A stretch of DNA of 64,000 nucleotides from an uncultured Clostridium sp. (GTDB lineage Bacteria; Bacillota; Clostridia; Lachnospirales; Lachnospiraceae). Under the pieces are notes generated by a model. It was not told the origin of the DNA, made no database searches, and worked only from the letters and a program-made list of their open reading frames with translations. Of this stretch, positions 1 to 64,000 are shown in pieces (positions within the stretch are counted from its first letter, which is position 1; the number at the start of each line of letters is the position of its first letter). The position numbers were made by a program, and so were the translations under genes. The DNA is taken from positions 1-64,000 of the forward strand of contig CAMEIH010000011.1 of NCBI GenBank assembly GCA_945917985.1. The letters are read 5' to 3'.

Positions 1-139
1 GGCCGGGGCTAATGTTTCAATTATTTTAGGACATTTTCAAAAATGCTTGACAGCAAAACTTTTCATAAAATTTGTGGTTCCCTTTTTGACAGATTAAGGG
101 TATAATCAGAATATATGTAAAAATTTAAGGAGGCAGTCT

Positions 140-499
140 ATGAAATCTTCTTCGATGAATACCCATATGGGAAACATTTCTATTGATAATGAAGTAATTG
201 CCCAGTATGCCGGCAGCGTAGCTATGGAATGCTTTGGTATTGTCGGTATGGCTGGCATTAATGTAAAAGACGGACTGGTTAAGTTGTTAAAGATGGATAG
301 CATCACCAGAGGTATTAATGTATCCATTAAAAATAATAAGCTTACACTTAATTTTCATGTTATCGTTGCATACGGTGTAAGTATACTGGCAGTGACCGAC
401 AACCTGATCAGCAACGTCAAATATAAGGTAGAGGAATTTACCGGTATCGAAATCGAAAAAATAAACATCTTTGTTGAAGGTGTTAGAGTGATTGACTAA
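140..499 (+). CDS. Asp23/Gls24 family envelope stress response protein (YloU-like)
   Basis: 119-aa ORF with Asp23-like sequence (IAQYAGSVAMECFGIVGMAG...VAYGVSILAVTDNL); immediately upstream of a DAK2-domain gene as in the yloU-yloV pair. Confidence 0.9.
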   Translation: MKSSSMNTHMGNISIDNEVIAQYAGSVAMECFGIVGMAGINVKDGLVKLLKMDSITRGINVSIKNNKLTLNFHVIVAYGVSILAVTDNLISNVKYKVEEFTGIEIEKINIFVEGVRVID

Positions 500-514
500 T
501 AGGAGGATATATTT

Positions 515-2173
515 GTGGTTAATACAATCGACGCTAAGTTACTTTCAAAGATGTTCTTAGCTGGTGCAAAAAATTTGGAATCCAAAAAGGAATGGATCAA
601 TGATCTGAACGTTTTTCCCGTGCCGGATGGTGATACCGGAACGAATATGACACTTACCATTATGTCTGCAGCAAAGGAAGTTTCCGGTATGGATGATCCC
701 GACATGCTTTCTTTATGTAAGGCTATTTCTTCCGGATCTCTTCGGGGTGCAAGAGGAAATTCCGGTGTTATCCTGTCTCAGCTCTTCAGAGGTTTCACGA
801 AAGTCATCAGAGAAAAGGACGAGCTTACCATCCCTGTTCTTGCAGATGCCTTTGATAAAGCGGTAGAAACAGCATATAAAGCTGTAATGAAGCCGAAAGA
901 GGGAACAATTCTTACTGTTGCAAAGGGAGCTGCAGAAAAAGCCAGAGAACTTACAAACGATGGATGTGAGGATTTATCCTATTTTTTTGACGAAGTGATC
1001 AAATATGCGGATGAAGTCCTTTTAAAAACACCTGAAATGCTTCCCGTATTGAAGCAGGCCGGTGTTGTGGATTCCGGTGGTCAGGGACTTATGCAGGTGC
1101 TGAAAGGTGCCTACGATGCGTTCCTCGGCAAAGAAATTGATCTGTCAATTCCTGAAGTAACCCATGTGAAGCCTACACAGATGAGCATGGATGCCCAGGC
1201 AGAGGCGGATATCAAGTTTGGATATTGCACGGAATTCATTATCATGTTAACCAGGAATTTCAATATCAAACAGGAAATTGATTTCAAAGAATATCTGGAA
1301 TCAATCGGTGATTCTATTGTCGTTGTTGCAGATGATGATGTTGTCAAAGTACATGTGCATACCAATGATCCCGGTCTTGCAATCCAGAAAGCACTGAAAT
1401 ATGGTGCCCTTTCTAATATGAAGATTGACAATATGCGTTTGGAACATCAGGAAAAACTGTTTAAGATGGAAGAAACCGCAAAGGAGCAGGATGCAGAAGC
1501 AGAAATGCCGCATAAGGATACCGGATTTATCGCAGTATCTGTAGGTGAGGGTATCAATGAGATCTTTAAAGGACTGGGCGTTGATTATATTATTGAAGGT
1601 GGACAGACAATGAATCCCAGTACGGAGGATATGCTGAATGCCATCGACAAAGTAAATGCGGACACCATTTTTGTGCTTCCGAATAATAAAAACATTATTC
1701 TTGCTGCAAATCAGGCTAAAGCAATGGTGGATGATAAGAATATCATAGTCATTCCAACGAAAACAGTGCCCCAGGGAATTACAGCAGTTATCAATTATGT
1801 TCCCGATCTTTCCGCGGAAGATAACGAGGAGACCATGAACGGAGAAATCTCCAATGTCAGAACAGGACAGGTTACGTATGCGGTAAGAGATACTGTGATC
1901 GAAGATAAGGAGATCAGACAGGGCGACTACATGGGAATCGGTGACAAAGGAATTCTTTCCGTCGGTGCCGATGTTGCCGATGTCACATTTGAGATGATTC
2001 GGAATATGATGGATGATTCTCTCGAATTAATCAGTATCTATTATGGCTCAGACGTGGAAGAAGCAGATGCTGAGGAATTAAAGAAAAAAGTGGAAGAAAC
2101 ATACCCGTCATGTGATGTTGAATTACAGTTTGGCGGACAGCCTATTTATTATTATATTGTATCGGCAGAATAA
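515..2173 (+). CDS. DAK2 domain protein, FakA/YloV-like fatty acid kinase
   Basis: 552 aa; N-terminal DAK2 motifs (NVFPVPDGDTGTNMTLT, GARGNSGVILSQ, VVDSGGQGL) and DegV-like C-terminal part. Confidence 0.92.
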   Translation: MVNTIDAKLLSKMFLAGAKNLESKKEWINDLNVFPVPDGDTGTNMTLTIMSAAKEVSGMDDPDMLSLCKAISSGSLRGARGNSGVILSQLFRGFTKVIREKDELTIPVLADAFDKAVETAYKAVMKPKEGTILTVAKGAAEKARELTNDGCEDLSYFFDEVIKYADEVLLKTPEMLPVLKQAGVVDSGGQGLMQVLKGAYDAFLGKEIDLSIPEVTHVKPTQMSMDAQAEADIKFGYCTEFIIMLTRNFNIKQEIDFKEYLESIGDSIVVVADDDVVKVHVHTNDPGLAIQKALKYGALSNMKIDNMRLEHQEKLFKMEETAKEQDAEAEMPHKDTGFIAVSVGEGINEIFKGLGVDYIIEGGQTMNPSTEDMLNAIDKVNADTIFVLPNNKNIILAANQAKAMVDDKNIIVIPTKTVPQGITAVINYVPDLSAEDNEETMNGEISNVRTGQVTYAVRDTVIEDKEIRQGDYMGIGDKGILSVGADVADVTFEMIRNMMDDSLELISIYYGSDVEEADAEELKKKVEETYPSCDVELQFGGQPIYYYIVSAE

Positions 2174-2203
2174 AATCTGCGTCACCAGAAATGAATGAAA
2201 AAG

Positions 2204-2230
2204 AAAAGGACGGCGAGAACCGTCCTTTTT
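2204..2230 (+). terminator. Intrinsic terminator-like hairpin between yloV-like gene and recG
   Basis: AAAAGGACGG-cgagaa-CCGTCCTTTTT; lies inside the over-extended ORF call starting at 2195. Confidence 0.75.
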
Positions 2231-2245
2231 GTTAATGAGGGCAAT

Positions 2246-4303
2246 ATGAATTATTCTGATCAAATTACGAGCATCAAAGGTATCGGGGATAAGACCGCAA
2301 AACTGTTTGAAAAAATATCCATTTATACAGTTCGTGATCTTCTTGATCATTTCCCCAGAGATTATGAGGAATTTGGTCCGCCTGTAAAGGCGGCAGAAGC
2401 TCCCCAGGATTTACCTGTAACGCTGGAACTTACTGTTCTTTCCGGTTTTCAGTGGAAAAAGGTAAGACAGCTTTCCATCGGGACAGGGCTGGCGGCAGAT
2501 GATACCGGAAAAGTTTCCATCACATTTTTTAACGCACCTTATTTGAAAAATGTGATCAAAGGCGGCGGCGTATATCTGATGCGGGGAAAACTGAAGAAGG
2601 AACGCGGTATGCTTCATATGGATCAGCCAAAGCTCTATACCTATGAAGAATACCGAAAAATAATGGGTTCTCTGCAGCCGAAATACGGACTTACCTTTGG
2701 GCTTACCAACCATACTGTTGCAAAAGCCATGAAACAGGCGCTAAATGCTGTGAATGAGGAAGAATATCTTCCCGATGAAATCATTAGAGAGTATCAGCTT
2801 GTATCCCGCAGGGAAGCTTATCAGGGCATTCATTTTCCGAAAAGCTATGAAGAGATGTTACGTGCCAGAAAACGTCTTTCCTTTGACGAATTCTTTTTGT
2901 TTTTAATTCAGTTAAGAAAACTGAAAGAAGTGAATGAAGATCAGATTTCCTCTTATCCCATGATAGAGACCGCAGATGCCGGAAGGCTCATGGAAGCGCT
3001 TCCTTATCAGTTGACTTCTGCCCAGCTAAGAGTGTGGGAGGAGATCAAGACTGATCTTGTAAGCGGAAAAAGTATGAATCGGCTTGTGCAGGGAGATGTG
3101 GGATCCGGAAAGACTATTTTGGCCTTTCTCTCTTTACTGATGGCTGTTTCCAACGGTTATCAGGGAGCACTTATGGCGCCCACGGAAATTCTGGCAAGGC
3201 AGCATTATGAGCAGATGATGAAAATGACAGAGAACTATCATTTGCCTTTTAAACCGGTTCTTCTCACAGGCTCTGTTTCAGCTTCAGGCAAAAAAAAGCT
3301 TTATGAAAAAATAGAAACAGGAGAAGCCAACGTGGTCATCGGAACCCACGCGCTGATTCAGGAAAAAGTAAACTACCGTAATCTTGCCCTTGTGATCACA
3401 GATGAACAGCATCGCTTTGGCGTAAAACAGCGGGAGGCATTGAGTGATAAAGGCGGACATGCACATGTGCTTGTTATGAGTGCCACACCCATTCCCAGAA
3501 CACTTGCCATTATTCTCTATGGAGATCTGCATCTGTCCGTAGTGGATGAACTGCCCGCTGACAGACTTCCTATAAAGAACTGTGTGGTAAATACCGGCTA
3601 TCGCAAAAAGGCCTATGAATTTATTGAAAAGGAAGTGGCAAACGGTCATCAGGTTTACGTGATTTGTCCTATGGTAGATGCGAGTGAAGAGACAGACGAC
3701 ATCGAAAATGTGATTGACTATTCCGCTAAGCTTAAAAGTGAACTTCCCGACCGGATTCATGTGGAATATCTTCACGGCAAAATGAAGCCTGCCGAGAAAA
3801 ACAGAATCATGGAAGCATTTTCTGACGGTGATATTGATGTGCTTGTTTCAACAACGGTAATCGAAGTCGGCATCAATGTTCCCAATGCAACGGTAATGAT
3901 GGTTGAAAACGCAGAGCGGTTTGGCCTTGCACAGCTCCACCAGCTCAGAGGAAGGATCGGAAGAGGAAAGAATCAGTCCTACTGCATTTTTATCAGTGGA
4001 AATGACAACCAGAGATCTATGGACAGATTAAAGATTTTGAACCAGTCCAACGATGGATTTTATATAGCGGAAGAGGATTTGAAGCTGCGTGGTCCCGGCG
4101 ATCTGTTCGGTATCAGACAGAGCGGTGTTATGGAATTCAAGATAGCAGATATTTATCAGGACAGTAATCTTCTTAAAAAAATCAGTGTTACTGTGGATCA
4201 TATCTTACAGGAGGACAATGAACTTTCCTCCCCAAAATACTTTTCCGTGAGACAATTTTTGAACCAAAATGCGGTAAATTTTATTGACTTTAGAACAATC
4301 TGA
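2246..4303 (+). CDS. recG: ATP-dependent DNA helicase RecG
   Basis: Wedge domain plus helicase motifs (LVQGDVGSGKT, TDEQHRFGV, VMSATPIPRTLA, QLRGRIGRG). ATG at 2246 (MNYSDQITSIKGIGDKTAKL) preferred because the terminator hairpin lies upstream. Confidence 0.96.
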   Translation: MNYSDQITSIKGIGDKTAKLFEKISIYTVRDLLDHFPRDYEEFGPPVKAAEAPQDLPVTLELTVLSGFQWKKVRQLSIGTGLAADDTGKVSITFFNAPYLKNVIKGGGVYLMRGKLKKERGMLHMDQPKLYTYEEYRKIMGSLQPKYGLTFGLTNHTVAKAMKQALNAVNEEEYLPDEIIREYQLVSRREAYQGIHFPKSYEEMLRARKRLSFDEFFLFLIQLRKLKEVNEDQISSYPMIETADAGRLMEALPYQLTSAQLRVWEEIKTDLVSGKSMNRLVQGDVGSGKTILAFLSLLMAVSNGYQGALMAPTEILARQHYEQMMKMTENYHLPFKPVLLTGSVSASGKKKLYEKIETGEANVVIGTHALIQEKVNYRNLALVITDEQHRFGVKQREALSDKGGHAHVLVMSATPIPRTLAIILYGDLHLSVVDELPADRLPIKNCVVNTGYRKKAYEFIEKEVANGHQVYVICPMVDASEETDDIENVIDYSAKLKSELPDRIHVEYLHGKMKPAEKNRIMEAFSDGDIDVLVSTTVIEVGINVPNATVMMVENAERFGLAQLHQLRGRIGRGKNQSYCIFISGNDNQRSMDRLKILNQSNDGFYIAEEDLKLRGPGDLFGIRQSGVMEFKIADIYQDSNLLKKISVTVDHILQEDNELSSPKYFSVRQFLNQNAVNFIDFRTI

Positions 4304-4421
4304 CAGTAAGATATACTTGTATGCTTGTCTTTTAAAAACACAAGATGTTGTATGTTGACAGATACCAAACGACGATATGCTTTGTGAGTCGTCTTATTGG
4401 TCTAAGAAAGGAAAATTATTC

Positions 4422-5282
4422 ATGAGCAAGGTTGCAATTGTAACGGACAGTAACAGTGGTATTACACAATCACAGGGAAAGGAGCTTGGCATTTTTGTCC
4501 TTCCCATGCCTTTTATGATCAATGAAGAGCCATTTCTTGAAGATATTGATTTGACACAGGATGAATTTTATCAAAGACTGGAGGCCGGCGCTGATGTGAT
4601 TACCAGTCAGCCTTCTCCGGAATCTGTTCTCAATTTGTGGGAAGAAATATTAAAGGAGTATGATGAGATTGTTCATATTCCCATGAGCAGCGGATTATCC
4701 GGCTCCTGTCAGAGCGCGATTATGCTTTCAGAGGACTTTGACGGGAAAGTACAGGTCGTGAATAATCAGCGTATTTCCGTTACACAACGGCAGTCCTGTC
4801 TGGATGCAAAGCTTCTTGCAGAAAGAGGAATGAATGCCGTGGAGATCAAGGATTTCCTGGAAAAAGATAAATTCAATTCCAGTATCTACATTATGCTGGA
4901 TACCTTGTATTATCTGAAAAAGGGCGGACGCATCACTCCTGCCGCTGCAGCCATAGGAACACTTTTGAAGCTTAAGCCTGTACTCACGATTCAGGGCGAT
5001 AAACTGGATGCCTTTGCCAAAGCAAGAACTGCCACACAGGGGAAATCCATTATGATAAATGCCATCAGGAATGACATGGAGAACCGATTCGGTGGTGCAC
5101 GCGCGGACAATATCTGGCTCCAGGTTGCCTACACCAAAGACAGAGAGGCGGCAGAACAGTTCAAGGAAGAGCTTTTAAAGGAATTTCCGGGCTTTGACAT
5201 TCAGATGGATCCCTTGTCCTTGAGCGTATCCTGTCACATCGGGCCGGGATCTCTTGCAGTTGCCTGCTGCAAAAAAATTTAG
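4422..5282 (+). CDS. DegV family protein
   Basis: MSKVAIVTDSNSGIT..., SSGLSGSCQSA, YYLKKGGRIT motifs; start trimmed from 4377 to the ATG after AAGGAAA. Confidence 0.93.
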   Translation: MSKVAIVTDSNSGITQSQGKELGIFVLPMPFMINEEPFLEDIDLTQDEFYQRLEAGADVITSQPSPESVLNLWEEILKEYDEIVHIPMSSGLSGSCQSAIMLSEDFDGKVQVVNNQRISVTQRQSCLDAKLLAERGMNAVEIKDFLEKDKFNSSIYIMLDTLYYLKKGGRITPAAAAIGTLLKLKPVLTIQGDKLDAFAKARTATQGKSIMINAIRNDMENRFGGARADNIWLQVAYTKDREAAEQFKEELLKEFPGFDIQMDPLSLSVSCHIGPGSLAVACCKKI

Positions 5283-5297
5283 AAAGAGGTTTTTTAA

Positions 5298-7220
5298 ATG
5301 GCAAAAGAACCAATCTATGATGCCTCCAGCATAACCGTTCTGGAAGGTCTTGAAGCAGTTAGAAAAAGGCCCGGTATGTACATCGGCAGTGTTTCTACCA
5401 AGGGTCTGAATCATTTGATTTATGAAATCGTGGACAATTCTGTAGACGAGCATCTGGCCGGATATTGTGATACCATTAAAGTTACTTTGGAAGCGGATGG
5501 ATCTGCAACCATAGAAGACAACGGACGTGGTATTCCTGTTGGTATGCACGAAAAGGGTGTCAGCGCAGAACGTCTTGTATTTACCACACTTCATGCCGGT
5601 GGTAAGTTTGACAATTCCGCCTATAAAACAAGCGGTGGTCTTCACGGTGTGGGTTCCTCTGTGGTGAATGCACTTTCCACCTATATGACAGTACGGATCA
5701 AGAACGGCGGAAATCTCTATGAAGATAAATATGAGAGGGGAAATCCCACCATAGAACTGATTGACGGACTTCTGCCTGTGATCGGAAAAGCAAAAGGAAC
5801 CGGAACTACCATCAATTTTCTGCCGGATGATACGATTTTTGACAAGACCAGGTTCAAGGAGGATGAAATTAAGAGCAGACTCCATGAGACTGCATACTTA
5901 AATCCGGGACTTACCATTGTTTTTGAAGACAAAAGAAAAGAAGAGACGGAACATCTGGAATTTCATGAGCCTGACGGTATTATCGGATTTATCAAGGATA
6001 TGAATAAGTCTAAGGAAACCCTTCATGACGTGATCTATTTTACGGGCGAAGCGGAAGGAATCACCGTGGAAGGTGCCATTCAGTATGTCAATGAGTTCCA
6101 TGAAAATGTCCTTGGTTTCTGTAATAATATCTATAACTCGGAAGGTGGTACGCATCTGACCGGTTTTAAGACAGCTTTCACGAATATCATCAATACTTAT
6201 GCAAGAGAACTGAATATTCTGAAGGATAAAGACATCAATTTCACAGGTGCCGATGTGCGAAATGGTATGACAGCCGTCATTTCCATCAAACATCCGGATC
6301 CCCGCTTTGAAGGCCAGACCAAGACAAAGCTTGACAATCAGGATGCTGCCAAGGTTGTCAGCAAAGTGACAAACGATGAACTCGTCCGCTATTTTGACAG
6401 AAATCTTGAAACCTTAAAGAATATCATCGGCTGTGCGGAGAAAGCCGCCAAAATCCGTAAGACGGAAGAAAAAGCAAAGACAAATATGCTGACAAAGCAG
6501 AAATTCTCCTTTGATTCTAACGGAAAGCTGGCAAATTGTGAGTCAAAGGATGCCTCCAAATGTGAGATTTTTATCGTAGAAGGAGATTCTGCGGGAGGAA
6601 GCGCAAAAACCGCAAGAAATCGTGCTTTCCAGGCGATTTTACCTATCAGGGGAAAAATCCTGAACGTGGAGAAAGCGAGCATCGATAAGGTCCTTGCCAA
6701 CGCCGAGATTAAGACCATGATCAACGCCTTCGGCTGTGGCTTTTCGGAAGGCTACGGCAATGATTTTGACATAACCAAGCTTCGTTACAACAAGATCATT
6801 ATCATGGCGGATGCGGATGTGGACGGTGCCCATATTTCCAATCTGTTGCTCACTCTGTTTTATCGTTTTATGCCGGAGCTTATTTTTGAAGGCCATGTTT
6901 ATATAGCAATGCCGCCTCTCTATAAGGCAATGCCAAGTAAAGGAGAGGAAGAGTACCTCTATGATGACAAGGCTCTTGAAAAATACCGCAAAAAGCATAA
7001 AGGACCTTTTACGCTGCAGCGATACAAGGGGCTTGGAGAGATGGATGCAAACCAGCTTTGGGAAACCACCTTAAACCCGGAAACCAGAATGCTGAAGCTG
7101 GTAGAAATAGAAGATGCACGTATGGCATCGGAAGTAACAGAACTCCTGATGGGGACTGATGTTCCTCCAAGAAAGGCGTTTATTTATGATCACGCACAGG
7201 ATGCGGAACTGGATATATAA
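5298..7220 (+). CDS. parE: Type IIA topoisomerase subunit B (topoisomerase IV ParE-like / GyrB family)
   Basis: GHKL ATPase (EIVDNSVDEHLAGY, DNGRGIPV, GGLHGVGSSVVNALS) and TOPRIM (EGDSAGGSAK, MADADVDGAHI), QRYKGLGEMD. ParE vs GyrB assigned from the ParC-like partner. Confidence 0.85.
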   Translation: MAKEPIYDASSITVLEGLEAVRKRPGMYIGSVSTKGLNHLIYEIVDNSVDEHLAGYCDTIKVTLEADGSATIEDNGRGIPVGMHEKGVSAERLVFTTLHAGGKFDNSAYKTSGGLHGVGSSVVNALSTYMTVRIKNGGNLYEDKYERGNPTIELIDGLLPVIGKAKGTGTTINFLPDDTIFDKTRFKEDEIKSRLHETAYLNPGLTIVFEDKRKEETEHLEFHEPDGIIGFIKDMNKSKETLHDVIYFTGEAEGITVEGAIQYVNEFHENVLGFCNNIYNSEGGTHLTGFKTAFTNIINTYARELNILKDKDINFTGADVRNGMTAVISIKHPDPRFEGQTKTKLDNQDAAKVVSKVTNDELVRYFDRNLETLKNIIGCAEKAAKIRKTEEKAKTNMLTKQKFSFDSNGKLANCESKDASKCEIFIVEGDSAGGSAKTARNRAFQAILPIRGKILNVEKASIDKVLANAEIKTMINAFGCGFSEGYGNDFDITKLRYNKIIIMADADVDGAHISNLLLTLFYRFMPELIFEGHVYIAMPPLYKAMPSKGEEEYLYDDKALEKYRKKHKGPFTLQRYKGLGEMDANQLWETTLNPETRMLKLVEIEDARMASEVTELLMGTDVPPRKAFIYDHAQDAELDI

Positions 7221-7238
7221 GAAAGGCTTTGTGAGTAA

Positions 7239-9473
7239 ATGGAAGAGAAGATCATTAAAACAGAATATTCTGAGGTAATGCAGAAATCCTTTATCGATTA
7301 TGCCATGAGCGTTATCATTGCCAGAGCGCTTCCTGATGCAAGGGATGGTCTGAAGCCTGTTCAGCGGCGTACTTTATACGATATGCATGAGCTTGGCATC
7401 CGGTATGATAAGCCTTATCGTAAAAGTGCCCGTATTGTTGGTGATACTATGGGTAAATATCACCCTCATGGAGACAGTTCTATCTATGAAGCTCTTGTTG
7501 TGATGACGCAGGATTTCAAAAAGGGGCTTCCTCTCGTGGACGGTCATGGTAATTTCGGGAATATAGAGGGAGACGGCGCAGCTGCCATGCGTTATACAGA
7601 GGCAAGGCTTTCTCAGGTGACACAGGAAGCATTTCTGTCTGATCTTGATAAAGATGTTGTGGATTTTATGCCAAACTTTGATGAGACCGAAAAGGAACCT
7701 ACCGTTCTTCCTGCTAAGTTTCCCAATCTCCTTGTAAACGGTTCCGAAGGAATTGCGGTCGGTATGGCAACCAGCATTCCTCCCCATAATCTTGCGGAAG
7801 TGATTGATGCTGTCAAAGCCTACATGAAGGATGAAACGATTTCCAATGAAGGTCTTATGAAATATATCAAAGGCCCCGATTTTCCCACAGGCGGAATCGT
7901 GATCAATAAAGACGAGTTAAAACAAATTTATGAAACAGGTGTAGGGAAAATAAAAATCCGCGGCAAAGTGGATGTAGAGAAGGGAAAAGCAGGAAAAACC
8001 TATGTGGTAATCAGTGAAATTCCCTATCCTATGATTGGTGCCAATATCGCTAAATTTCTGATGGATGTAGCTGCTCTTTCCGAGCAGAAAAAGACCATGG
8101 ATATCGTAGATATCACCAATCAGTCCTCCAAAGAAGGAATCCGTATTGTAATTGAACTTAAGAAGGATGCAGACGTTGATAATTTTATCAATATGCTCTA
8201 CAAAAAGACCAGGTTAGAAGACACCTTCGGAGTCAATATGCTTGCCATTGCAGATGGTCGTCCCGAAACTATGAGTCTTAAACAGATCATTAAATGCAAC
8301 GTTGATTTCCAATACGAGGTCAATACCAGAAAATATAATACTCTGCTTCAGAAAGAACAGGAAAAGAAAGAGATTCAGGAAGGTCTGATCAAGGCCTGCA
8401 ATGTGATTGATCTGATCATAGAGATTTTGAGAGGTTCCAAGGATCGTGCCATGGCCAAAGCATGTTTGGTGGAGGGCAAGACGGATGGAATCAAATTTAA
8501 ATTCAAAGAGTCAAAGATCATGGCATCCCAGCTTGCCTTTACGGAAAAACAGGCAAATGCCATTCTCGAAATGCGTTTATACAAACTGATCGGGCTTGAA
8601 CTGGAAGCTCTGATCAATGAACATGAAGAGACCATGGCAAATATCTATCGTTACGAGGATATTCTTTCCAGGCGTGATGCTATGGCTCAGGTAATCATGA
8701 ATGAGCTTGATGATATCAAAAAATCTTATGGCAGACCCAGAAAAACTGTGATAGAAAACATGGCAGAAGCTGTTTACGAAGAGAAAAAGCCGGAAGCAAT
8801 GGATGTTGTATTTTTGATGGACCGTTTCGGCTATGCCAAGACCATCGACACCGCAACTTATGAAAGAAATAAAGAAGCTGCCGATAATGAGAACAAGTAT
8901 GTATTTACCTGTAAGAATACGGGTAAGATATGTGTGTTCACCAACATGGGACAGCTTCACACCATAAAGGTCTCCGATATTCCTTACGGAAAGTTCAGGG
9001 ATAAAGGAATACCCATTGATAATATCAGTAATTACAATTCCGAAAAAGAAATGGTAATTGCTGTCACAAGTCAGACAGATTTAAACCTTTACCGTGTTGT
9101 ATTTGCGACAAAACAGTCCATGCTGAAAATTGTGGACGGTGGTGAATTTGATGTTTCCAAGCGCACCGTTGCTTCCACCAAACTGCAGGATGGCGATGAA
9201 GTCGTAAACGTTACTGTTTTAAATGATCAGAAGGAAATCGTATTACAGTCCGCGGAAGGATATTTCCTCAAGTTTTCTCTGGATGAGATACCGGAAAAGA
9301 AAAAGGGAGCTGTCGGTGTCCGCGGCATGAAACTTGGGCCGAAGGATTTTGTGGAAAATGTTTACTTTACCGGTATTTGGGCAAAGACCATCGAATACAA
9401 AGAAAAGCAGCTGGAGCTTTCCAGATTAAAAGCCGGAAAACGCGACACCAAGGGAACAAAAATCAGAATCTGA
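7239..9473 (+). CDS. parC: Type IIA topoisomerase subunit A (topoisomerase IV ParC-like)
   Basis: [17 protein letters not shown], catalytic Tyr region [11 protein letters not shown], beta-pinwheel C-terminus without a recognisable GyrA box. Confidence 0.82.
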
Positions 9474-9486
9474 CAAGGAGAACCGG

Positions 9487-10038
9487 ATGAGAGTAATTGC
9501 AGGGACTGCCAGAAGTTTAAAATTAAAGACACCGGAAGGACAAGGGACAAGGCCTACCACTGACCGAATCAAGGAAACACTGTTCAATATGATACAGATG
9601 ACTGTTCCCGGCAGTATTTTTATCGATCTGTTTTCCGGAAGCGGCGGAATCGGCATTGAAGCGTTAAGTCGTGGTGCAAAGCACGCTTATTTTGTGGAAA
9701 ATGCCAAAGAGGCCATAAGTTGTATTCAGGAAAATCTGGTATTTACAAAATTTACGGATAGAGCTACACTGTTAAAGCAGGATGTTCTGTCGGCATTATC
9801 CATGATCTCGGAAAAGGAAGCCGATATCGTTTTTATGGATCCGCCTTATGAACTGTCCATCGAAGAAAGTGTATTTCATGCACTTGCAGAGCAGAAATAT
9901 ATCACAGAAAACACCGTGATCATTGTTGAAGCAAAGCTTGACAGGAATTTTGACTTCCTGAATGAACTTGGTTTTGAAGTGACCAGGGAAAAAATTTACA
10001 AAACGAACAAGCATGTTTTTTGCAGAAAGGTCAGTTAA
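9487..10038 (+). CDS. rsmD: 16S rRNA (guanine(966)-N(2))-methyltransferase RsmD
   Basis: MRVIAGTARSLKLKTPEGQGTRPTTDRIKETLFNM, FSGSGGIGIEALSRGA, MDPPYE motifs; coaD neighbour. Confidence 0.95.
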   Translation: MRVIAGTARSLKLKTPEGQGTRPTTDRIKETLFNMIQMTVPGSIFIDLFSGSGGIGIEALSRGAKHAYFVENAKEAISCIQENLVFTKFTDRATLLKQDVLSALSMISEKEADIVFMDPPYELSIEESVFHALAEQKYITENTVIIVEAKLDRNFDFLNELGFEVTREKIYKTNKHVFCRKVS

Positions 10039-10527
10039 ATGAAAACAGCAATTTATCCGGGAAGCTTTGACCCGGTTACCTATGGTCACCTCGATATCAT
10101 CAAGAGAGCAGCGGAGATCTTTGACGAATTAACAGTCAGCGTTCTGAACAATAAGCAAAAAACTCCATTGTTTTCTGTAGAAGAACGTGTTAATATATTG
10201 AAAGAAGCAACGAAGGATATTCCCAATGTAAAAGTGGAATCTTTCAGCGGACTTTTAGTGGATTATGCCAAGTCCCGCAATGTTCATGTTGTGATCAGGG
10301 GACTTAGAGCCATCACTGATTTTGAATATGAATTGCAGAATGCACAGACGAACGCATTGCTCTCAAAGGGGGCACTTGATACCGTATTCTTAACCACAAA
10401 ACTTGAATATGCCTATCTCAGTTCTTCCAGTGTGAAAGAGATTGCAAGTTTTAAAGGTGATATTTCCATGTGTGTTCCTGAGTTTGTTGCCAAAATGGTT
10501 TATGATAAATATGGATATAATAAGTAA
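10039..10527 (+). CDS. coaD: Pantetheine-phosphate adenylyltransferase
   Basis: [46 protein letters not shown]. Confidence 0.97.
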
Positions 10528-10541
10528 ATGGGGGTCAATGA

Positions 10542-11153
10542 ATGAGCAGCAGAATTGAACAACTGATCGATGAGATCGAAGAGTACATAGATGGTTGTAA
10601 ATATCAGCCCTTTTCCAACACGAAAATCGTTGTTGATAAAGAAGAAATTGATGAACTTCTCCGTGAACTGCGAATGAAAACACCTGATGAGATCAAGCGC
10701 TATCAAAAGATTATCAGTAATAAGGAAGCTATCTTAAGTGATGCCAGAGCCAAAGCCGAGGCATTGATCAATGAAGCTACCATTCATACCAATGAACTGA
10801 TCAATGAGCATGAGATCATGCAGCAGGCATATGCACAGGCGAACGAAGTGGTTACCATGGCTACCCATCAGGCTCAGGAAATTCTTGACAATGCAACTAT
10901 GGAAGCCAACAATATGAGAACGGCTGCCATGCAGTATACGGATGGAATCCTTGCCAATGTAGAAAATCTGCTGAATCAGACAATGAAAACAACTCAGGAG
11001 CATTTTGACAGTTTTATGGGTGCACTTAACAATTATAATGATGTGGTAAATGCAAACCGTGTGGAACTGAATCCTCCGGAACCGGATTCCTATGTCGGGG
11101 ACAGTTCAGAAAGCGATACGAATTCAGATGATTTAAATCTGGATATGCTGTAA
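10542..11153 (+). CDS. Coiled-coil protein of unknown function (DivIVA / ATP synthase b-subunit-like composition)
   Basis: 203-aa ORF with long Ala/Glu/Gln-rich helical segment (DARAKAEALINEATIHTNELINEHEIMQQAYAQANEVVTMATHQAQEILDNATMEANNMR) and acidic tail. Confidence 0.7.
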   Translation: MSSRIEQLIDEIEEYIDGCKYQPFSNTKIVVDKEEIDELLRELRMKTPDEIKRYQKIISNKEAILSDARAKAEALINEATIHTNELINEHEIMQQAYAQANEVVTMATHQAQEILDNATMEANNMRTAAMQYTDGILANVENLLNQTMKTTQEHFDSFMGALNNYNDVVNANRVELNPPEPDSYVGDSSESDTNSDDLNLDML

Positions 11154-11166
11154 GAAAAAATACAGT

Positions 11167-11198
11167 CCGGCTTACTAAATTGGTAAGCCGGTTTTTTT
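11167..11198 (+). terminator. Intrinsic terminator
   Basis: CCGGCTTAC-taaattg-GTAAGCCGG followed by TTTTTTT. Confidence 0.92.
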
Positions 11199-11219
11199 GT
11201 AAAAGGATAAGTAAAAATA

Positions 11220-12503
11220 ATGAAAAAATTGCAAATGATATTATCAGTATCCATTTTTCTTCTCTTTCTTTTCTGGATGCAGGTCCCGTTATCTGTTTAT
11301 GCAGATGAGGATCCCACAGTGATCGTGATTGATCCGGGTCATGGGGGAGATAATCTGGGGGCTGAATTTGATACTTATACAGAAAAAAATATGACAATGA
11401 CAGTTGCACTTGCCATGAAGGAGGAACTGGAAAAATATGACAATGTGATCGTGTATCTTACCCGTGAAGGTGATGAGAGTATGTCTATAAAGGACAGAGC
11501 CTTATTTGCCAAGGAAAAGAATGCAGATTTTCTGTTCTGTCTTCATTTCAACAGTTCTGTTAATCATAATCTTTACGGTGCAGAGGTATGGGTATCTGCC
11601 TTTGGCGATTATTATGTATTGGGAAGACAATTTGCAGAGATCAATATGCAGCTCTTTGAAGAGATGGGGCTTTTTTCCAGAGGGATTAAGGTCCGGCTAA
11701 ATGACAGTGATGATAATTATTATGGTATTTTACGGTACTGTACTGATTTGGGGGTTCCCTCCGTTTTGATTGAGCACTGCCACTTGGATAACAGTATGGA
11801 TTTTCCCTTTTATCAAAAGGGTGAGGAGCAGCTAAAAGAATTTGGTCGAAAGGATGCAGAGGCTGTTGCAAAATATTTTGGTCTTACTTCCTCTTTGACC
11901 GGTGCTGACTACAGCAATTTCCCGAAAGCTGATATCTCTTATCAGGAAATCGTAAGACCTGACAAAACCGAGCCGGAGGAATGTTCCATCGAAGTACTTT
12001 CTGTGAATGAGAAAGAAGCAACTGCTTCGGTAGCTATCCATGCCAAGGATGCTGACAGTTATATTCAATACTACAACTACAGCCTTGACGGAGGGAATAC
12101 CTGGTCAGAATTGCTATCATGGCCCAGAACTTACTGGAACAGTTCTGAGGATGATTATGTTTTCACAGTGCAGCTTCCCTTTGATCAGGATATTGAGCTT
12201 CGCGCCGCTGCTTATAATGGATATGATGTTTTTACCGAAAGCAATATTGTAATGATACCGGCCATTGCCTCACCGGCAACACCTTCTCCCTCTGTCGTGA
12301 AGAAGGATACCACGGCGATAGAAACCTACAAGGAAATCACTTATGAATCTTCCCCGGATGAATCTTATTTCAGCAGGCAGGAGAAAGCTTATCTGATTTT
12401 GCTGATCTTACTGATCAGTCTGATTATGGCAGGTATTTTGTACGCAATGATCAGAATGATACTAAAGTTAAAAAAATATAATAACCGGCACAGAGAACCG
12501 TGA
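11220..12503 (+). CDS. N-acetylmuramoyl-L-alanine amidase (Amidase_3) with C-terminal transmembrane segment
   Basis: Signal peptide; VIVIDPGHGGDNLGA, FLFCLHFNSS, VPSVLIEHCHLDN; C-terminal hydrophobic AYLILLILLISLIMAGILYAMI followed by basic residues. Confidence 0.9.
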   Translation: MKKLQMILSVSIFLLFLFWMQVPLSVYADEDPTVIVIDPGHGGDNLGAEFDTYTEKNMTMTVALAMKEELEKYDNVIVYLTREGDESMSIKDRALFAKEKNADFLFCLHFNSSVNHNLYGAEVWVSAFGDYYVLGRQFAEINMQLFEEMGLFSRGIKVRLNDSDDNYYGILRYCTDLGVPSVLIEHCHLDNSMDFPFYQKGEEQLKEFGRKDAEAVAKYFGLTSSLTGADYSNFPKADISYQEIVRPDKTEPEECSIEVLSVNEKEATASVAIHAKDADSYIQYYNYSLDGGNTWSELLSWPRTYWNSSEDDYVFTVQLPFDQDIELRAAAYNGYDVFTESNIVMIPAIASPATPSPSVVKKDTTAIETYKEITYESSPDESYFSRQEKAYLILLILLISLIMAGILYAMIRMILKLKKYNNRHREP

Positions 12504-13377
12504 GAATCATTTTATGGATCACATATTTCTTTAAGGAAAGATCTGTTCCCTGAAGAGAACTGTTCGTCTGTGCCATACAGGATAATCCGCCAAAACTGAG
12601 CATGATAAGGCTAACGACAGGTGCACGGTCACCAAGGCTTGCGAGACCTCCTGTAATTTCCAAAAAGGTGCTTACAACCGCTTTTGCCGTTTCATTTTTC
12701 CTAAAAAAAAGAGCCGGGAAAACATTTAAAAGATTAAAAATAATCATATAGCCACCAAGCTTCGTAATACCGCCAAGCGAGGACATGACAGACTCATCCA
12801 TGGCTTTTAGAAGCGAAGTGACAGGAGGATTTTTTTCTGCCTGTTCATAATGGGCTCTCAGGCGATTTCGAAACAGTGTATGACGCAGAAAAATTCCGTA
12901 AAGGAGAGGTATGCCGTACATTCCGAAGAGAAAAGGCATAACTTTGTTTTGCACGCCCATAGTCGGCAGGGCAAAGCTGACAAAATAAACAGGGCCTATG
13001 TTATTGCAGAAGGAGAGCAGGAATTCGGCTTCCGATTTTGTGATCATTTTTCTATCGTAGAGCTGGGCTGTCACAACGGCTCCCATAGGAAAACCGCACA
13101 AAAACCCTGTTATAATGGCATAGAGACAGTTTCCGTTTACTCGAAAAAGAGGGGTAAAAAACGGTTTTACAAGTTTGACGAAGGAATCCGTGAGATCCAT
13201 ACGAATCATGATTCCGGACAGCACCATAAACGGAAACAGGGTCGGAATCATTTTCTCAAACCAGAGAGTAAGTCCGTTACATGCATAAAAAAGGCACTCA
13301 GACGGGTACAAAAGTATAACTATCGTGAGAATAAAGACAGCTCCGGTGGAAAGAAACAGATTAGGATTTTTTCTCAA
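12451..13377 (-). CDS. YlbJ-like sporulation/nucleoside-recognition domain integral membrane protein
   Basis: Polytopic membrane protein with IPTLFPFMVLSGI, GFLCGFPMGAVVTAQLYDRKMITKSEAEFLLSFCNNIGPVYF. TTG start at 13377 preferred over the extended ORF; start uncertain. Confidence 0.8.
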   Translation of the reverse strand: MRKNPNLFLSTGAVFILTIVILLYPSECLFYACNGLTLWFEKMIPTLFPFMVLSGIMIRMDLTDSFVKLVKPFFTPLFRVNGNCLYAIITGFLCGFPMGAVVTAQLYDRKMITKSEAEFLLSFCNNIGPVYFVSFALPTMGVQNKVMPFLFGMYGIPLLYGIFLRHTLFRNRLRAHYEQAEKNPPVTSLLKAMDESVMSSLGGITKLGGYMIIFNLLNVFPALFFRKNETAKAVVSTFLEITGGLASLGDRAPVVSLIMLSFGGLSCMAQTNSSLQGTDLSLKKYVIHKMILTVLCAGYYIFLTLVSF

Positions 13378-13417
13378 AACAGTGGTTCTTTTCTTATTTT
13401 GTGTTATTATTATATCT

Positions 13418-14146
13418 ATGAGAATTGACAAGTTATTATGCGAATTGAATATCGGCTCAAGAAGTGAAGTAAAAGTACTTCTCAAAAAAGGTCTCATCAC
13501 TGTAAACGGAGAAAAATTATTGAAACCGGAAACAAAAATAGATGAGAAGACAGCCGTTGTTTCTTATAAAGGGAAGGAGTACCGGTATCAGCCTTTTGTC
13601 TACTATATGATGAATAAACCGGCAGGTGTTGTCAGTGCTACAGAGGATTCTCTTTCCGAAACGGTTCTGGATGTGCTTGCCGAAAATTTAAAAGAGATCT
13701 ATGGGAATGATCTTTCCGGAGTTCCGATCAGAGATATTTTCCCTGTCGGAAGACTTGACAAAGATACTGTAGGTCTTTTGCTGCTGACCAATGACGGCGA
13801 ACTTGCCCATAATCTGTTGTCTCCAAAAAAACATGTGGAAAAGCGTTATTATGTGGAAACAGATCTTTCCATTACCCGGGATGCGGCAGATCGTCTGATG
13901 AAAGGCGTTGCCATTTCTGAACAGGAATTTACAAGAGAAGCAAAGGTGGAGCTTCTTTCAGATAAGGAATGCATCATTGCCATTACAGAAGGCAAATTTC
14001 ATCAGGTAAAGAGAATGTTTCAGGCTGTGGGACTGAAAGTATTGTATTTAAAAAGAATTTCCATGGGAAGTCTTTTTTTGGATGAAACATTGCCCGAAGG
14101 AAAAGTTCGTGAATTAACACAGGAAGAGGTTTACCGTTTATGTTAG
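13418..14146 (+). CDS. 16S rRNA pseudouridine synthase, RsuA/RluB/E/F family
   Basis: S4 domain (MRIDKLLCELNIGSRSEVKVLLKKGLITVNG), VGRLDKDTVGLLLLTNDGELAH. ATG 13418 preferred to ORF start 13325. Confidence 0.93.
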   Translation: MRIDKLLCELNIGSRSEVKVLLKKGLITVNGEKLLKPETKIDEKTAVVSYKGKEYRYQPFVYYMMNKPAGVVSATEDSLSETVLDVLAENLKEIYGNDLSGVPIRDIFPVGRLDKDTVGLLLLTNDGELAHNLLSPKKHVEKRYYVETDLSITRDAADRLMKGVAISEQEFTREAKVELLSDKECIIAITEGKFHQVKRMFQAVGLKVLYLKRISMGSLFLDETLPEGKVRELTQEEVYRLC

Positions 14147-14787
14147 AAAATATTAAAGCTGTACTGTTTGATCTTGACGGCACACTGGTTGACTCTATGT
14201 GGGTATGGAAGGATATCGATATTGAATATCTGGGGAAATTCGGGTATGCGCTCCCGGACGGACTTCAGAATGAAATAGAAGGAATGAGTTTTTCCGAAAC
14301 AGCAGTCTATATCAAAAATAAATTCCAGATCCCCGATCCCGTTGAAAAGATGAAAGCAGACTGGAACCGCATGGCATGGGATAAATATACGCATGAAGTA
14401 CCCTTGAAGGACGGCGTTCGGGAGTTCCTTGATCACTGTCATAAAAATGATATTCGTCTTGGTATTGCCACTAGTAATTCCAGAGAGCTTGTAGATAACA
14501 TCATCAAGGTTCACGGTCTTGAAAGCTATTTTTCCGGTGTCGTGACAGGATGTGAAGTAGAAAAAGGGAAGCCTGCACCTGATGTTTATCTGGAAGCTGC
14601 CAAAAGATGCTGTGTTTCTCCCGAAAATTGTCTCGTATTCGAGGATATCCTTCCCGGAATACTCGCCGGAAAGGCAGCCGGCATGAAGGTCTGTGCGGTG
14701 GAGGATGCGTATTCTCTTTCTCAAAAAGAAGAGAAACAGAATGCTGCAGATTATTACATTAGAAATTATTATGAAATTGCTATATAA
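14140..14787 (+). CDS. HAD family hydrolase (beta-phosphoglucomutase/phosphatase-like)
   Basis: [58 protein letters not shown]. Confidence 0.93.
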
Positions 14788-14803
14788 ACAGCAGGAGGTA
14801 ACT

Positions 14804-16657
14804 TTGTCAGAAGGATTTTTGCCCCTCACAAGACAGGATATGCTTGACAGGGGTCTTGACCAGCTTGATTTTGTATATATCATCGGGGATGCTTACGTAG
14901 ACCATCCTTCTTTTGGACATGCCATTATCAGCCGTATTCTGGAATCCCACGGCTATACCGTTGGGATTATATCCCAGCCGGACTGGAAAGATGATGAGAG
15001 CATTACCATTTACGGAAAACCCAGACTTGCTTTTTTGATATCGGCAGGAAATATGGATTCCATGGTAAATCACTATTATGTCTCCAAAAAGAAACGTAAG
15101 GTCGATGCATATACGCCCGGTGGGGTTATGGGAAAAAGACCCGATTACGCCACCATTGTATATGGAAATCTGATCAGGCATACCTACAAGGATGTTCCCG
15201 TGATCATCGGTGGAATAGAGGCAAGTCTTCGCAGGCTTGCACACTATGATTACTGGAGTAATTCCTTTAAGCATTCTGTCTTGCTTGACAGTCAGGCAGA
15301 CATGATTTCCTACGGAATGGGTGAGCATTCCATTGTGGAAATTGCAGATGCCCTTGCTTCCGGAATGGACATCAGGGACATTACGTACATTCCCGGTACC
15401 GTTTATAAAACAAAAGATATTTCCGGTATTACAGGTTTTTCGGACGAGAAGCTGAACGGGATTTTACTTCCTTCCTATGAGGAAATGAAGAAGGACCCTG
15501 CTCTTTATGCTAAAAGTTTCGGTATTCAGTATGAAAATACGGATCCTTTTACAGGCAGAATCCTCGCGGAGCCTTATGATCACGGTGTATATGTGGTTCA
15601 AAATCCTCCCGCCATGCCTCTTACTACACAGGAGATGGATGATGTTTATGCACTTCCCTATATGCGTACCTTTCATCCTTCCTACAAAGAGAGGGGCGGG
15701 GTCCCGGCCATCAAGGAAATCAAGTTTTCTCTGATCAGCAATCGTGGATGCTTTGGCGGCTGCAGCTTTTGTGCCCTCACGTTTCATCAGGGAAGAATTG
15801 TCCAGACAAGAAGCCATGAATCGATTCTAAGCGAAGCAAAAGAAATGACAAAAGATCCGGAGTTCAAGGGATATATACACGATGTAGGAGGGCCGACAGC
15901 CAATTTCAGACAGCCATCCTGTGAGAAGCAGTTAAAAGCCGGCGTGTGTAAAAACAAACAATGTCTGTTTCCGGAACCCTGTCATAATTTGAAAGCAGAC
16001 CATAAAGATTATCTTTCCTTACTCAGAAAACTGCGTTCCCTTCCCGGGGTAAAAAAGGTCTTTATCCGTTCCGGCATCCGTTTCGATTATCTGCTGGCCG
16101 ATCCGGATGACACCTTTTTCAAAGAGCTTGTCACTTATCACGTCAGTGGGCAGCTTAAAGTGGCACCGGAACATATTTCCGATGCAGTCTTATCAAAAAT
16201 GGGGAAACCTGAGAATAAGGTATACGAGAAATTTGTTAAAAAGTATCATAAAATAAATGAGAAGCTCGGGAAAAAACAGTATCTGGTTCCTTATCTTATG
16301 TCTTCTCATCCTGGATCCACCTTAAAAGAGGCAATAGAGCTTGCAGAATATCTGCGGGATCTTGGCTATATGCCGGAACAGGTACAGGATTTTTATCCAA
16401 CTCCGTCAACGGTTTCCACGGTAATGTATTACACAGGAATCGATCCAAGGAACGGTGAGAAGGTCTATGTATGCAGGAATCCTCACGAAAAGGCTATGCA
16501 AAGGGCATTGATACAATATAGAGACCCGGAGAATTATGATCTCGTTTCCGAGGCCCTCCATAAGGCCGGAAGGACAGATCTGATCGGTTTTGACAAAAAA
16601 TGTCTGATTCCGCCGAGAAAAATAAAACATAATAATAACAGCAGGAGACATAAATGA
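14804..16657 (+). CDS. YgiQ family radical SAM protein
   Basis: [17 protein letters not shown] radical SAM cluster motif; YgiQ-type N-terminus [37 protein letters not shown] start preceded by AGGAGGT. Confidence 0.93.
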
Positions 16658-17223
16658 AAAAAGCAATCAAAGGTACCTATGGATATCTGCAACAAAAGAG
16701 AAATCTCGTTTTGATCAGAACAATTATTTATTTTGCCATTGCACTGGCTCTGTTTTTTGCCGGTGTGATTACCACAGGCACAAGAAAAAATCTGCTCACT
16801 GTGGTAGCAGTTCTGGGACTCCTTCCCGCTTCAAAGAGTTTTGTGAACCTTGTGATGTATATGAAAGCCAAGGGATGCAGTTTATCCGCTAAGGAAACAA
16901 TTACAAAAGCTGAGGGCAGCCTTATCGGGATGTATGATATGTATTTTACCTCCTACAAGGAAAATTTTGCGATCAGCCACATGGTAGTGGAAGGAAAAAA
17001 TATTTGCGGTTACACAGAGAACAGCTCCTGCAACTGTAAGGACTGCGAGGAACATCTTGAAACCATGTTAAAGCAGGGCGGCTATAAGGATATGACAATT
17101 AAAATTTTTACTGATCTTAATAAATACTGTGAACGCTTAAAACAATTAAATGGGCTTGAACATGAAAAGACACCGGAAAAAGATGATGAGGTTAGAATCG
17201 TGCTGTATGATATTTCACTTTAA
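16654..17223 (+). CDS. Putative membrane protein of unknown function
   Basis: 189 aa, two hydrophobic segments near the N-terminus, start overlaps the ygiQ-like stop. Confidence 0.75.
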
Positions 17224-17229
17224 GGAAAG

Positions 17230-18216
17230 ATGATTATGTATCAGTTCACCATAAATTCCAATGAAGCCGGTCAGCGGTTTGATAAATATCTTCACAAATT
17301 GCTTCCAAAGGCACCTGCTTCCTTTTTTTATAAGATGCTCCGGAAAAAAAACATTGTTTTAAACGGGAAAAAAGCGGAAGGGAAGGAAAAACTTTCCATC
17401 GGAGATGAGATTTCTCTCTTTCTTTCCGAAGAAACTTTTTTATCTTTTCAGGATTCCTCTCAAAAGGAGAATGAATTTATAAAAGCATATCAGACACTGA
17501 AAGACATTCAGATTGTTTTTGAGAATCAAAATATGCTGATCGTCAATAAACCATCCGGCATACTGACACAGAAATCAAAGGACAATGATTTGTCCCTTAA
17601 CGAGTGGCTGATCGGATACCTGCTTTTTTCAAATGCAATAACCCGGGAGTCTCTAAGGACCTTTAAACCCTCTGTCTGCAACCGACTTGACAGAAATACG
17701 AGCGGCCTTGTGCTTTGTTCCAAAACTCTGAAGGGAAGCCAGCGACTTTCCATGCTGATCAGGGAACGCAAGGTGCATAAATTTTACCGTCTGTTTGTGA
17801 AAGGCTCTGTGGAAAAAGAAGAGTTGCTTAAGGGTTATCTTGTAAAGGATGAATTGACCAATAAAGTCACAGTTTCAGGAACGCCGATAGAACAGGGAGC
17901 GTATATTAAGACCCGGTTTTATCCTGTTCAGAAGCTTTCTGATATGACATATCTTGAAGTGGAACTGATTACAGGAAAAACCCATCAGATTCGCGCCCAT
18001 ATGGCTTCAGTCGGTCACCCGATTCTGATGGATTACAAATACGGAGACCATAAATTTAATGAAAAATATAAAGACAGATTTCCGGCACAGGGGCAGCTTC
18101 TTCATGCATACCGCCTGGAATTTTCAAAAGAGGAATCTCTTCTTGAAGGGGCAGGTCCTGTTTTTATCGCCGAAGAGCCTTCTGTCTTTCAAAAGCTTTT
18201 ACTGGAAAATAAATGA
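17230..18216 (+). CDS. RluA family pseudouridine synthase
   Basis: S4 domain plus VCNRLDRNTSGLVLCSK and LITGKTHQIRAHMASVGHPI. Confidence 0.94.
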   Translation: MIMYQFTINSNEAGQRFDKYLHKLLPKAPASFFYKMLRKKNIVLNGKKAEGKEKLSIGDEISLFLSEETFLSFQDSSQKENEFIKAYQTLKDIQIVFENQNMLIVNKPSGILTQKSKDNDLSLNEWLIGYLLFSNAITRESLRTFKPSVCNRLDRNTSGLVLCSKTLKGSQRLSMLIRERKVHKFYRLFVKGSVEKEELLKGYLVKDELTNKVTVSGTPIEQGAYIKTRFYPVQKLSDMTYLEVELITGKTHQIRAHMASVGHPILMDYKYGDHKFNEKYKDRFPAQGQLLHAYRLEFSKEESLLEGAGPVFIAEEPSVFQKLLLENK

Positions 18217-18232
18217 TAAAAGAGGTCTGTAA

Positions 18233-18769
18233 ATGGCTACATGGAGTTCACGGGGGCTTCGAGGCTCTACCCTGGAGGATTTAATCAATCGAACAAACGA
18301 AAAATATCTAGAAAACGGTCTTGCCCTGATTCAGAAAATTCCGACGCCCATTACTCCCATCAATATTGATAAGCAGAGCAGGCATATTACCCTTGCTTAC
18401 TTTGATAAGAAGAGTACGGTGGATTATATCGGAGTTGTTCAGGGAATACCTGTCTGTTTTGATGCCAAGGAATGCGCTGTGGATACTTTTTCTCTTCAGA
18501 ACATTCATGAACATCAGGTTAACTTTATGGAAGAGTTCGAAAAGCAGAAGGGAATTGCCTTTTTTCTGATTTATTACACGCATAGAGATCTTTTTTACTA
18601 TCTTCCTTTTGAAATGCTGAAGTTCTTCTGGGACAGGGCAATGAGCGGAGGACGAAAAAGCTTTCGGATCGAAGAACTCAATCCGGATTATTATCTTCCT
18701 AAAAAAAACAGCATCTTAGTTCCTTATCTTGATATTTTAAGTAAAGATCTGGAAGACCGGGACTTTTGA
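18233..18769 (+). CDS. recU: Holliday junction resolvase RecU
   Basis: SSRGLRGSTLEDLINRTNEKYLENGLALIQKIPTPI, STVDYIGVVQGIPVCFDAKEC. Confidence 0.93.
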   Translation: MATWSSRGLRGSTLEDLINRTNEKYLENGLALIQKIPTPITPINIDKQSRHITLAYFDKKSTVDYIGVVQGIPVCFDAKECAVDTFSLQNIHEHQVNFMEEFEKQKGIAFFLIYYTHRDLFYYLPFEMLKFFWDRAMSGGRKSFRIEELNPDYYLPKKNSILVPYLDILSKDLEDRDF

Positions 18770-18778
18770 TAAAATAAT

Positions 18779-18807
18779 TTGACATTCCGAAAACTTTTCG
18801 TTATACT
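18779..18807 (+). promoter_or_regulatory. Sigma-A-type promoter for the his operon
   Basis: TTGACA (18779-18784), 17-bp spacer, TATACT (18802-18807). Confidence 0.85.
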
Positions 18808-18823
18808 GTCAATAGTTTTAAAC

Positions 18824-18837
18824 GCTACCATGGTAGC
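18824..18837. promoter_or_regulatory. Perfect 14-bp palindrome GCTACCATGGTAGC, candidate operator
   Basis: Located 16 bp downstream of the -10 hexamer and upstream of hisZ. Confidence 0.6.
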
Positions 18838-18885
18838 AAGGTAACACTGTGATGTGATAAAGTAATCAAGGAGCGTAAATTTTTT

Positions 18886-20007
18886 ATGAGTAAAAAACTG
18901 GTACATACTCCTGAGGGTGTACGCGACATATACGGCGAGGAATATTCCAAAAAACTGGCAACGGAAAGCCTGATCCACAGGCAGATCAATTTATATGGCT
19001 ATGAGGATATTCAGACACCGACGTTTGAATTTTTTGATGTCTTTTCCAAGGAAATCGGTACGACTCCCTCAAAGGAGCTATATAAATTCTTTGACAAGGA
19101 AGGAAATACGTTAGTGCTCAGGCCGGATTTTACCCCTTCCATGGCAAGATGTGCAGCCAAGTATTTTATGGATGAGGATGTACCGATTCGTTTCTGTTAT
19201 CTTGGCAATACCTTTACCAACACAAATAATCTGCAGGGAAAGCTAAAAGAAGTGACCCAGATGGGTGCAGAACTGATGGGAGACGGAAGCGTAGAGGCGG
19301 ACGGTGAGATGATTGCCATGGCCATAGAATCTCTGCTCTGTGCCGGATTAAAGGAATTTCAGCTCAGTATCGGTGAAATCGAATATTTTAAAGGACTCTG
19401 TGAACAGGCAGGACTTGATGAAGAGACAGAGCTTTCACTTCGCGAATTTATTTCCGGAAAGAACATCTTTGGCGCGGAGAATCTTCTTACGGAAAAGGGC
19501 ATTGACGAAAAACATCGTGAAATGCTTCTGAAAACCACCGAATGTTTCGGCTCTGTAGAATCTCTGTTAAATGCAAAGGAGATTGCTGATAATGAAAGAT
19601 CGGTTCATGCTATAGAAAGACTGGAAAAACTCTATCAGGTTCTCTGTGAATACGGTGTGGAGAAATATGTTTCTTTCGATCTTGGCATGCTGAGCAAATA
19701 TAATTATTATACGGGTGTTATCTTTAAAGTCTATACCTACGGCGTAGGCGATGCCATTTTAAAAGGGGGAAGATATGACAATCTTCTCGGCTATTTTGGA
19801 AAAAATGCACCTGCCATCGGTTTTGTCATTGTGATCGATGATCTGATGCAAGCCCTCAACAGACAGAAGGTTCCTGTTTACATCGATCATGAGGTGAAAA
19901 CACTGACTTATCATCATGACAATTATGAGAGTAAACTGGCTGAGGCAAAAGGACTTCGAAGAAATGGCATCAGAACTGTGCTGGTACCGGAGGATCAAAC
20001 AAAATGA
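18886..20007 (+). CDS. hisZ: ATP phosphoribosyltransferase regulatory subunit HisZ
   Basis: HisRS-like: TPEGVRDIYGEE, LRPDFTPSMARCAAKYF, GGRYDNLLGYFGKNAPAIGFV; upstream of short-form hisG. Confidence 0.93.
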   Translation: MSKKLVHTPEGVRDIYGEEYSKKLATESLIHRQINLYGYEDIQTPTFEFFDVFSKEIGTTPSKELYKFFDKEGNTLVLRPDFTPSMARCAAKYFMDEDVPIRFCYLGNTFTNTNNLQGKLKEVTQMGAELMGDGSVEADGEMIAMAIESLLCAGLKEFQLSIGEIEYFKGLCEQAGLDEETELSLREFISGKNIFGAENLLTEKGIDEKHREMLLKTTECFGSVESLLNAKEIADNERSVHAIERLEKLYQVLCEYGVEKYVSFDLGMLSKYNYYTGVIFKVYTYGVGDAILKGGRYDNLLGYFGKNAPAIGFVIVIDDLMQALNRQKVPVYIDHEVKTLTYHHDNYESKLAEAKGLRRNGIRTVLVPEDQTK

Positions 20008-20648
20008 GCAATGATAGATATTTGACCTTTGCTCTTGGGAAGGGCAGACTTGCCAATAAAACCCTGGAGCTTTTAGAACAGATTGGGATTACCTGTGAGG
20101 AAATGAAGGATAAGGATTCCAGAAAACTGATTTTTGTCAACGAGGATCTAAAGCTTAGATTTTTTCTCGCCAAAGGGCCCGATGTTCCCACTTACGTGGA
20201 ATACGGTGCTGCCGATATCGGTGTGGTCGGAAGTGATACTATCATGGAGGAGAACAGAAGAGTTTATGAGGTTCTTGATCTGGGCTTTGGCAAATGCAGG
20301 ATGTGCGTGTGCGGTCCCGAATCGGCAAGAGAGCTCCTGAAGCATCACGAAATGATCCGTGTGGCAAGCAAGTATCCCAATATCGCAAAGGATTATTTTT
20401 ACAACAAAAAGCATCAGACGGTTGATATCATTAAGTTAAATGGTTCCGTGGAATTAGGTCCCATCGTCGGACTTTCGGACGTGATTGTAGATATCGTGGA
20501 AACCGGTTCCACCTTGCGTGAGAACGGATTGCAGGTTCTTGAAGAAATCTGTCCCTTATCTGCCAGAATGATCGTAAATCAGGTCAGCATGCAGATGGAG
20601 ACAGAAAGAATCCGCAGTCTGATCAGCAGACTGAAGGAGCTGTGTTAA
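20004..20648 (+). CDS. hisG: ATP phosphoribosyltransferase, short form HisG
   Basis: FALGKGRLANKTLELL, AADIGVVGSDTI, DVIVDIVETGSTLRENGL; 214 aa, lacking the long-form regulatory domain. Confidence 0.96.
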   Translation: MSNDRYLTFALGKGRLANKTLELLEQIGITCEEMKDKDSRKLIFVNEDLKLRFFLAKGPDVPTYVEYGAADIGVVGSDTIMEENRRVYEVLDLGFGKCRMCVCGPESARELLKHHEMIRVASKYPNIAKDYFYNKKHQTVDIIKLNGSVELGPIVGLSDVIVDIVETGSTLRENGLQVLEEICPLSARMIVNQVSMQMETERIRSLISRLKELC

Positions 20649-20687
20649 GGTGATATTATGGAATAGGAACAGAAAGGATAAGATGAA

Positions 20688-21986
20688 ATGCGCATTATTA
20701 ATTTAAATGAAGACTCCAAAAACACATTGCTGGAACAGCTGATCAAAAGGAGTCCGCAAAGTTACGGACAATATGAGCAGACAGTCAATGAAATTATTGA
20801 AAATGTAAAAGAAAACAGAGATAAGGCTCTGTTTGACTATACAATGAAGTTTGATCACTGTTCCCTTACCGCCGAAACCATTCAGGTTACCCGGGAAGAG
20901 ATTGAGGAAGCTTACACAAAGGTTAATCCTGATCTTGTAGAGGTCATGAAAAAATCAGCTGCCAATATCACAAAATTCCATCAAAAACAGCTACACAACA
21001 GCTGGATCGCACCGGAGGAAGACGGAACCATTTTAGGTCAGAAAATTCTTCCCATCGAGATCTCCGGTGTCTATGTTCCCGGCGGTAAGGCTGCTTATCC
21101 TTCCAGTGTCCTTATGAACGTGCTTCCCGCAAAGGTTGCCGGTGTGAAACGAATTATTATGACAACACCTCCCGGAAAGGACGGTAAAGTAAATCCAGGA
21201 ACGCTTGTTGCCGCTGACATTGCAGGGGTGAATGAGATCTATAAGGTTGGCGGTGCCCAGGCAATCGCCGCCATGGCTTTTGGAACGGAGAGTATTCCCA
21301 AGGTGGACAAGATTACCGGCCCCGGCAATATTTTTGTTGCCCTTGCCAAAAAGGCATGCTTTGGTTTTGTCAGCATTGATTCCATTGCAGGTCCCAGTGA
21401 AATCCTGGTACTTGCAGATGAAACTGCTAATCCCAGATATGTTGCAGCAGATCTGCTTTCCCAGGCTGAACATGATGAGCTGGCCAGCGCCATTCTTATT
21501 ACCACCAGCAGAGAGCTTGCAGAAAAAGTTTCAGTAGAAGTCGAGAATTTTACAAAAGAACTGTCAAGGGAACAGATCATCCGGTCATCTCTCGACAATT
21601 ACGGCAATATTTTTGTGGCTGAGACAATGGATGAAGCCATTACGGCTGCCAATGAGATTGCTTCCGAACATCTGGAGATTTTAACTGTCAATCCTTTTGA
21701 AACCATGACAAAGATTAAAAATGCAGGTGCAATTTTCCTGGGTGAATATTCTTCCGAACCGCTGGGAGATTATTTTGCGGGGCCCAACCACATTTTACCG
21801 ACTAACGGAACTGCAAAATTCTTCTCACCTTTAAATGTAGATGATTTCATGAAGAAGACAAGCATCATCTCTTACTCAAAGGATGCCCTTAAGAAAGTAC
21901 ATAAGGATATTGAGCTGTTTGCCAAAGAGGAAGGCCTGACTGCTCATGCAAACTCCATTAAAGTCAGATTTGAAAACGAAAGGTAA
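20688..21986 (+). CDS. hisD: Histidinol dehydrogenase
   Basis: GVYVPGGKAAYPSSVLMN, GGAQAIAAMAFGTESIPKVDKITGPGN, AEHDELASAILIT, NHILPTNGTAKFFSPL. Confidence 0.97.
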   Translation: MRIINLNEDSKNTLLEQLIKRSPQSYGQYEQTVNEIIENVKENRDKALFDYTMKFDHCSLTAETIQVTREEIEEAYTKVNPDLVEVMKKSAANITKFHQKQLHNSWIAPEEDGTILGQKILPIEISGVYVPGGKAAYPSSVLMNVLPAKVAGVKRIIMTTPPGKDGKVNPGTLVAADIAGVNEIYKVGGAQAIAAMAFGTESIPKVDKITGPGNIFVALAKKACFGFVSIDSIAGPSEILVLADETANPRYVAADLLSQAEHDELASAILITTSRELAEKVSVEVENFTKELSREQIIRSSLDNYGNIFVAETMDEAITAANEIASEHLEILTVNPFETMTKIKNAGAIFLGEYSSEPLGDYFAGPNHILPTNGTAKFFSPLNVDDFMKKTSIISYSKDALKKVHKDIELFAKEEGLTAHANSIKVRFENER

Positions 21987-21997
21987 AGGTAGTTTAT

Positions 21998-22585
21998 ATG
22001 AGCCGTAGTGCAACCGTAACAAGAACCACAAAAGAAACAGATATTTCCATGACATTTACCATCGACGGAACAGGGACAAGTCATATTGATACCGGCATCG
22101 GTTTTTTTAACCACATGCTGGAAGGCTTCGCAAAGCATGGTTTTTTTGATCTTGATCTTTCTATAAAGGGCGATTTGCAGGTGGATGGCCATCACACGGT
22201 AGAGGATGCCGGAATCGTACTTGGAACCGCCATCAAAGAAGCCGTTGGAGACAAGGCAGGAATCAAGAGATATGGTTCCTTTATTCTGCCCATGGACGAT
22301 GCGCTTGCTCTCTGTGCGGTAGATCTGTGCGGAAGACCCTACCTTGCCTTTGACTGTAATTTTACAACAGAGAGAGTGGGTTATCTGGAAACCGAGCTTG
22401 TGCGGGAATTCTTTTATGCAGTGTCCTACGCAGCTGGTATGAATCTGCATATCAAAATGCTTTCCGGCATCAACAATCATCACATGATCGAAGCCATGTT
22501 CAAGGCTTTTGCCAAGGCGCTTGACGCGGCCACATCCAAGGATGAAAGAATAAAGGATGTATTAAGTACGAAAGGCAGCTTATAA
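21998..22585 (+). CDS. hisB: Imidazoleglycerol-phosphate dehydratase
   Basis: IDTGIGFFNHMLEGFAKHGFFDL, DGHHTVEDAGIVLGTAI, GINNHHMIEAMFKAFAKAL. Confidence 0.97.
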   Translation: MSRSATVTRTTKETDISMTFTIDGTGTSHIDTGIGFFNHMLEGFAKHGFFDLDLSIKGDLQVDGHHTVEDAGIVLGTAIKEAVGDKAGIKRYGSFILPMDDALALCAVDLCGRPYLAFDCNFTTERVGYLETELVREFFYAVSYAAGMNLHIKMLSGINNHHMIEAMFKAFAKALDAATSKDERIKDVLSTKGSL

Positions 22586-22586
22586 G

Positions 22587-22946
22587 ATGAGTGAAAAGGT
22601 AACCATCATTCCCGGTCTTAAAAATTATATTCCGTGGAAAGATCTCAAAAAAAATTCCGACGGTCATGTAACGGTAGTTGTCCAGGATCATAAAACACTT
22701 CAGGTCCTGATGGTGGCTTACATGAACGAGGAAGCCTACGAGATGACCTTAAAGACAAAACGCATGACTTATTTCAGCAGGAGCAGGAGTGAACTTTGGA
22801 TCAAAGGGGACACAAGCGGTCATTACCAGTATGTGAAAGAACTGATTGCCGACTGCGACAAAGACACTTTGCTTGCCAAGGTAGAACAGGCAGGCGCCGC
22901 ATGCCATACCGGAAGCTACAGCTGTTTTTTCAATGAAATCATGTAA
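22587..22946 (+). CDS. hisI: Phosphoribosyl-AMP cyclohydrolase
   Basis: VAYMNEEAYEMTLKTKRMTYFSRSRSELWIKGDTSGHYQYV, DKDTLLAKVEQAGAACHTGSYSCFF; no HisE domain fused. Confidence 0.96.
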   Translation: MSEKVTIIPGLKNYIPWKDLKKNSDGHVTVVVQDHKTLQVLMVAYMNEEAYEMTLKTKRMTYFSRSRSELWIKGDTSGHYQYVKELIADCDKDTLLAKVEQAGAACHTGSYSCFFNEIM

Positions 22947-22956
22947 CCGATACACA

Positions 22957-22993
22957 TGCACTGCATAGAATGATCTTGCAGTGCATATTTTAT
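22957..22993 (+). terminator. Terminator-like hairpin after hisI
   Basis: ATGCACTGCA-tagaatgatct-TGCAGTGCAT followed by ATTTTATT. Confidence 0.75.
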
Positions 22994-23021
22994 TAAAAAG
23001 TTTGTCTTATGCAGGTTTTTT

Positions 23022-23408
23022 ATGAATCATATCAGTACAGACCAAAAGCTTCAGCTTGTTCATACCATCAGAATGCAGAATCAATATAACAGGATGAAAT
23101 GTCGTGAGCGGGAGCAGATGCTCTACGGAATCTCTCCGGCAAATGACCGGAGAGAATTGTACAGTGCAGAAACGGCAATGAGCCTACCTGTCACAGGGGA
23201 AAAGCCGATTCCCGGCAAAAAGAGCAGGATTCTGACAGGCTTTCGCCTTCGGTTTCTGATCGCCCTTATTTTGCTTTCCGGTTTTATTTATCTTGACAAA
23301 AAGGAGAGCAGTCTCCTCGGGAAAAACACTTTCGATCTCTATACTTTTTTGACAGAAAACATTGACCTGCCCATTGATCTCCCTTTTTTAAATTCATTTG
23401 ATTTATAA
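23022..23408 (+). CDS. Hypothetical single-TM protein
   Basis: 128-aa ORF between the his terminator and the radical SAM gene; one hydrophobic segment FLIALILLSGFIYL. Confidence 0.6.
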   Translation: MNHISTDQKLQLVHTIRMQNQYNRMKCREREQMLYGISPANDRRELYSAETAMSLPVTGEKPIPGKKSRILTGFRLRFLIALILLSGFIYLDKKESSLLGKNTFDLYTFLTENIDLPIDLPFLNSFDL

Positions 23409-23467
23409 TTGTTTTTCCTATATACTGATAGAGGCATCAAAATGAAAAATAAAGGATACAAAAATAC

Positions 23468-25336
23468 ATGAGATCTTTAATGTTAAATGAAGAAATTCTG
23501 ATGCAGGTAGAAAAACCTGCCAGATATATCGGCAATGAAGTAAATGCCGTGATGAAGGACAAGAAGGATATCAGGGTCCGCTTTGCCATGTGCTTTCCGG
23601 ATGTTTACGAAATCGGAATGTCCCATCTGGGAATCCAGATTATTTATGATATGCTAAACAGCTTTGAGGATGTTTGGTGTGAAAGAGTTTATTCTCCCTG
23701 GGTGGATTTAGATGCTATCATGCGAAAAGAAAATATCCCTCTTTTTGCATTGGAATCTCAGGATCCCATCAAGGAATTTGATTTTCTCGGTATCACCATT
23801 CAGTATGAAATGTGTTATACCAATATACTGCAGGTACTTGATCTTGCAGGAATTCCTCTTCTTGCAAAGGACAGAAGTGATGAAGATCCCATCGTGATCG
23901 GCGGTGGTCCCTGTACCTATAACCCGGAACCAATCTGCGATTTCTTTGATCTTTTTTATATCGGTGAGGGAGAGACACAGTACCGAAATCTGATTTCTCT
24001 GTATGAAGAATGCAAAGAAAGGGGCGAGAGCAGGGCTGATTTCTTAAGAAAAGCTGCATCCATTCCGGGGATTTATGTTCCTTCTCTTTATGAGGTTTCT
24101 TACAAAGAGGATGGCACCATTTTGGAAATGAAGCCTCTTTTTCCCGATGTGCCTTCTAAAATCATGAAGGAACTGGTAAGTGATGTATCAGACACCTATT
24201 ATCCGGCGGCTCCTGTCGTTCCCTTCATCAAAGTGACACAGGACAGAGTGGTACTTGAAATTCAACGAGGCTGTATCAGAGGCTGCCGGTTCTGTCAGGC
24301 AGGACAGCTCTACCGGCCGGTGAGAGAACGTGATGTTGACTTTTTAAAAGAATATGCCATGAAAATGCTGGCAAATACAGGGCACGAAGAAATTTCTTTA
24401 AGTTCCCTAAGCTCCAGTGATTACTCAAAACTCCCCGAACTCATTGATTTTTTGATTGAGGAATGCAATAAACGGAAGATAAACATTTCTCTGCCCTCCC
24501 TTCGCATTGACGCCTTTTCGCTGGATGTCATGAATAAGGTACAGGATGTGAAAAAGAGCAGTCTTACCTTTGCGCCGGAAGCCGGAAGCCAGAGGCTCAG
24601 GGACGTGATCAACAAGGGATTAACGGAGGAAGTGATCCTGCAGGGGGCAAAGCTTGCCTTTGAAGGCGGCTGGACAAGAGTCAAGCTGTATTTCATGCTC
24701 GGGCTTCCCTTTGAGACAGAAGAGGATATCCGAGGCATTGCAGAGCTTTGTAATAAGATTGCGGCTCTTTTTTATGAAACCGTCCCCAAGGAAAAGAGAA
24801 ACGGAAAAGTGCAGATTGTGGCAAGCACCTCCTTCTTTATTCCAAAGCCCTTCACCCCCTTCCAGTGGGCACCTCAGTGCCGCAAGGAAGAGTTCCTTGA
24901 AAAGGCATACATGACAAGAACATCTATCTCACAGCAATTGAATCAGAAAAGTATCAAATATAATTGGCATGAAGCAGATGCCAGCGTCATGGAGGGTATC
25001 TTTGCCAGAGGTGACAGACGTTTAAATCAGGTTATCTTAAAGGCCTATGAAAAAGGCTGCTTCTATGATGCATGGAGTGAATATTACAAAAATGATCTGT
25101 GGTTTGAGTCCTTTGAGGAATGCGGTATCGATCCTGATTTCTACACAGTGAGAGAGCGCAGTGATGATGAAATTTTCCCGTGGGATTTCCTGGACTGCGG
25201 CGTTTCCAAAGCATTTTTGCTGCGGGAATGGCACAGAGCGCAGGAGGAGACTGTTACGCCAAACTGCCGCATGCAGTGTCAGGGCTGCGGAGCGGCCAGA
25301 TTTCAGACAGGCGTATGCTGCGAGAAAAGAGCCTGA
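23468..25336 (+). CDS. Radical SAM protein with B12-binding-like N-terminus (TIGR03960-like)
   Basis: RGCIRGCRFCQAGQLYRPVRERD cluster motif; N-terminal ARYIGNEVNAV...FPDVYEIGMSHLG; upstream of a TIGR03936-like partner and rng. Confidence 0.92.
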   Translation: MRSLMLNEEILMQVEKPARYIGNEVNAVMKDKKDIRVRFAMCFPDVYEIGMSHLGIQIIYDMLNSFEDVWCERVYSPWVDLDAIMRKENIPLFALESQDPIKEFDFLGITIQYEMCYTNILQVLDLAGIPLLAKDRSDEDPIVIGGGPCTYNPEPICDFFDLFYIGEGETQYRNLISLYEECKERGESRADFLRKAASIPGIYVPSLYEVSYKEDGTILEMKPLFPDVPSKIMKELVSDVSDTYYPAAPVVPFIKVTQDRVVLEIQRGCIRGCRFCQAGQLYRPVRERDVDFLKEYAMKMLANTGHEEISLSSLSSSDYSKLPELIDFLIEECNKRKINISLPSLRIDAFSLDVMNKVQDVKKSSLTFAPEAGSQRLRDVINKGLTEEVILQGAKLAFEGGWTRVKLYFMLGLPFETEEDIRGIAELCNKIAALFYETVPKEKRNGKVQIVASTSFFIPKPFTPFQWAPQCRKEEFLEKAYMTRTSISQQLNQKSIKYNWHEADASVMEGIFARGDRRLNQVILKAYEKGCFYDAWSEYYKNDLWFESFEECGIDPDFYTVRERSDDEIFPWDFLDCGVSKAFLLREWHRAQEETVTPNCRMQCQGCGAARFQTGVCCEKRA

Positions 25337-25367
25337 CAGATTGTAAAATGCAGATGAGGTTACCATT

Positions 25368-26051
25368 ATGAAAGTCAGAATTAAATTTTCCAAGGAAGGT
25401 CCTATTAAGTTTATCGGGCACCTGGATGTGATGAGATATTTCCAAAAAGCGATCAGAAGAGCTGATATTGATATTGCCTACACAACAGGTTTTTCTCCCC
25501 ACCAGATCATGTCTTTTGCCTCCCCTTTGTCAGTGGGACATGAGAGCATCGGAGAATATTTTGATGTGGAGTTATATTCCATCACCAGCGAAAAAGATAT
25601 GAAAAACCGCTTAAACAGTGTTATGGTAGAAGGTATTCAGATTCTGGATGTGGCTGTTCTTGACGAAAAAGAAGGAAACGCTATGGCAAGTGTATCAGCC
25701 TGCGACTATCTGGTGTCCTTCAGTGACAAGGTAATGCTTCCTGAAGATTGGAAGGACAGGCTTTATGCTTTTTATCAGCAGGAATCCATTCCTGTCATAA
25801 AAAAGACAAAAAAAGGGGAAAAAGAACTGAATCTGAAAGAGGGAATTTACCGGTTGGAGATCAGGGATGAGCAGGTTTACATGTTACTGGATGCAGGCAG
25901 CGGAAGCAATATGAAACCGGGATTTGTGCTGGAGACCTTTTTTGATTCGCTTGGTATCGAATTGCCTGCATTTCCTTTCCGGATAAAAAGAATCGACACA
26001 TACAAAAGAAATGAAGAAAACAGGCTCGTTCCGTTAATTGTAAGAGCCTGA
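25368..26051 (+). CDS. TIGR03936/DUF2344-like radical SAM-associated protein
   Basis: VRIKFSKEGPIKFIGHLDVMRYFQKAIRRADIDIAYTTGFSPHQIMSFASPLSVG. Confidence 0.92.
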   Translation: MKVRIKFSKEGPIKFIGHLDVMRYFQKAIRRADIDIAYTTGFSPHQIMSFASPLSVGHESIGEYFDVELYSITSEKDMKNRLNSVMVEGIQILDVAVLDEKEGNAMASVSACDYLVSFSDKVMLPEDWKDRLYAFYQQESIPVIKKTKKGEKELNLKEGIYRLEIRDEQVYMLLDAGSGSNMKPGFVLETFFDSLGIELPAFPFRIKRIDTYKRNEENRLVPLIVRA

Positions 26052-26078
26052 AAGTACAATTGAGAGAGATTATCAGTT

Positions 26079-27269
26079 ATGGGGAAAATTGTCATTACCA
26101 AACAGAATAATCGCTTACTGCTGACACATTTTGATGAGAAACAGCCGGTGTTAATGGAAACAGCTCCTTTATTATCGACGGAAGGTATCCTTGGCAATAT
26201 TTATCTTGCAAGAGTTAAGGATGTTGTTTCCGGACTTCGAGGTGCTTTCCTTTCTGTTTCCGGCGAGGATACCGTCTATCTGCCTCTTAAGGAAAACAAT
26301 AAATTTTTGTGTGCAAACAGAGAGTTCTCCGAAGGGGAGAATATTCGTCAGGGTGATGAAATCGTTGTTCAGATTGCAGGAGAAGCATTAAAGACCAAGC
26401 AGCCTACGGCATCCGAAAAGCTTGAACTTACCGGACAGTATTGTGTATGCAGTTTTTGGGGCCATGGAATCCGTTATTCCAGAAAATTGAGCAAAGATAA
26501 AATTGACTTTCTAAGTCAGTCAATAAAAAGGGCAGTTATTGAAGGGCGGAAACAGTATCAATTTACCATACGTACTAATACAGAGAGCCTTACAGACCCG
26601 GCACCGCTTATTCAGGAGATGAGAACGTTTATTCAGATCTTTGATACAATCAGGGATACCTATCGTCATCGTACCTGTTATTCCTGTTTTTATCAGCCGG
26701 AGCCGGAAATCATTTGTCTTATCAAAAATATTCCTCTGGAATCCTATGATGAGATCGTAACGGATCTTCCTGACCTCTATGATATTCTGATCAAAGCCTT
26801 TTCCGGTAAAAGTGTCCGTCTTTATCAGGATGAAATGCTGACCCTGTCGAAGCTTTACAGCATTGAAACTCATTTAAAGGAAGCCCTCGCCAAGAAGGTC
26901 TGGCTTTCCTGCGGCGGATATCTGGTCATAGAACCTACTGAAGCTATGGTTGTCATAGATGTAAATTCCGGAAAATCCATAGGCAAAGGGAAGGAAAGCC
27001 GGGATTATTGTCTCAAGGTAAATCTTGAAGCTGCAAAGGAAGTGGCAAGGCAGCTCCGCCTTCGGAACTATTCCGGTATGATCATGGTGGACTTTATCAA
27101 TATGGAAGAGGATGCAGACAATCAAACACTTATGGAAACTCTTGACAGGCTCCTTAAGGAAGACAAGGTGCGAACAAGGCTGGTGGATATGACACCCCTG
27201 GGAATTATTGAAATAACAAGGAAAAAAGTCAGCAAACCGCTTTTTGATTTTTTTGGAAAAACATCTTGA
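26079..27269 (+). CDS. rng: Ribonuclease E/G family protein
   Basis: S1-like N-terminus (NIYLARVKDVVSGLRGAFLSV), catalytic region MVVIDVNSGKSIGKG and MIMVDFINMEEDADNQTLMETLDRLLKED. Confidence 0.93.
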   Translation: MGKIVITKQNNRLLLTHFDEKQPVLMETAPLLSTEGILGNIYLARVKDVVSGLRGAFLSVSGEDTVYLPLKENNKFLCANREFSEGENIRQGDEIVVQIAGEALKTKQPTASEKLELTGQYCVCSFWGHGIRYSRKLSKDKIDFLSQSIKRAVIEGRKQYQFTIRTNTESLTDPAPLIQEMRTFIQIFDTIRDTYRHRTCYSCFYQPEPEIICLIKNIPLESYDEIVTDLPDLYDILIKAFSGKSVRLYQDEMLTLSKLYSIETHLKEALAKKVWLSCGGYLVIEPTEAMVVIDVNSGKSIGKGKESRDYCLKVNLEAAKEVARQLRLRNYSGMIMVDFINMEEDADNQTLMETLDRLLKEDKVRTRLVDMTPLGIIEITRKKVSKPLFDFFGKTS

Positions 27270-27294
27270 CACAACATACTTGAAATGGTATATT
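27266..27294 (+). promoter_or_regulatory. Promoter for the rplU-prp-rpmA operon
   Basis: TTGACA (27266-27271), 17-bp spacer, TATATT (27289-27294); overlaps the rng stop codon. Confidence 0.85.
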
Positions 27295-27299
27295 TTATG

Positions 27300-27389
27300 A
27301 GTATGCCGCATAACGAGGTAGAAGTGCGCTTAGCGCCACCGTAGTTAGCGAGTAAAATCAGTTTCGGCTGGTTAGAAGGAGGTGCCCAT
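27300..27389 (+). ncRNA. Ribosomal protein L21 leader (L21_leader-type cis-regulatory RNA)
   Basis: Structured 5' UTR directly before rplU with GTGCGC-TTA-GCGCCAC hairpin (27324-27339) and downstream conserved-looking GTTTCGGCTGGTTAGAAGGAGGTG; position matches the known Firmicutes L21 leader. Confidence 0.75.
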
Positions 27390-27695
27390 ATGTACGCAAT
27401 CATTGCAACAGGTGGAAAGCAGTATAAGGTTTCCGAAGGTGATGTGATTAAGGTTGAGAAGCTGAATGCAGAACCCGGAGATACTGTAACATTTGATCAG
27501 GTTGTCGCTATCAGCGATAACGAGCTTAAGGTTGCCGGAGATGTAGCGAGCGCTAACGTAACTGCAACAGTTATGGAACAGGGAAGATCCCGCAAGGTTA
27601 TCGTTTACAAGTATAAGAGAAAAACCGGTTATCATAAGAAAAACGGTCATAGACAAGCATACACACAGGTTAAGATTGAAAAGATCAACGCTTAA
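27390..27695 (+). CDS. rplU: 50S ribosomal protein L21
   Basis: MYAIIATGGKQYKVSEGDVIKVEKLNAEPGDTVTFDQV. Confidence 0.98.
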   Translation: MYAIIATGGKQYKVSEGDVIKVEKLNAEPGDTVTFDQVVAISDNELKVAGDVASANVTATVMEQGRSRKVIVYKYKRKTGYHKKNGHRQAYTQVKIEKINA

Positions 27696-27715
27696 TTCGT
27701 ATGTAGGAAACGGTT

Positions 27716-28045
27716 ATGACAACCATTACAATTTATAAATCCAAAAACGGAGAATATAAGAGATTGACCTGTAAGGGTCATGCAGGCTATGCAGCATACG
27801 GCAAAGATATTGTCTGTGCCTCGGTTTCCTGTCTTACCATCAATACCATTAATTCATTGGATGAATTAACCCATGAAAAAATGGATATAACTACTGATGA
27901 AGACCAGGGATTCATAGATTGCAGATTTCAGAATACACTTTCAAAAGAGAGCATATTACTGATGGATTCTCTTGTACTTGGATTAAAGGGTATCGTAGAT
28001 AGCTACGGTAAGAAGTATCTGGAACTTAAATTCAAGGAGGTGTAA
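27716..28045 (+). CDS. prp: Ribosomal-processing cysteine protease Prp
   Basis: GHAGYAAYGKDIVCASVSCLTINTINSLDEL with His/Cys catalytic motif; located between rplU and rpmA. Confidence 0.95.
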   Translation: MTTITIYKSKNGEYKRLTCKGHAGYAAYGKDIVCASVSCLTINTINSLDELTHEKMDITTDEDQGFIDCRFQNTLSKESILLMDSLVLGLKGIVDSYGKKYLELKFKEV

Positions 28046-28048
28046 ACC

Positions 28049-28333
28049 ATGTTAAAGATGAACCTTCAATTTTTCGCTCACAAAAAGGGTGTTGGTTCTA
28101 CCAAGAACGGTAGAGATTCCGAGTCCAAGAGATTAGGTGCGAAAAGAGCTGACGGACAATTCGTAAAAGCAGGAAACATTTTATACAGACAGCGTGGAAC
28201 AAAGATCCATCCCGGTGTTAACGTAGGTATCGGCGGAGATGACACATTGTTCGCATTAGTTGACGGTGTACTTAGATTCGAAAGAAAAGGAAGAGACAAG
28301 AAACAGGCTTCCGTATATCCTGTAGAGAAATAG
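28049..28333 (+). CDS. rpmA: 50S ribosomal protein L27 with Prp-type cleavable N-terminal extension
   Basis: [30 protein letters not shown]. Confidence 0.98.
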
Positions 28334-28344
28334 TACGATGAATC

Positions 28345-28373
28345 GGGCTTCAAACACTAATCGTTTGAAGCCC
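28345..28373 (+). terminator. Terminator-like hairpin between rpmA and obgE
   Basis: GGGCTTCAAAC-actaatc-GTTTGAAGCCC followed by TCTTCTTTT. Confidence 0.8.
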
Positions 28374-28402
28374 TCTTCTTTTATTGATGAAAGGAATACA
28401 TT

Positions 28403-29698
28403 ATGTTTGCAGATAGAGCAAAGATATACGTTCGAAGCGGCAAAGGCGGTGACGGACATGTATCTTTCAGACGTGAAAAATTTGTTGCCAACGGCGGACC
28501 GGACGGAGGAGATGGCGGTAACGGCGGAAGTGTAATCCTTGAGGTAGATGAAGGGATGAATACGTTAAGCGATTACCGGCATGTCCGTAAGTATAAAGCA
28601 GAAGACGGCGAAGATGGCGGCAAGCGGAATTGTAAAGGAAAATCAGGTGCTGATCTGATCTTAAAAATGCCGGCAGGCACAGTAGTGAAAGAAGCGGAGA
28701 GCGGGAAAGTAATCACCGATCTCTCCGGAGATAACAAGCGCTTTCTTCTTTTGCAGGGAGGGCGCGGTGGAAATGGAAATCAACACTATGCCACAAGCAC
28801 CATGCAGGTGCCAAAGTACGCACAGCCGGGACAGCCTGCAAAAGAGCTTGAACTTCAGCTTGAGCTTAAAGTGATTGCCGATGTGGGCCTTGTTGGTTTC
28901 CCGAACGTGGGAAAATCCACCCTTCTGACCAAGGTGAGCAATGCAAGACCCCAGATTGCCAATTATCATTTCACCACAATCAATCCTCATCTTGGAGTGG
29001 TTGATCTTGACGATGCCAAAGGCTTTGTCATGGCAGACATTCCGGGCCTTATTGAGGGTGCTTCCGAAGGTGTTGGTCTTGGGTTTGAATTTCTTCGTCA
29101 CATTGAACGGACCAAGGTCATCATTCATATTGTGGATGCCGCATCTACGGAAGGAAGAGATCCCATTGCGGATATTTACGCCATTAATAAAGAGTTAAAA
29201 GCCTATAATCCCGAAATCGCAGCAAGGCCTCAGGTGATTGCAGCCAACAAAATTGACATGATTTTTGATGACGGTTCCGGAACGAATCCCGTGGAAGCTC
29301 TTAAGAAAGAGTTTGAACCTCAGGGCATTGCTGTTTATCCAATCTCTGCGATTAACGGTAAAGGAATCCGGGAATTACTTTATCATGTGAGAGAACTGCT
29401 TGATACCGTAGATGACAAACCCGTTGTCTTTGAACAGGAATTCTTCCCCGAATACATGATTTCCGGTTCTGATGAACCCTATACCGTAGTTTATGATGAA
29501 GAGGCAGACGAGTATGTAATTGAAGGTCCCCGTATCGAAAAAATGCTTGGTTATACAAACCTTGATTCCGAAAAGGGCTTCACTTTCTTCCAGAATTTCC
29601 TGAAGCAGAACGGAATTCTCGATGAACTGGAAACACTGGGAATCAAAGAAGGCGACACCGTCAGAATGTACGGTCTTTCCTTTGATTATTACAAGTAG
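28403..29698 (+). CDS. obgE: GTPase Obg
   Basis: Obg fold (FADRAKIYVRSGKGGDGHVSFRREKFV), GTPase motifs GFPNVGKSTLL, DIPGLIEGASEGVGLG. Confidence 0.97.
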   Translation: MFADRAKIYVRSGKGGDGHVSFRREKFVANGGPDGGDGGNGGSVILEVDEGMNTLSDYRHVRKYKAEDGEDGGKRNCKGKSGADLILKMPAGTVVKEAESGKVITDLSGDNKRFLLLQGGRGGNGNQHYATSTMQVPKYAQPGQPAKELELQLELKVIADVGLVGFPNVGKSTLLTKVSNARPQIANYHFTTINPHLGVVDLDDAKGFVMADIPGLIEGASEGVGLGFEFLRHIERTKVIIHIVDAASTEGRDPIADIYAINKELKAYNPEIAARPQVIAANKIDMIFDDGSGTNPVEALKKEFEPQGIAVYPISAINGKGIRELLYHVRELLDTVDDKPVVFEQEFFPEYMISGSDEPYTVVYDEEADEYVIEGPRIEKMLGYTNLDSEKGFTFFQNFLKQNGILDELETLGIKEGDTVRMYGLSFDYYK

Positions 29699-29710
29699 GA
29701 GGAAATACTT

Positions 29711-30001
29711 ATGACAAGCAAACAGCGCGCTTATTTAAAAGGTCTTGCAATGAATATCGAACCTGTATTTCAGATAGGGAAATCCGGTCTCACGCCCGAA
29801 GTTACAGAGGCTGTCAGTGAAGCTTTTAACACAAGAGAACTGATCAAACTGGCTGTCCTCAAAAACTGTATGGAGGATCCCCGGGAAATAGCTTCTGCGC
29901 TTTCAGAGCGTACCAAATCCCAGGTAGTACAGGTAATCGGAAAAAAAATAGTACTTTATAAGGAAAGCAAAGATCATAAAAAAATCAATCTTCCTTTATA
30001 A
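29711..30001 (+). CDS. yhbY: YhbY family CRS1/YhbY (CRM) RNA-binding protein
   Basis: LTSKQRAYLKGLA-like N-terminus, IGKSGLTPEVTEAVSEAFNTRELIKLAVLKN. Confidence 0.95.
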   Translation: MTSKQRAYLKGLAMNIEPVFQIGKSGLTPEVTEAVSEAFNTRELIKLAVLKNCMEDPREIASALSERTKSQVVQVIGKKIVLYKESKDHKKINLPL

Positions 30002-30031
30002 ACTTTATAAAGGAGAAAGAAGTGGATTCAT

Positions 30032-30649
30032 ATGATTCAGAAAAGCAAAGTCGGAATTATGGGTGGTACTTTCAATCCAATCCATAACGGACATCTTATC
30101 TTAGCGGAACATGCAAGAGAATACTGCAGGCTGGACGAGATTCTGTTTATGCCAAGTGGAAATTCCTATATGAAAGATTGTGAACAGATTCCGGATGGCG
30201 AAACCCGAATTTCCATGACAGCTCTGGCAATTGAAGATAATCCTTACTTTGTACTTTCTGCCATGGAAGTGGAACGAAAAGGACCAACCTATACCTGCGA
30301 AACTCTGGCAGAACTGAAAAAGCTTCATCCTGAAACAGAATATTACTTTATTGTTGGTACAGATAACCTTTTTTCTATTGAAACCTGGTGGAAACCGGAA
30401 GAAATCCTCGCCTGCTGCACGCTTATTGTTGCGGCAAGAGGTGCAAAAGATGAGAGCGCAATTCTCAATAAAGCAGCAGATTTAAAAGAGAAATATAATG
30501 CCCGAATCATCCTTCTTCCGGAAAGGAAATTCGATATATCCTCCACAGAAATCAGAGAAAAGATAAAAAGAGGAGAATCGGTCAGATATCTTTTACCCGA
30601 TAAAGTAATTACCTATATCGAGAAAAACAGGCTTTATAAAGAAAAATAA
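30032..30649 (+). CDS. nadD: Nicotinate-nucleotide adenylyltransferase
   Basis: GIMGGTFNPIHNGHLILAE, YFIVGTDNLFSIETWWKPEEI, ISSTEIREKIKRGESVRYLLPDKV. Confidence 0.96.
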   Translation: MIQKSKVGIMGGTFNPIHNGHLILAEHAREYCRLDEILFMPSGNSYMKDCEQIPDGETRISMTALAIEDNPYFVLSAMEVERKGPTYTCETLAELKKLHPETEYYFIVGTDNLFSIETWWKPEEILACCTLIVAARGAKDESAILNKAADLKEKYNARIILLPERKFDISSTEIREKIKRGESVRYLLPDKVITYIEKNRLYKEK

Positions 30650-30687
30650 ACAGCATAAATATATGTGGATTATTGGGAGGCTTAATC

Positions 30688-31272
30688 TTGAAAACAGCAG
30701 ATTTGAAAAAAATCAGGAAATCCATGGAGAAAGAACTGGATGCCAAGCGATATGAGCATACCCTCGGTGTTGCCTACACAGCTGCAGCGCTGGCAATGTG
30801 TAATGATGTTGATCTGATCAAGGCTGAGACGGCAGGACTTCTTCATGACTGCGCCAAATGTTTCAGTGACGATAAGAAAATCTCTGTCTGCAGGAAAAAC
30901 AATATGGAAATTAATTCTGTGGAAAGCCGGAATCCTTATCTGCTTCATGCAAAAGCAGGTTACTGCATCGCAAAAAATAAATTTGATATTGAAGATCAGG
31001 ATATTCTAAATGCTATATTAAATCATACAACCGGAAGACCCGGGATGTCCACTCTTGAAAAGATCATATATATTGCTGACTATATCGAACCATCTAGAAA
31101 GCAGGCGCCCAATCTTTCTGAAGTTCGTAAATTGGCTTTTCAAAATCTTGATCAGGCACTTTTAAAGATACTTACCGACATTTTGAGTTATCTGGAGAGT
31201 GGCGGGGGAGAAATTGATCCTTTAACAAAAGAAACTTATGATTATTATGCAGATTTATTGGCGGAATGTTAA
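30688..31272 (+). CDS. yqeK: HD-domain protein YqeK (Ap4A hydrolase-type)
   Basis: HTLGVAYTAAALA-like helix, AGLLHDCAKCFSD, ILNHTTGRPGMSTLEKIIYIADYIEPSR; TTG start after GGGAGG. Confidence 0.94.
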   Translation: MKTADLKKIRKSMEKELDAKRYEHTLGVAYTAAALAMCNDVDLIKAETAGLLHDCAKCFSDDKKISVCRKNNMEINSVESRNPYLLHAKAGYCIAKNKFDIEDQDILNAILNHTTGRPGMSTLEKIIYIADYIEPSRKQAPNLSEVRKLAFQNLDQALLKILTDILSYLESGGGEIDPLTKETYDYYADLLAEC

Positions 31273-31283
31273 GGAGGTAAATC

Positions 31284-31652
31284 ATGACAGACAATAAAAC
31301 AAAGGATTTTGCAGTCCTTGCAGTAGAGGCACTGGAGGACAAAAAAGCAGAAGATATCACGATCATTGACATCAGTGAAGTGTCTGTGATCGCAGATTAC
31401 TTTATTATTGCAGGCGGTAATAACAAAAGTCAGATACAGGCTTTAAGTGATGCTGTGGATGAAAAGCTCGGCCGTGCCGGTCTTCCCCTAAAACAGATAG
31501 AAGGATACAATAACGCCAACTGGATTCTGCTTGACTTTGGCGATATTATCGTTCATATTTTCGATAAGGAAAATCGTCTTTTCTATGATCTGGAAAGAAT
31601 ATGGTGCGATGGCAAAAAAATAGAATTAAATGATCTGAAAAATACACTGTAA
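31284..31652 (+). CDS. rsfS: Ribosome silencing factor RsfS
   Basis: EALEDKKAEDITIIDISEVSVIADYFIIAGGNNKSQIQALSDAV, NWILLDFGDIIVHIFDKENRLFYDLERIW. Confidence 0.96.
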   Translation: MTDNKTKDFAVLAVEALEDKKAEDITIIDISEVSVIADYFIIAGGNNKSQIQALSDAVDEKLGRAGLPLKQIEGYNNANWILLDFGDIIVHIFDKENRLFYDLERIWCDGKKIELNDLKNTL

Positions 31653-31669
31653 GAACATATACAGATACC

Positions 31670-31715
31670 AAAAAAGTAAGACGCACGGGAAACAGTAACG
31701 TGCGTCTTACTTTTT
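31670..31715. terminator. Bidirectional terminator
   Basis: AAAAAGTAAGACGCACG-ggaaacagtaa-CGTGCGTCTTACTTTTT between convergent rsfS and the DUF378-like gene. Confidence 0.9.
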
Positions 31716-31726
31716 ATTTTGTTTTG

Positions 31727-31954
31727 TTATCTGACTTCCTGGTGACTTCTTTCAGGACCGCCTACGTAAAGATAAAAGGAAAGCAGATACAGTCCGCTGA
31801 TGCCGACTAAGGCATAAATAACTCTTGAAATCCAGGACATATTACCGAAAATCAAGGCGACAAGATCGAAGGAAAAAAATCCGATCAGTCCCCAGTTTAC
31901 GGCACCAATGATCGCTAAAGTAAGAGCGATGCAGTCTAAGACTTTATTATTCAT
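31727..31954 (-). CDS. DUF378 domain (YuzA-like) membrane protein
   Basis: MNNKVLDCIALTLAIIGAVNWGLIGFFSFDLVALIFG. Confidence 0.9.
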   Translation of the reverse strand: MNNKVLDCIALTLAIIGAVNWGLIGFFSFDLVALIFGNMSWISRVIYALVGISGLYLLSFYLYVGGPERSHQEVR

Positions 31955-32032
31955 ATTTTTTACCTCCATTCATTTACAGCCTCAATCATATTGTGCCACG
32001 AACAGAGGAAAATAGACATCCAGATTATGGTA

Positions 32033-32650
32033 TTAATGAAAAATTCTAAAAACGCCAAATACTTTTCCTAAAATACGGCAATCATTAACAATGATGGGAT
32101 CCATTGAATCATTCTCAGGTTGAAGCCTGATATGTCCGTCTTCTTTATAATATGTTTTTACTGTAGCTGAATCATCAATCAATGCAACCACGATTTCACC
32201 GTTCCTGGCAGTATTGCAGGAATTCACAAACAACTGATCTCCGCTGAAAATACCGGCATTGATCATGGAATCACCCTTCACATTTAAGATAAAGGATTCA
32301 CCCTGAGGAACATACTCGGCAGGAACAGGAAAGTAACTCTCAATATTTTCCTCTGCAAGAATAGGCTGACCTGCAGCGACCTGTCCGACAACCGGAAGAC
32401 TTACCATCTCTGTACGCACCATTTGGAAATTATCATCACAGATTTCAATGGCACGGGGCTTGGTAGGATCTCGTCTGATATAACCGTTCTTTTCAAGTGT
32501 TTCCAAATGAGAATGAACAGAAGAAGTAGATTTCAGATTGACAGCCTCACAAATTTCACGAACTGCCGGCGGATAGCCTCTTTTTAAAATCTCATCTTTA
32601 ATATAATCAAGTATTTCCTGTTGTTTTGCAGTAATTTTACCGTATGCCAT
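32033..32650 (-). CDS. lexA: LexA repressor
   Basis: N-terminal wHTH ([49 protein letters not shown]), [17 protein letters not shown] cleavage region, [24 protein letters not shown]. Confidence 0.97.
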
Positions 32651-32692
32651 ATGAATCCTCCCTTTTTCTTTGCTGTTAAATTCTTTAAATAA

Positions 32693-32721
32693 AGTATATC
32701 ATAGTATTTTTTCAAAAGCAA
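32693..32721 (-). promoter_or_regulatory. Candidate lexA promoter
   Basis: On - strand TTGCTT-17 bp-TATACT (plus-strand AGTATA 32693-32698, AAGCAA 32716-32721); flanked upstream by CGAACAAATATTTGG. Confidence 0.6.
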
Positions 32722-32764
32722 ACATATATTCCAAATATTTGTTCGATTTTTTCGCAAATTATGC

Positions 32765-32793
32765 TTGACACCAGAATGCATGTTCGATATAAT
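32765..32793 (+). promoter_or_regulatory. Promoter of the yneA-like gene
   Basis: TTGACA (32765-32770), 17-bp spacer, TATAAT (32788-32793). Confidence 0.88.
32774..32785. promoter_or_regulatory. Near-consensus LexA box in promoter spacer
   Basis: GAAT-GCAT-GTTC, one mismatch to GAAC-N4-GTTC. Confidence 0.6.
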
Positions 32794-32804
32794 TTGATCA
32801 TAAG

Positions 32805-32816
32805 GAACATCTGTTC
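32805..32816. promoter_or_regulatory. LexA (SOS) box
   Basis: GAAC-ATCT-GTTC, exact match to GAAC-N4-GTTC. Confidence 0.88.
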
Positions 32817-32817
32817 G

Positions 32818-32829
32818 CAACAAGTGTTC
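32818..32829. promoter_or_regulatory. Second LexA-like box immediately adjacent
   Basis: CAAC-AAGT-GTTC, one mismatch to GAAC-N4-GTTC. Confidence 0.6.
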
Positions 32830-32849
32830 GTTTTATGGAGGTATTTCAG

Positions 32850-33221
32850 ATGAATAACCAGATCAGTGAACGCAGGATCAGAAATAATAAATTAAAAAGA
32901 AGGCGTCAGATGCATCGTAATATCTGTTTAACCATTATGACTTTTGTTTTAATCGCCAGCTTTTCCATTTTGTTTTGCAGCTTCGGTTCCAAGGCTCAAT
33001 CAAACAAGGAAGAGGTATCCTATAAATATTACAAAAGCATTGCGGTAGGCGCAGGAGATACCCTTTGGGATTATGCTGAATTATATGCCGATGAAAATTA
33101 TTATGATACCTATAATAGCTATATCAAAGAAGTAAAGGATATCAATCATCTGGAAAATGACAATATCGTTTATGGGCAGTATATTATTATTCCCTATTAC
33201 AGCAATGAATTTGTAGGCTGA
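32850..33221 (+). CDS. YneA-like SOS-induced cell division suppressor (TM + LysM)
   Basis: Basic N-terminus, one TM, LysM-like segment (SIAVGAGDTLWDYAELYADENYYDTYNSYIKEVKDINHLENDNIVYGQYIIIP), divergent to lexA; ATG after GGAGG. Confidence 0.85.
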   Translation: MNNQISERRIRNNKLKRRRQMHRNICLTIMTFVLIASFSILFCSFGSKAQSNKEEVSYKYYKSIAVGAGDTLWDYAELYADENYYDTYNSYIKEVKDINHLENDNIVYGQYIIIPYYSNEFVG

Positions 33222-33298
33222 TCTGCAAGTGATGTTCTATGGGATGCGGGCTGTATCACACTAGTAATGTTACATTCTACGGCCCTATAAGGCTTATA

Positions 33299-34363
33299 TT
33301 ACAGCTTTTCGCGTAGCCTTACTGCTTTAGCCGCCTGTCGTTTTCTATAATCCTCTTGGGTCGCATAATGCTTTCTGGTAGTGTTTACATCTTTATGTCC
33401 TAATACATCGGCTACCAGATAGATATCCCCGGTTTCCTGGTAGAGCGATGTGCCATAAGTACTTCTTAATTTATGAGGAGTTATTTTTTTCAGGCTGGTA
33501 ACCGTCGCTGCATATTTTTTTACGAGATTTTCAACAGCCCGAACTGTGATTCTTCGATTCTGAAGAGAGAGAAACAATGCATTTTCATGTCCTTCAAGCG
33601 GAATCATGTGATATCTTTTCTCCAGATAATCATGCAAAGCATCTGCAACCTCATCTCCAAAGTACACAACCGTTTCATATCCGCCTTTTCGACGTATTTT
33701 TATTCCATTGTTATTAAAATCCACATCATTGATATCAAGCCCTACACATTCTGATACCCGAATACCTGTGCCAAGTAGAAGAGTAACCAACGCCACATCT
33801 CTTATTTTTGTTTTTTCATGGTAGCGAAGCTGGCTTTTGGTCAGTTTTGTTCCATCCTCCACCTGATCAAGCAAAATGGCTACTTCATCGATATCCAGCT
33901 TTACAATTTCCTTTTCGTGCTGCTTGGGAAGCGGCACAAGAGCAGCAGGATTTGTTTTAATCTGCTCAGATTGGAAAAAAAAGTTATAAAAACTTTTTAA
34001 CGCAGATAATTTTCTTTTTTTCCCTCTTTCATCATTTGTATATTGCTTTCCATCTTTTTCATATAAAGATATATAATCCATATATTCTTCTATATCTTCA
34101 CGAGTAATTTGATCTAACAGTGTTATTGGAAATTTGGGGATTTCCATTGCAGAACAGATACTGTTTTTGGCATGTAGAAATTCAAAGAAAACACGCAGGT
34201 CATATGCATAAGCTAATCTTGTCCTTGATGATGTATATTCCTGAATTCCCCTGAAAAACTGTTTGCAAAAGGACGGAAGAGTGTCAAGAACCTCTCTCAT
34301 ACGCATGGTATTGATATTATTTTGTTCATCATGATAGTTCTTACTGTTTTCCAATGATATCAC
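33299..34363 (-). CDS. Tyrosine recombinase / integrase family protein (XerC/D-like)
   Basis: SAM-like N-terminal domain and catalytic motifs LLLGTGIRVSECVGL, ITPHKLRSTYGTSLY, VLGHKDVNTTRKHYA. Confidence 0.93.
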   Translation of the reverse strand: MISLENSKNYHDEQNNINTMRMREVLDTLPSFCKQFFRGIQEYTSSRTRLAYAYDLRVFFEFLHAKNSICSAMEIPKFPITLLDQITREDIEEYMDYISLYEKDGKQYTNDERGKKRKLSALKSFYNFFFQSEQIKTNPAALVPLPKQHEKEIVKLDIDEVAILLDQVEDGTKLTKSQLRYHEKTKIRDVALVTLLLGTGIRVSECVGLDINDVDFNNNGIKIRRKGGYETVVYFGDEVADALHDYLEKRYHMIPLEGHENALFLSLQNRRITVRAVENLVKKYAATVTSLKKITPHKLRSTYGTSLYQETGDIYLVADVLGHKDVNTTRKHYATQEDYRKRQAAKAVRLREKL

Positions 34364-34480
34364 CTCATAAATTTATCTATTAATTCTACCATATTTCGGG
34401 AATAATCCATAGTATATTTCTTCAAAAAATGGTATACTTGATTTTACAGAATAATATCTGTGTGATCTTATATAGGACAG

Positions 34481-35827
34481 GTGATTATATTTATGAAAAT
34501 AAACATCGACAAAAAACATATAAGTCTTGGTATTACATCCTTCCTTGTAGTTGCCTCCTCAATTTGCTTTTATTATCTCTTATTTCATGGGGATCGCTTT
34601 CTCGGAAAGATCAATGCCATCCTTGTCATTGCAAGTCCTGTTATCTATGGAATTATCTTTGCCTATTTATTAACTCCTATTGTAAACTCTATAGAAAAGA
34701 AATTGTTAATACCTTTATTTACGAAATCCTCGGAAATAAACAGCAAAAAGAAGAAGTGGATGCGTTTTCTTTCTGTCCTTATGACAGTGATTATTGTAAT
34801 TCTTTTTATATACGGTTTCTTTTCCATACTGATTCCCAATGTGATTTCCAGTGTTAAAAGCATTTCATTTGCTTTTCCTATATATGTAAACAATCTGATG
34901 CATTTTGCAGACAAATATTTTGAAGCAAACCCTGATATAGAAGCACTTTTTAATCAGCTTGTCAGCACTTATTCCGTAGAAATCGATAAGTACTTGAATA
35001 ACACAATTATTCCGCAAATGGAATCTTTGCTCAAAACAGTGTCTCTTAGTCTGATCAGTGTATTGAAAGCAATGTGGAATCTTATTATCGGACTAATTAT
35101 TTCCATTTATGTACTTTGCAGCAAAGAAATCTTTGCCGGACAATCAAAAAAGATTATTTATGCAATTTTTTCCACAAAAACAGCAAATAGTCTGATCAAA
35201 GATTTCAGATTTATCAGCGATACCTTTATCGGATTTATCAGTGGAAAGATAGTAGATTCCATAATCATCGGAATCATCTGCTTTATCGGAACAAGCCTTT
35301 TGAAAATTCCTTATGCTTTGCTGGTCAGCGTTATTGTTGGTATTACGAATATCATTCCTTTTTTTGGACCATATCTCGGCGCAATACCAAGTGCAATTCT
35401 GATTTTAATGATCAATCCGATAAAATGTATCACCTTTATTATTTTCATTCTAATTTTACAACAGGTGGACGGTAACTTTATCGGGCCCAAGATTCTTGGA
35501 CAGTCTACCGGATTATCCGGTTTCTGGGTTATTTTCTCCATTACCATCTTTGGTGGTTTGTTTGGTTTTCTTGGAATGATCATCGGTGTTCCGTTTTTTG
35601 CCGTTGTTTATGCAATGACAAGACGTATCATCGATCGTATGTTGAAGAAACGGAATCTTCCGATATCTACGTCAGAATATATGAATCTGGATCATATAGA
35701 TGTAAACAGTGAAAATGCATTTATTGAAAAAAATAACAATGAAACAAAACGTTTCTTTAAAATATCATTTAGGAAAAAACCTTCTCAGCAAGAGAACGAG
35801 TCGAAAAATAATTCAGAAGGAGAGTAG
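34481..35827 (+). CDS. AI-2E transporter family permease (YtvI/PerM-like)
   Basis: 448-aa polytopic protein; [72 protein letters not shown]. Confidence 0.92.
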
Positions 35828-35835
35828 CAGTATCT

Positions 35836-36288
35836 ATGAAATTTATTGTCCAACGTGTGTCTGAAGCTAATGTATGTGTAGATAATCAAATAATCGGAGA
35901 AATCAAAAAAGGATTTCTGGTTTTAGTCGGTGTCAGCAATACTGACACAAAAGAAACTGCAGATAAGATGGTAAGTAAACTGATTCATTTACGTATTTTT
36001 GAAGATTCTGACGGAAAAACAAATCTTGATATCAAAAGTGTAAACGGCGAATTGTTAATTATTTCACAATTTACTTTATATGCAGATTGCAAACATGGAA
36101 ACCGACCTTCCTTTATTAATGCAGGTAATCCGGAGCTTGCAAATGAGTTATATGTGTATATCATCAACAAATGTAAAGAAGAAGTTCCGGTTGTTCAGAA
36201 CGGAGAATTTGGTGCACATATGAAGGTTTCCCTTATCAATGACGGACCTTTTACTATAGTTCTTGATTCCGATGAAATTATCAAATGA
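35836..36288 (+). CDS. dtd: D-aminoacyl-tRNA deacylase
   Basis: [77 protein letters not shown]. Confidence 0.96.
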
Positions 36289-36306
36289 TAAGAGGCATTA
36301 TAAATT

Positions 36307-36537
36307 ATGAAACTGCAGATAGGAATTATTATTGCATTTGCTTTGCTGGTAAATGTATATACCTTCATTAAAATTCGCAGAAAACGAAAAAAAGAAATAA
36401 ATACAGCCACCGGATATCGTTCTGAATACAAAAGACATATCAATATCAGGAATGACAGCCGGGAAGATCTTACTTCAAATTATAAAAAACAAATTACCAA
36501 ATATAACAGCACACTTGATTATGTGGAAAAGAAATAA
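36307..36537 (+). CDS. Small membrane-anchored hypothetical protein
   Basis: 76 aa; N-terminal TM, basic C-terminal part; follows dtd closely. Confidence 0.55.
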   Translation: MKLQIGIIIAFALLVNVYTFIKIRRKRKKEINTATGYRSEYKRHINIRNDSREDLTSNYKKQITKYNSTLDYVEKK

Positions 36538-36556
36538 GCATAACATGGTAAATTCA

Positions 36557-36602
36557 AGAGCCAACTATTCGTTAAACTTGTGTTTTGCGAATAGTTGGCT
36601 CT
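36557..36602. terminator. Terminator-like hairpin
   Basis: AGAGCCAACTATTCG ... CGAATAGTTGGCTCT, 15-bp perfect stem between convergent genes. Confidence 0.8.
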
Positions 36603-36627
36603 CTCTTACAACAAATATATTTCGTTT

Positions 36628-37257
36628 TTAAAAATTGTTCTTAGCCTCAAAATCCTCAATATACTGAATCAGAAGCTTAACTGTGCCGTCGATACCGAGA
36701 ATACTACTATTAATGCAAAGATCATAGCTGTCAGCGCGTCCCCATTTCTTGGAGGAATAATAGTTGTAATAACTTTGTCTCTGTTTATCCTTCTTAACAC
36801 ACATATCCTTGGCTTTGGCAGCATCAAGATCATATTTTTCCATAATACGTTTTGTCTTGGTTTCCTCATCACCATAAATAAAAATATGAACACAATTCTT
36901 AAGATCGTTCAATGCATAATCTGCACAGCGTCCCACAATGATACAGGGTCCTTCACTCGCAATCTTTTTAATAGCATCAAACTGTGCCAGAAACACCTTG
37001 TGGCTGATGGGCATATCGACAAAATGAGATGCGTTGTAACCAAATGAATATGTGTCCATAACAAGATTATATAGAAAAGAATTGGTAGGACGCTCATCGT
37101 GATTCTCCAACATCTCTTCACAGAAGCCGCTCTCTTTTGCTGCCCTGCTCAGCAGCTCCTTATCATAACATTTGATTCCGAAGTATGCAGCAACCTTCTG
37201 TCCTATCTCACGTCCCGCTGAACCAAATTGTCTTCCGATTGTAATCACTGTATTCAT
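36628..37257 (-). CDS. Cytidylate kinase-like family protein
   Basis: MNTVITIGRQFGSAGREIGQKVAAYFGIKCYDKELLSRAAKESG, CIIVGRCADYAL. Confidence 0.92.
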   Translation of the reverse strand: MNTVITIGRQFGSAGREIGQKVAAYFGIKCYDKELLSRAAKESGFCEEMLENHDERPTNSFLYNLVMDTYSFGYNASHFVDMPISHKVFLAQFDAIKKIASEGPCIIVGRCADYALNDLKNCVHIFIYGDEETKTKRIMEKYDLDAAKAKDMCVKKDKQRQSYYNYYSSKKWGRADSYDLCINSSILGIDGTVKLLIQYIEDFEAKNNF

Positions 37258-37346
37258 AACGGTATCCTCCATTAATTACTATTCTTTATTTATATGACAT
37301 AAGTATACTCTAAATCAGCCAGGAATTCAATCAAATTGACAGAAAA

Positions 37347-37373
37347 AAGGACACCGGATAAACCGGTGTCCTT
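37347..37373. terminator. Terminator-like hairpin (downstream of cstA, - strand)
   Basis: AAGGACACCGG-ataaa-CCGGTGTCCTT, 11-bp perfect stem; on the - strand followed by TTTTCT. Confidence 0.85.
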
Positions 37374-37404
37374 CTGTTTGCTTTTTATTCAGTAATGCTT
37401 TATA

Positions 37405-39111
37405 TTAGTTGCTCTTCTTTGCAAATAATACCTTCGCACCATCGATGATCAGGATAACAGCAAGAACTACAAGGGGAACAATGATTACACTCTGAAGCAC
37501 ATCAGTAAAGAGCGCTGTACCTGTTGCTGCCCCACTGATGATCTCAGCAACGTTCTTCTTGAAGGACAAAGCCAAAGAAGAAAGTGTTGCGCATGCCATG
37601 AATACAATAGGGATGTAAAGCATCTTGTTGTTCTTTCCAATCTTCTTTAAGTAAGCTGCAAGTGCAAGGAATGCAGGAACTGCAACTAACTGGTTTGCTG
37701 CACCAAACAGAGGCCATACCTTTGTGTAGCCTGCAAGGCAGAGAACGAAACCGCAAACAGCTGTGATAATTGTAGCAACATACATATTGTCGAGCTTCAT
37801 CTTCTTGCCTGCCTCTGTACCAGCAAATAATTCCTGGAACATGAAACGGCCAAGTCTGGTACCGGTATCAAGTGATGTTAAGCAGAAGCAGCTGACAGCA
37901 AGCATGATAATTGTCTTTGTTGCATTAACTGCTGTTTCACCAAATCCAATCGTTTCAAAGAACTTAGCAATTGCTGTACCGAAGATAATGGTAGGGGAAA
38001 TCTTCTCAAGACCTAACATTTCCTGAACAGCTGCCTGAGAACCGTTGCTTGAAAGTGTACCGATAGCAATCAAAGAAATAACTGCAAGTACACATTCAAT
38101 CAACATGGAACCATAACCAACCATCAGAGCATCCTTTTCATTGGACAGCTGCTTTGATGTTGTACCGGATGCAATCAGTGAATGGAAACCGGAAATAGCA
38201 CCACATGCAATGGTAATGAACAGTGTAGGGAATAAGAAGTTTCCGTTTACTGCAAAACCTGTAAATGCAGGTGTCTGGAATGTAGTTGATGCAGGGTTAA
38301 CAATTGTTGCACCGATAATACCGATTACAGCTGCAGCCATCATAAAGTAAAGCAGGAATGAGCTTAAGTAATCTCTGGGCTGTAACAGAATCCATACAGG
38401 TGTTACGGATGCAATGATAATGTAAACAAATACAAAACCGATCCAGAAGTTCTTAGGAAGATCAAGAGGACAAGCAAGACCGATTGCAACACAGACAGCA
38501 AGCAAAACTACACCAAGTACAGTTGCTACTGCCATAGGAGCATTCTTTCTGTAAACAAGGAATCCAAAGCCGATAGCCAAAGGAATAAACAGTAAAGATG
38601 CTGTTGCTACAGAACCGTTGCTGGCACTTCCGCCGTGGCTTGCGCCGATAAAGCTGTTTGCAACGATGTCACCGAATGCAGCAATAACAAGTAATAATAC
38701 AAGCCATGCAAATACAGTGAACAGAATTCTTGTTCTGTGTCCGATATTATCTTCGATAACTTCACCTAAGGATTTACCTTCATGACGAATGGATACAAAT
38801 AATGCACCAAAGTCCTGAACGGCACCAAAGAAGATACCACCAATAACAATCCATAAGAAACAAGGTACCCATCCGAAAAATGCTGCCTGAATAGGTCCGT
38901 TAATAGGGCCTGCACCGGCGATGGATGAGAAATGATGTCCCATCAAAACAGGTGTTTTAGCGGGACAATAGTCAACACCGTCTTCCAATTCATAAGCAGG
39001 TGTCTTTTTGCTGGGATCAAGTCCCCATGTTTTAGCAAGGTAACGTCCGTATGTAAGGTAAGCTACAACGAAAATTACAATCGCTAAAATGATTAATAAT
39101 AATGCGCTCAC
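37405..39111 (-). CDS. cstA: Carbon starvation protein CstA family (peptide/pyruvate transporter)
   Basis: GHHFSSIAGAGPINGPIQAAFFGWVPCFLWIVIGGIFFGAVQDFGALFVSIRHEGKSLGEV; GTG start at 39111 after GGAGGG. Confidence 0.94.
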   Translation of the reverse strand: MSALLLIILAIVIFVVAYLTYGRYLAKTWGLDPSKKTPAYELEDGVDYCPAKTPVLMGHHFSSIAGAGPINGPIQAAFFGWVPCFLWIVIGGIFFGAVQDFGALFVSIRHEGKSLGEVIEDNIGHRTRILFTVFAWLVLLLVIAAFGDIVANSFIGASHGGSASNGSVATASLLFIPLAIGFGFLVYRKNAPMAVATVLGVVLLAVCVAIGLACPLDLPKNFWIGFVFVYIIIASVTPVWILLQPRDYLSSFLLYFMMAAAVIGIIGATIVNPASTTFQTPAFTGFAVNGNFLFPTLFITIACGAISGFHSLIASGTTSKQLSNEKDALMVGYGSMLIECVLAVISLIAIGTLSSNGSQAAVQEMLGLEKISPTIIFGTAIAKFFETIGFGETAVNATKTIIMLAVSCFCLTSLDTGTRLGRFMFQELFAGTEAGKKMKLDNMYVATIITAVCGFVLCLAGYTKVWPLFGAANQLVAVPAFLALAAYLKKIGKNNKMLYIPIVFMACATLSSLALSFKKNVAEIISGAATGTALFTDVLQSVIIVPLVVLAVILIIDGAKVLFAKKSN

Positions 39112-39157
39112 AACAATCCCTCCTAAATTATAATTTTTTCTTATGTTTTGAGCTTTT

Positions 39158-39196
39158 CTTATATAAAACAAATGCATTATCACATTTGTATATAAG
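39158..39196. repeat. Inverted repeat / hairpin in the cstA 5' region
   Basis: CTTATATA-aaa-CAAATG-cattatca-CATTTG-TATATAAG. Confidence 0.6.
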
Positions 39197-39200
39197 CTTG

Positions 39201-39803
39201 TTATTCAGGAATTTCCTGTTTATAAGGAGTAATTCCTCTTTCCTCTATGTACTGCTTAAAACCGACTTTTCCGTTTTCTACATCCTGAAAGGCTCCCATA
39301 AAGGTTTCTTTGGCAGAATGTCCATGATAATTGCTGTAGAATTTTCTGTCCTCCATGGTCGCACACATTATTGTTCCTCTGGAAAATCCCCTGATATTAA
39401 ATTTATATCCTTTTTCAAAACGATAATGCCTTATTTTTTTAGCAATCGATTTATCAAGCGGTTTTTTCGATATAATCACTACATTCAAATAACTGGACAT
39501 GTGATTTGGCTCCGGAAGCTTTTCCTTCTTGCGGACAAGAACCGGCTCCATATAATCTGAAATGATACCATCAGCCTCATTCAGCACATCCATGGTGCAC
39601 TCTTCCACTTCCATAAAAAGAATATGTTCATAGCTTCTGGTAGACCACATATTGATCTCGCGAACCAATATATACTTTTCAATGTGCGAAAAAAAATACC
39701 CATACGCAGGGTATTCCTTACCATTTATCACATAGGGCTGATAAATGTCGAAGCTCCCAGAATAACGCAAAAGGAGCCGGTCAAGGTATTCAGCTGTTTC
39801 CAT
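39201..39803 (-). CDS. Conserved-looking protein of unknown function upstream of cstA
   Basis: 200-aa soluble-looking ORF; no fold recognised with confidence. Confidence 0.75.
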   Translation of the reverse strand: METAEYLDRLLLRYSGSFDIYQPYVINGKEYPAYGYFFSHIEKYILVREINMWSTRSYEHILFMEVEECTMDVLNEADGIISDYMEPVLVRKKEKLPEPNHMSSYLNVVIISKKPLDKSIAKKIRHYRFEKGYKFNIRGFSRGTIMCATMEDRKFYSNYHGHSAKETFMGAFQDVENGKVGFKQYIEERGITPYKQEIPE

Positions 39804-39965
39804 AATTGATACCCCTTTGTATTAATATTTTGTTTTTCTTAAGTCAAACTTTATAAAAATTAAATTTTTATTAACTTTATTGATAATACCATGAAACCCT
39901 TTATAATTCAACTTATTTTGTTGAAAATAAAAATGTATCAACATGAAATATTAAAAAACATCAAT

Positions 39966-40889
39966 CTATTTCAAAATATGAAGGAGCATCTCAAAATATT
40001 CCGGCAAAGGCGCATCTGTTTCGATATACCGATTCGTCGATGGATGACAAAAGCCTAAAATTTTTGCATGCAGACATTGTCCTTCCAGATGAAATGGGAC
40101 TTTGCCAGCTCCATATACTTCATCACCAAGCAAAGGATAACCGATGCTTGCCATATGCACTCTGATCTGGTGAGTTCTTCCTGTTTCCAATACACACTCC
40201 ACATACGTGTATTTTTCGAAATGCTGAAGTACTCTGTAATGAGTAATGGCATCTTTACCGCCGCTTTTTACCACTGCCATTTTTTTTCGGTCTCCTGGAT
40301 GCCGCCCTATCAGCGTATGGATCGTCCCCTCTTCCTCTTTCAGATTGCCACATACAATAGCATGATATTTACGAACAATACTGTGTTCCTTGAGCTGCTG
40401 TGCTATGGACGCATGAGCAAAATCATTTTTACACGCAATAACAGAACCGGTAGTGTTTTTATCAATTCTGTGAACAATGCCGGGTCTGAGCACACCGTTA
40501 ATACCGCTCAGATTTCCTGCGCAGTGATAGAGAAGTGCATTGACAAGGGTGCCGTTGTAATGACCGGGAGCCGGATGTACTACCATATTCTTAGGCTTAT
40601 TGACAACGATCACATCATCATCTTCATATAAAATAGAAAGAGGAATGTTTTCCGGCACGATATCCGGTGTTATGGCAGTAGGAAGAAAAATCCTGATATC
40701 ATCTTCCTGTCTGACTTTATAATTTGATTTCACGTTCCTGCCATTTACGGTAATATTACCGTCAGACAACAGTTTTTGAATATAGGATCTGGAAACGGAA
40801 TCCATCAGTTCGTTCAAATATTTATCGATTCGCTCTTCTTCTGATTCTTCAGATACAATAAATTGAAACTCTTTTAATACTTCCGGCAT
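39966..40889 (-). CDS. RluD family 23S rRNA pseudouridine synthase
   Basis: S4 domain, GIVHRIDKNTTGSVIACKND, LETGRTHQIRVHMASIGYPLLGDEVYG; next to lspA as in ylyB-lspA. Confidence 0.95.
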   Translation of the reverse strand: MPEVLKEFQFIVSEESEEERIDKYLNELMDSVSRSYIQKLLSDGNITVNGRNVKSNYKVRQEDDIRIFLPTAITPDIVPENIPLSILYEDDDVIVVNKPKNMVVHPAPGHYNGTLVNALLYHCAGNLSGINGVLRPGIVHRIDKNTTGSVIACKNDFAHASIAQQLKEHSIVRKYHAIVCGNLKEEEGTIHTLIGRHPGDRKKMAVVKSGGKDAITHYRVLQHFEKYTYVECVLETGRTHQIRVHMASIGYPLLGDEVYGAGKVPFHLEGQCLHAKILGFCHPSTNRYIETDAPLPEYFEMLLHILK

Positions 40890-40893
40890 GACC

Positions 40894-41418
40894 TTATTTT
40901 AATTCCCTGAATTTTTTCTGATTAAAGCTTAAAAAATTGAAATCATTATCCTTGTATACAAACAAAACTTCGATAATCAAAATTGCAGTGGCAAAAGTAA
41001 CATACATATCCGCAACATTAAAAACAGGAAAGCTGATCAGCACAATGTAGATAAAGTCTACCACATAATCAAACCGAAGTCTGTCTATCATATTGCCGAT
41101 GGCACCACCTGCTATCATAGTCAGAAGAACATGAAGTTTAAAATATTTCTTATGATCCGGCGTTCTGAACAGGACAAAAAGAATTACTCCCAGAAAAACA
41201 AGTGCTACAAAAACGAAAAACACTTTCTGGTTTTGCAGCATTCCGAAAGCTGCACCTCTGTTTTCCAGATAATTGAACTCCAATACGCCATCTATAATAT
41301 TAAACGCCGGCTGATCTTTTAATTTAATTACCGCTATTCTTTTAGTGATACGATCAATCATCACCAGTACAATAAGCAATACAAGATCAAAGCATAAAAG
41401 CTTTCCTTTTTCTTTGCT
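40894..41418 (-). CDS. lspA: Lipoprotein signal peptidase
   Basis: DRITKRIAV, NRGAAFGMLQNQK, GAIGNMIDRLRFDYVVDFI, FPVFNVADMYVT. Confidence 0.96.
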   Translation of the reverse strand, partial: SKEKGKLLCFDLVLLIVLVMIDRITKRIAVIKLKDQPAFNIIDGVLEFNYLENRGAAFGMLQNQKVFFVFVALVFLGVILFVLFRTPDHKKYFKLHVLLTMIAGGAIGNMIDRLRFDYVVDFIYIVLISFPVFNVADMYVTFATAILIIEVLFVYKDNDFNFLSFNQKKFRELK

Positions 41419-41440
41419 CATAACTACTCCTTTTATCTGC

Positions 41441-42544
41441 TTATTCTCCATCTTCTATATACAGAATTTCTTTCACTGCATTCAAAATATCATCATCTGT
41501 CACATTGAGATCAATAACTGCTTTTCCGACTTTCTTCAAAAGAATAAATTTAATTTTTGATCCTTCCACTTTCTTATCCGATTTTGTAAGAGCAAGTATC
41601 TCTTCGGGATCGATTCCTTCAACAGAGATAGGTAAATTGAAAGGAACAAACATATCCCTTATCTCATAATATTCCTCCATAGAAAGCCACTCATGTTTCC
41701 ATGAAATAAATGCAGCTGCAACACTGCCAAGCGCGACACACTCACCATGTGACAAAGTGAAATTCTTTGCCTTTTCAATAGCATGGCCGATCGTGTGGCC
41801 GAAATTTAATAAAGCTCTGTCTCCTTTTTCCGTAGGATCTTTTTCCACCACAAGTTTTTTCACCATGCAGCTTTTTTGAACCATATTAAGAAGCGTGTCC
41901 GTATCCCTGTCACAGATTTCATACATTTTATCGAGAAGCCATTCATAGAAAGCGCCATCCTTGATAAGCCCATGCTTCATCACTTCCGCAAAGCCATTGT
42001 AAAACTGTCTGTCATCTAATGTCTTCAGAGTTGCAATATTCATATACACCAGTTTCGGCATATAAAATGCACCAACCATATTCTTGAATCCGTCAAAATC
42101 GACTCCTGTCTTTCCTCCTATGCTGGAATCAGCCTGAGCGAGCAGTGTCGTTGGTATCTGAACAAAATCCCCCCCCCTTAAATAGGTAGCCGCAATAAAA
42201 CCGGTCACATCTCCTACAACACCACCTCCAAGAGCTATCAGAAGGTCTTTTCGGTCAAATTTCTCTTCTATCAAAAAGCGATAAGCTTCTCTCACCGTAT
42301 CAAGCGTTTTATTTTCCTCTCCTGCCTGAAAAGAATAAATCACATTCTTTTTGCACTTCCCGGTAAGAAGTGACATAACTTCATCACCGTACAGTCCTTT
42401 TACATGAGAATCCGTAACAACACATACCTTCTTCTCGGAAATATTAAGTTTTGATAATTCTTCTGTCAATTCGGCAAACGATTCGGCAAACACAATATCA
42501 TAGCAAGGTTTTTTCTCATAATTAATGGTAAGTCTCTCAGACAT
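41441..42544 (-). CDS. aroB: 3-dehydroquinate synthase
   Basis: GGGVVGDVTGFIAATYLRGGDFVQIPTTLLAQADSSIGGKTGVD, FAEVMKHGLI, LLNFGHTIGHAIE. Confidence 0.96.
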   Translation of the reverse strand: MSERLTINYEKKPCYDIVFAESFAELTEELSKLNISEKKVCVVTDSHVKGLYGDEVMSLLTGKCKKNVIYSFQAGEENKTLDTVREAYRFLIEEKFDRKDLLIALGGGVVGDVTGFIAATYLRGGDFVQIPTTLLAQADSSIGGKTGVDFDGFKNMVGAFYMPKLVYMNIATLKTLDDRQFYNGFAEVMKHGLIKDGAFYEWLLDKMYEICDRDTDTLLNMVQKSCMVKKLVVEKDPTEKGDRALLNFGHTIGHAIEKAKNFTLSHGECVALGSVAAAFISWKHEWLSMEEYYEIRDMFVPFNLPISVEGIDPEEILALTKSDKKVEGSKIKFILLKKVGKAVIDLNVTDDDILNAVKEILYIEDGE

Positions 42545-42610
42545 AATCTTTCTCCTTATGTGATTCGTCTTATTGGACAAAAAAACTTCCTGGAACCCCA
42601 GGAAGCTTTC

Positions 42611-43117
42611 TTATAATCCGTTATTAATCGGTACATCAAATGAACCTGATAAAATTTCCTGAAAATCTCCGGATATATCTACAATAGCCGGCGTAATAAT
42701 GAATATATAATGTGATATTTTCTGCAGGTTTCCACTGATAGCAAAGCAGGAACCTGAAGTAAAATCGATGATTCTCTGCGCAATATCAACATCCAGACCT
42801 TCCAGATTAAGCACTACCGTTCTGTTGGCAAGTAATGTCTCTGTAATCTCCCTCGCATCTTCGATGGATGTTGGCTTGATCACACATACTTCCATTCCGT
42901 TCCCTGTTTTCTTATTCTGGCGAAGAGGGGTAACCTTGGGAACTGTTTTCTTAACTGCCTGCTTGTCCTCAACAGGCTCCTGTACAGTTTCTTTGTTGGT
43001 CCCGGTAAGTTTCTTCGGTTTTTCCTCTACAGGTTCATCATCATAATAATCATCATCATAGTAATCGTCATCATCATTCAGCTTCATAGCATTGAGAAAT
43101 TTATCCATTACTCCCAT
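42611..43117 (-). CDS. sepF: Cell division protein SepF
   Basis: Linker of D/Y/E residues then VCVIKPTSIEDAREITETLLANRTVVLNLEGLDVDIAQRIIDFTSGSCFAISGNLQKIS. Confidence 0.95.
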   Translation of the reverse strand: MGVMDKFLNAMKLNDDDDYYDDDYYDDEPVEEKPKKLTGTNKETVQEPVEDKQAVKKTVPKVTPLRQNKKTGNGMEVCVIKPTSIEDAREITETLLANRTVVLNLEGLDVDIAQRIIDFTSGSCFAISGNLQKISHYIFIITPAIVDISGDFQEILSGSFDVPINNGL

Positions 43118-43133
43118 TTTAAGCACCCCTTAT

Positions 43134-43826
43134 CTAAATTACATATTGCCTCTCTCCAAAGATGCCTGTACCCACACGTACAAAAGAAGCGCCTTCTTCA
43201 ATGGCAACTGTATAATCTCCTGTCATGCCCATGGACAAAACATTCATAGTAATATTATCGATGTTTTTCTTTGTTATGTCAACAGATAATTGCTTTAAAG
43301 CAGCAAAATACCTTCTGTTGTCCTCAGGATTATCCACGAAAGGTGCAATCGTCATTAGACCTTTTACGGCAATTCCGGGCAAAACTGCAATTTGCCTTAA
43401 AAGTTCCTCCACTTCCGAAGGGGCAACACCGAATTTTGTTTCTTCACCTGCCACATTTACCTCAATCAGAACAGAAACCGTTACATTCTTTTTGAGTGCT
43501 TCCTTGCTGATTTCTTCTGCCAGTCTCAGTGAATCCACGCTGTGAATCATAGACACCTTATCTACAATATATTTCACTTTATTTCTCTGAAGATGACCGA
43601 TCATATGCCATTTGATATCCTTGGGCATTACTTCATACTTATCTACCAGTTCCTGAACCTTATTTTCCCCAAAGTTCCGACAGCCCTCATCATATGCCTC
43701 CTGCAGCATCTCTATTGGTTTTGTTTTGCTGACGGCGATCAGGGTTACCTCATCCGGGCATCTGTTTACTTTTTTACAGGTATCCCCTATTCTGTTTCTT
43801 ACTTCAAGCAAATTTTCTCTGATCAT
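43134..43826 (-). CDS. YggS family PLP-binding protein (PLP homeostasis)
   Basis: VTLIAVSKTKPIEMLQEAYDEGCRNFGENKVQEL, HMIGHLQRNKVKYIV, LSMGMTGDYTVAIEEGASFVRVGTGIFG. Confidence 0.95.
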   Translation of the reverse strand: MIRENLLEVRNRIGDTCKKVNRCPDEVTLIAVSKTKPIEMLQEAYDEGCRNFGENKVQELVDKYEVMPKDIKWHMIGHLQRNKVKYIVDKVSMIHSVDSLRLAEEISKEALKKNVTVSVLIEVNVAGEETKFGVAPSEVEELLRQIAVLPGIAVKGLMTIAPFVDNPEDNRRYFAALKQLSVDITKKNIDNITMNVLSMGMTGDYTVAIEEGASFVRVGTGIFGERQYVI

Positions 43827-43854
43827 AATTTATATCACACTTTCCTCTTTATTC

Positions 43855-45258
43855 TCATTCATTGATAATTTCATTCTCCTCAACAGAGGAAGCGTCAAGG
43901 GCAATATAGTCATAAACACTGAGTCCATACTGTGTATTGGATTTGACAATTGCATATTCATCATTTTCGTAAAGAATATCAATCTGTTTAAAATCCGCAT
44001 AACCTTTATTGATATTATATACACCTACGAGCGATCCTTTTTTACTTATAGTAAACTTTTCCGTAGAATCAGGTTTTATGATATCGTCACCGCTTCTAAG
44101 CTGAGAATCATCCAGATAATACTCTGTTTCCGTCGCGTTATATATCGTAGTTTCAATAAACTCCGTAGTTGCCTTTCCATCCTCGGTGTAGGTTTCTCTC
44201 AGCACTCCGTCTCTTCCGTTTTCTCCGCTCTGGGTCACATATTCCTTGGGCACAATATAAAACTCTTTTTGAATAATAGAAGACTGAGGTATTTTAAGTC
44301 CTTTTTCCTCTTCCGTAATCAGCTCAATTTCAATAAATCTGTCTGTGCAGAACGTGATCATGGAATTTGTAAAAGTCAGCTGTACAAAAGTATCACCGTC
44401 AGGATTGGTATAGCTGCTCACCTGCCCCCATGAGGTATCTTGATTTTTCAAAAATTTTACTTTTACATATTCGAGTTCTTCCAGTTCTTCCGCTTTACTT
44501 TTATCTACCTGGATCACGATTGACCAGTCTTCATCCTCAGAAAGCTTATACACAGGATCACCGCTTGCAATCAGATCATTACTGATGAGCTGTGTTTTTT
44601 CATATTCTTTTGTGTTAAAAAGATCTTTTGTGAATTGCTCCAATTTAAGATCTTCATATCCATCCGTAGAATAAATCACAATTCCCGTTTCGGGAGCACT
44701 GCAAAAAGAAACAAGCTCTGATGCGCCCGAACTGTTAATCTTGTCAATATTCTGAAGAATATTTGCATTTGCTAATTTAAGAACAGTTCCCTTTACATCA
44801 TATTTGAAACTATAAACAGTAGAAAAATTCTCAGGATCAAACCCGGAAACAAATCCAAGGATTTCCGATTTCAATTCACTTAAGTCTCTGTCCGATAAAG
44901 TAATTTCTCCTGCATTCTCAGAAGCAATATACTCTGCCAGTTTTCCTGATTCATCCAATGTATACACAAGGTTTCCGGCCCCTACACGTTCGCCTTCTCT
45001 TGCATAGTAATTAATATACCCGGCCTGCTGGGCAGTGACAATGGTTTCCTTTCTGAGCGCAATTCCCTGATATATATTATTGGAGGAAAGCGATCCCTCC
45101 ATTACTTCATAAGGGACCACATGCTTTGATGTAAAATAGCCACAGATACAGATTATAATATAAATAAGCATAATGGCAAAAATAACCATACCAATATTAA
45201 TATTTAGAGGTTTTCTGTATTTTACCACATTATTGTTGCTGTTACCGTTCAAATTCAT
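43855..45258 (-). CDS. HlyD-like (biotinyl-lipoyl) efflux adaptor family protein
   Basis: N-terminal TM, lipoyl-like segment LRKETIVTAQQAGYINYYAREGERVGAGNLVYTLDESG, barrel-like C-terminal part. Start trimmed to MNLNGN. Confidence 0.8.
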   Translation of the reverse strand: MNLNGNSNNNVVKYRKPLNINIGMVIFAIMLIYIIICICGYFTSKHVVPYEVMEGSLSSNNIYQGIALRKETIVTAQQAGYINYYAREGERVGAGNLVYTLDESGKLAEYIASENAGEITLSDRDLSELKSEILGFVSGFDPENFSTVYSFKYDVKGTVLKLANANILQNIDKINSSGASELVSFCSAPETGIVIYSTDGYEDLKLEQFTKDLFNTKEYEKTQLISNDLIASGDPVYKLSEDEDWSIVIQVDKSKAEELEELEYVKVKFLKNQDTSWGQVSSYTNPDGDTFVQLTFTNSMITFCTDRFIEIELITEEEKGLKIPQSSIIQKEFYIVPKEYVTQSGENGRDGVLRETYTEDGKATTEFIETTIYNATETEYYLDDSQLRSGDDIIKPDSTEKFTISKKGSLVGVYNINKGYADFKQIDILYENDEYAIVKSNTQYGLSVYDYIALDASSVEENEIINE

Positions 45259-45302
45259 GTTCCTTATGCGTATGCCTTTCCTACAATATCCGTTATCATG
45301 AA

Positions 45303-45330
45303 TAAAACCCCAGATGAGTCTCCGGGGTTT
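45303..45330 (-). terminator. Terminator-like hairpin between P-loop gene and HlyD-like gene
   Basis: On the - strand AAACCCC ... GGGGTTTTATT. Confidence 0.65.
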
Positions 45331-45351
45331 ATGTATCATCTAATATGTTTC

Positions 45352-45771
45352 TTATAAAGAAACAATAATCTTTTCTTTATATGAAGCAGGAAGTTCAGCT
45401 TCATCGCGCGATATGCTCAATATGAAATCAACTCCGAATTTCTGGCTGACAGCCTCAAGCTTGTTAATGATGGGATCAATGTCAATTTCTTCTGCACATG
45501 CAATCTTTAAAAAGCTGTCAAAATACATCTGCTGCAGATCGTGATCCTGTGAAATGATACCGCAAATAAATCCGACAAACTCGTCTGAATTGGATATCAT
45601 ATATGAGGACACATCAATCAATCTGATCTTATTGTTCAATTCATACATATGCTTGGTACTTTTATCCAGATAAACGATATTGCCGGATACATTTTGAACT
45701 TCACTGTTAACTTTATCTAACAAATGTTTTGTTTTGCCTTTTCCCTTTTTTCCTACAATTAACTGAACCAT
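45352..45771 (-). CDS. Small P-loop protein of unknown function
   Basis: MVQLIVGKKGKGKTKHLLDKV (Walker A GxxxxGKT), 139 aa, intact ORF. Confidence 0.8.
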   Translation of the reverse strand: MVQLIVGKKGKGKTKHLLDKVNSEVQNVSGNIVYLDKSTKHMYELNNKIRLIDVSSYMISNSDEFVGFICGIISQDHDLQQMYFDSFLKIACAEEIDIDPIINKLEAVSQKFGVDFILSISRDEAELPASYKEKIIVSL

Positions 45772-45863
45772 TGGTAATCCCTCCTGAAGTATATTCGCTA
45801 TATATGGAGTTGCCTTATATAACCTGATATTATTATAAAATAGAATGCCTTAAAAAACAACTG

Positions 45864-46862
45864 TTAATTGTTTATTTCATCAAGCAAATCTGACATTTGT
45901 GAATATAAGTCCTCTCTGCTTTCCGCACGCATGATAACGGAAATATACGGATTCCCCGATGTATCTCTGGAAACCAGTACAAGACAATGCCCGGCCGCAT
46001 TGGTAGTACCGGTTTTCCCGCCGAGAACCGTAATACCTGCAGGAGCCTGAGCCTGTCCCTGAAAATAATAGTTTGTGCTGTTCACATTCAATTCCTTTGA
46101 ATTGCCGTTTTTATCATAGTAAACCGTAGAATATTCTGTCGTTCTTATAATTTCATTAAACCGTTCGTATTGAACGGCCGCATTGGTGATCAGATACATA
46201 TCATAGACCGTAGTATAATGATTGTCATCAGACAGACCATGCGGATTCACAAAATGAGTGTTGGTAGCTCCTATCTCAAGTGCTTCCTCATTCATCATAT
46301 CCGCGAACTCCTCTACACTTCCCCCGATTCCCTCCGCGATCATGACAGCAACATCATTTGCAGAATAGATAAGCAAAATATGAAGAGCCTGATCCAAAGT
46401 CATCTGATCTCCTTCTTTGATTCCACAGACCTGTGCACCGGATTCCAGATTGGCCACATTGGCAGATGCCGTCAGCGTCATATCCATAGACCCATATTTT
46501 AACGCAACCAGCGCCGTCATGATTTTGGTTAAGCTGGCCGGATAAAGCTTTTCATGTACATTTTTGGCATAAAGTGTTTCTTTGTCATTTAAGTCAAAAA
46601 GGCCTGCACCGGATGCCTTTGACATATTAACATCACTGATATTCACATCCGAAGAAACCACACACAGATTCGCAGCAAAAGGCTCTGTATTCCGGCTTTC
46701 TTCCTCTATATTAACGATGCGAAAGCTGCTCACATCAGAATTTACCTCATAAGCCATATCATAACGGCTCATACCGCATCCATTCATCAGTGGCAAAGCT
46801 AATACAAGCAGGATTATCCCTGCCTTTTTAAGAACAAAAGAAAATTTATTTGTAATTCTCAC
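45864..46862 (-). CDS. D-alanyl-D-alanine carboxypeptidase (DacF/PBP5 family), lipobox-like N-terminus
   Basis: LYPASLTKIMTALVALKYG (SxxK), YSANDVAVMIAE, GGKTGTTNAAGHCLV (KTG); N-terminal LALPLMNGCG. Confidence 0.94.
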   Translation of the reverse strand: MRITNKFSFVLKKAGIILLVLALPLMNGCGMSRYDMAYEVNSDVSSFRIVNIEEESRNTEPFAANLCVVSSDVNISDVNMSKASGAGLFDLNDKETLYAKNVHEKLYPASLTKIMTALVALKYGSMDMTLTASANVANLESGAQVCGIKEGDQMTLDQALHILLIYSANDVAVMIAEGIGGSVEEFADMMNEEALEIGATNTHFVNPHGLSDDNHYTTVYDMYLITNAAVQYERFNEIIRTTEYSTVYYDKNGNSKELNVNSTNYYFQGQAQAPAGITVLGGKTGTTNAAGHCLVLVSRDTSGNPYISVIMRAESREDLYSQMSDLLDEINN

Positions 46863-47241
46863 GCCACTCCATATCTCCTCTGTCTAAGGACTTCACCAAG
46901 AGTTCAGCCGTTGCAAGATTCGTAGCCAGCGGAATATTGTAAACGTCACAGTATTTGACCACATTATTCACATCCGGTTCATGATGTTTCTGCGTTAAAG
47001 GATCTCTCAGAAAAATAACAAGGTCCAGTTGATTATGTTCAATTTGTGCACATAACTGCTGTTCTCCTCCAAGATGCCCGGCAAGATATTTATGTACGGT
47101 TAAATTCGTAACCTCTTCCACAAGTCTTCCGGTGGTTCCTGTTGCGTACAATTCATTCTTACTTAAAATCCCCCGATATGCAATACAAAAATTCTGCATC
47201 AGTTTTTTCTTGGCATCATGTGCAATAAGTGCGATGTTCAT
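46846..47241 (-). CDS. mgsA: Methylglyoxal synthase
   Basis: MNIALIAHDAKKKLM, LYATGTTGRLVEE, LVIFLRDPLTQKHHEPDVNNVVKYCDVYNIPLATNLATAELLV. Confidence 0.96.
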   Translation of the reverse strand: MNIALIAHDAKKKLMQNFCIAYRGILSKNELYATGTTGRLVEEVTNLTVHKYLAGHLGGEQQLCAQIEHNQLDLVIFLRDPLTQKHHEPDVNNVVKYCDVYNIPLATNLATAELLVKSLDRGDMEWRENYK

Positions 47242-47296
47242 AAGTATCATGCCCCTTCCTATAGCCACCATATTATTAGTCTGCTAATAGTATACA

Positions 47297-48412
47297 CTAT
47301 TTTTCTTTACATTGTAACCCCACATTTAAAACAAATCCTATTCCGATAAAAGAACTGATCAGGGATGTCAGTCCATAGCTCAAAAAGGGAAGCGGAAGCC
47401 CTGTATTGGGAAGCAGATAAGTCACTACCCCAATATTGATAAAGCTTTGAAAGCCAATCAAAGCCCCCACTCCGGAAGCTATGATTGTCCCCGCCACATC
47501 TTTCGCCTTTCTCGCAACACTAAAACATTCAATACTGATGAGCAGAATCAAAATAACTACAATGCTGGTCCCTATAAAGCCAAATTCCTCTCCTATTACG
47601 GCAAAAATAAAGTCTGTCTGCTGCTCAGAAATAAAGTTGGCATTTTTTACGGAACTGATCTGGTTTGTCTTATAACCTTTACCCATTAACTGTCCGGAAC
47701 CGATCGCCATGATGGAATATTCCTGCTGATATCCAAGAGTATTTGCATATTCCTCTTTGTTGAAAAAGGCTACGATTCTGTTACCCTGATATGCCCTTTC
47801 GCCGCTGAAAATTTTCTGATCGGGCTGCAGGATCAAAGTGATCAATATGACTGCAGAGGGAATTGCCACCGCAAGTACACCTGCAACCACCTTATAGCTG
47901 AGTCCTCCCACAAACATAATGGTGGCAAAAATCAGACAGATCACTATTGTAGTAGATAAATCCGGCTGGGCTGCTACAAGTACCGCCGGAATTGCAAACA
48001 AAATTACACACAGTGAAATATACTTAAATGTATTCAGCTTTTCCTTGTGATTTAAAATGAATTTTGCAAAGAAAAGCGTAATAAAAATTTTTGCAATTTC
48101 GGAGGGTTGGAACCGAATTCCTCCCAGTTCAAGCCATCTTTGCGCACCGCCCCCTTCTTTACCCATAAAAATAACGAGTGCAAGAAGAATCAGATTCAAA
48201 ATATAAATCACCCAATAAAAATTCAGTATAACTGAATAATCAAACAGTGATAAAAAAATCATCAGGCACACGCCGGCGGCAAAGCCCGCAATCTGCTTGG
48301 ACTGAAGTGCTTCCTCGGCACTGCCGACGGCGATGATTCCAATGACCGCTAAAGCAATTACCATAATCAAAAGTTTAAAATTGTAATTCCGTAACTTATA
48401 ATGCTTTAACAT
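47297..48412 (-). CDS. rodA: Rod shape-determining protein RodA (SEDS family)
   Basis: IMFVGGLSYK, EQQTDFIFAVIGEEFGFIGT, LPNTGLPLPFLSYGLTSLISSFIGIGFVLNV. Confidence 0.94.
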   Translation of the reverse strand: MLKHYKLRNYNFKLLIMVIALAVIGIIAVGSAEEALQSKQIAGFAAGVCLMIFLSLFDYSVILNFYWVIYILNLILLALVIFMGKEGGGAQRWLELGGIRFQPSEIAKIFITLFFAKFILNHKEKLNTFKYISLCVILFAIPAVLVAAQPDLSTTIVICLIFATIMFVGGLSYKVVAGVLAVAIPSAVILITLILQPDQKIFSGERAYQGNRIVAFFNKEEYANTLGYQQEYSIMAIGSGQLMGKGYKTNQISSVKNANFISEQQTDFIFAVIGEEFGFIGTSIVVILILLISIECFSVARKAKDVAGTIIASGVGALIGFQSFINIGVVTYLLPNTGLPLPFLSYGLTSLISSFIGIGFVLNVGLQCKEK

Positions 48413-48436
48413 ATTTAGCCTTTCAAAAATAACTGT

Positions 48437-48706
48437 TTATTTGCTGTGCAGATCAAGTATCGGTATATTGGCATACAGGGTAGGCACCTTGCTCTCATGC
48501 CCTTTGATTCCTGTTTTACTTATCTGGATTTCCATACTCTGTGTATCGATCTTCATATACTTTGATATCACTTTTGCAATATCCGTCTTGATCATTTCCA
48601 TCATTTCCGGAGAGCAATTCACCCTATCGGAAATAAGGAGAATCTTAAGCCTGTCCTTGGCAATTTCCCTGGATTTTTTTCTTCCAAAAAAATGTTTTAA
48701 TCCCAT
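48437..48706 (-). CDS. minE: Cell division topological specificity factor MinE
   Basis: AKDRLKILLISDRVNCSPEMMEMIKTDIAKVISKYMKID; downstream of minD. Confidence 0.93.
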   Translation of the reverse strand: MGLKHFFGRKKSREIAKDRLKILLISDRVNCSPEMMEMIKTDIAKVISKYMKIDTQSMEIQISKTGIKGHESKVPTLYANIPILDLHSK

Positions 48707-48717
48707 AGTACCACCTC

Positions 48718-49509
48718 CTAATTTTTGTGGAAAATACCTGACACCCTGGTCCAAAAAGAGATTCCCTTATCAAATTCAATATAGGGTGTCTCCTTTCCGG
48801 TAACGCGATAGCATATATTCTGATATGCTCTTCCTGCCAGTGTATTATTCCCAACAAGAGGTTCTCCCTGGTTTGTTGCAATCACAACATTCTCATCATC
48901 CGGTACAATACCGATCAGTGGAATGGACAAAATGTCAACAACATCTGCCGCACTCATCATTTCCCCTCGTTTTACCATATCACTTCTGAGACGGTTTATG
49001 ATCAGATCAATCTGCTTAAACTCATTGGCCTCCAAAAGCCCAATAATCCGATCTGCATCCCTGATGGCGGATACCTCCGGAGTGGTAACCACAAGTGCTC
49101 TATCTGCCCCTGCAATCGCATTTTTGAATCCCTGCTCAATTCCTGCGGGACAATCAAGAATAATATAATCGAACTGTTCTCTGAGCTGATTGATCATTTT
49201 GACCATCTGCTGCGGATTAACGGCTGTTTTATCTTTTGTCTGGGCAGATGGCATAAGATAAAGACTTGGATGCCTTTTATCCTTGATTAATGCCTGTTTG
49301 ATACGGCATTTGTTTTCTACCACATCTACCAGATTATATACAATCCGGTTTTCCAGTCCCATGACCACATCCAGATTGCGGAGACCGATATCCGTATCAA
49401 TCAGCACTACTCTTTTCCCCATTGCTGCAAGACCGGTACCAACGTTTGCCGATGTGGTGGTCTTTCCCACACCGCCTTTCCCTGACGTGACGACAATTAC
49501 TTCACTCAT
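48718..49509 (-). CDS. minD: Septum site-determining protein MinD
   Basis: VVTSGKGGVGKTTTSANVGTGLA, DTDIGLRNLDVVMGLENRIVYNLVDVV, ILDCPAGIEQGF. Confidence 0.97.
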   Translation of the reverse strand: MSEVIVVTSGKGGVGKTTTSANVGTGLAAMGKRVVLIDTDIGLRNLDVVMGLENRIVYNLVDVVENKCRIKQALIKDKRHPSLYLMPSAQTKDKTAVNPQQMVKMINQLREQFDYIILDCPAGIEQGFKNAIAGADRALVVTTPEVSAIRDADRIIGLLEANEFKQIDLIINRLRSDMVKRGEMMSAADVVDILSIPLIGIVPDDENVVIATNQGEPLVGNNTLAGRAYQNICYRVTGKETPYIEFDKGISFWTRVSGIFHKN

Positions 49510-49554
49510 ACATAATCCTCCTAAATGAATTAACTTCGTCCCCTGAGAACATGC

Positions 49555-50235
49555 CTATCCCGGCAAATCACTCAGTAATTCTTTGGTAAGGGAATCCATT
49601 ACGATCTTATTATTTTTGATGTAAGCGATTTTCGGTTGTATCTTGGGTTTAATTCCCCATCTTGCTTTTTCTTTTGATTGATATTTGAAATCACCTATTT
49701 TTAGTTTTTCAGGTGACATTTCAAGCGCTGCCACATAATGTCCTGTGCTTCCGTTTCCTCCTGCATAGGCTTCTCCGTACAGACCTCCCAGCACAATAAT
49801 ATCCTTTGCTGAGATGATTGCTGATCCCGGATAGACATCACCCAGAATCACGATACTGGATTCTGTCTCAAGCACCTGTCCGTTTTTCAGTGTTCCCTTA
49901 TAAAACTGTCCTTCACTGCCTGTCAGCGAATTCTCAGAAAAATCTGTCTGTGAGATTGCTTTTACAAATTTTTTGTCTGTTTCTTCGTCCTCCGAAACAA
50001 TACACAGGATATGAAGATCGGAATTTTCGGAAATAACCGTCAATATCTGTTTTTCTTCTTCTTCAGAAAGCTGCCTTCCTTTAATGGAAAGTGCCATCCT
50101 TGCATCCTTAAAAAAACCTCTTGATTCTCTGAATTTAACTGCCATATCAAGTAGCAGGTCCTGGAAATCGGACTCGGGATCAAGATGCAGCACTATGCCG
50201 TTTGGAAAACTTTTAATGATTACTGAATTCTTCAA
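49555..50235 (-). CDS. minC: Septum site-determining protein MinC
   Basis: C-terminal GQVLETESSIVILGDVYPGSAIISAKDIIVLGGLYGEAYAGGNG; TTG start at 50235 after AAAAGGAG. Confidence 0.93.
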   Translation of the reverse strand: MKNSVIIKSFPNGIVLHLDPESDFQDLLLDMAVKFRESRGFFKDARMALSIKGRQLSEEEEKQILTVISENSDLHILCIVSEDEETDKKFVKAISQTDFSENSLTGSEGQFYKGTLKNGQVLETESSIVILGDVYPGSAIISAKDIIVLGGLYGEAYAGGNGSTGHYVAALEMSPEKLKIGDFKYQSKEKARWGIKPKIQPKIAYIKNNKIVMDSLTKELLSDLPG

Positions 50236-50248
50236 GTTATTACTCCTT

Positions 50249-53119
50249 TTAGTCAGTCTGTGCAGTGCTGGCGCCAAGCTGCGATGCACTGTCAGTAATT
50301 AATTCTTCTTCATCCACAAGATCAAAATAATAGCTGATCACGTCCTTTGTGGTTCTCGCTGCGTAGTCTGAAGAATAGCCGTAAGCAATTCTGGTAGCTA
50401 TGGCAATTTCCGGATTTTCATAAGGTGCATAGCAGACAAACAAAGCATGATTTGCACGGCTCTTGCTTTCCTCCGCCGTACCGGTTTTTCCTGCCACATT
50501 TACTTTCAGATCACTGTAATAAGACTTTGACTCTACTACCTGTCTCATACCTGTATGAATCGCATTCCATTCTGCGCCGGTGAGATCTACTGTATTTCTG
50601 ATTTCTGCCTGATTGTCTTTTAGCAGATTACCGTTTCTGTCAGTAATTTTATCTACCAGCGTGAGGTTATAGCAGGTTCCGCTGTTAGCAACCGTTGTAA
50701 CATATCTGGCAATGCCCACTGTAGTAAAGTTATTGGAGCCCTGTCCGATTGCTGATCTGACAGCATCTGTATCTGAAATCTGAGGTGCATATTCTTCAAT
50801 TTCAATACCTGAGGTCTCAGAGAGTCCATACATATCCGCGTAAGTCGCAAGCTTGGACAAGCCTAGTTCCGAAGAATAACCGTTCTCTGTCATACCTAAT
50901 CTGTAAGCCATCTCATAAAAGAAAACATTACATGAATTTTTGATGGCTCCTGTTACGTTCAACGAGCCATGACTGCCTCTTCCGTAAATCCAGCATTTTG
51001 GAGGCGGATCAATTTCATTAAACTGTCCGTTACAGGAAAAAGTTGAGGTGGTATTGATAATTCCCTCCTTTAATCCAGCTGTTGCAGATACCATCTTAAA
51101 GGTTGAACCCGGGGCAGTCCTCTGCTGTGTTGCATAATTGATCATAGGCGTGGAGAGGTCACTCTGTAACGCGGCAAAATATTCCGCATCCACACCATTA
51201 GCCATTTTGTTATTATCATATCCCGGATAAGAAACAAGTGCCAACACATCTCCCGTATTCACATCGGTGATCACCATAGAACCGCTACAGGGATCAAGAG
51301 CGAGCTGGGCAGGGGTAATATCCAGATTCTGAATTCTGTTCATCATAAAGGTATACGCGGAAATTGCCCCATTCTTTAATTGATTGCTCTCCGCTTCATC
51401 AATATCAACAATGTCCTGCTCCAAAAGAATCAGACATATCTGACGTCCTGATATCAGATCATTTTTAATCATATATTTATAAATATTTTTGGAAAAATCA
51501 ACATTTTGTTGAAGCTGCTCAAATATATAGTCCAAAATTCTCAAATAAATTTCTTCCGAATCAGAGTACTGACTGTCAAGATCAAGCTTTGTCACATCAA
51601 TCCAGTTTTTGGCAATACAATAATTCAGATATTCGTTTAAGCTGATCACTTCCTCTGTGGTCCATGCAATATAAGTTTTATCTTCGGTATCCACCTTGCT
51701 TCTTTCAATGATCCCATTATTATAGAGCATTTTGGCAATAAAGCTTTCATAGACCTGATACTCGGTTGTCAAATTCTGATAAGGGGTCTTCTTATCTGTC
51801 AATTCTGTCCTGAGTTCTTCAAAAACCTTCTCTTTTCTGGACAGGAAAGTCTCATAGACTGCCTTTTCTGTCTCGGAAGCATCCGGTTCCTTAAAATGTT
51901 CCGTATCGATAATATTATTGTTTATCAGTGAAAAATAAACATCATAGATAGGTATCTTGATCTTACTGCTGCTGACATTTTCCGTATTAAATTCCTTCGC
52001 ATTGATAATATTGGAATACAGGATACCTGCAAGCTTCTGTTCCAGGATCTTATAAGCTGCTATCTGAAGATCGTGATCAATCGTCAGATAAACATCATTT
52101 CCTGCCGTAGATTCCACATGATTTGTGGTTTCAATCACTTTACCCATGTTATCAACAAATACAGTTTCGCTTCCTTTTTTGCCCTGAAGCCAGGATTCCA
52201 TGGATTTTTCAATGCCAAGCTTCCCTACCGTGTCATTCAGGTCATAAGAGCTTTCTCCGTTTTCATCCTGAAGTTCTTTGAGATCATCCTGATCTACCTT
52301 ACCGGTATATCCGATAATCTGTGCGAAATAGATACTGTCCACATATTTGCGAACCGTATCTTCCACAATAGATACCCCCTCCAGTTCGTTGCAGTTTTCC
52401 ATGATCACAGCAACCGATTCTTCATTCACATCCGTAGCAACGGTAGTGGCGATATATTTCTGAAAAGAATTGGTATTCATGTCATACCGGATCGTCAGGA
52501 TTTTCAGTATCTCGTCCCTGGTAAAACCATTGCCCGGGATGAAAGTATCCTTGGTATCCGCCTGTGTGTACTCTCCTATCCGAAATCTGTCCCAGCCGCA
52601 AAGATAGTCAATAACCTCCTGGGCTGTGGCTGTTTTTTCCTTTTCTTCCAGTTTATCAATGGTAGTACGTCCATAGACATCTGCAAGGAATCGCAACAAT
52701 CTTGTTCCTTCCACGGTAAAAACATAATTATTGTTTTTGTCCAGAATGATCTTAAAGTCGCTGACAGTTGTATCCCCATTCTTTTCAAGCATTTTGACCA
52801 GCGTATAGATGGTACTGTTCAGGTTATAATTTTTCATCTTTCCGCTCTCATAGACATCTTCTATGGTCACAGAATAAGCCAGTTCATTATAAGCCAGAAG
52901 ATTACCGTTTCTGTCATAAATGCAGCCACGACTTCCCGGAATCGTTCGTTCTTTCATGATCTTTGTCTGAAAAGAATCCAGATATGTTTCTCCATTGACA
53001 ATCTGCAGATCAAATAATCTGTGAATAATGGTTGCTGCAATCAAAATCATGGCAAGTATCAAAACAAAAGTACGGGATGTTATCATATTCAAAAAATTTT
53101 CTTTGAACTCCTCAAACAA
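50249..53119 (-). CDS. mrdA: Penicillin-binding protein 2 (elongasome transpeptidase) with large insertion
   Basis: PGSRGCIYDRNGNLLAYNE, YLTIDHDLQ, TAPGSTFKM (SxxK), AGKTGTAEE; 956 aa. Confidence 0.94.
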   Translation of the reverse strand: MFEEFKENFLNMITSRTFVLILAMILIAATIIHRLFDLQIVNGETYLDSFQTKIMKERTIPGSRGCIYDRNGNLLAYNELAYSVTIEDVYESGKMKNYNLNSTIYTLVKMLEKNGDTTVSDFKIILDKNNNYVFTVEGTRLLRFLADVYGRTTIDKLEEKEKTATAQEVIDYLCGWDRFRIGEYTQADTKDTFIPGNGFTRDEILKILTIRYDMNTNSFQKYIATTVATDVNEESVAVIMENCNELEGVSIVEDTVRKYVDSIYFAQIIGYTGKVDQDDLKELQDENGESSYDLNDTVGKLGIEKSMESWLQGKKGSETVFVDNMGKVIETTNHVESTAGNDVYLTIDHDLQIAAYKILEQKLAGILYSNIINAKEFNTENVSSSKIKIPIYDVYFSLINNNIIDTEHFKEPDASETEKAVYETFLSRKEKVFEELRTELTDKKTPYQNLTTEYQVYESFIAKMLYNNGIIERSKVDTEDKTYIAWTTEEVISLNEYLNYCIAKNWIDVTKLDLDSQYSDSEEIYLRILDYIFEQLQQNVDFSKNIYKYMIKNDLISGRQICLILLEQDIVDIDEAESNQLKNGAISAYTFMMNRIQNLDITPAQLALDPCSGSMVITDVNTGDVLALVSYPGYDNNKMANGVDAEYFAALQSDLSTPMINYATQQRTAPGSTFKMVSATAGLKEGIINTTSTFSCNGQFNEIDPPPKCWIYGRGSHGSLNVTGAIKNSCNVFFYEMAYRLGMTENGYSSELGLSKLATYADMYGLSETSGIEIEEYAPQISDTDAVRSAIGQGSNNFTTVGIARYVTTVANSGTCYNLTLVDKITDRNGNLLKDNQAEIRNTVDLTGAEWNAIHTGMRQVVESKSYYSDLKVNVAGKTGTAEESKSRANHALFVCYAPYENPEIAIATRIAYGYSSDYAARTTKDVISYYFDLVDEEELITDSASQLGASTAQTD

Positions 53120-53124
53120 ATCAG

Positions 53125-53631
53125 TTAGCGCTCCTTTTGTTCTCTATCTTCAAGTTTTTTGTTTATCCACAATAAAAAAGGATAAAAAATCAAAGTAACA
53201 ACAATGGTATACACCATTTCCGGAAGTATAATGTGAATCAGATAATAAGTGAAATGAAATCTGCCTCTCATCAAAAACAGGATAATATAGCTGAGAAGCC
53301 CATATGCCATATCACTCACAAAGATCAGGGCAAGTGGCAATTTAATATCTTCCGGATAAAAAATCATATTGAATTTCCCGTTGGCATATCCTATATACAT
53401 ATAGATCAAGGCATACAGCCCGATCACGCTTCCAAAAAAAATATCTGCAAGCAGTCCACAAAAAAAGCCGAAAAGAATTCCTGCTTTTTCTCCTCTCATA
53501 AAACCAAAGGAGGCTGTCAGGACAATCATCAGATTGGGGATAATGCCACCAAATGCAATTGACTTAAATACCGTGCTCTGCAACACAAAACAGGAAATTA
53601 CGAGCAGGAAAGAAACAATAAATCTTCTCAT
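53125..53631 (-). CDS. mreD: Rod shape-determining protein MreD
   Basis: Polytopic 168-aa protein between mreC and pbp2; FGFMRGEKAGILFGFFCGLLADIFFG. Confidence 0.92.
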   Translation of the reverse strand: MRRFIVSFLLVISCFVLQSTVFKSIAFGGIIPNLMIVLTASFGFMRGEKAGILFGFFCGLLADIFFGSVIGLYALIYMYIGYANGKFNMIFYPEDIKLPLALIFVSDMAYGLLSYIILFLMRGRFHFTYYLIHIILPEMVYTIVVTLIFYPFLLWINKKLEDREQKER

Positions 53632-54503
53632 TCTTCATCTCCTACAGCCTGTTTTGTCTCCGTGATGACAAGCACCTCTTCCAGGTGTTCAAAATCCACT
53701 GCCGGAGTGATCAATCCGGATTTTGTCAGATTGTTGGCATCCACATTGATTGCCGATATGTAACCGATCAAAATACCGGGCAGATATTTATCGCTGACGT
53801 TAGCTGTCACGATCTTATCGCCTTCCACTACTCTGTCGGCACTGTCCACCAGTTTTTCAAAACTGATAACACCATCCTCATACAATTCAAGATCCCCTGT
53901 CACAATCAGATTATCCGAGGTTGACAAAACCATACCGCTTGTGTTGGAATTATCTGCAATTATGGACAATACCTTGGACCAGTTCGGTCCAACGGCTATA
54001 ATCCTCCCCACAAGACCGCTTCCGGCCATCACATTCATATCAATGGCAAGACCATCATTGTATCCCTTATCTATCGTAAAAGAATGGAACCAGTTACCTG
54101 TATCCTTCGCAATGATTCTTGCGCCCACCTTATCATAATCTTCATATTGGGCATCCAGGTCATAAAGCTCACGCAGATTTGTAAGTTCATACCGATCCTG
54201 CTGAAGCCTGATATTTTCCATAGTGAGTTCGTCCACCTGTGCCTTCAGCTCTTCATTTTCTTTCAGCAAAGATCTGATCTCAACAAGTTCTTCGGAACGG
54301 GTACTCAGCCAGGACCCCGCTTTGCTGATTCCTTCCTGCAAAGGCACCACAACAAAACCTCCTATGGCACTTATGGGTGCACTCAGGAAGTTAGTGCTGA
54401 AAGTAAGTATGATCAAACCCGTACATACAATTGTTAAAATAAAAAGGAGATATTTACCGGGTAATGTAAACTTTTCTCCTTTTCTTTTTACTACTGGACT
54501 CAT
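53628..54503 (-). CDS. mreC: Rod shape-determining protein MreC
   Basis: TM plus coiled coil (SLLKENEELKAQVDELTMENIRL), ARIIAKDTGNWFHSFTIDKGYNDGL, GSGLVGRIIAVGPNWSKVLSI. Confidence 0.95.
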   Translation of the reverse strand: MSPVVKRKGEKFTLPGKYLLFILTIVCTGLIILTFSTNFLSAPISAIGGFVVVPLQEGISKAGSWLSTRSEELVEIRSLLKENEELKAQVDELTMENIRLQQDRYELTNLRELYDLDAQYEDYDKVGARIIAKDTGNWFHSFTIDKGYNDGLAIDMNVMAGSGLVGRIIAVGPNWSKVLSIIADNSNTSGMVLSTSDNLIVTGDLELYEDGVISFEKLVDSADRVVEGDKIVTANVSDKYLPGILIGYISAINVDANNLTKSGLITPAVDFEHLEEVLVITETKQAVGDEE

Positions 54504-55513
54504 TTACTCATTCCTTCAATAGCATAAGCAACTGATTTATAATTATCTTCTTTTATGATCTTTGAAAGACCGAGGGCAACACTGGTCACAGGATTTTCTG
54601 ATAAATTGACATTCAAACCGGTTCCTTTACTGATCAATTCTGCCAGATGCCCAACCTGCGAAGCACCGCCGGTAAGATAAATACCATGTCTGTAGATATC
54701 TGCGGCAAGTTCCGGAGGTGTTCTCTCAAGGATTACTTTAATACTGTCAATGATGGTGTGAAAATGCTCGATCAGACATTCATCAATCAGCTTTGTGGGA
54801 AGCTCACGTTCCACCGGAAGTCCCGTTACGATATCACGTCCATAGACAACTGCACCTTTTCCTTCTTTTTCCAGATCCTTTAATGACATTTTAACGTTTT
54901 CAGCTGTTTTACCGCCAATGAGCAGATTAAACTCTCTTCTAACAGCACTTCTGATGGCATCGTCAAATTTTAATCCGCCAACCTTGATCAATTTGCTGAG
55001 TACAATACCGCCAAGGGACAAAATGGAAATCTCTGTTGTATCATATCCCACATTAACGGTAAGGACACCCTGGGCATTCTTTACATCAATATCCATACCA
55101 AGACCGTCAGCCACAGCCTTTTCAACAACAAGTATCTTTTTTGCCTTCACGCCTGCTTCCTTGATGAGGTCATAGAAAGCTCTCTTTTCCACCTCTGTCA
55201 CGTCAAAGGGAACCGCTATATAATAATCAGCAGGTTTTACATTACTTCTGGAAAGATCATTGATAAAATATTTTACAAGGAGCTCCATATTCTTGATGTC
55301 TGCAATCACACCGTTGGAAAGCGGATATGAAATATGAATATTGGAAGGTGCTTTTTCATACATCTCGAACGCAGAATCACCATAAGCAAACAACGTATTT
55401 TTATTTTCGATGGCGATCATGTTCTTTTCTACCAATATAGTATCATCTGCTCTGTTATAAATTTTAATATTGCTGGTACCTAAATCGATACCAAATGCAT
55501 TCATTGACAACAT
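54500..55513 (-). CDS. mreB: Rod shape-determining protein MreB
   Basis: Actin-like: FGIDLGTSNIKIY, GVIADIKNMELLVKYF, VNVGYDTTEISILSLGGIVLSKLIKVGG, GIYLTGGASQVG. Confidence 0.94.
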   Translation of the reverse strand: MLSMNAFGIDLGTSNIKIYNRADDTILVEKNMIAIENKNTLFAYGDSAFEMYEKAPSNIHISYPLSNGVIADIKNMELLVKYFINDLSRSNVKPADYYIAVPFDVTEVEKRAFYDLIKEAGVKAKKILVVEKAVADGLGMDIDVKNAQGVLTVNVGYDTTEISILSLGGIVLSKLIKVGGLKFDDAIRSAVRREFNLLIGGKTAENVKMSLKDLEKEGKGAVVYGRDIVTGLPVERELPTKLIDECLIEHFHTIIDSIKVILERTPPELAADIYRHGIYLTGGASQVGHLAELISKGTGLNVNLSENPVTSVALGLSKIIKEDNYKSVAYAIEGMSK

Positions 55514-55525
55514 GAATACCCCTTT

Positions 55526-56221
55526 CTATAATAAGTTTTTTTCTTTGAGACTGGTATAACAGCCGTCCCCGATAATGATGTGATCGATCAGGGGAATTTC
55601 TACCAGCTCTCCTGTTTCTTTTATCTTGCCGGTAACAAGCAGATCCTCTCTGCTTGGCGTGGCATCACCGCTTGGATGATTGTGTAAGAGTATCACCGAG
55701 GATGCCTGACATTTCAGTGCACGTACAAATACTTCTCTTGGCGATAACAAAGAGGCATTGACTGTACCGATAGACAACACATATTTTTCAATCAAATGAA
55801 GTCTGCTGTCAAGAGACAAAAGCAAAATCATTTCTTTTTCTTCATGCCGCAGTTCCTCCATGAAATAGGATGCCACAGTAGAAGGAAGGTCGAACCTAAG
55901 CTCATCTTCAGCTCTTTCTCTTGCCATACGCTTCGAAAGCTCGCCAATACATTTGATCTTAACCGCCTTTACTTCTCCTATTCCGGGTATTTCCATCAGT
56001 TCAGAAAGAGAAATATGATGCAGGGCATTGAGTCCCTTTTGCTTTCCTTTCGATAAGGATAGAATCTTCTCTGCAAGAGAAACCGCAGAACAGTTTTTGG
56101 TACCTGTCCGCAAAATGACAGCAAGAAGTTCCGCTTCTGACAGGCTTTCCGGCCCGAATTTCAGGAACTTCTCATAAGGCATGTCCGGACAAAAAATTTC
56201 TTTTGATAAATTTTTAACCAC
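55526..56221 (-). CDS. radC: RadC/JAB domain DNA repair-like protein
   Basis: YEKFLKFGPESLSEAELLAVILRTGTKN, LMEIPGIGEVKAVKIKCI, VILLHNHPSGDATPSREDLLVT; GTG start at 56221 preferred. Confidence 0.95.
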   Translation of the reverse strand: MVKNLSKEIFCPDMPYEKFLKFGPESLSEAELLAVILRTGTKNCSAVSLAEKILSLSKGKQKGLNALHHISLSELMEIPGIGEVKAVKIKCIGELSKRMARERAEDELRFDLPSTVASYFMEELRHEEKEMILLLSLDSRLHLIEKYVLSIGTVNASLLSPREVFVRALKCQASSVILLHNHPSGDATPSREDLLVTGKIKETGELVEIPLIDHIIIGDGCYTSLKEKNLL

Positions 56222-56273
56222 AATTTCCTTTCCGGCCCCTTCTCTTACATGGCTTTGAGGAAATTCTATTTTG

Positions 56274-56510
56274 TTAAATGAACCGGTATATAACAATTCC
56301 CACAATAATACCTATGATGCTGGCAACCGTTATTTTAATGGACAATCCGAAGGTAATACACAAAATTCCAAAATCCAGCACAATGGGACTGGAAAGTCCA
56401 AAGGTTTGTCCATAGTTCAGCCAGGATACCGGAAACAGGCTCCCGATGAAGCCTCCGATCACGATTCCCGCCAGGATAAGCAGGAAACAGGCCCAATTAT
56501 TCTTACGCAT
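56274..56510 (-). CDS. DUF4321-like small membrane protein
   Basis: MRKNNWACFLLILAGIVIGGFIGSLF...LDFGILCITFGLSIKITVASIIGIIVGIVIYRFI; upstream of radC. Confidence 0.8.
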   Translation of the reverse strand: MRKNNWACFLLILAGIVIGGFIGSLFPVSWLNYGQTFGLSSPIVLDFGILCITFGLSIKITVASIIGIIVGIVIYRFI

Positions 56511-56615
56511 CTTCATCCTCCAACTCCTCTTTCGCATATGAAATTATCTTATCACAAAGCGACTTTGATGTATACCGATTTTAGGGAAAATTAATAAGTT
56601 TCCTTCTCTAATATT

Positions 56616-57920
56616 TTACATAAATCTACTGAAATCTGCACTCACAATGCCTTTCTCGACAAGCTTCTGCAAAGTTTTCATAATGCCAAATTTTCCGTGC
56701 TGCCAGGTCAGACCTCCCTGAAAATAAACGGCATAGGGAGGTTTTATGGGACCGTCCGCACTAAGTTCTATAGAAGACCCCGACACAAAAGCACCGGCTG
56801 CCATAATGACCGGACTGTCATATCCCGGCATATCCCAGGGTTCCGGTGTCACATGTCCATCCACCGCAGCCGCCTGCTGAATCCCCTGGCAGAAGGCGAT
56901 TACACCTTCCGGATCACCGAATGTCACGGCCTGAATAATATCATGTCTGCTCTCCGCAGAATCGGGCACTACTGCAAACCCCAGTCTTTCATAAATATTG
57001 GCTGCAAAAATGGCACTCTTTAAAGCATTTGCAGTTACGGAAGGAGCAAGAAACAATCCCTGATAAAATGAATTCAGCACTTGAAGAGAGGCTCCCACTT
57101 CTTTCCCAAGCCCGGGAGAAGTAAGTCTGTAAGCTGCATTTTCAATGCATTCCCTTTTTCCTGCAAGATAACCGCCGATAGGAGCAAGACCTCCACCCGG
57201 ATTTTTGATCAGGGAACCCACGACAAGATCCGCTCCCACATCGGAGGGTTCTCTCACTTCCGTAAATTCTCCGTAACAATTATCTACCATACAGATCACA
57301 TCCGGTTTTCTTTCTTTGATAAAGGTAATCAATTCTTCAATTCTTTCCACCGAAAGAGTTGGTCTTGTCTGGTATCCTTTGGAACGCTGTATCGTCACTA
57401 ATTTTGTTTTGCCGTTGATTGCCCTTTCAATCCCTTCAAAATCAAAGCTGCCATCAGGCAGGAGATCCACCTGACGATAGGAAATACCATATTCCTTCAG
57501 AGAGCCTTTTGATTCTCTGATACCGATGACTTCTTCCAGCGTGTCATAGGGCTTACCTACCGGAGAAAGGAGTTCATCTCCCGGACGCAGATTACTCATC
57601 AGAGCAAGGGCGAGGGCATGTGTTCCGCAGGTGATCTGCGGACGCACCAGCGCATCCTCCGTATGGAAAATATCCGCATAAACTGCCTCAAGAGTATCCC
57701 TTCCAAGATCATTATATCCATAACCGGTTGTCCCGAGAAGGCAAGCCTCGCTGACCCTGTTTTTCTGCATGGCTCCGATTACTTTTAGCTGATTATATTC
57801 GGATACAGCATCGATCTGTGCAAAGCGTTCTGACAGAGAGTTCCATATTTTTTCACTAAACTCATAGACCTCTTCGCTGATCCCCATCTGTTTATACATC
57901 GCTTTCTTTTCTGTATTCAT
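56616..57920 (-). CDS. Methionine gamma-lyase / 'aluminum resistance' family PLP protein
   Basis: EACLLGTTGYGYNDLGRDTLEAVYADIFHTEDALVRPQITCGTHAL, MVDNCYGEFTE, GSLIKNPGGGLAPIGGYLAG. Confidence 0.94.
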   Translation of the reverse strand: MNTEKKAMYKQMGISEEVYEFSEKIWNSLSERFAQIDAVSEYNQLKVIGAMQKNRVSEACLLGTTGYGYNDLGRDTLEAVYADIFHTEDALVRPQITCGTHALALALMSNLRPGDELLSPVGKPYDTLEEVIGIRESKGSLKEYGISYRQVDLLPDGSFDFEGIERAINGKTKLVTIQRSKGYQTRPTLSVERIEELITFIKERKPDVICMVDNCYGEFTEVREPSDVGADLVVGSLIKNPGGGLAPIGGYLAGKRECIENAAYRLTSPGLGKEVGASLQVLNSFYQGLFLAPSVTANALKSAIFAANIYERLGFAVVPDSAESRHDIIQAVTFGDPEGVIAFCQGIQQAAAVDGHVTPEPWDMPGYDSPVIMAAGAFVSGSSIELSADGPIKPPYAVYFQGGLTWQHGKFGIMKTLQKLVEKGIVSADFSRFM

Positions 57921-57921
57921 T

Positions 57922-58875
57922 TCATAAAATTCCTTTCTTTCTCAGCATGTCTGTCATAAAATCAAGCATTTTATCCTCATCATAAGAAAACTCCGGCTTA
58001 TTCAGCCAGATCACATCCTTTTCCCGTCGGAACCAGGTCAACTGTCTTTTAGCAAAATGCCTGGTATCTCTCTTGATCAGATAAATGGCATCATCCAATG
58101 TAATTTCTCCCTCGAGGTAAGCAAGGATTTCCTTGTAACCCAGTCCCTGCATAGACACCATATCCCTGTGGTATCCCATATCTCTCAAATGCTTCACCTC
58201 ATCGATCAGCCCATCCTTCAGCATCATGTCAACCCGGGCATCAATACGCCGATACAGTTTTTCTCTCTCATCATTCAGTACAAAATAGACAAAATTATAT
58301 GGGGATTTTTTTTCTCTTTGTTCTTTATTGTGGAGAGAGATAGGGAATCCGTTTAATTCATAAAATTCAAGCGCACGAATCACACGTTTTACATTATTTT
58401 CATGAATTTCATCTGCTGAAACAGAGTCCTTCTCTCTCAGCAATTCATGAAGATAAACATTTCCCTTTTCCTCTGCAAGCGCTTCCAGTTTTTCCCTTAC
58501 ATGGGTAGTTTCTTCCTCCTGTTCAAAAGCAACGTCATGAAGAAGCGCCTGAATATAAAATCCGGTTCCTCCGGCCACAATAGGAATATGTCCGTTTTTA
58601 TATATTTCCGCAAGGCTTTTCTTCGCCATCTGCTGAAAGGTATAAACATTAAATTCTTCATCAGGACTTAACACATCAATCAGGTGATGAGGAATCCCCT
58701 GCATCTCCTCTTCTTTGATTTTGGCAGATCCGATATTCATATCTCTGTATACCTGCATGGAATCAGCGGAGATGATCTCTCCGCCAATTTTCTGTGCAAG
58801 CTTAATCGATAATGCTGTTTTCCCTACTGCAGTAGGCCCCGTCAGTATCACCAATGGATCCTTAACATATGTCAC
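57922..58875 (-). CDS. miaA: tRNA dimethylallyltransferase
   Basis: VILTGPTAVGKTALSIKLAQKIGGEIISADSMQVYRDMNIGSAK, VAGGTGFYIQALL, KRDTRHFAKRQLTWFRRE. Confidence 0.97.
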   Translation of the reverse strand: MTYVKDPLVILTGPTAVGKTALSIKLAQKIGGEIISADSMQVYRDMNIGSAKIKEEEMQGIPHHLIDVLSPDEEFNVYTFQQMAKKSLAEIYKNGHIPIVAGGTGFYIQALLHDVAFEQEEETTHVREKLEALAEEKGNVYLHELLREKDSVSADEIHENNVKRVIRALEFYELNGFPISLHNKEQREKKSPYNFVYFVLNDEREKLYRRIDARVDMMLKDGLIDEVKHLRDMGYHRDMVSMQGLGYKEILAYLEGEITLDDAIYLIKRDTRHFAKRQLTWFRREKDVIWLNKPEFSYDEDKMLDFMTDMLRKKGIL

Positions 58876-60728
58876 GATATAACCCTCTTAAACTTCTTTT
58901 CAATTTCATATTTGCTCATGGAGATGATGGTAGGTCTTCCGTGAGGACAATGATAGGGGTTATCGAGCGAAAGCAGTTCGTCGATCAATGCTTCCATCTC
59001 TGCTCTCTCCATTTTCGTGTTTCCTTTCACGGCAGACTTACATGCCATGGATGCAAGTTTTTTCAGTATCACATCAGGCGTTCCTTTCATGGGATTTTCC
59101 AAAAGCTCATCCATGATCTCTACAAATAATTCTTTCTCATTACAGCCATATAAATCTGTGGGCATACTTCTCACCGCAAAAGAACCACCGCCAAATTCCT
59201 CTATCTCAAATCCAAGCTGTTCAAAATAATCCATATATTCCTTCAAAAGTTCTCCTTCCCGTCCCGTAAGATTAATAACCACGGGAGGATTTAAAAGCTG
59301 GGAGGACACATCTTTATTTTGAAGTTCTTTTACAAGTCGCTCATATTTCACTTTTTCATGAGCAGCATGCTGATCCACCATCAAAAGCTTATCCTTAAAT
59401 GCAATGAGCCAGTAGGTGTCAAAAATCTGTCCCAGTATCTCATACTCGTCTCTCACATCAGCCGAAAGTATTTTTTCTTCAAACAGATTCATCTGCACCG
59501 GTTTTTCCACCACAATGTGGTCGGAAGCCTTAATGATATTAGAGTGAATGTCTTCTGCAGTGCCGGATGCATCCTTTGGTGAAAATCCAAATATCCTGCT
59601 TGTCAATCCCTTCTCACCATAAGGGATTTTCTCCTCTTTCAAAAGATTCTCAATCCTTTTCGTTTCAAAAGGTTCCGGAGCTTTTATCGGTTCCGTTTTT
59701 TCTTTTTCCGGTTCTGACAGCAGTGCCTCAGGAATCATCTCCAGTTCATGAAGCCTCTTATGCACTGCCTCAGACAAAAAAGAATACATATCATTTCCCC
59801 TGTGAATGCGGATCTGCATCTTGGAAGGATGAACATTTACATCAATTTCCTGGGGATCCATTGTAAAATGAAGAACAGCAAAGGGAAATTTATGTTGCAT
59901 GACGTATTGTCTGTAGCCTTCTTCCAACGCTTTTGAAATAATATCATCCTTCACAAACCGCCCATTTACAAAATATATTTCAAAATTGCGGTTGGAACGA
60001 TTAATCTCCGGCTTACCCAAGTATCCCTTTACTTTGCAAAGACCACATTCCGCTTCGAAGGGAACCGCACCCTCAGCGATTTCTTTGCCGTAGATACGAT
60101 AGATCACTTCTTTCAGATCCCCGTTTCCCGAAGTATGAAAACGAACCTGTCCCCCATTTACAAATTTAACGGATATATCAGGTCTGGATAAGGCAATATG
60201 TTCCATCAGATCCGAAACATATCCTCCTTCCGTCTGCGGCTGTTTTAAGAACTTTCTTCTTGCCGGTGTATTATAGAACAGATTATGGACAAGAAAAGTG
60301 GTTCCGTCCGGTGCACCGATTTCCTGCACATCTTCCTCTACTCCACCGGCTATGGCATATCGGATACCGGTCAGTTCCTCTTTTGTTTTGGTGATTACTT
60401 CCACCTGAGAAACTGCGGCAATGCTGGATAATGCTTCCCCTCGAAATCCTAGACTTTCCACATAGCCAAGATCTTCTATGGACTTGATCTTACTGGTAGC
60501 ATGGCGCAAGAACGCCTTTTTAATCTCACTTTTATCAATACCACAGCCATTATCAGTGACACGAATCAATGAAATACCGCCATCCTTCAGTTCCACAGTC
60601 ACCGCCTTCGCCCCGGCATCAATTGCATTTTCTATCAGTTCCTTGACCACACTGGAAGGTCTCTCTACCACCTCACCGGCAGCAATCTGATCAATTGTAC
60701 TTTGACTTAACAGGTTAATTTCCGGCAT
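58872..60728 (-). CDS. mutL: DNA mismatch repair endonuclease MutL
   Basis: INLLSQSTIDQIAAGEVVERPSSVVKELIENAIDAGA, DNGCGIDKSE, GFRGEALSSIAAVS, LLMVDQHAAHEKVKYE, HGRPTII. Confidence 0.97.
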   Translation of the reverse strand: MPEINLLSQSTIDQIAAGEVVERPSSVVKELIENAIDAGAKAVTVELKDGGISLIRVTDNGCGIDKSEIKKAFLRHATSKIKSIEDLGYVESLGFRGEALSSIAAVSQVEVITKTKEELTGIRYAIAGGVEEDVQEIGAPDGTTFLVHNLFYNTPARRKFLKQPQTEGGYVSDLMEHIALSRPDISVKFVNGGQVRFHTSGNGDLKEVIYRIYGKEIAEGAVPFEAECGLCKVKGYLGKPEINRSNRNFEIYFVNGRFVKDDIISKALEEGYRQYVMQHKFPFAVLHFTMDPQEIDVNVHPSKMQIRIHRGNDMYSFLSEAVHKRLHELEMIPEALLSEPEKEKTEPIKAPEPFETKRIENLLKEEKIPYGEKGLTSRIFGFSPKDASGTAEDIHSNIIKASDHIVVEKPVQMNLFEEKILSADVRDEYEILGQIFDTYWLIAFKDKLLMVDQHAAHEKVKYERLVKELQNKDVSSQLLNPPVVINLTGREGELLKEYMDYFEQLGFEIEEFGGGSFAVRSMPTDLYGCNEKELFVEIMDELLENPMKGTPDVILKKLASMACKSAVKGNTKMERAEMEALIDELLSLDNPYHCPHGRPTIISMSKYEIEKKFKRVIS

Positions 60729-60741
60729 AAATCTTTCCTTT

Positions 60742-63387
60742 CTACCATCTGTTCTTCAATTTGTTCTGAAGCTTATAGAGGGTATTTAGCGCATCTAGAG
60801 GTGTCAGATTGGAAATATCAATTTCCTTCAGTTCTTTGATTACATCCTCATCTTTTACCGTATCGAACAGCGACATCTGGCTTAAGTCGACCTCATCATA
60901 TTTTACGGGTTTATGCTTTGTATCCTTATGATCGACGGCAATGCTCTGCACTTTTTCAAGAATATCATTGTCGCTGAGCTGCTCTGCAATCTCTTTTGCC
61001 CTGTCAATTACCATTTCAGGTACACCGGCAAGCTTTGCCACCTGAATACCATAACTCCTGTCAGCACCGCCTTTTACGATCTTACGAAGGAATACAATAT
61101 CATCCCCCTTCTCTTTCACGGCGATACAATAATTATTGACATTGCTCATCTTGCCCTCCAGCTCAGTCAGCTCATGATAATGAGTCGCAAACAGAGTTTT
61201 GGCACCAAGCAGCTTTTTGTTGCTGATGTGTTCGATTACCGCCCATGCAATACTGAGTCCGTCAAACGTGGAAGTTCCACGTCCGATCTCATCTAAAATC
61301 AAAAGGCTGTTTGACGTGGCATTACGAAGAATATTGGCAACCTCATTCATTTCCACCATAAAAGTGCTCTGACCGCTTGCCAGATCATCAGAGGCTCCCA
61401 CTCTCGTAAAGATTCTGTCCACAATACTGATATTTGCGCTGTCTGCCGGCACATAACAGCCAATCTGGGCCATCAGTACGATCAAAGCCGTCTGTCGCAT
61501 ATAGGTGGATTTTCCTGCCATATTGGGTCCTGTTATAATCGAGACACAGTACTTGTGATTATCAAGATAAGTGTCATTGGAGATAAACATATCCCCGTCG
61601 ATCATCTGTTCCACCACAGGGTGTCTTCCCGCTTTGATATCTATCACACCTTTTTCATTGATGGAAGGTCTCACATAATGATTTCTTTCTGCCACGAGAG
61701 AAAAGGAAGCAAATACATCAAGCATGGCAACTGCTTTTGCCGTTTTCTGAATTCGCTCAATCTGCATGGCAACTGCATCTCTTACTTTACAGAACATATC
61801 ATATTCCAGCGTATAAAGCTTATCTTCCGCATTTAAGATCGTATCTTCCAGTTCTTTCAATCTGGCATTGGTATAGCGTTCCGCATTGGCAAGGGTCTGT
61901 TTGCGAATATAATCATCGGGCACCAGATTCTGATAGGAATTGGTCACCTCAAAATAATAGCCGAATACTTTATTATATTTAATCTTTAAATTCTTAATCC
62001 CTGTACGGGCCCGGTCTTCTTCCTCGAGCTGCATCAGCCAGTTTTTTCCTTCTGTCTTGGCATGCCGGAGATTATCGATGGTCTCGTCAAATCCATCTTT
62101 AATGATACCTCCGTCACGGATGGAAATAGGCGGATCCTCAATAATGGAGCTGTCAATTAACGCACAGATATCATTAAGGCCGTCAATGGAATCGTTTATT
62201 TCCGAGAGCAGTCCTTTCTCAAAATCCTTCAGAACGGTTTTGATATGAGGAAGCATTTTGAGAGAATTTCGAAAAGCAATCATATCTCTTGGATTTGCTG
62301 TTTTAAAGCTCACTTTTGAAAGAAGCCTTTCCAGATCATAAACAGGATTCAGATACTCCCGTATCTCATCCCTGACCATGGGATTTACGCTCAAAGCCTC
62401 CACTGCATCAAGTCGTCTTTCAATCTGTTCCTTGTCAATCAACGGCTGTTCAATATACTGACGCATACATCGGGCTCCCATAGCCGTCTTTGTCTTATCA
62501 AGCACCCAGAGAAGGGATCCTCTCTTCTGCTTTTCCCTTAAGGTTTCACAAAGTTCCAGATTTCTTCTTGTTGAACTGTCAAGAAGCATGTATCTGCTGG
62601 TCAGATAGGGATACAGATGGGTAAAATGGGAAAGATCATTCTTCTGGGTATCATAGAGATACTGCAGAAGTGCACCGGCTGCAATTAAGCCTGCCGGGAA
62701 ATCCTCGATTCCCATTCCCTGCAAAGTATTTACACGGAAATGTTTGAGAAGACACTTTCTGCATCTGTCCTCATCATAAAAATGAGCATCCAGAGAATAA
62801 AAGGTAATCCCCAACCTTCCCTTCAGGTCCTGTAGGTCAATTCCACTTACCAGAAAAGCATCATTGCAGATGATCTCACTGGGCATATATTTATTGATCT
62901 CATCAAGAAGCTTTTTGTTGTCCTCCACTTCCGTCAGATAATAATCACCGGTGGTCACATCAGCTACGGAAATACCTGATCTGCCCTGAAAATAGGCAAC
63001 ACTCATGAGGTAATTATTTTTGCCGGCATCCATGGCCTGCACATCCATATTGGTCCCGGGCGTAACGATCCTGACAACCTCTCTCTTAACGATTCCTTTT
63101 GCAAGCTTTGGATCCTCCATCTGTTCGCAGATGGCAACCTTGTATCCCTTGGATACCAGCTTGTTCAGATAGCCCTCCACAGCATGGTAGGGCACGCCAC
63201 ACATAGGCGCCCTTTCCTCCTGACCGCAATTTTTTCCAGTCAGGGTAATCTCCAATTCTTTCGATGCCACAAGGGCATCTTCATAGAACATCTCATAAAA
63301 ATCGCCCAGTCTGTAAAACAGGATACAATCCTGATAATCCTTTTTCGTTTCCAGATACTGTTGCATCATGGGTGTTACTTCTGCCAT
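60742..63387 (-). CDS. mutS: DNA mismatch repair protein MutS
   Basis: MMQQYLETKKDYQDCILFYRLGDFYEMFYEDA, TGPNMAGKSTYMRQTALIVLMAQIG, LILDEIGRGTSTFDGLSIAWAV. Confidence 0.98.
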   Translation of the reverse strand: MAEVTPMMQQYLETKKDYQDCILFYRLGDFYEMFYEDALVASKELEITLTGKNCGQEERAPMCGVPYHAVEGYLNKLVSKGYKVAICEQMEDPKLAKGIVKREVVRIVTPGTNMDVQAMDAGKNNYLMSVAYFQGRSGISVADVTTGDYYLTEVEDNKKLLDEINKYMPSEIICNDAFLVSGIDLQDLKGRLGITFYSLDAHFYDEDRCRKCLLKHFRVNTLQGMGIEDFPAGLIAAGALLQYLYDTQKNDLSHFTHLYPYLTSRYMLLDSSTRRNLELCETLREKQKRGSLLWVLDKTKTAMGARCMRQYIEQPLIDKEQIERRLDAVEALSVNPMVRDEIREYLNPVYDLERLLSKVSFKTANPRDMIAFRNSLKMLPHIKTVLKDFEKGLLSEINDSIDGLNDICALIDSSIIEDPPISIRDGGIIKDGFDETIDNLRHAKTEGKNWLMQLEEEDRARTGIKNLKIKYNKVFGYYFEVTNSYQNLVPDDYIRKQTLANAERYTNARLKELEDTILNAEDKLYTLEYDMFCKVRDAVAMQIERIQKTAKAVAMLDVFASFSLVAERNHYVRPSINEKGVIDIKAGRHPVVEQMIDGDMFISNDTYLDNHKYCVSIITGPNMAGKSTYMRQTALIVLMAQIGCYVPADSANISIVDRIFTRVGASDDLASGQSTFMVEMNEVANILRNATSNSLLILDEIGRGTSTFDGLSIAWAVIEHISNKKLLGAKTLFATHYHELTELEGKMSNVNNYCIAVKEKGDDIVFLRKIVKGGADRSYGIQVAKLAGVPEMVIDRAKEIAEQLSDNDILEKVQSIAVDHKDTKHKPVKYDEVDLSQMSLFDTVKDEDVIKELKEIDISNLTPLDALNTLYKLQNKLKNRW

Positions 63388-63405
63388 TTTTTCACCGTCC
63401 GTTAT

Positions 63406-64000
63406 TTATTGTAAATCTTCAGCACGTTTGATTGCATCGTCAATATGCGCACAGAAATTCAATTCGCCCACACTTTCCACGAAGCCTGCCTTTTGCATGA
63501 CTTTCATGGGCTGTTCGTTTACATGAGAAAGGATCAGCTGAACATTCTTGTCTTTGCATTTTTGATAAAGCTGTTCCAGATTATGCATCGCCGTTGCATC
63601 CAGTGCATTCACACTTCTCATCCTGATAATCAGGCAATTGGTGGTTTCAGGCACCGAAATTCTGAGCAGTTTATCTGCCGCCGCAAAAAACAGAGGTCCG
63701 CTGATTTCATATACAAGCGTATTTGCAGGAACTTCTCTAAGTTCAATGGAATCCGGGTCATCCTGATCCTCAATATATTTCCATCCCTCCACCTGAGTTA
63801 CATCGCTCATTCGCTTCATAAACAGGATTGCTGCAAAGACAATGCCTACCTCTATAGCAACCACAAGATCAAACACAACCGTCAAAACGAAGGTAATGAT
63901 AAGTACGGAAATGTCACTCTTTGGTGAGGTTTTTACCAGATATGCAAATTCTCTAAAGCCGCACATATTATAAGCTACCATAAACAAAATTGCCGCAATG
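63406..64000 (-). CDS. SulP-family anion transporter with C-terminal STAS domain (partial, runs off window edge)
   Basis: TM end DLVVAIEVGIVFAAILFMKRMSDV then STAS-like LVYEISGPLFFAAADKL...LIIRMRSVNALDATAMHNLEQL; frame stays open to the window end. Confidence 0.85.
   Translation of the reverse strand, partial: IAAILFMVAYNMCGFREFAYLVKTSPKSDISVLIITFVLTVVFDLVVAIEVGIVFAAILFMKRMSDVTQVEGWKYIEDQDDPDSIELREVPANTLVYEISGPLFFAAADKLLRISVPETTNCLIIRMRSVNALDATAMHNLEQLYQKCKDKNVQLILSHVNEQPMKVMQKAGFVESVGELNFCAHIDDAIKRAEDLQ

Follow-up and report, generated by a model that had tools for sequence, protein, structure and literature searches.

A putative extended HisR operator with half-sites every 8 bp in front of the hisZGDBI operon of an uncultured Clostridium sp.

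The window analyzed here, a stretch of 64,000 nucleotides at the start of contig CAMEIH010000011.1 from an uncultured Clostridium sp. of the Lachnospiraceae, carries the histidine operon hisZGDBI on its forward strand. The first gene of the regulated operon is hisZ (18886–20007; TIGR00443), and the remainder, spanning 20004–22946, consists of hisG (20004–20648), hisD (20688–21986), hisB (21998–22585) and hisI (22587–22946). On the 5' side a recU-like gene ends at 18769, and the entire control region is 116 bp long. As described in the original prediction, this region contains a sigma-70-type promoter (18779–18807, forward strand), with TTGACA at 18779–18784, a 17-bp spacer and TATACT at 18802–18807, followed 16 bp past the -10 element by a perfect 14-bp palindrome, GCTACCATGGTAGC (18824–18837). 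The claim that the leader contains no T-box-like structure was also confirmed, as an Rfam search of the leader gave no T-box and no other match. When a plasmid collection was searched with the region, no match was found.

The original prediction took the palindrome for a repressor operator and named a YerC/HisR (TrpR-family) protein as the hypothetical regulator. According to the main text of PMC9413887, HisR (YerC), of the TrpR family, represses his operons in many members of the Firmicutes; its sites follow the consensus cacTTTAnnnnnnTAAAgtg, with the core box ACTTTA-N6-TAAAGT, and its operator is a single 20-bp palindrome; HisR of R. gnavus binds an ACTTTA-type box together with histidine, and does not bind without it. 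We found such a box, ACTGTGATGTGATAAAGT, at 18846–18863 (20-mer 18845–18864), with two mismatches to the published core. The left half of this box (18846–18851) reads ACTGTG instead of ACTTTA in this genome, in its closest kin and in several relatives, and the variant recurs in other genera too (loci L193 and L221). The palindrome, as GCTA-N6-TAGC, and the HisR box, as TTTA-N6-TAAA, have an identical 4-6-4 geometry with two TA steps 8 bp apart, and, measured from center to center, the palindrome precedes the box by exactly 24 bp (3 x 8). When offsets are counted from the first step of the box, the palindrome supplies TA at 18826 (offset -24) and at 18834 (offset -16), a third TA at 18842–18843 (offset -8) bridges the palindrome and the box, and the box itself supplies TG at 18850 (offset 0) and TA at 18858 (offset +8). 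The whole putative operator array (18824–18863) thus reads TA, TA, TA, TG, TA every 8 bp, between about +10 and +50 on the predicted transcript, and this spaced pattern was found nowhere else in the window. Since perfect 14-bp palindromes occur four times in the window, as compared with about four expected by chance (64000/4^7), GCTACCATGGTAGC by itself is weak evidence; the feature of the palindrome that exceeds chance is its register with the HisR box.

The HisR regulon is represented in this genome by a YerC/HisR protein, a box before the his operon and a box before hisR, in agreement with the regulator that had been hypothesized and with the published HisR control of his genes (PMC9413887, main text). 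The protein, encoded on contig C60 (15971–16222), matched TIGR02531 (E = 3e-43; 146 bits, cut-off 42) and PF01371 (E = 1.1e-32), and, among PDB structures, 3frw (3e-45) and 3g1c (7e-42). The box before its gene reads ACTTTAATATGTTAAAAT; an autoregulatory hisR box is reported for about half of genomes in the main text of PMC9413887.

The conservation of the array was examined in hisZ upstream regions taken from two sets, one of 80 related contigs and one of 38 genomes within the genus. Nearly all of the collected regions contain a HisR box just 3' of the palindrome position, with 0–1 mismatches in 53 of 81. In 73 regions anchored on the box, TA was present at -24 in 54, at -16 in 60, at -8 in 64, at 0 in 66 and at +8 in 57, and there was no slippage, as TA one base to either side of the steps occurred in only 0–3 of the 73 loci. 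The TATA of the -10 element also lies at a fixed distance from the box in the relatives (TA at -48 in 47/73 and at -46 in 49/73 loci). After removal of redundancy at 80% identity, 47 Lachnospiraceae loci remained, of which 33 had TA at -24, 38 at -16 and 42 at -8, against a background of 5.3% at other offsets; at least two of these three upstream steps were present in 40/47. As a control, the best box-like match within the hisZ coding sequence was examined at each of these loci, and no phasing was seen around it.

The phasing was found beyond the Lachnospiraceae as well. Among 33 non-redundant loci of the same order but other families, TA occurred at -8 in 24, at -16 in 20 and at -24 in 15, and among 42 loci from 24 families of other orders of Clostridia at -8 in 35, at -16 in 23 and at +16 in 20, with a background of 10%. 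The direction in which the array extends, upstream or downstream, varies between families, but the register of 8 is maintained; in one family (f17), TA is present at +16 in 8/8 loci and at -24 in 0/8. Because these loci share descent, binomial values overstate their independence and are descriptive only; the arrays nonetheless recur in more than 30 families. As in operators of the TrpR type, the half-site elements with a period of 8 bp extend beyond the site of one dimer.

The symmetry of the palindrome behaved differently from its register. It had been expected that the palindrome is kept before hisZ in relatives, but of 69 divergent regions upstream of hisZ, only 2 had a perfect palindrome at this site and 10 had GCTA-N6-TAGC; in the closest relative, whose HisZ is 97% identical, the site reads GCTACCATGGTAGT and the perfect palindrome is lost. 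The conserved part is the two TA steps. Similarly, the genome scan for palindrome-like sites at other his loci, which had been proposed as a check, returned none: GCTACCATGGTAGC at zero mismatches occurs once in the 2.9-Mb assembly, and the seven other sites with up to two mismatches are all within coding sequence. The palindrome was therefore rejected as a regulon-wide motif. The idea of a repressor operator held in part, in that a putative operator does occupy the initial transcribed region; the palindrome, however, is not supported as a self-sufficient operator and is not the known HisR box, but forms one end of an array.

Arrays of this kind were also present before hisR. In 30 hisR loci of the genus, TA was found at -8 in 24, at 0 in 30, at +8 in 28 and at +16 in 20. 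An unbiased scan of the 38 genomes of the genus with the four-step pattern TA-N6-TA-N6-TA-N6-TAAAGT gave totals at background level, with recurrent orthologous matches before hisZ and hisR, and recovered this genome's own hisR array.

The E. coli aroH and trp operators, ACTAGAGAACTAGTGCATTAG and ACTAGTTAACTAG, whose sequences we confirmed in E. coli genomes, show a comparable design, with CTAG elements, and hence TA steps, 8 bp apart. According to the title of Kumamoto 1987, TrpR has several binding sites in both aroH and trp; the title of Lawson and Carey 1993 describes a tandem crystal complex of TrpR (1TRR); both are cited in PMC7518442 and PMC9031032. The his array resembles the TrpR operators of trpEDCBA and aroH in its elements with a central TA spaced by 8 bp, in its several putative repressor sites per operator, in the homologous repressor fold and in the use of an end-product amino acid as co-repressor. 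It differs from them in its recognition flanks, in its predicted co-repressor histidine, in its position downstream of the -10 element within the initial transcribed region, and in that tandem binding is a prediction for HisR. The CTAG/GNACT recognition elements of TrpR were not found in the his array, whose HisR elements are TAAAGTG- and TAGC-like. By analogy, the his array may work like a TrpR operator but is not one.

Since HisR is homologous to TrpR and the operators share the same 8-bp period, we infer that HisR-His stacks in tandem. Our preferred reading, to which we assign a probability of roughly 0.75, is that 18824–18863 is an extended HisR operator with half-sites every 8 bp, on which HisR-His dimers would stack in tandem and repress hisZGDBI. 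Two features of the window speak against it, namely the TG in place of TA at 18850 and the two mismatches in the box. In addition, the flanks of the half-sites differ (TAAAGTG in the box, TAGC in the palindrome), and the upstream units could be of low affinity or serve another ligand.

One alternative explanation is that a single HisR dimer sits at the box, the other TA steps being relics, or else weak decoys that raise the local HisR concentration without a stacked complex. This would be in keeping with the in vitro test of R. gnavus HisR, which covered a single box only (PMC9413887, main text), and with the E. coli trpR operator, which takes one TrpR (PMC7518442). We consider it improbable: TA(-8) and TA(-16) are kept at 80–90% in Lachnospiraceae and also in the majority of the other families that were examined, which would be difficult to account for if they were relics. 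It is also improbable that only the 20-bp box (18845–18864) binds HisR while the palindrome serves as operator for a different, unrelated repressor acting with HisR. Leaders can contain a further symmetric site for another factor, and the palindrome unit is indeed GCTA/TAGC and not TTTA/TAAA. However, its spacing to the box is exactly three times 8 bp and does not slip, conservation is higher at the TA between the two (-8) than at the palindrome, whose arms vary independently, the palindrome stands at no other promoter in the genome, and in other families the array runs the opposite way, with TA at +16.

That the perfect palindrome is a functionless chance feature appears very unlikely. Its perfection may well be due to chance, considering the four such palindromes in the window and the two perfect cases among the 69 relatives, yet its TA steps are in conserved register in most relatives. 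An RNA hairpin in the 5' leader (an attenuator, an anti-terminator or a translational control element) in place of a DNA operator is the least probable of all, as the 5-bp stem with a CAUG loop that the RNA could form, to go by its sequence, is accompanied by no covariation of the arms (over 69 loci, Watson-Crick counts for six arm pairs were about those of independent columns, e.g., 32 vs. 30.7 and 27 vs. 25.5 expected), by folding no better than that of shuffled leaders (z of -1.2 in the window and -0.1 to 0.2 in three relatives), by no Rfam match and by no terminator in the leader.

In the extended operator that we prefer, each adjacent pair of TA steps could seat one HisR dimer, because the published box and the palindrome are both two TA steps 8 bp apart. 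When histidine is ample, HisR-His would occupy the strong box (18846–18863) first, after which additional dimers would line up in tandem on its upstream side, each shifted by 8 bp, as far as the palindrome unit. The predicted stack would extend from about +10 to +50 on the transcript, as a roadblock that prevents RNA polymerase from escaping the promoter. In the absence of histidine, the stack would dissociate and hisZGDBI would be transcribed.

A genome-wide scan with the box at two mismatches gave 151 sites, as compared with 377 for a reversed control, and was thus swamped by chance matches. The genes hisH and hisF are clustered on their own, directly behind an unrelated gene (L267:1841–3223, contig C19). 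Only one HisA-like gene was found (L268:564–1334, contig C75); it belongs to the eukaryotic type, scoring 336 bits against TIGR02129, which is above the cut-off, and lies far from the remaining his genes. Neither hisH-hisF nor this hisA-like gene has a HisR box within two mismatches, so that the candidate HisR targets in this genome are hisZGDBI and hisR; a part of the his pathway, hisH-hisF, seems to lie outside HisR control. ATTTTAGCACTTTAAAGT, a HisR-like box accompanied by additional TA steps in phase, also occurs before an aldolase-like gene (L117, about 1501; contig C1:73794) and may be due to chance.

In 9 of the 38 genomes of the genus, we noticed a TauC/SsuC-like ABC transporter operon with a permease, an ATPase and a binding protein (e.g., L262:1556–2326). 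A phased array, ACTTTAGYGTGNTANNGTGATAAA, directly follows the -10 element in 7/7 readable loci (L270–L274, L276 and L277), with G as its first base in one of them. The transporter was not found in the window's own assembly. To judge by sequence, it is possibly a new HisR target, which is not named in the main text of PMC9413887. In a broader form, HisR operators across Clostridia would be 8-bp-phased arrays of 3–6 TA steps with histidine-dependent stacking, in which the number of steps would set the sensitivity of his repression and the same rule would expose new targets, such as the TauC-like transporter; we put the odds of this generalization at about even.

As compared with the HisR regulon described in the main text of PMC9413887, the regulator family, the targets (his operon and hisR) and the core box ACTTTA-N6-TAAAGT are the same; the difference is that the 20-bp box here belongs, as a single unit, to an array with a phase of 8 bp and as many as about six TA steps. 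In other Firmicutes lineages, his operons are controlled by a T-box or an attenuator (PMC9413887, main text), which act on the same target genes, whereas no RNA element is found here. HisR control of his genes has been published, and we found no multi-unit phased architecture in the texts covered, among them the main text of PMC9413887, so that it may have been noticed earlier. HisR sites may be better modeled as period-8 arrays than with a 20-bp matrix, and this view would account for weak or degenerate boxes, such as the window's own. Taken together, these results link a little-studied histidine repressor of Gram-positive bacteria to the classic mode of tandem binding known from TrpR, and suggest that the stacking mode is old in the TrpR family and may provide a rule for the HisR operators of Clostridia, including those of many gut bacteria.
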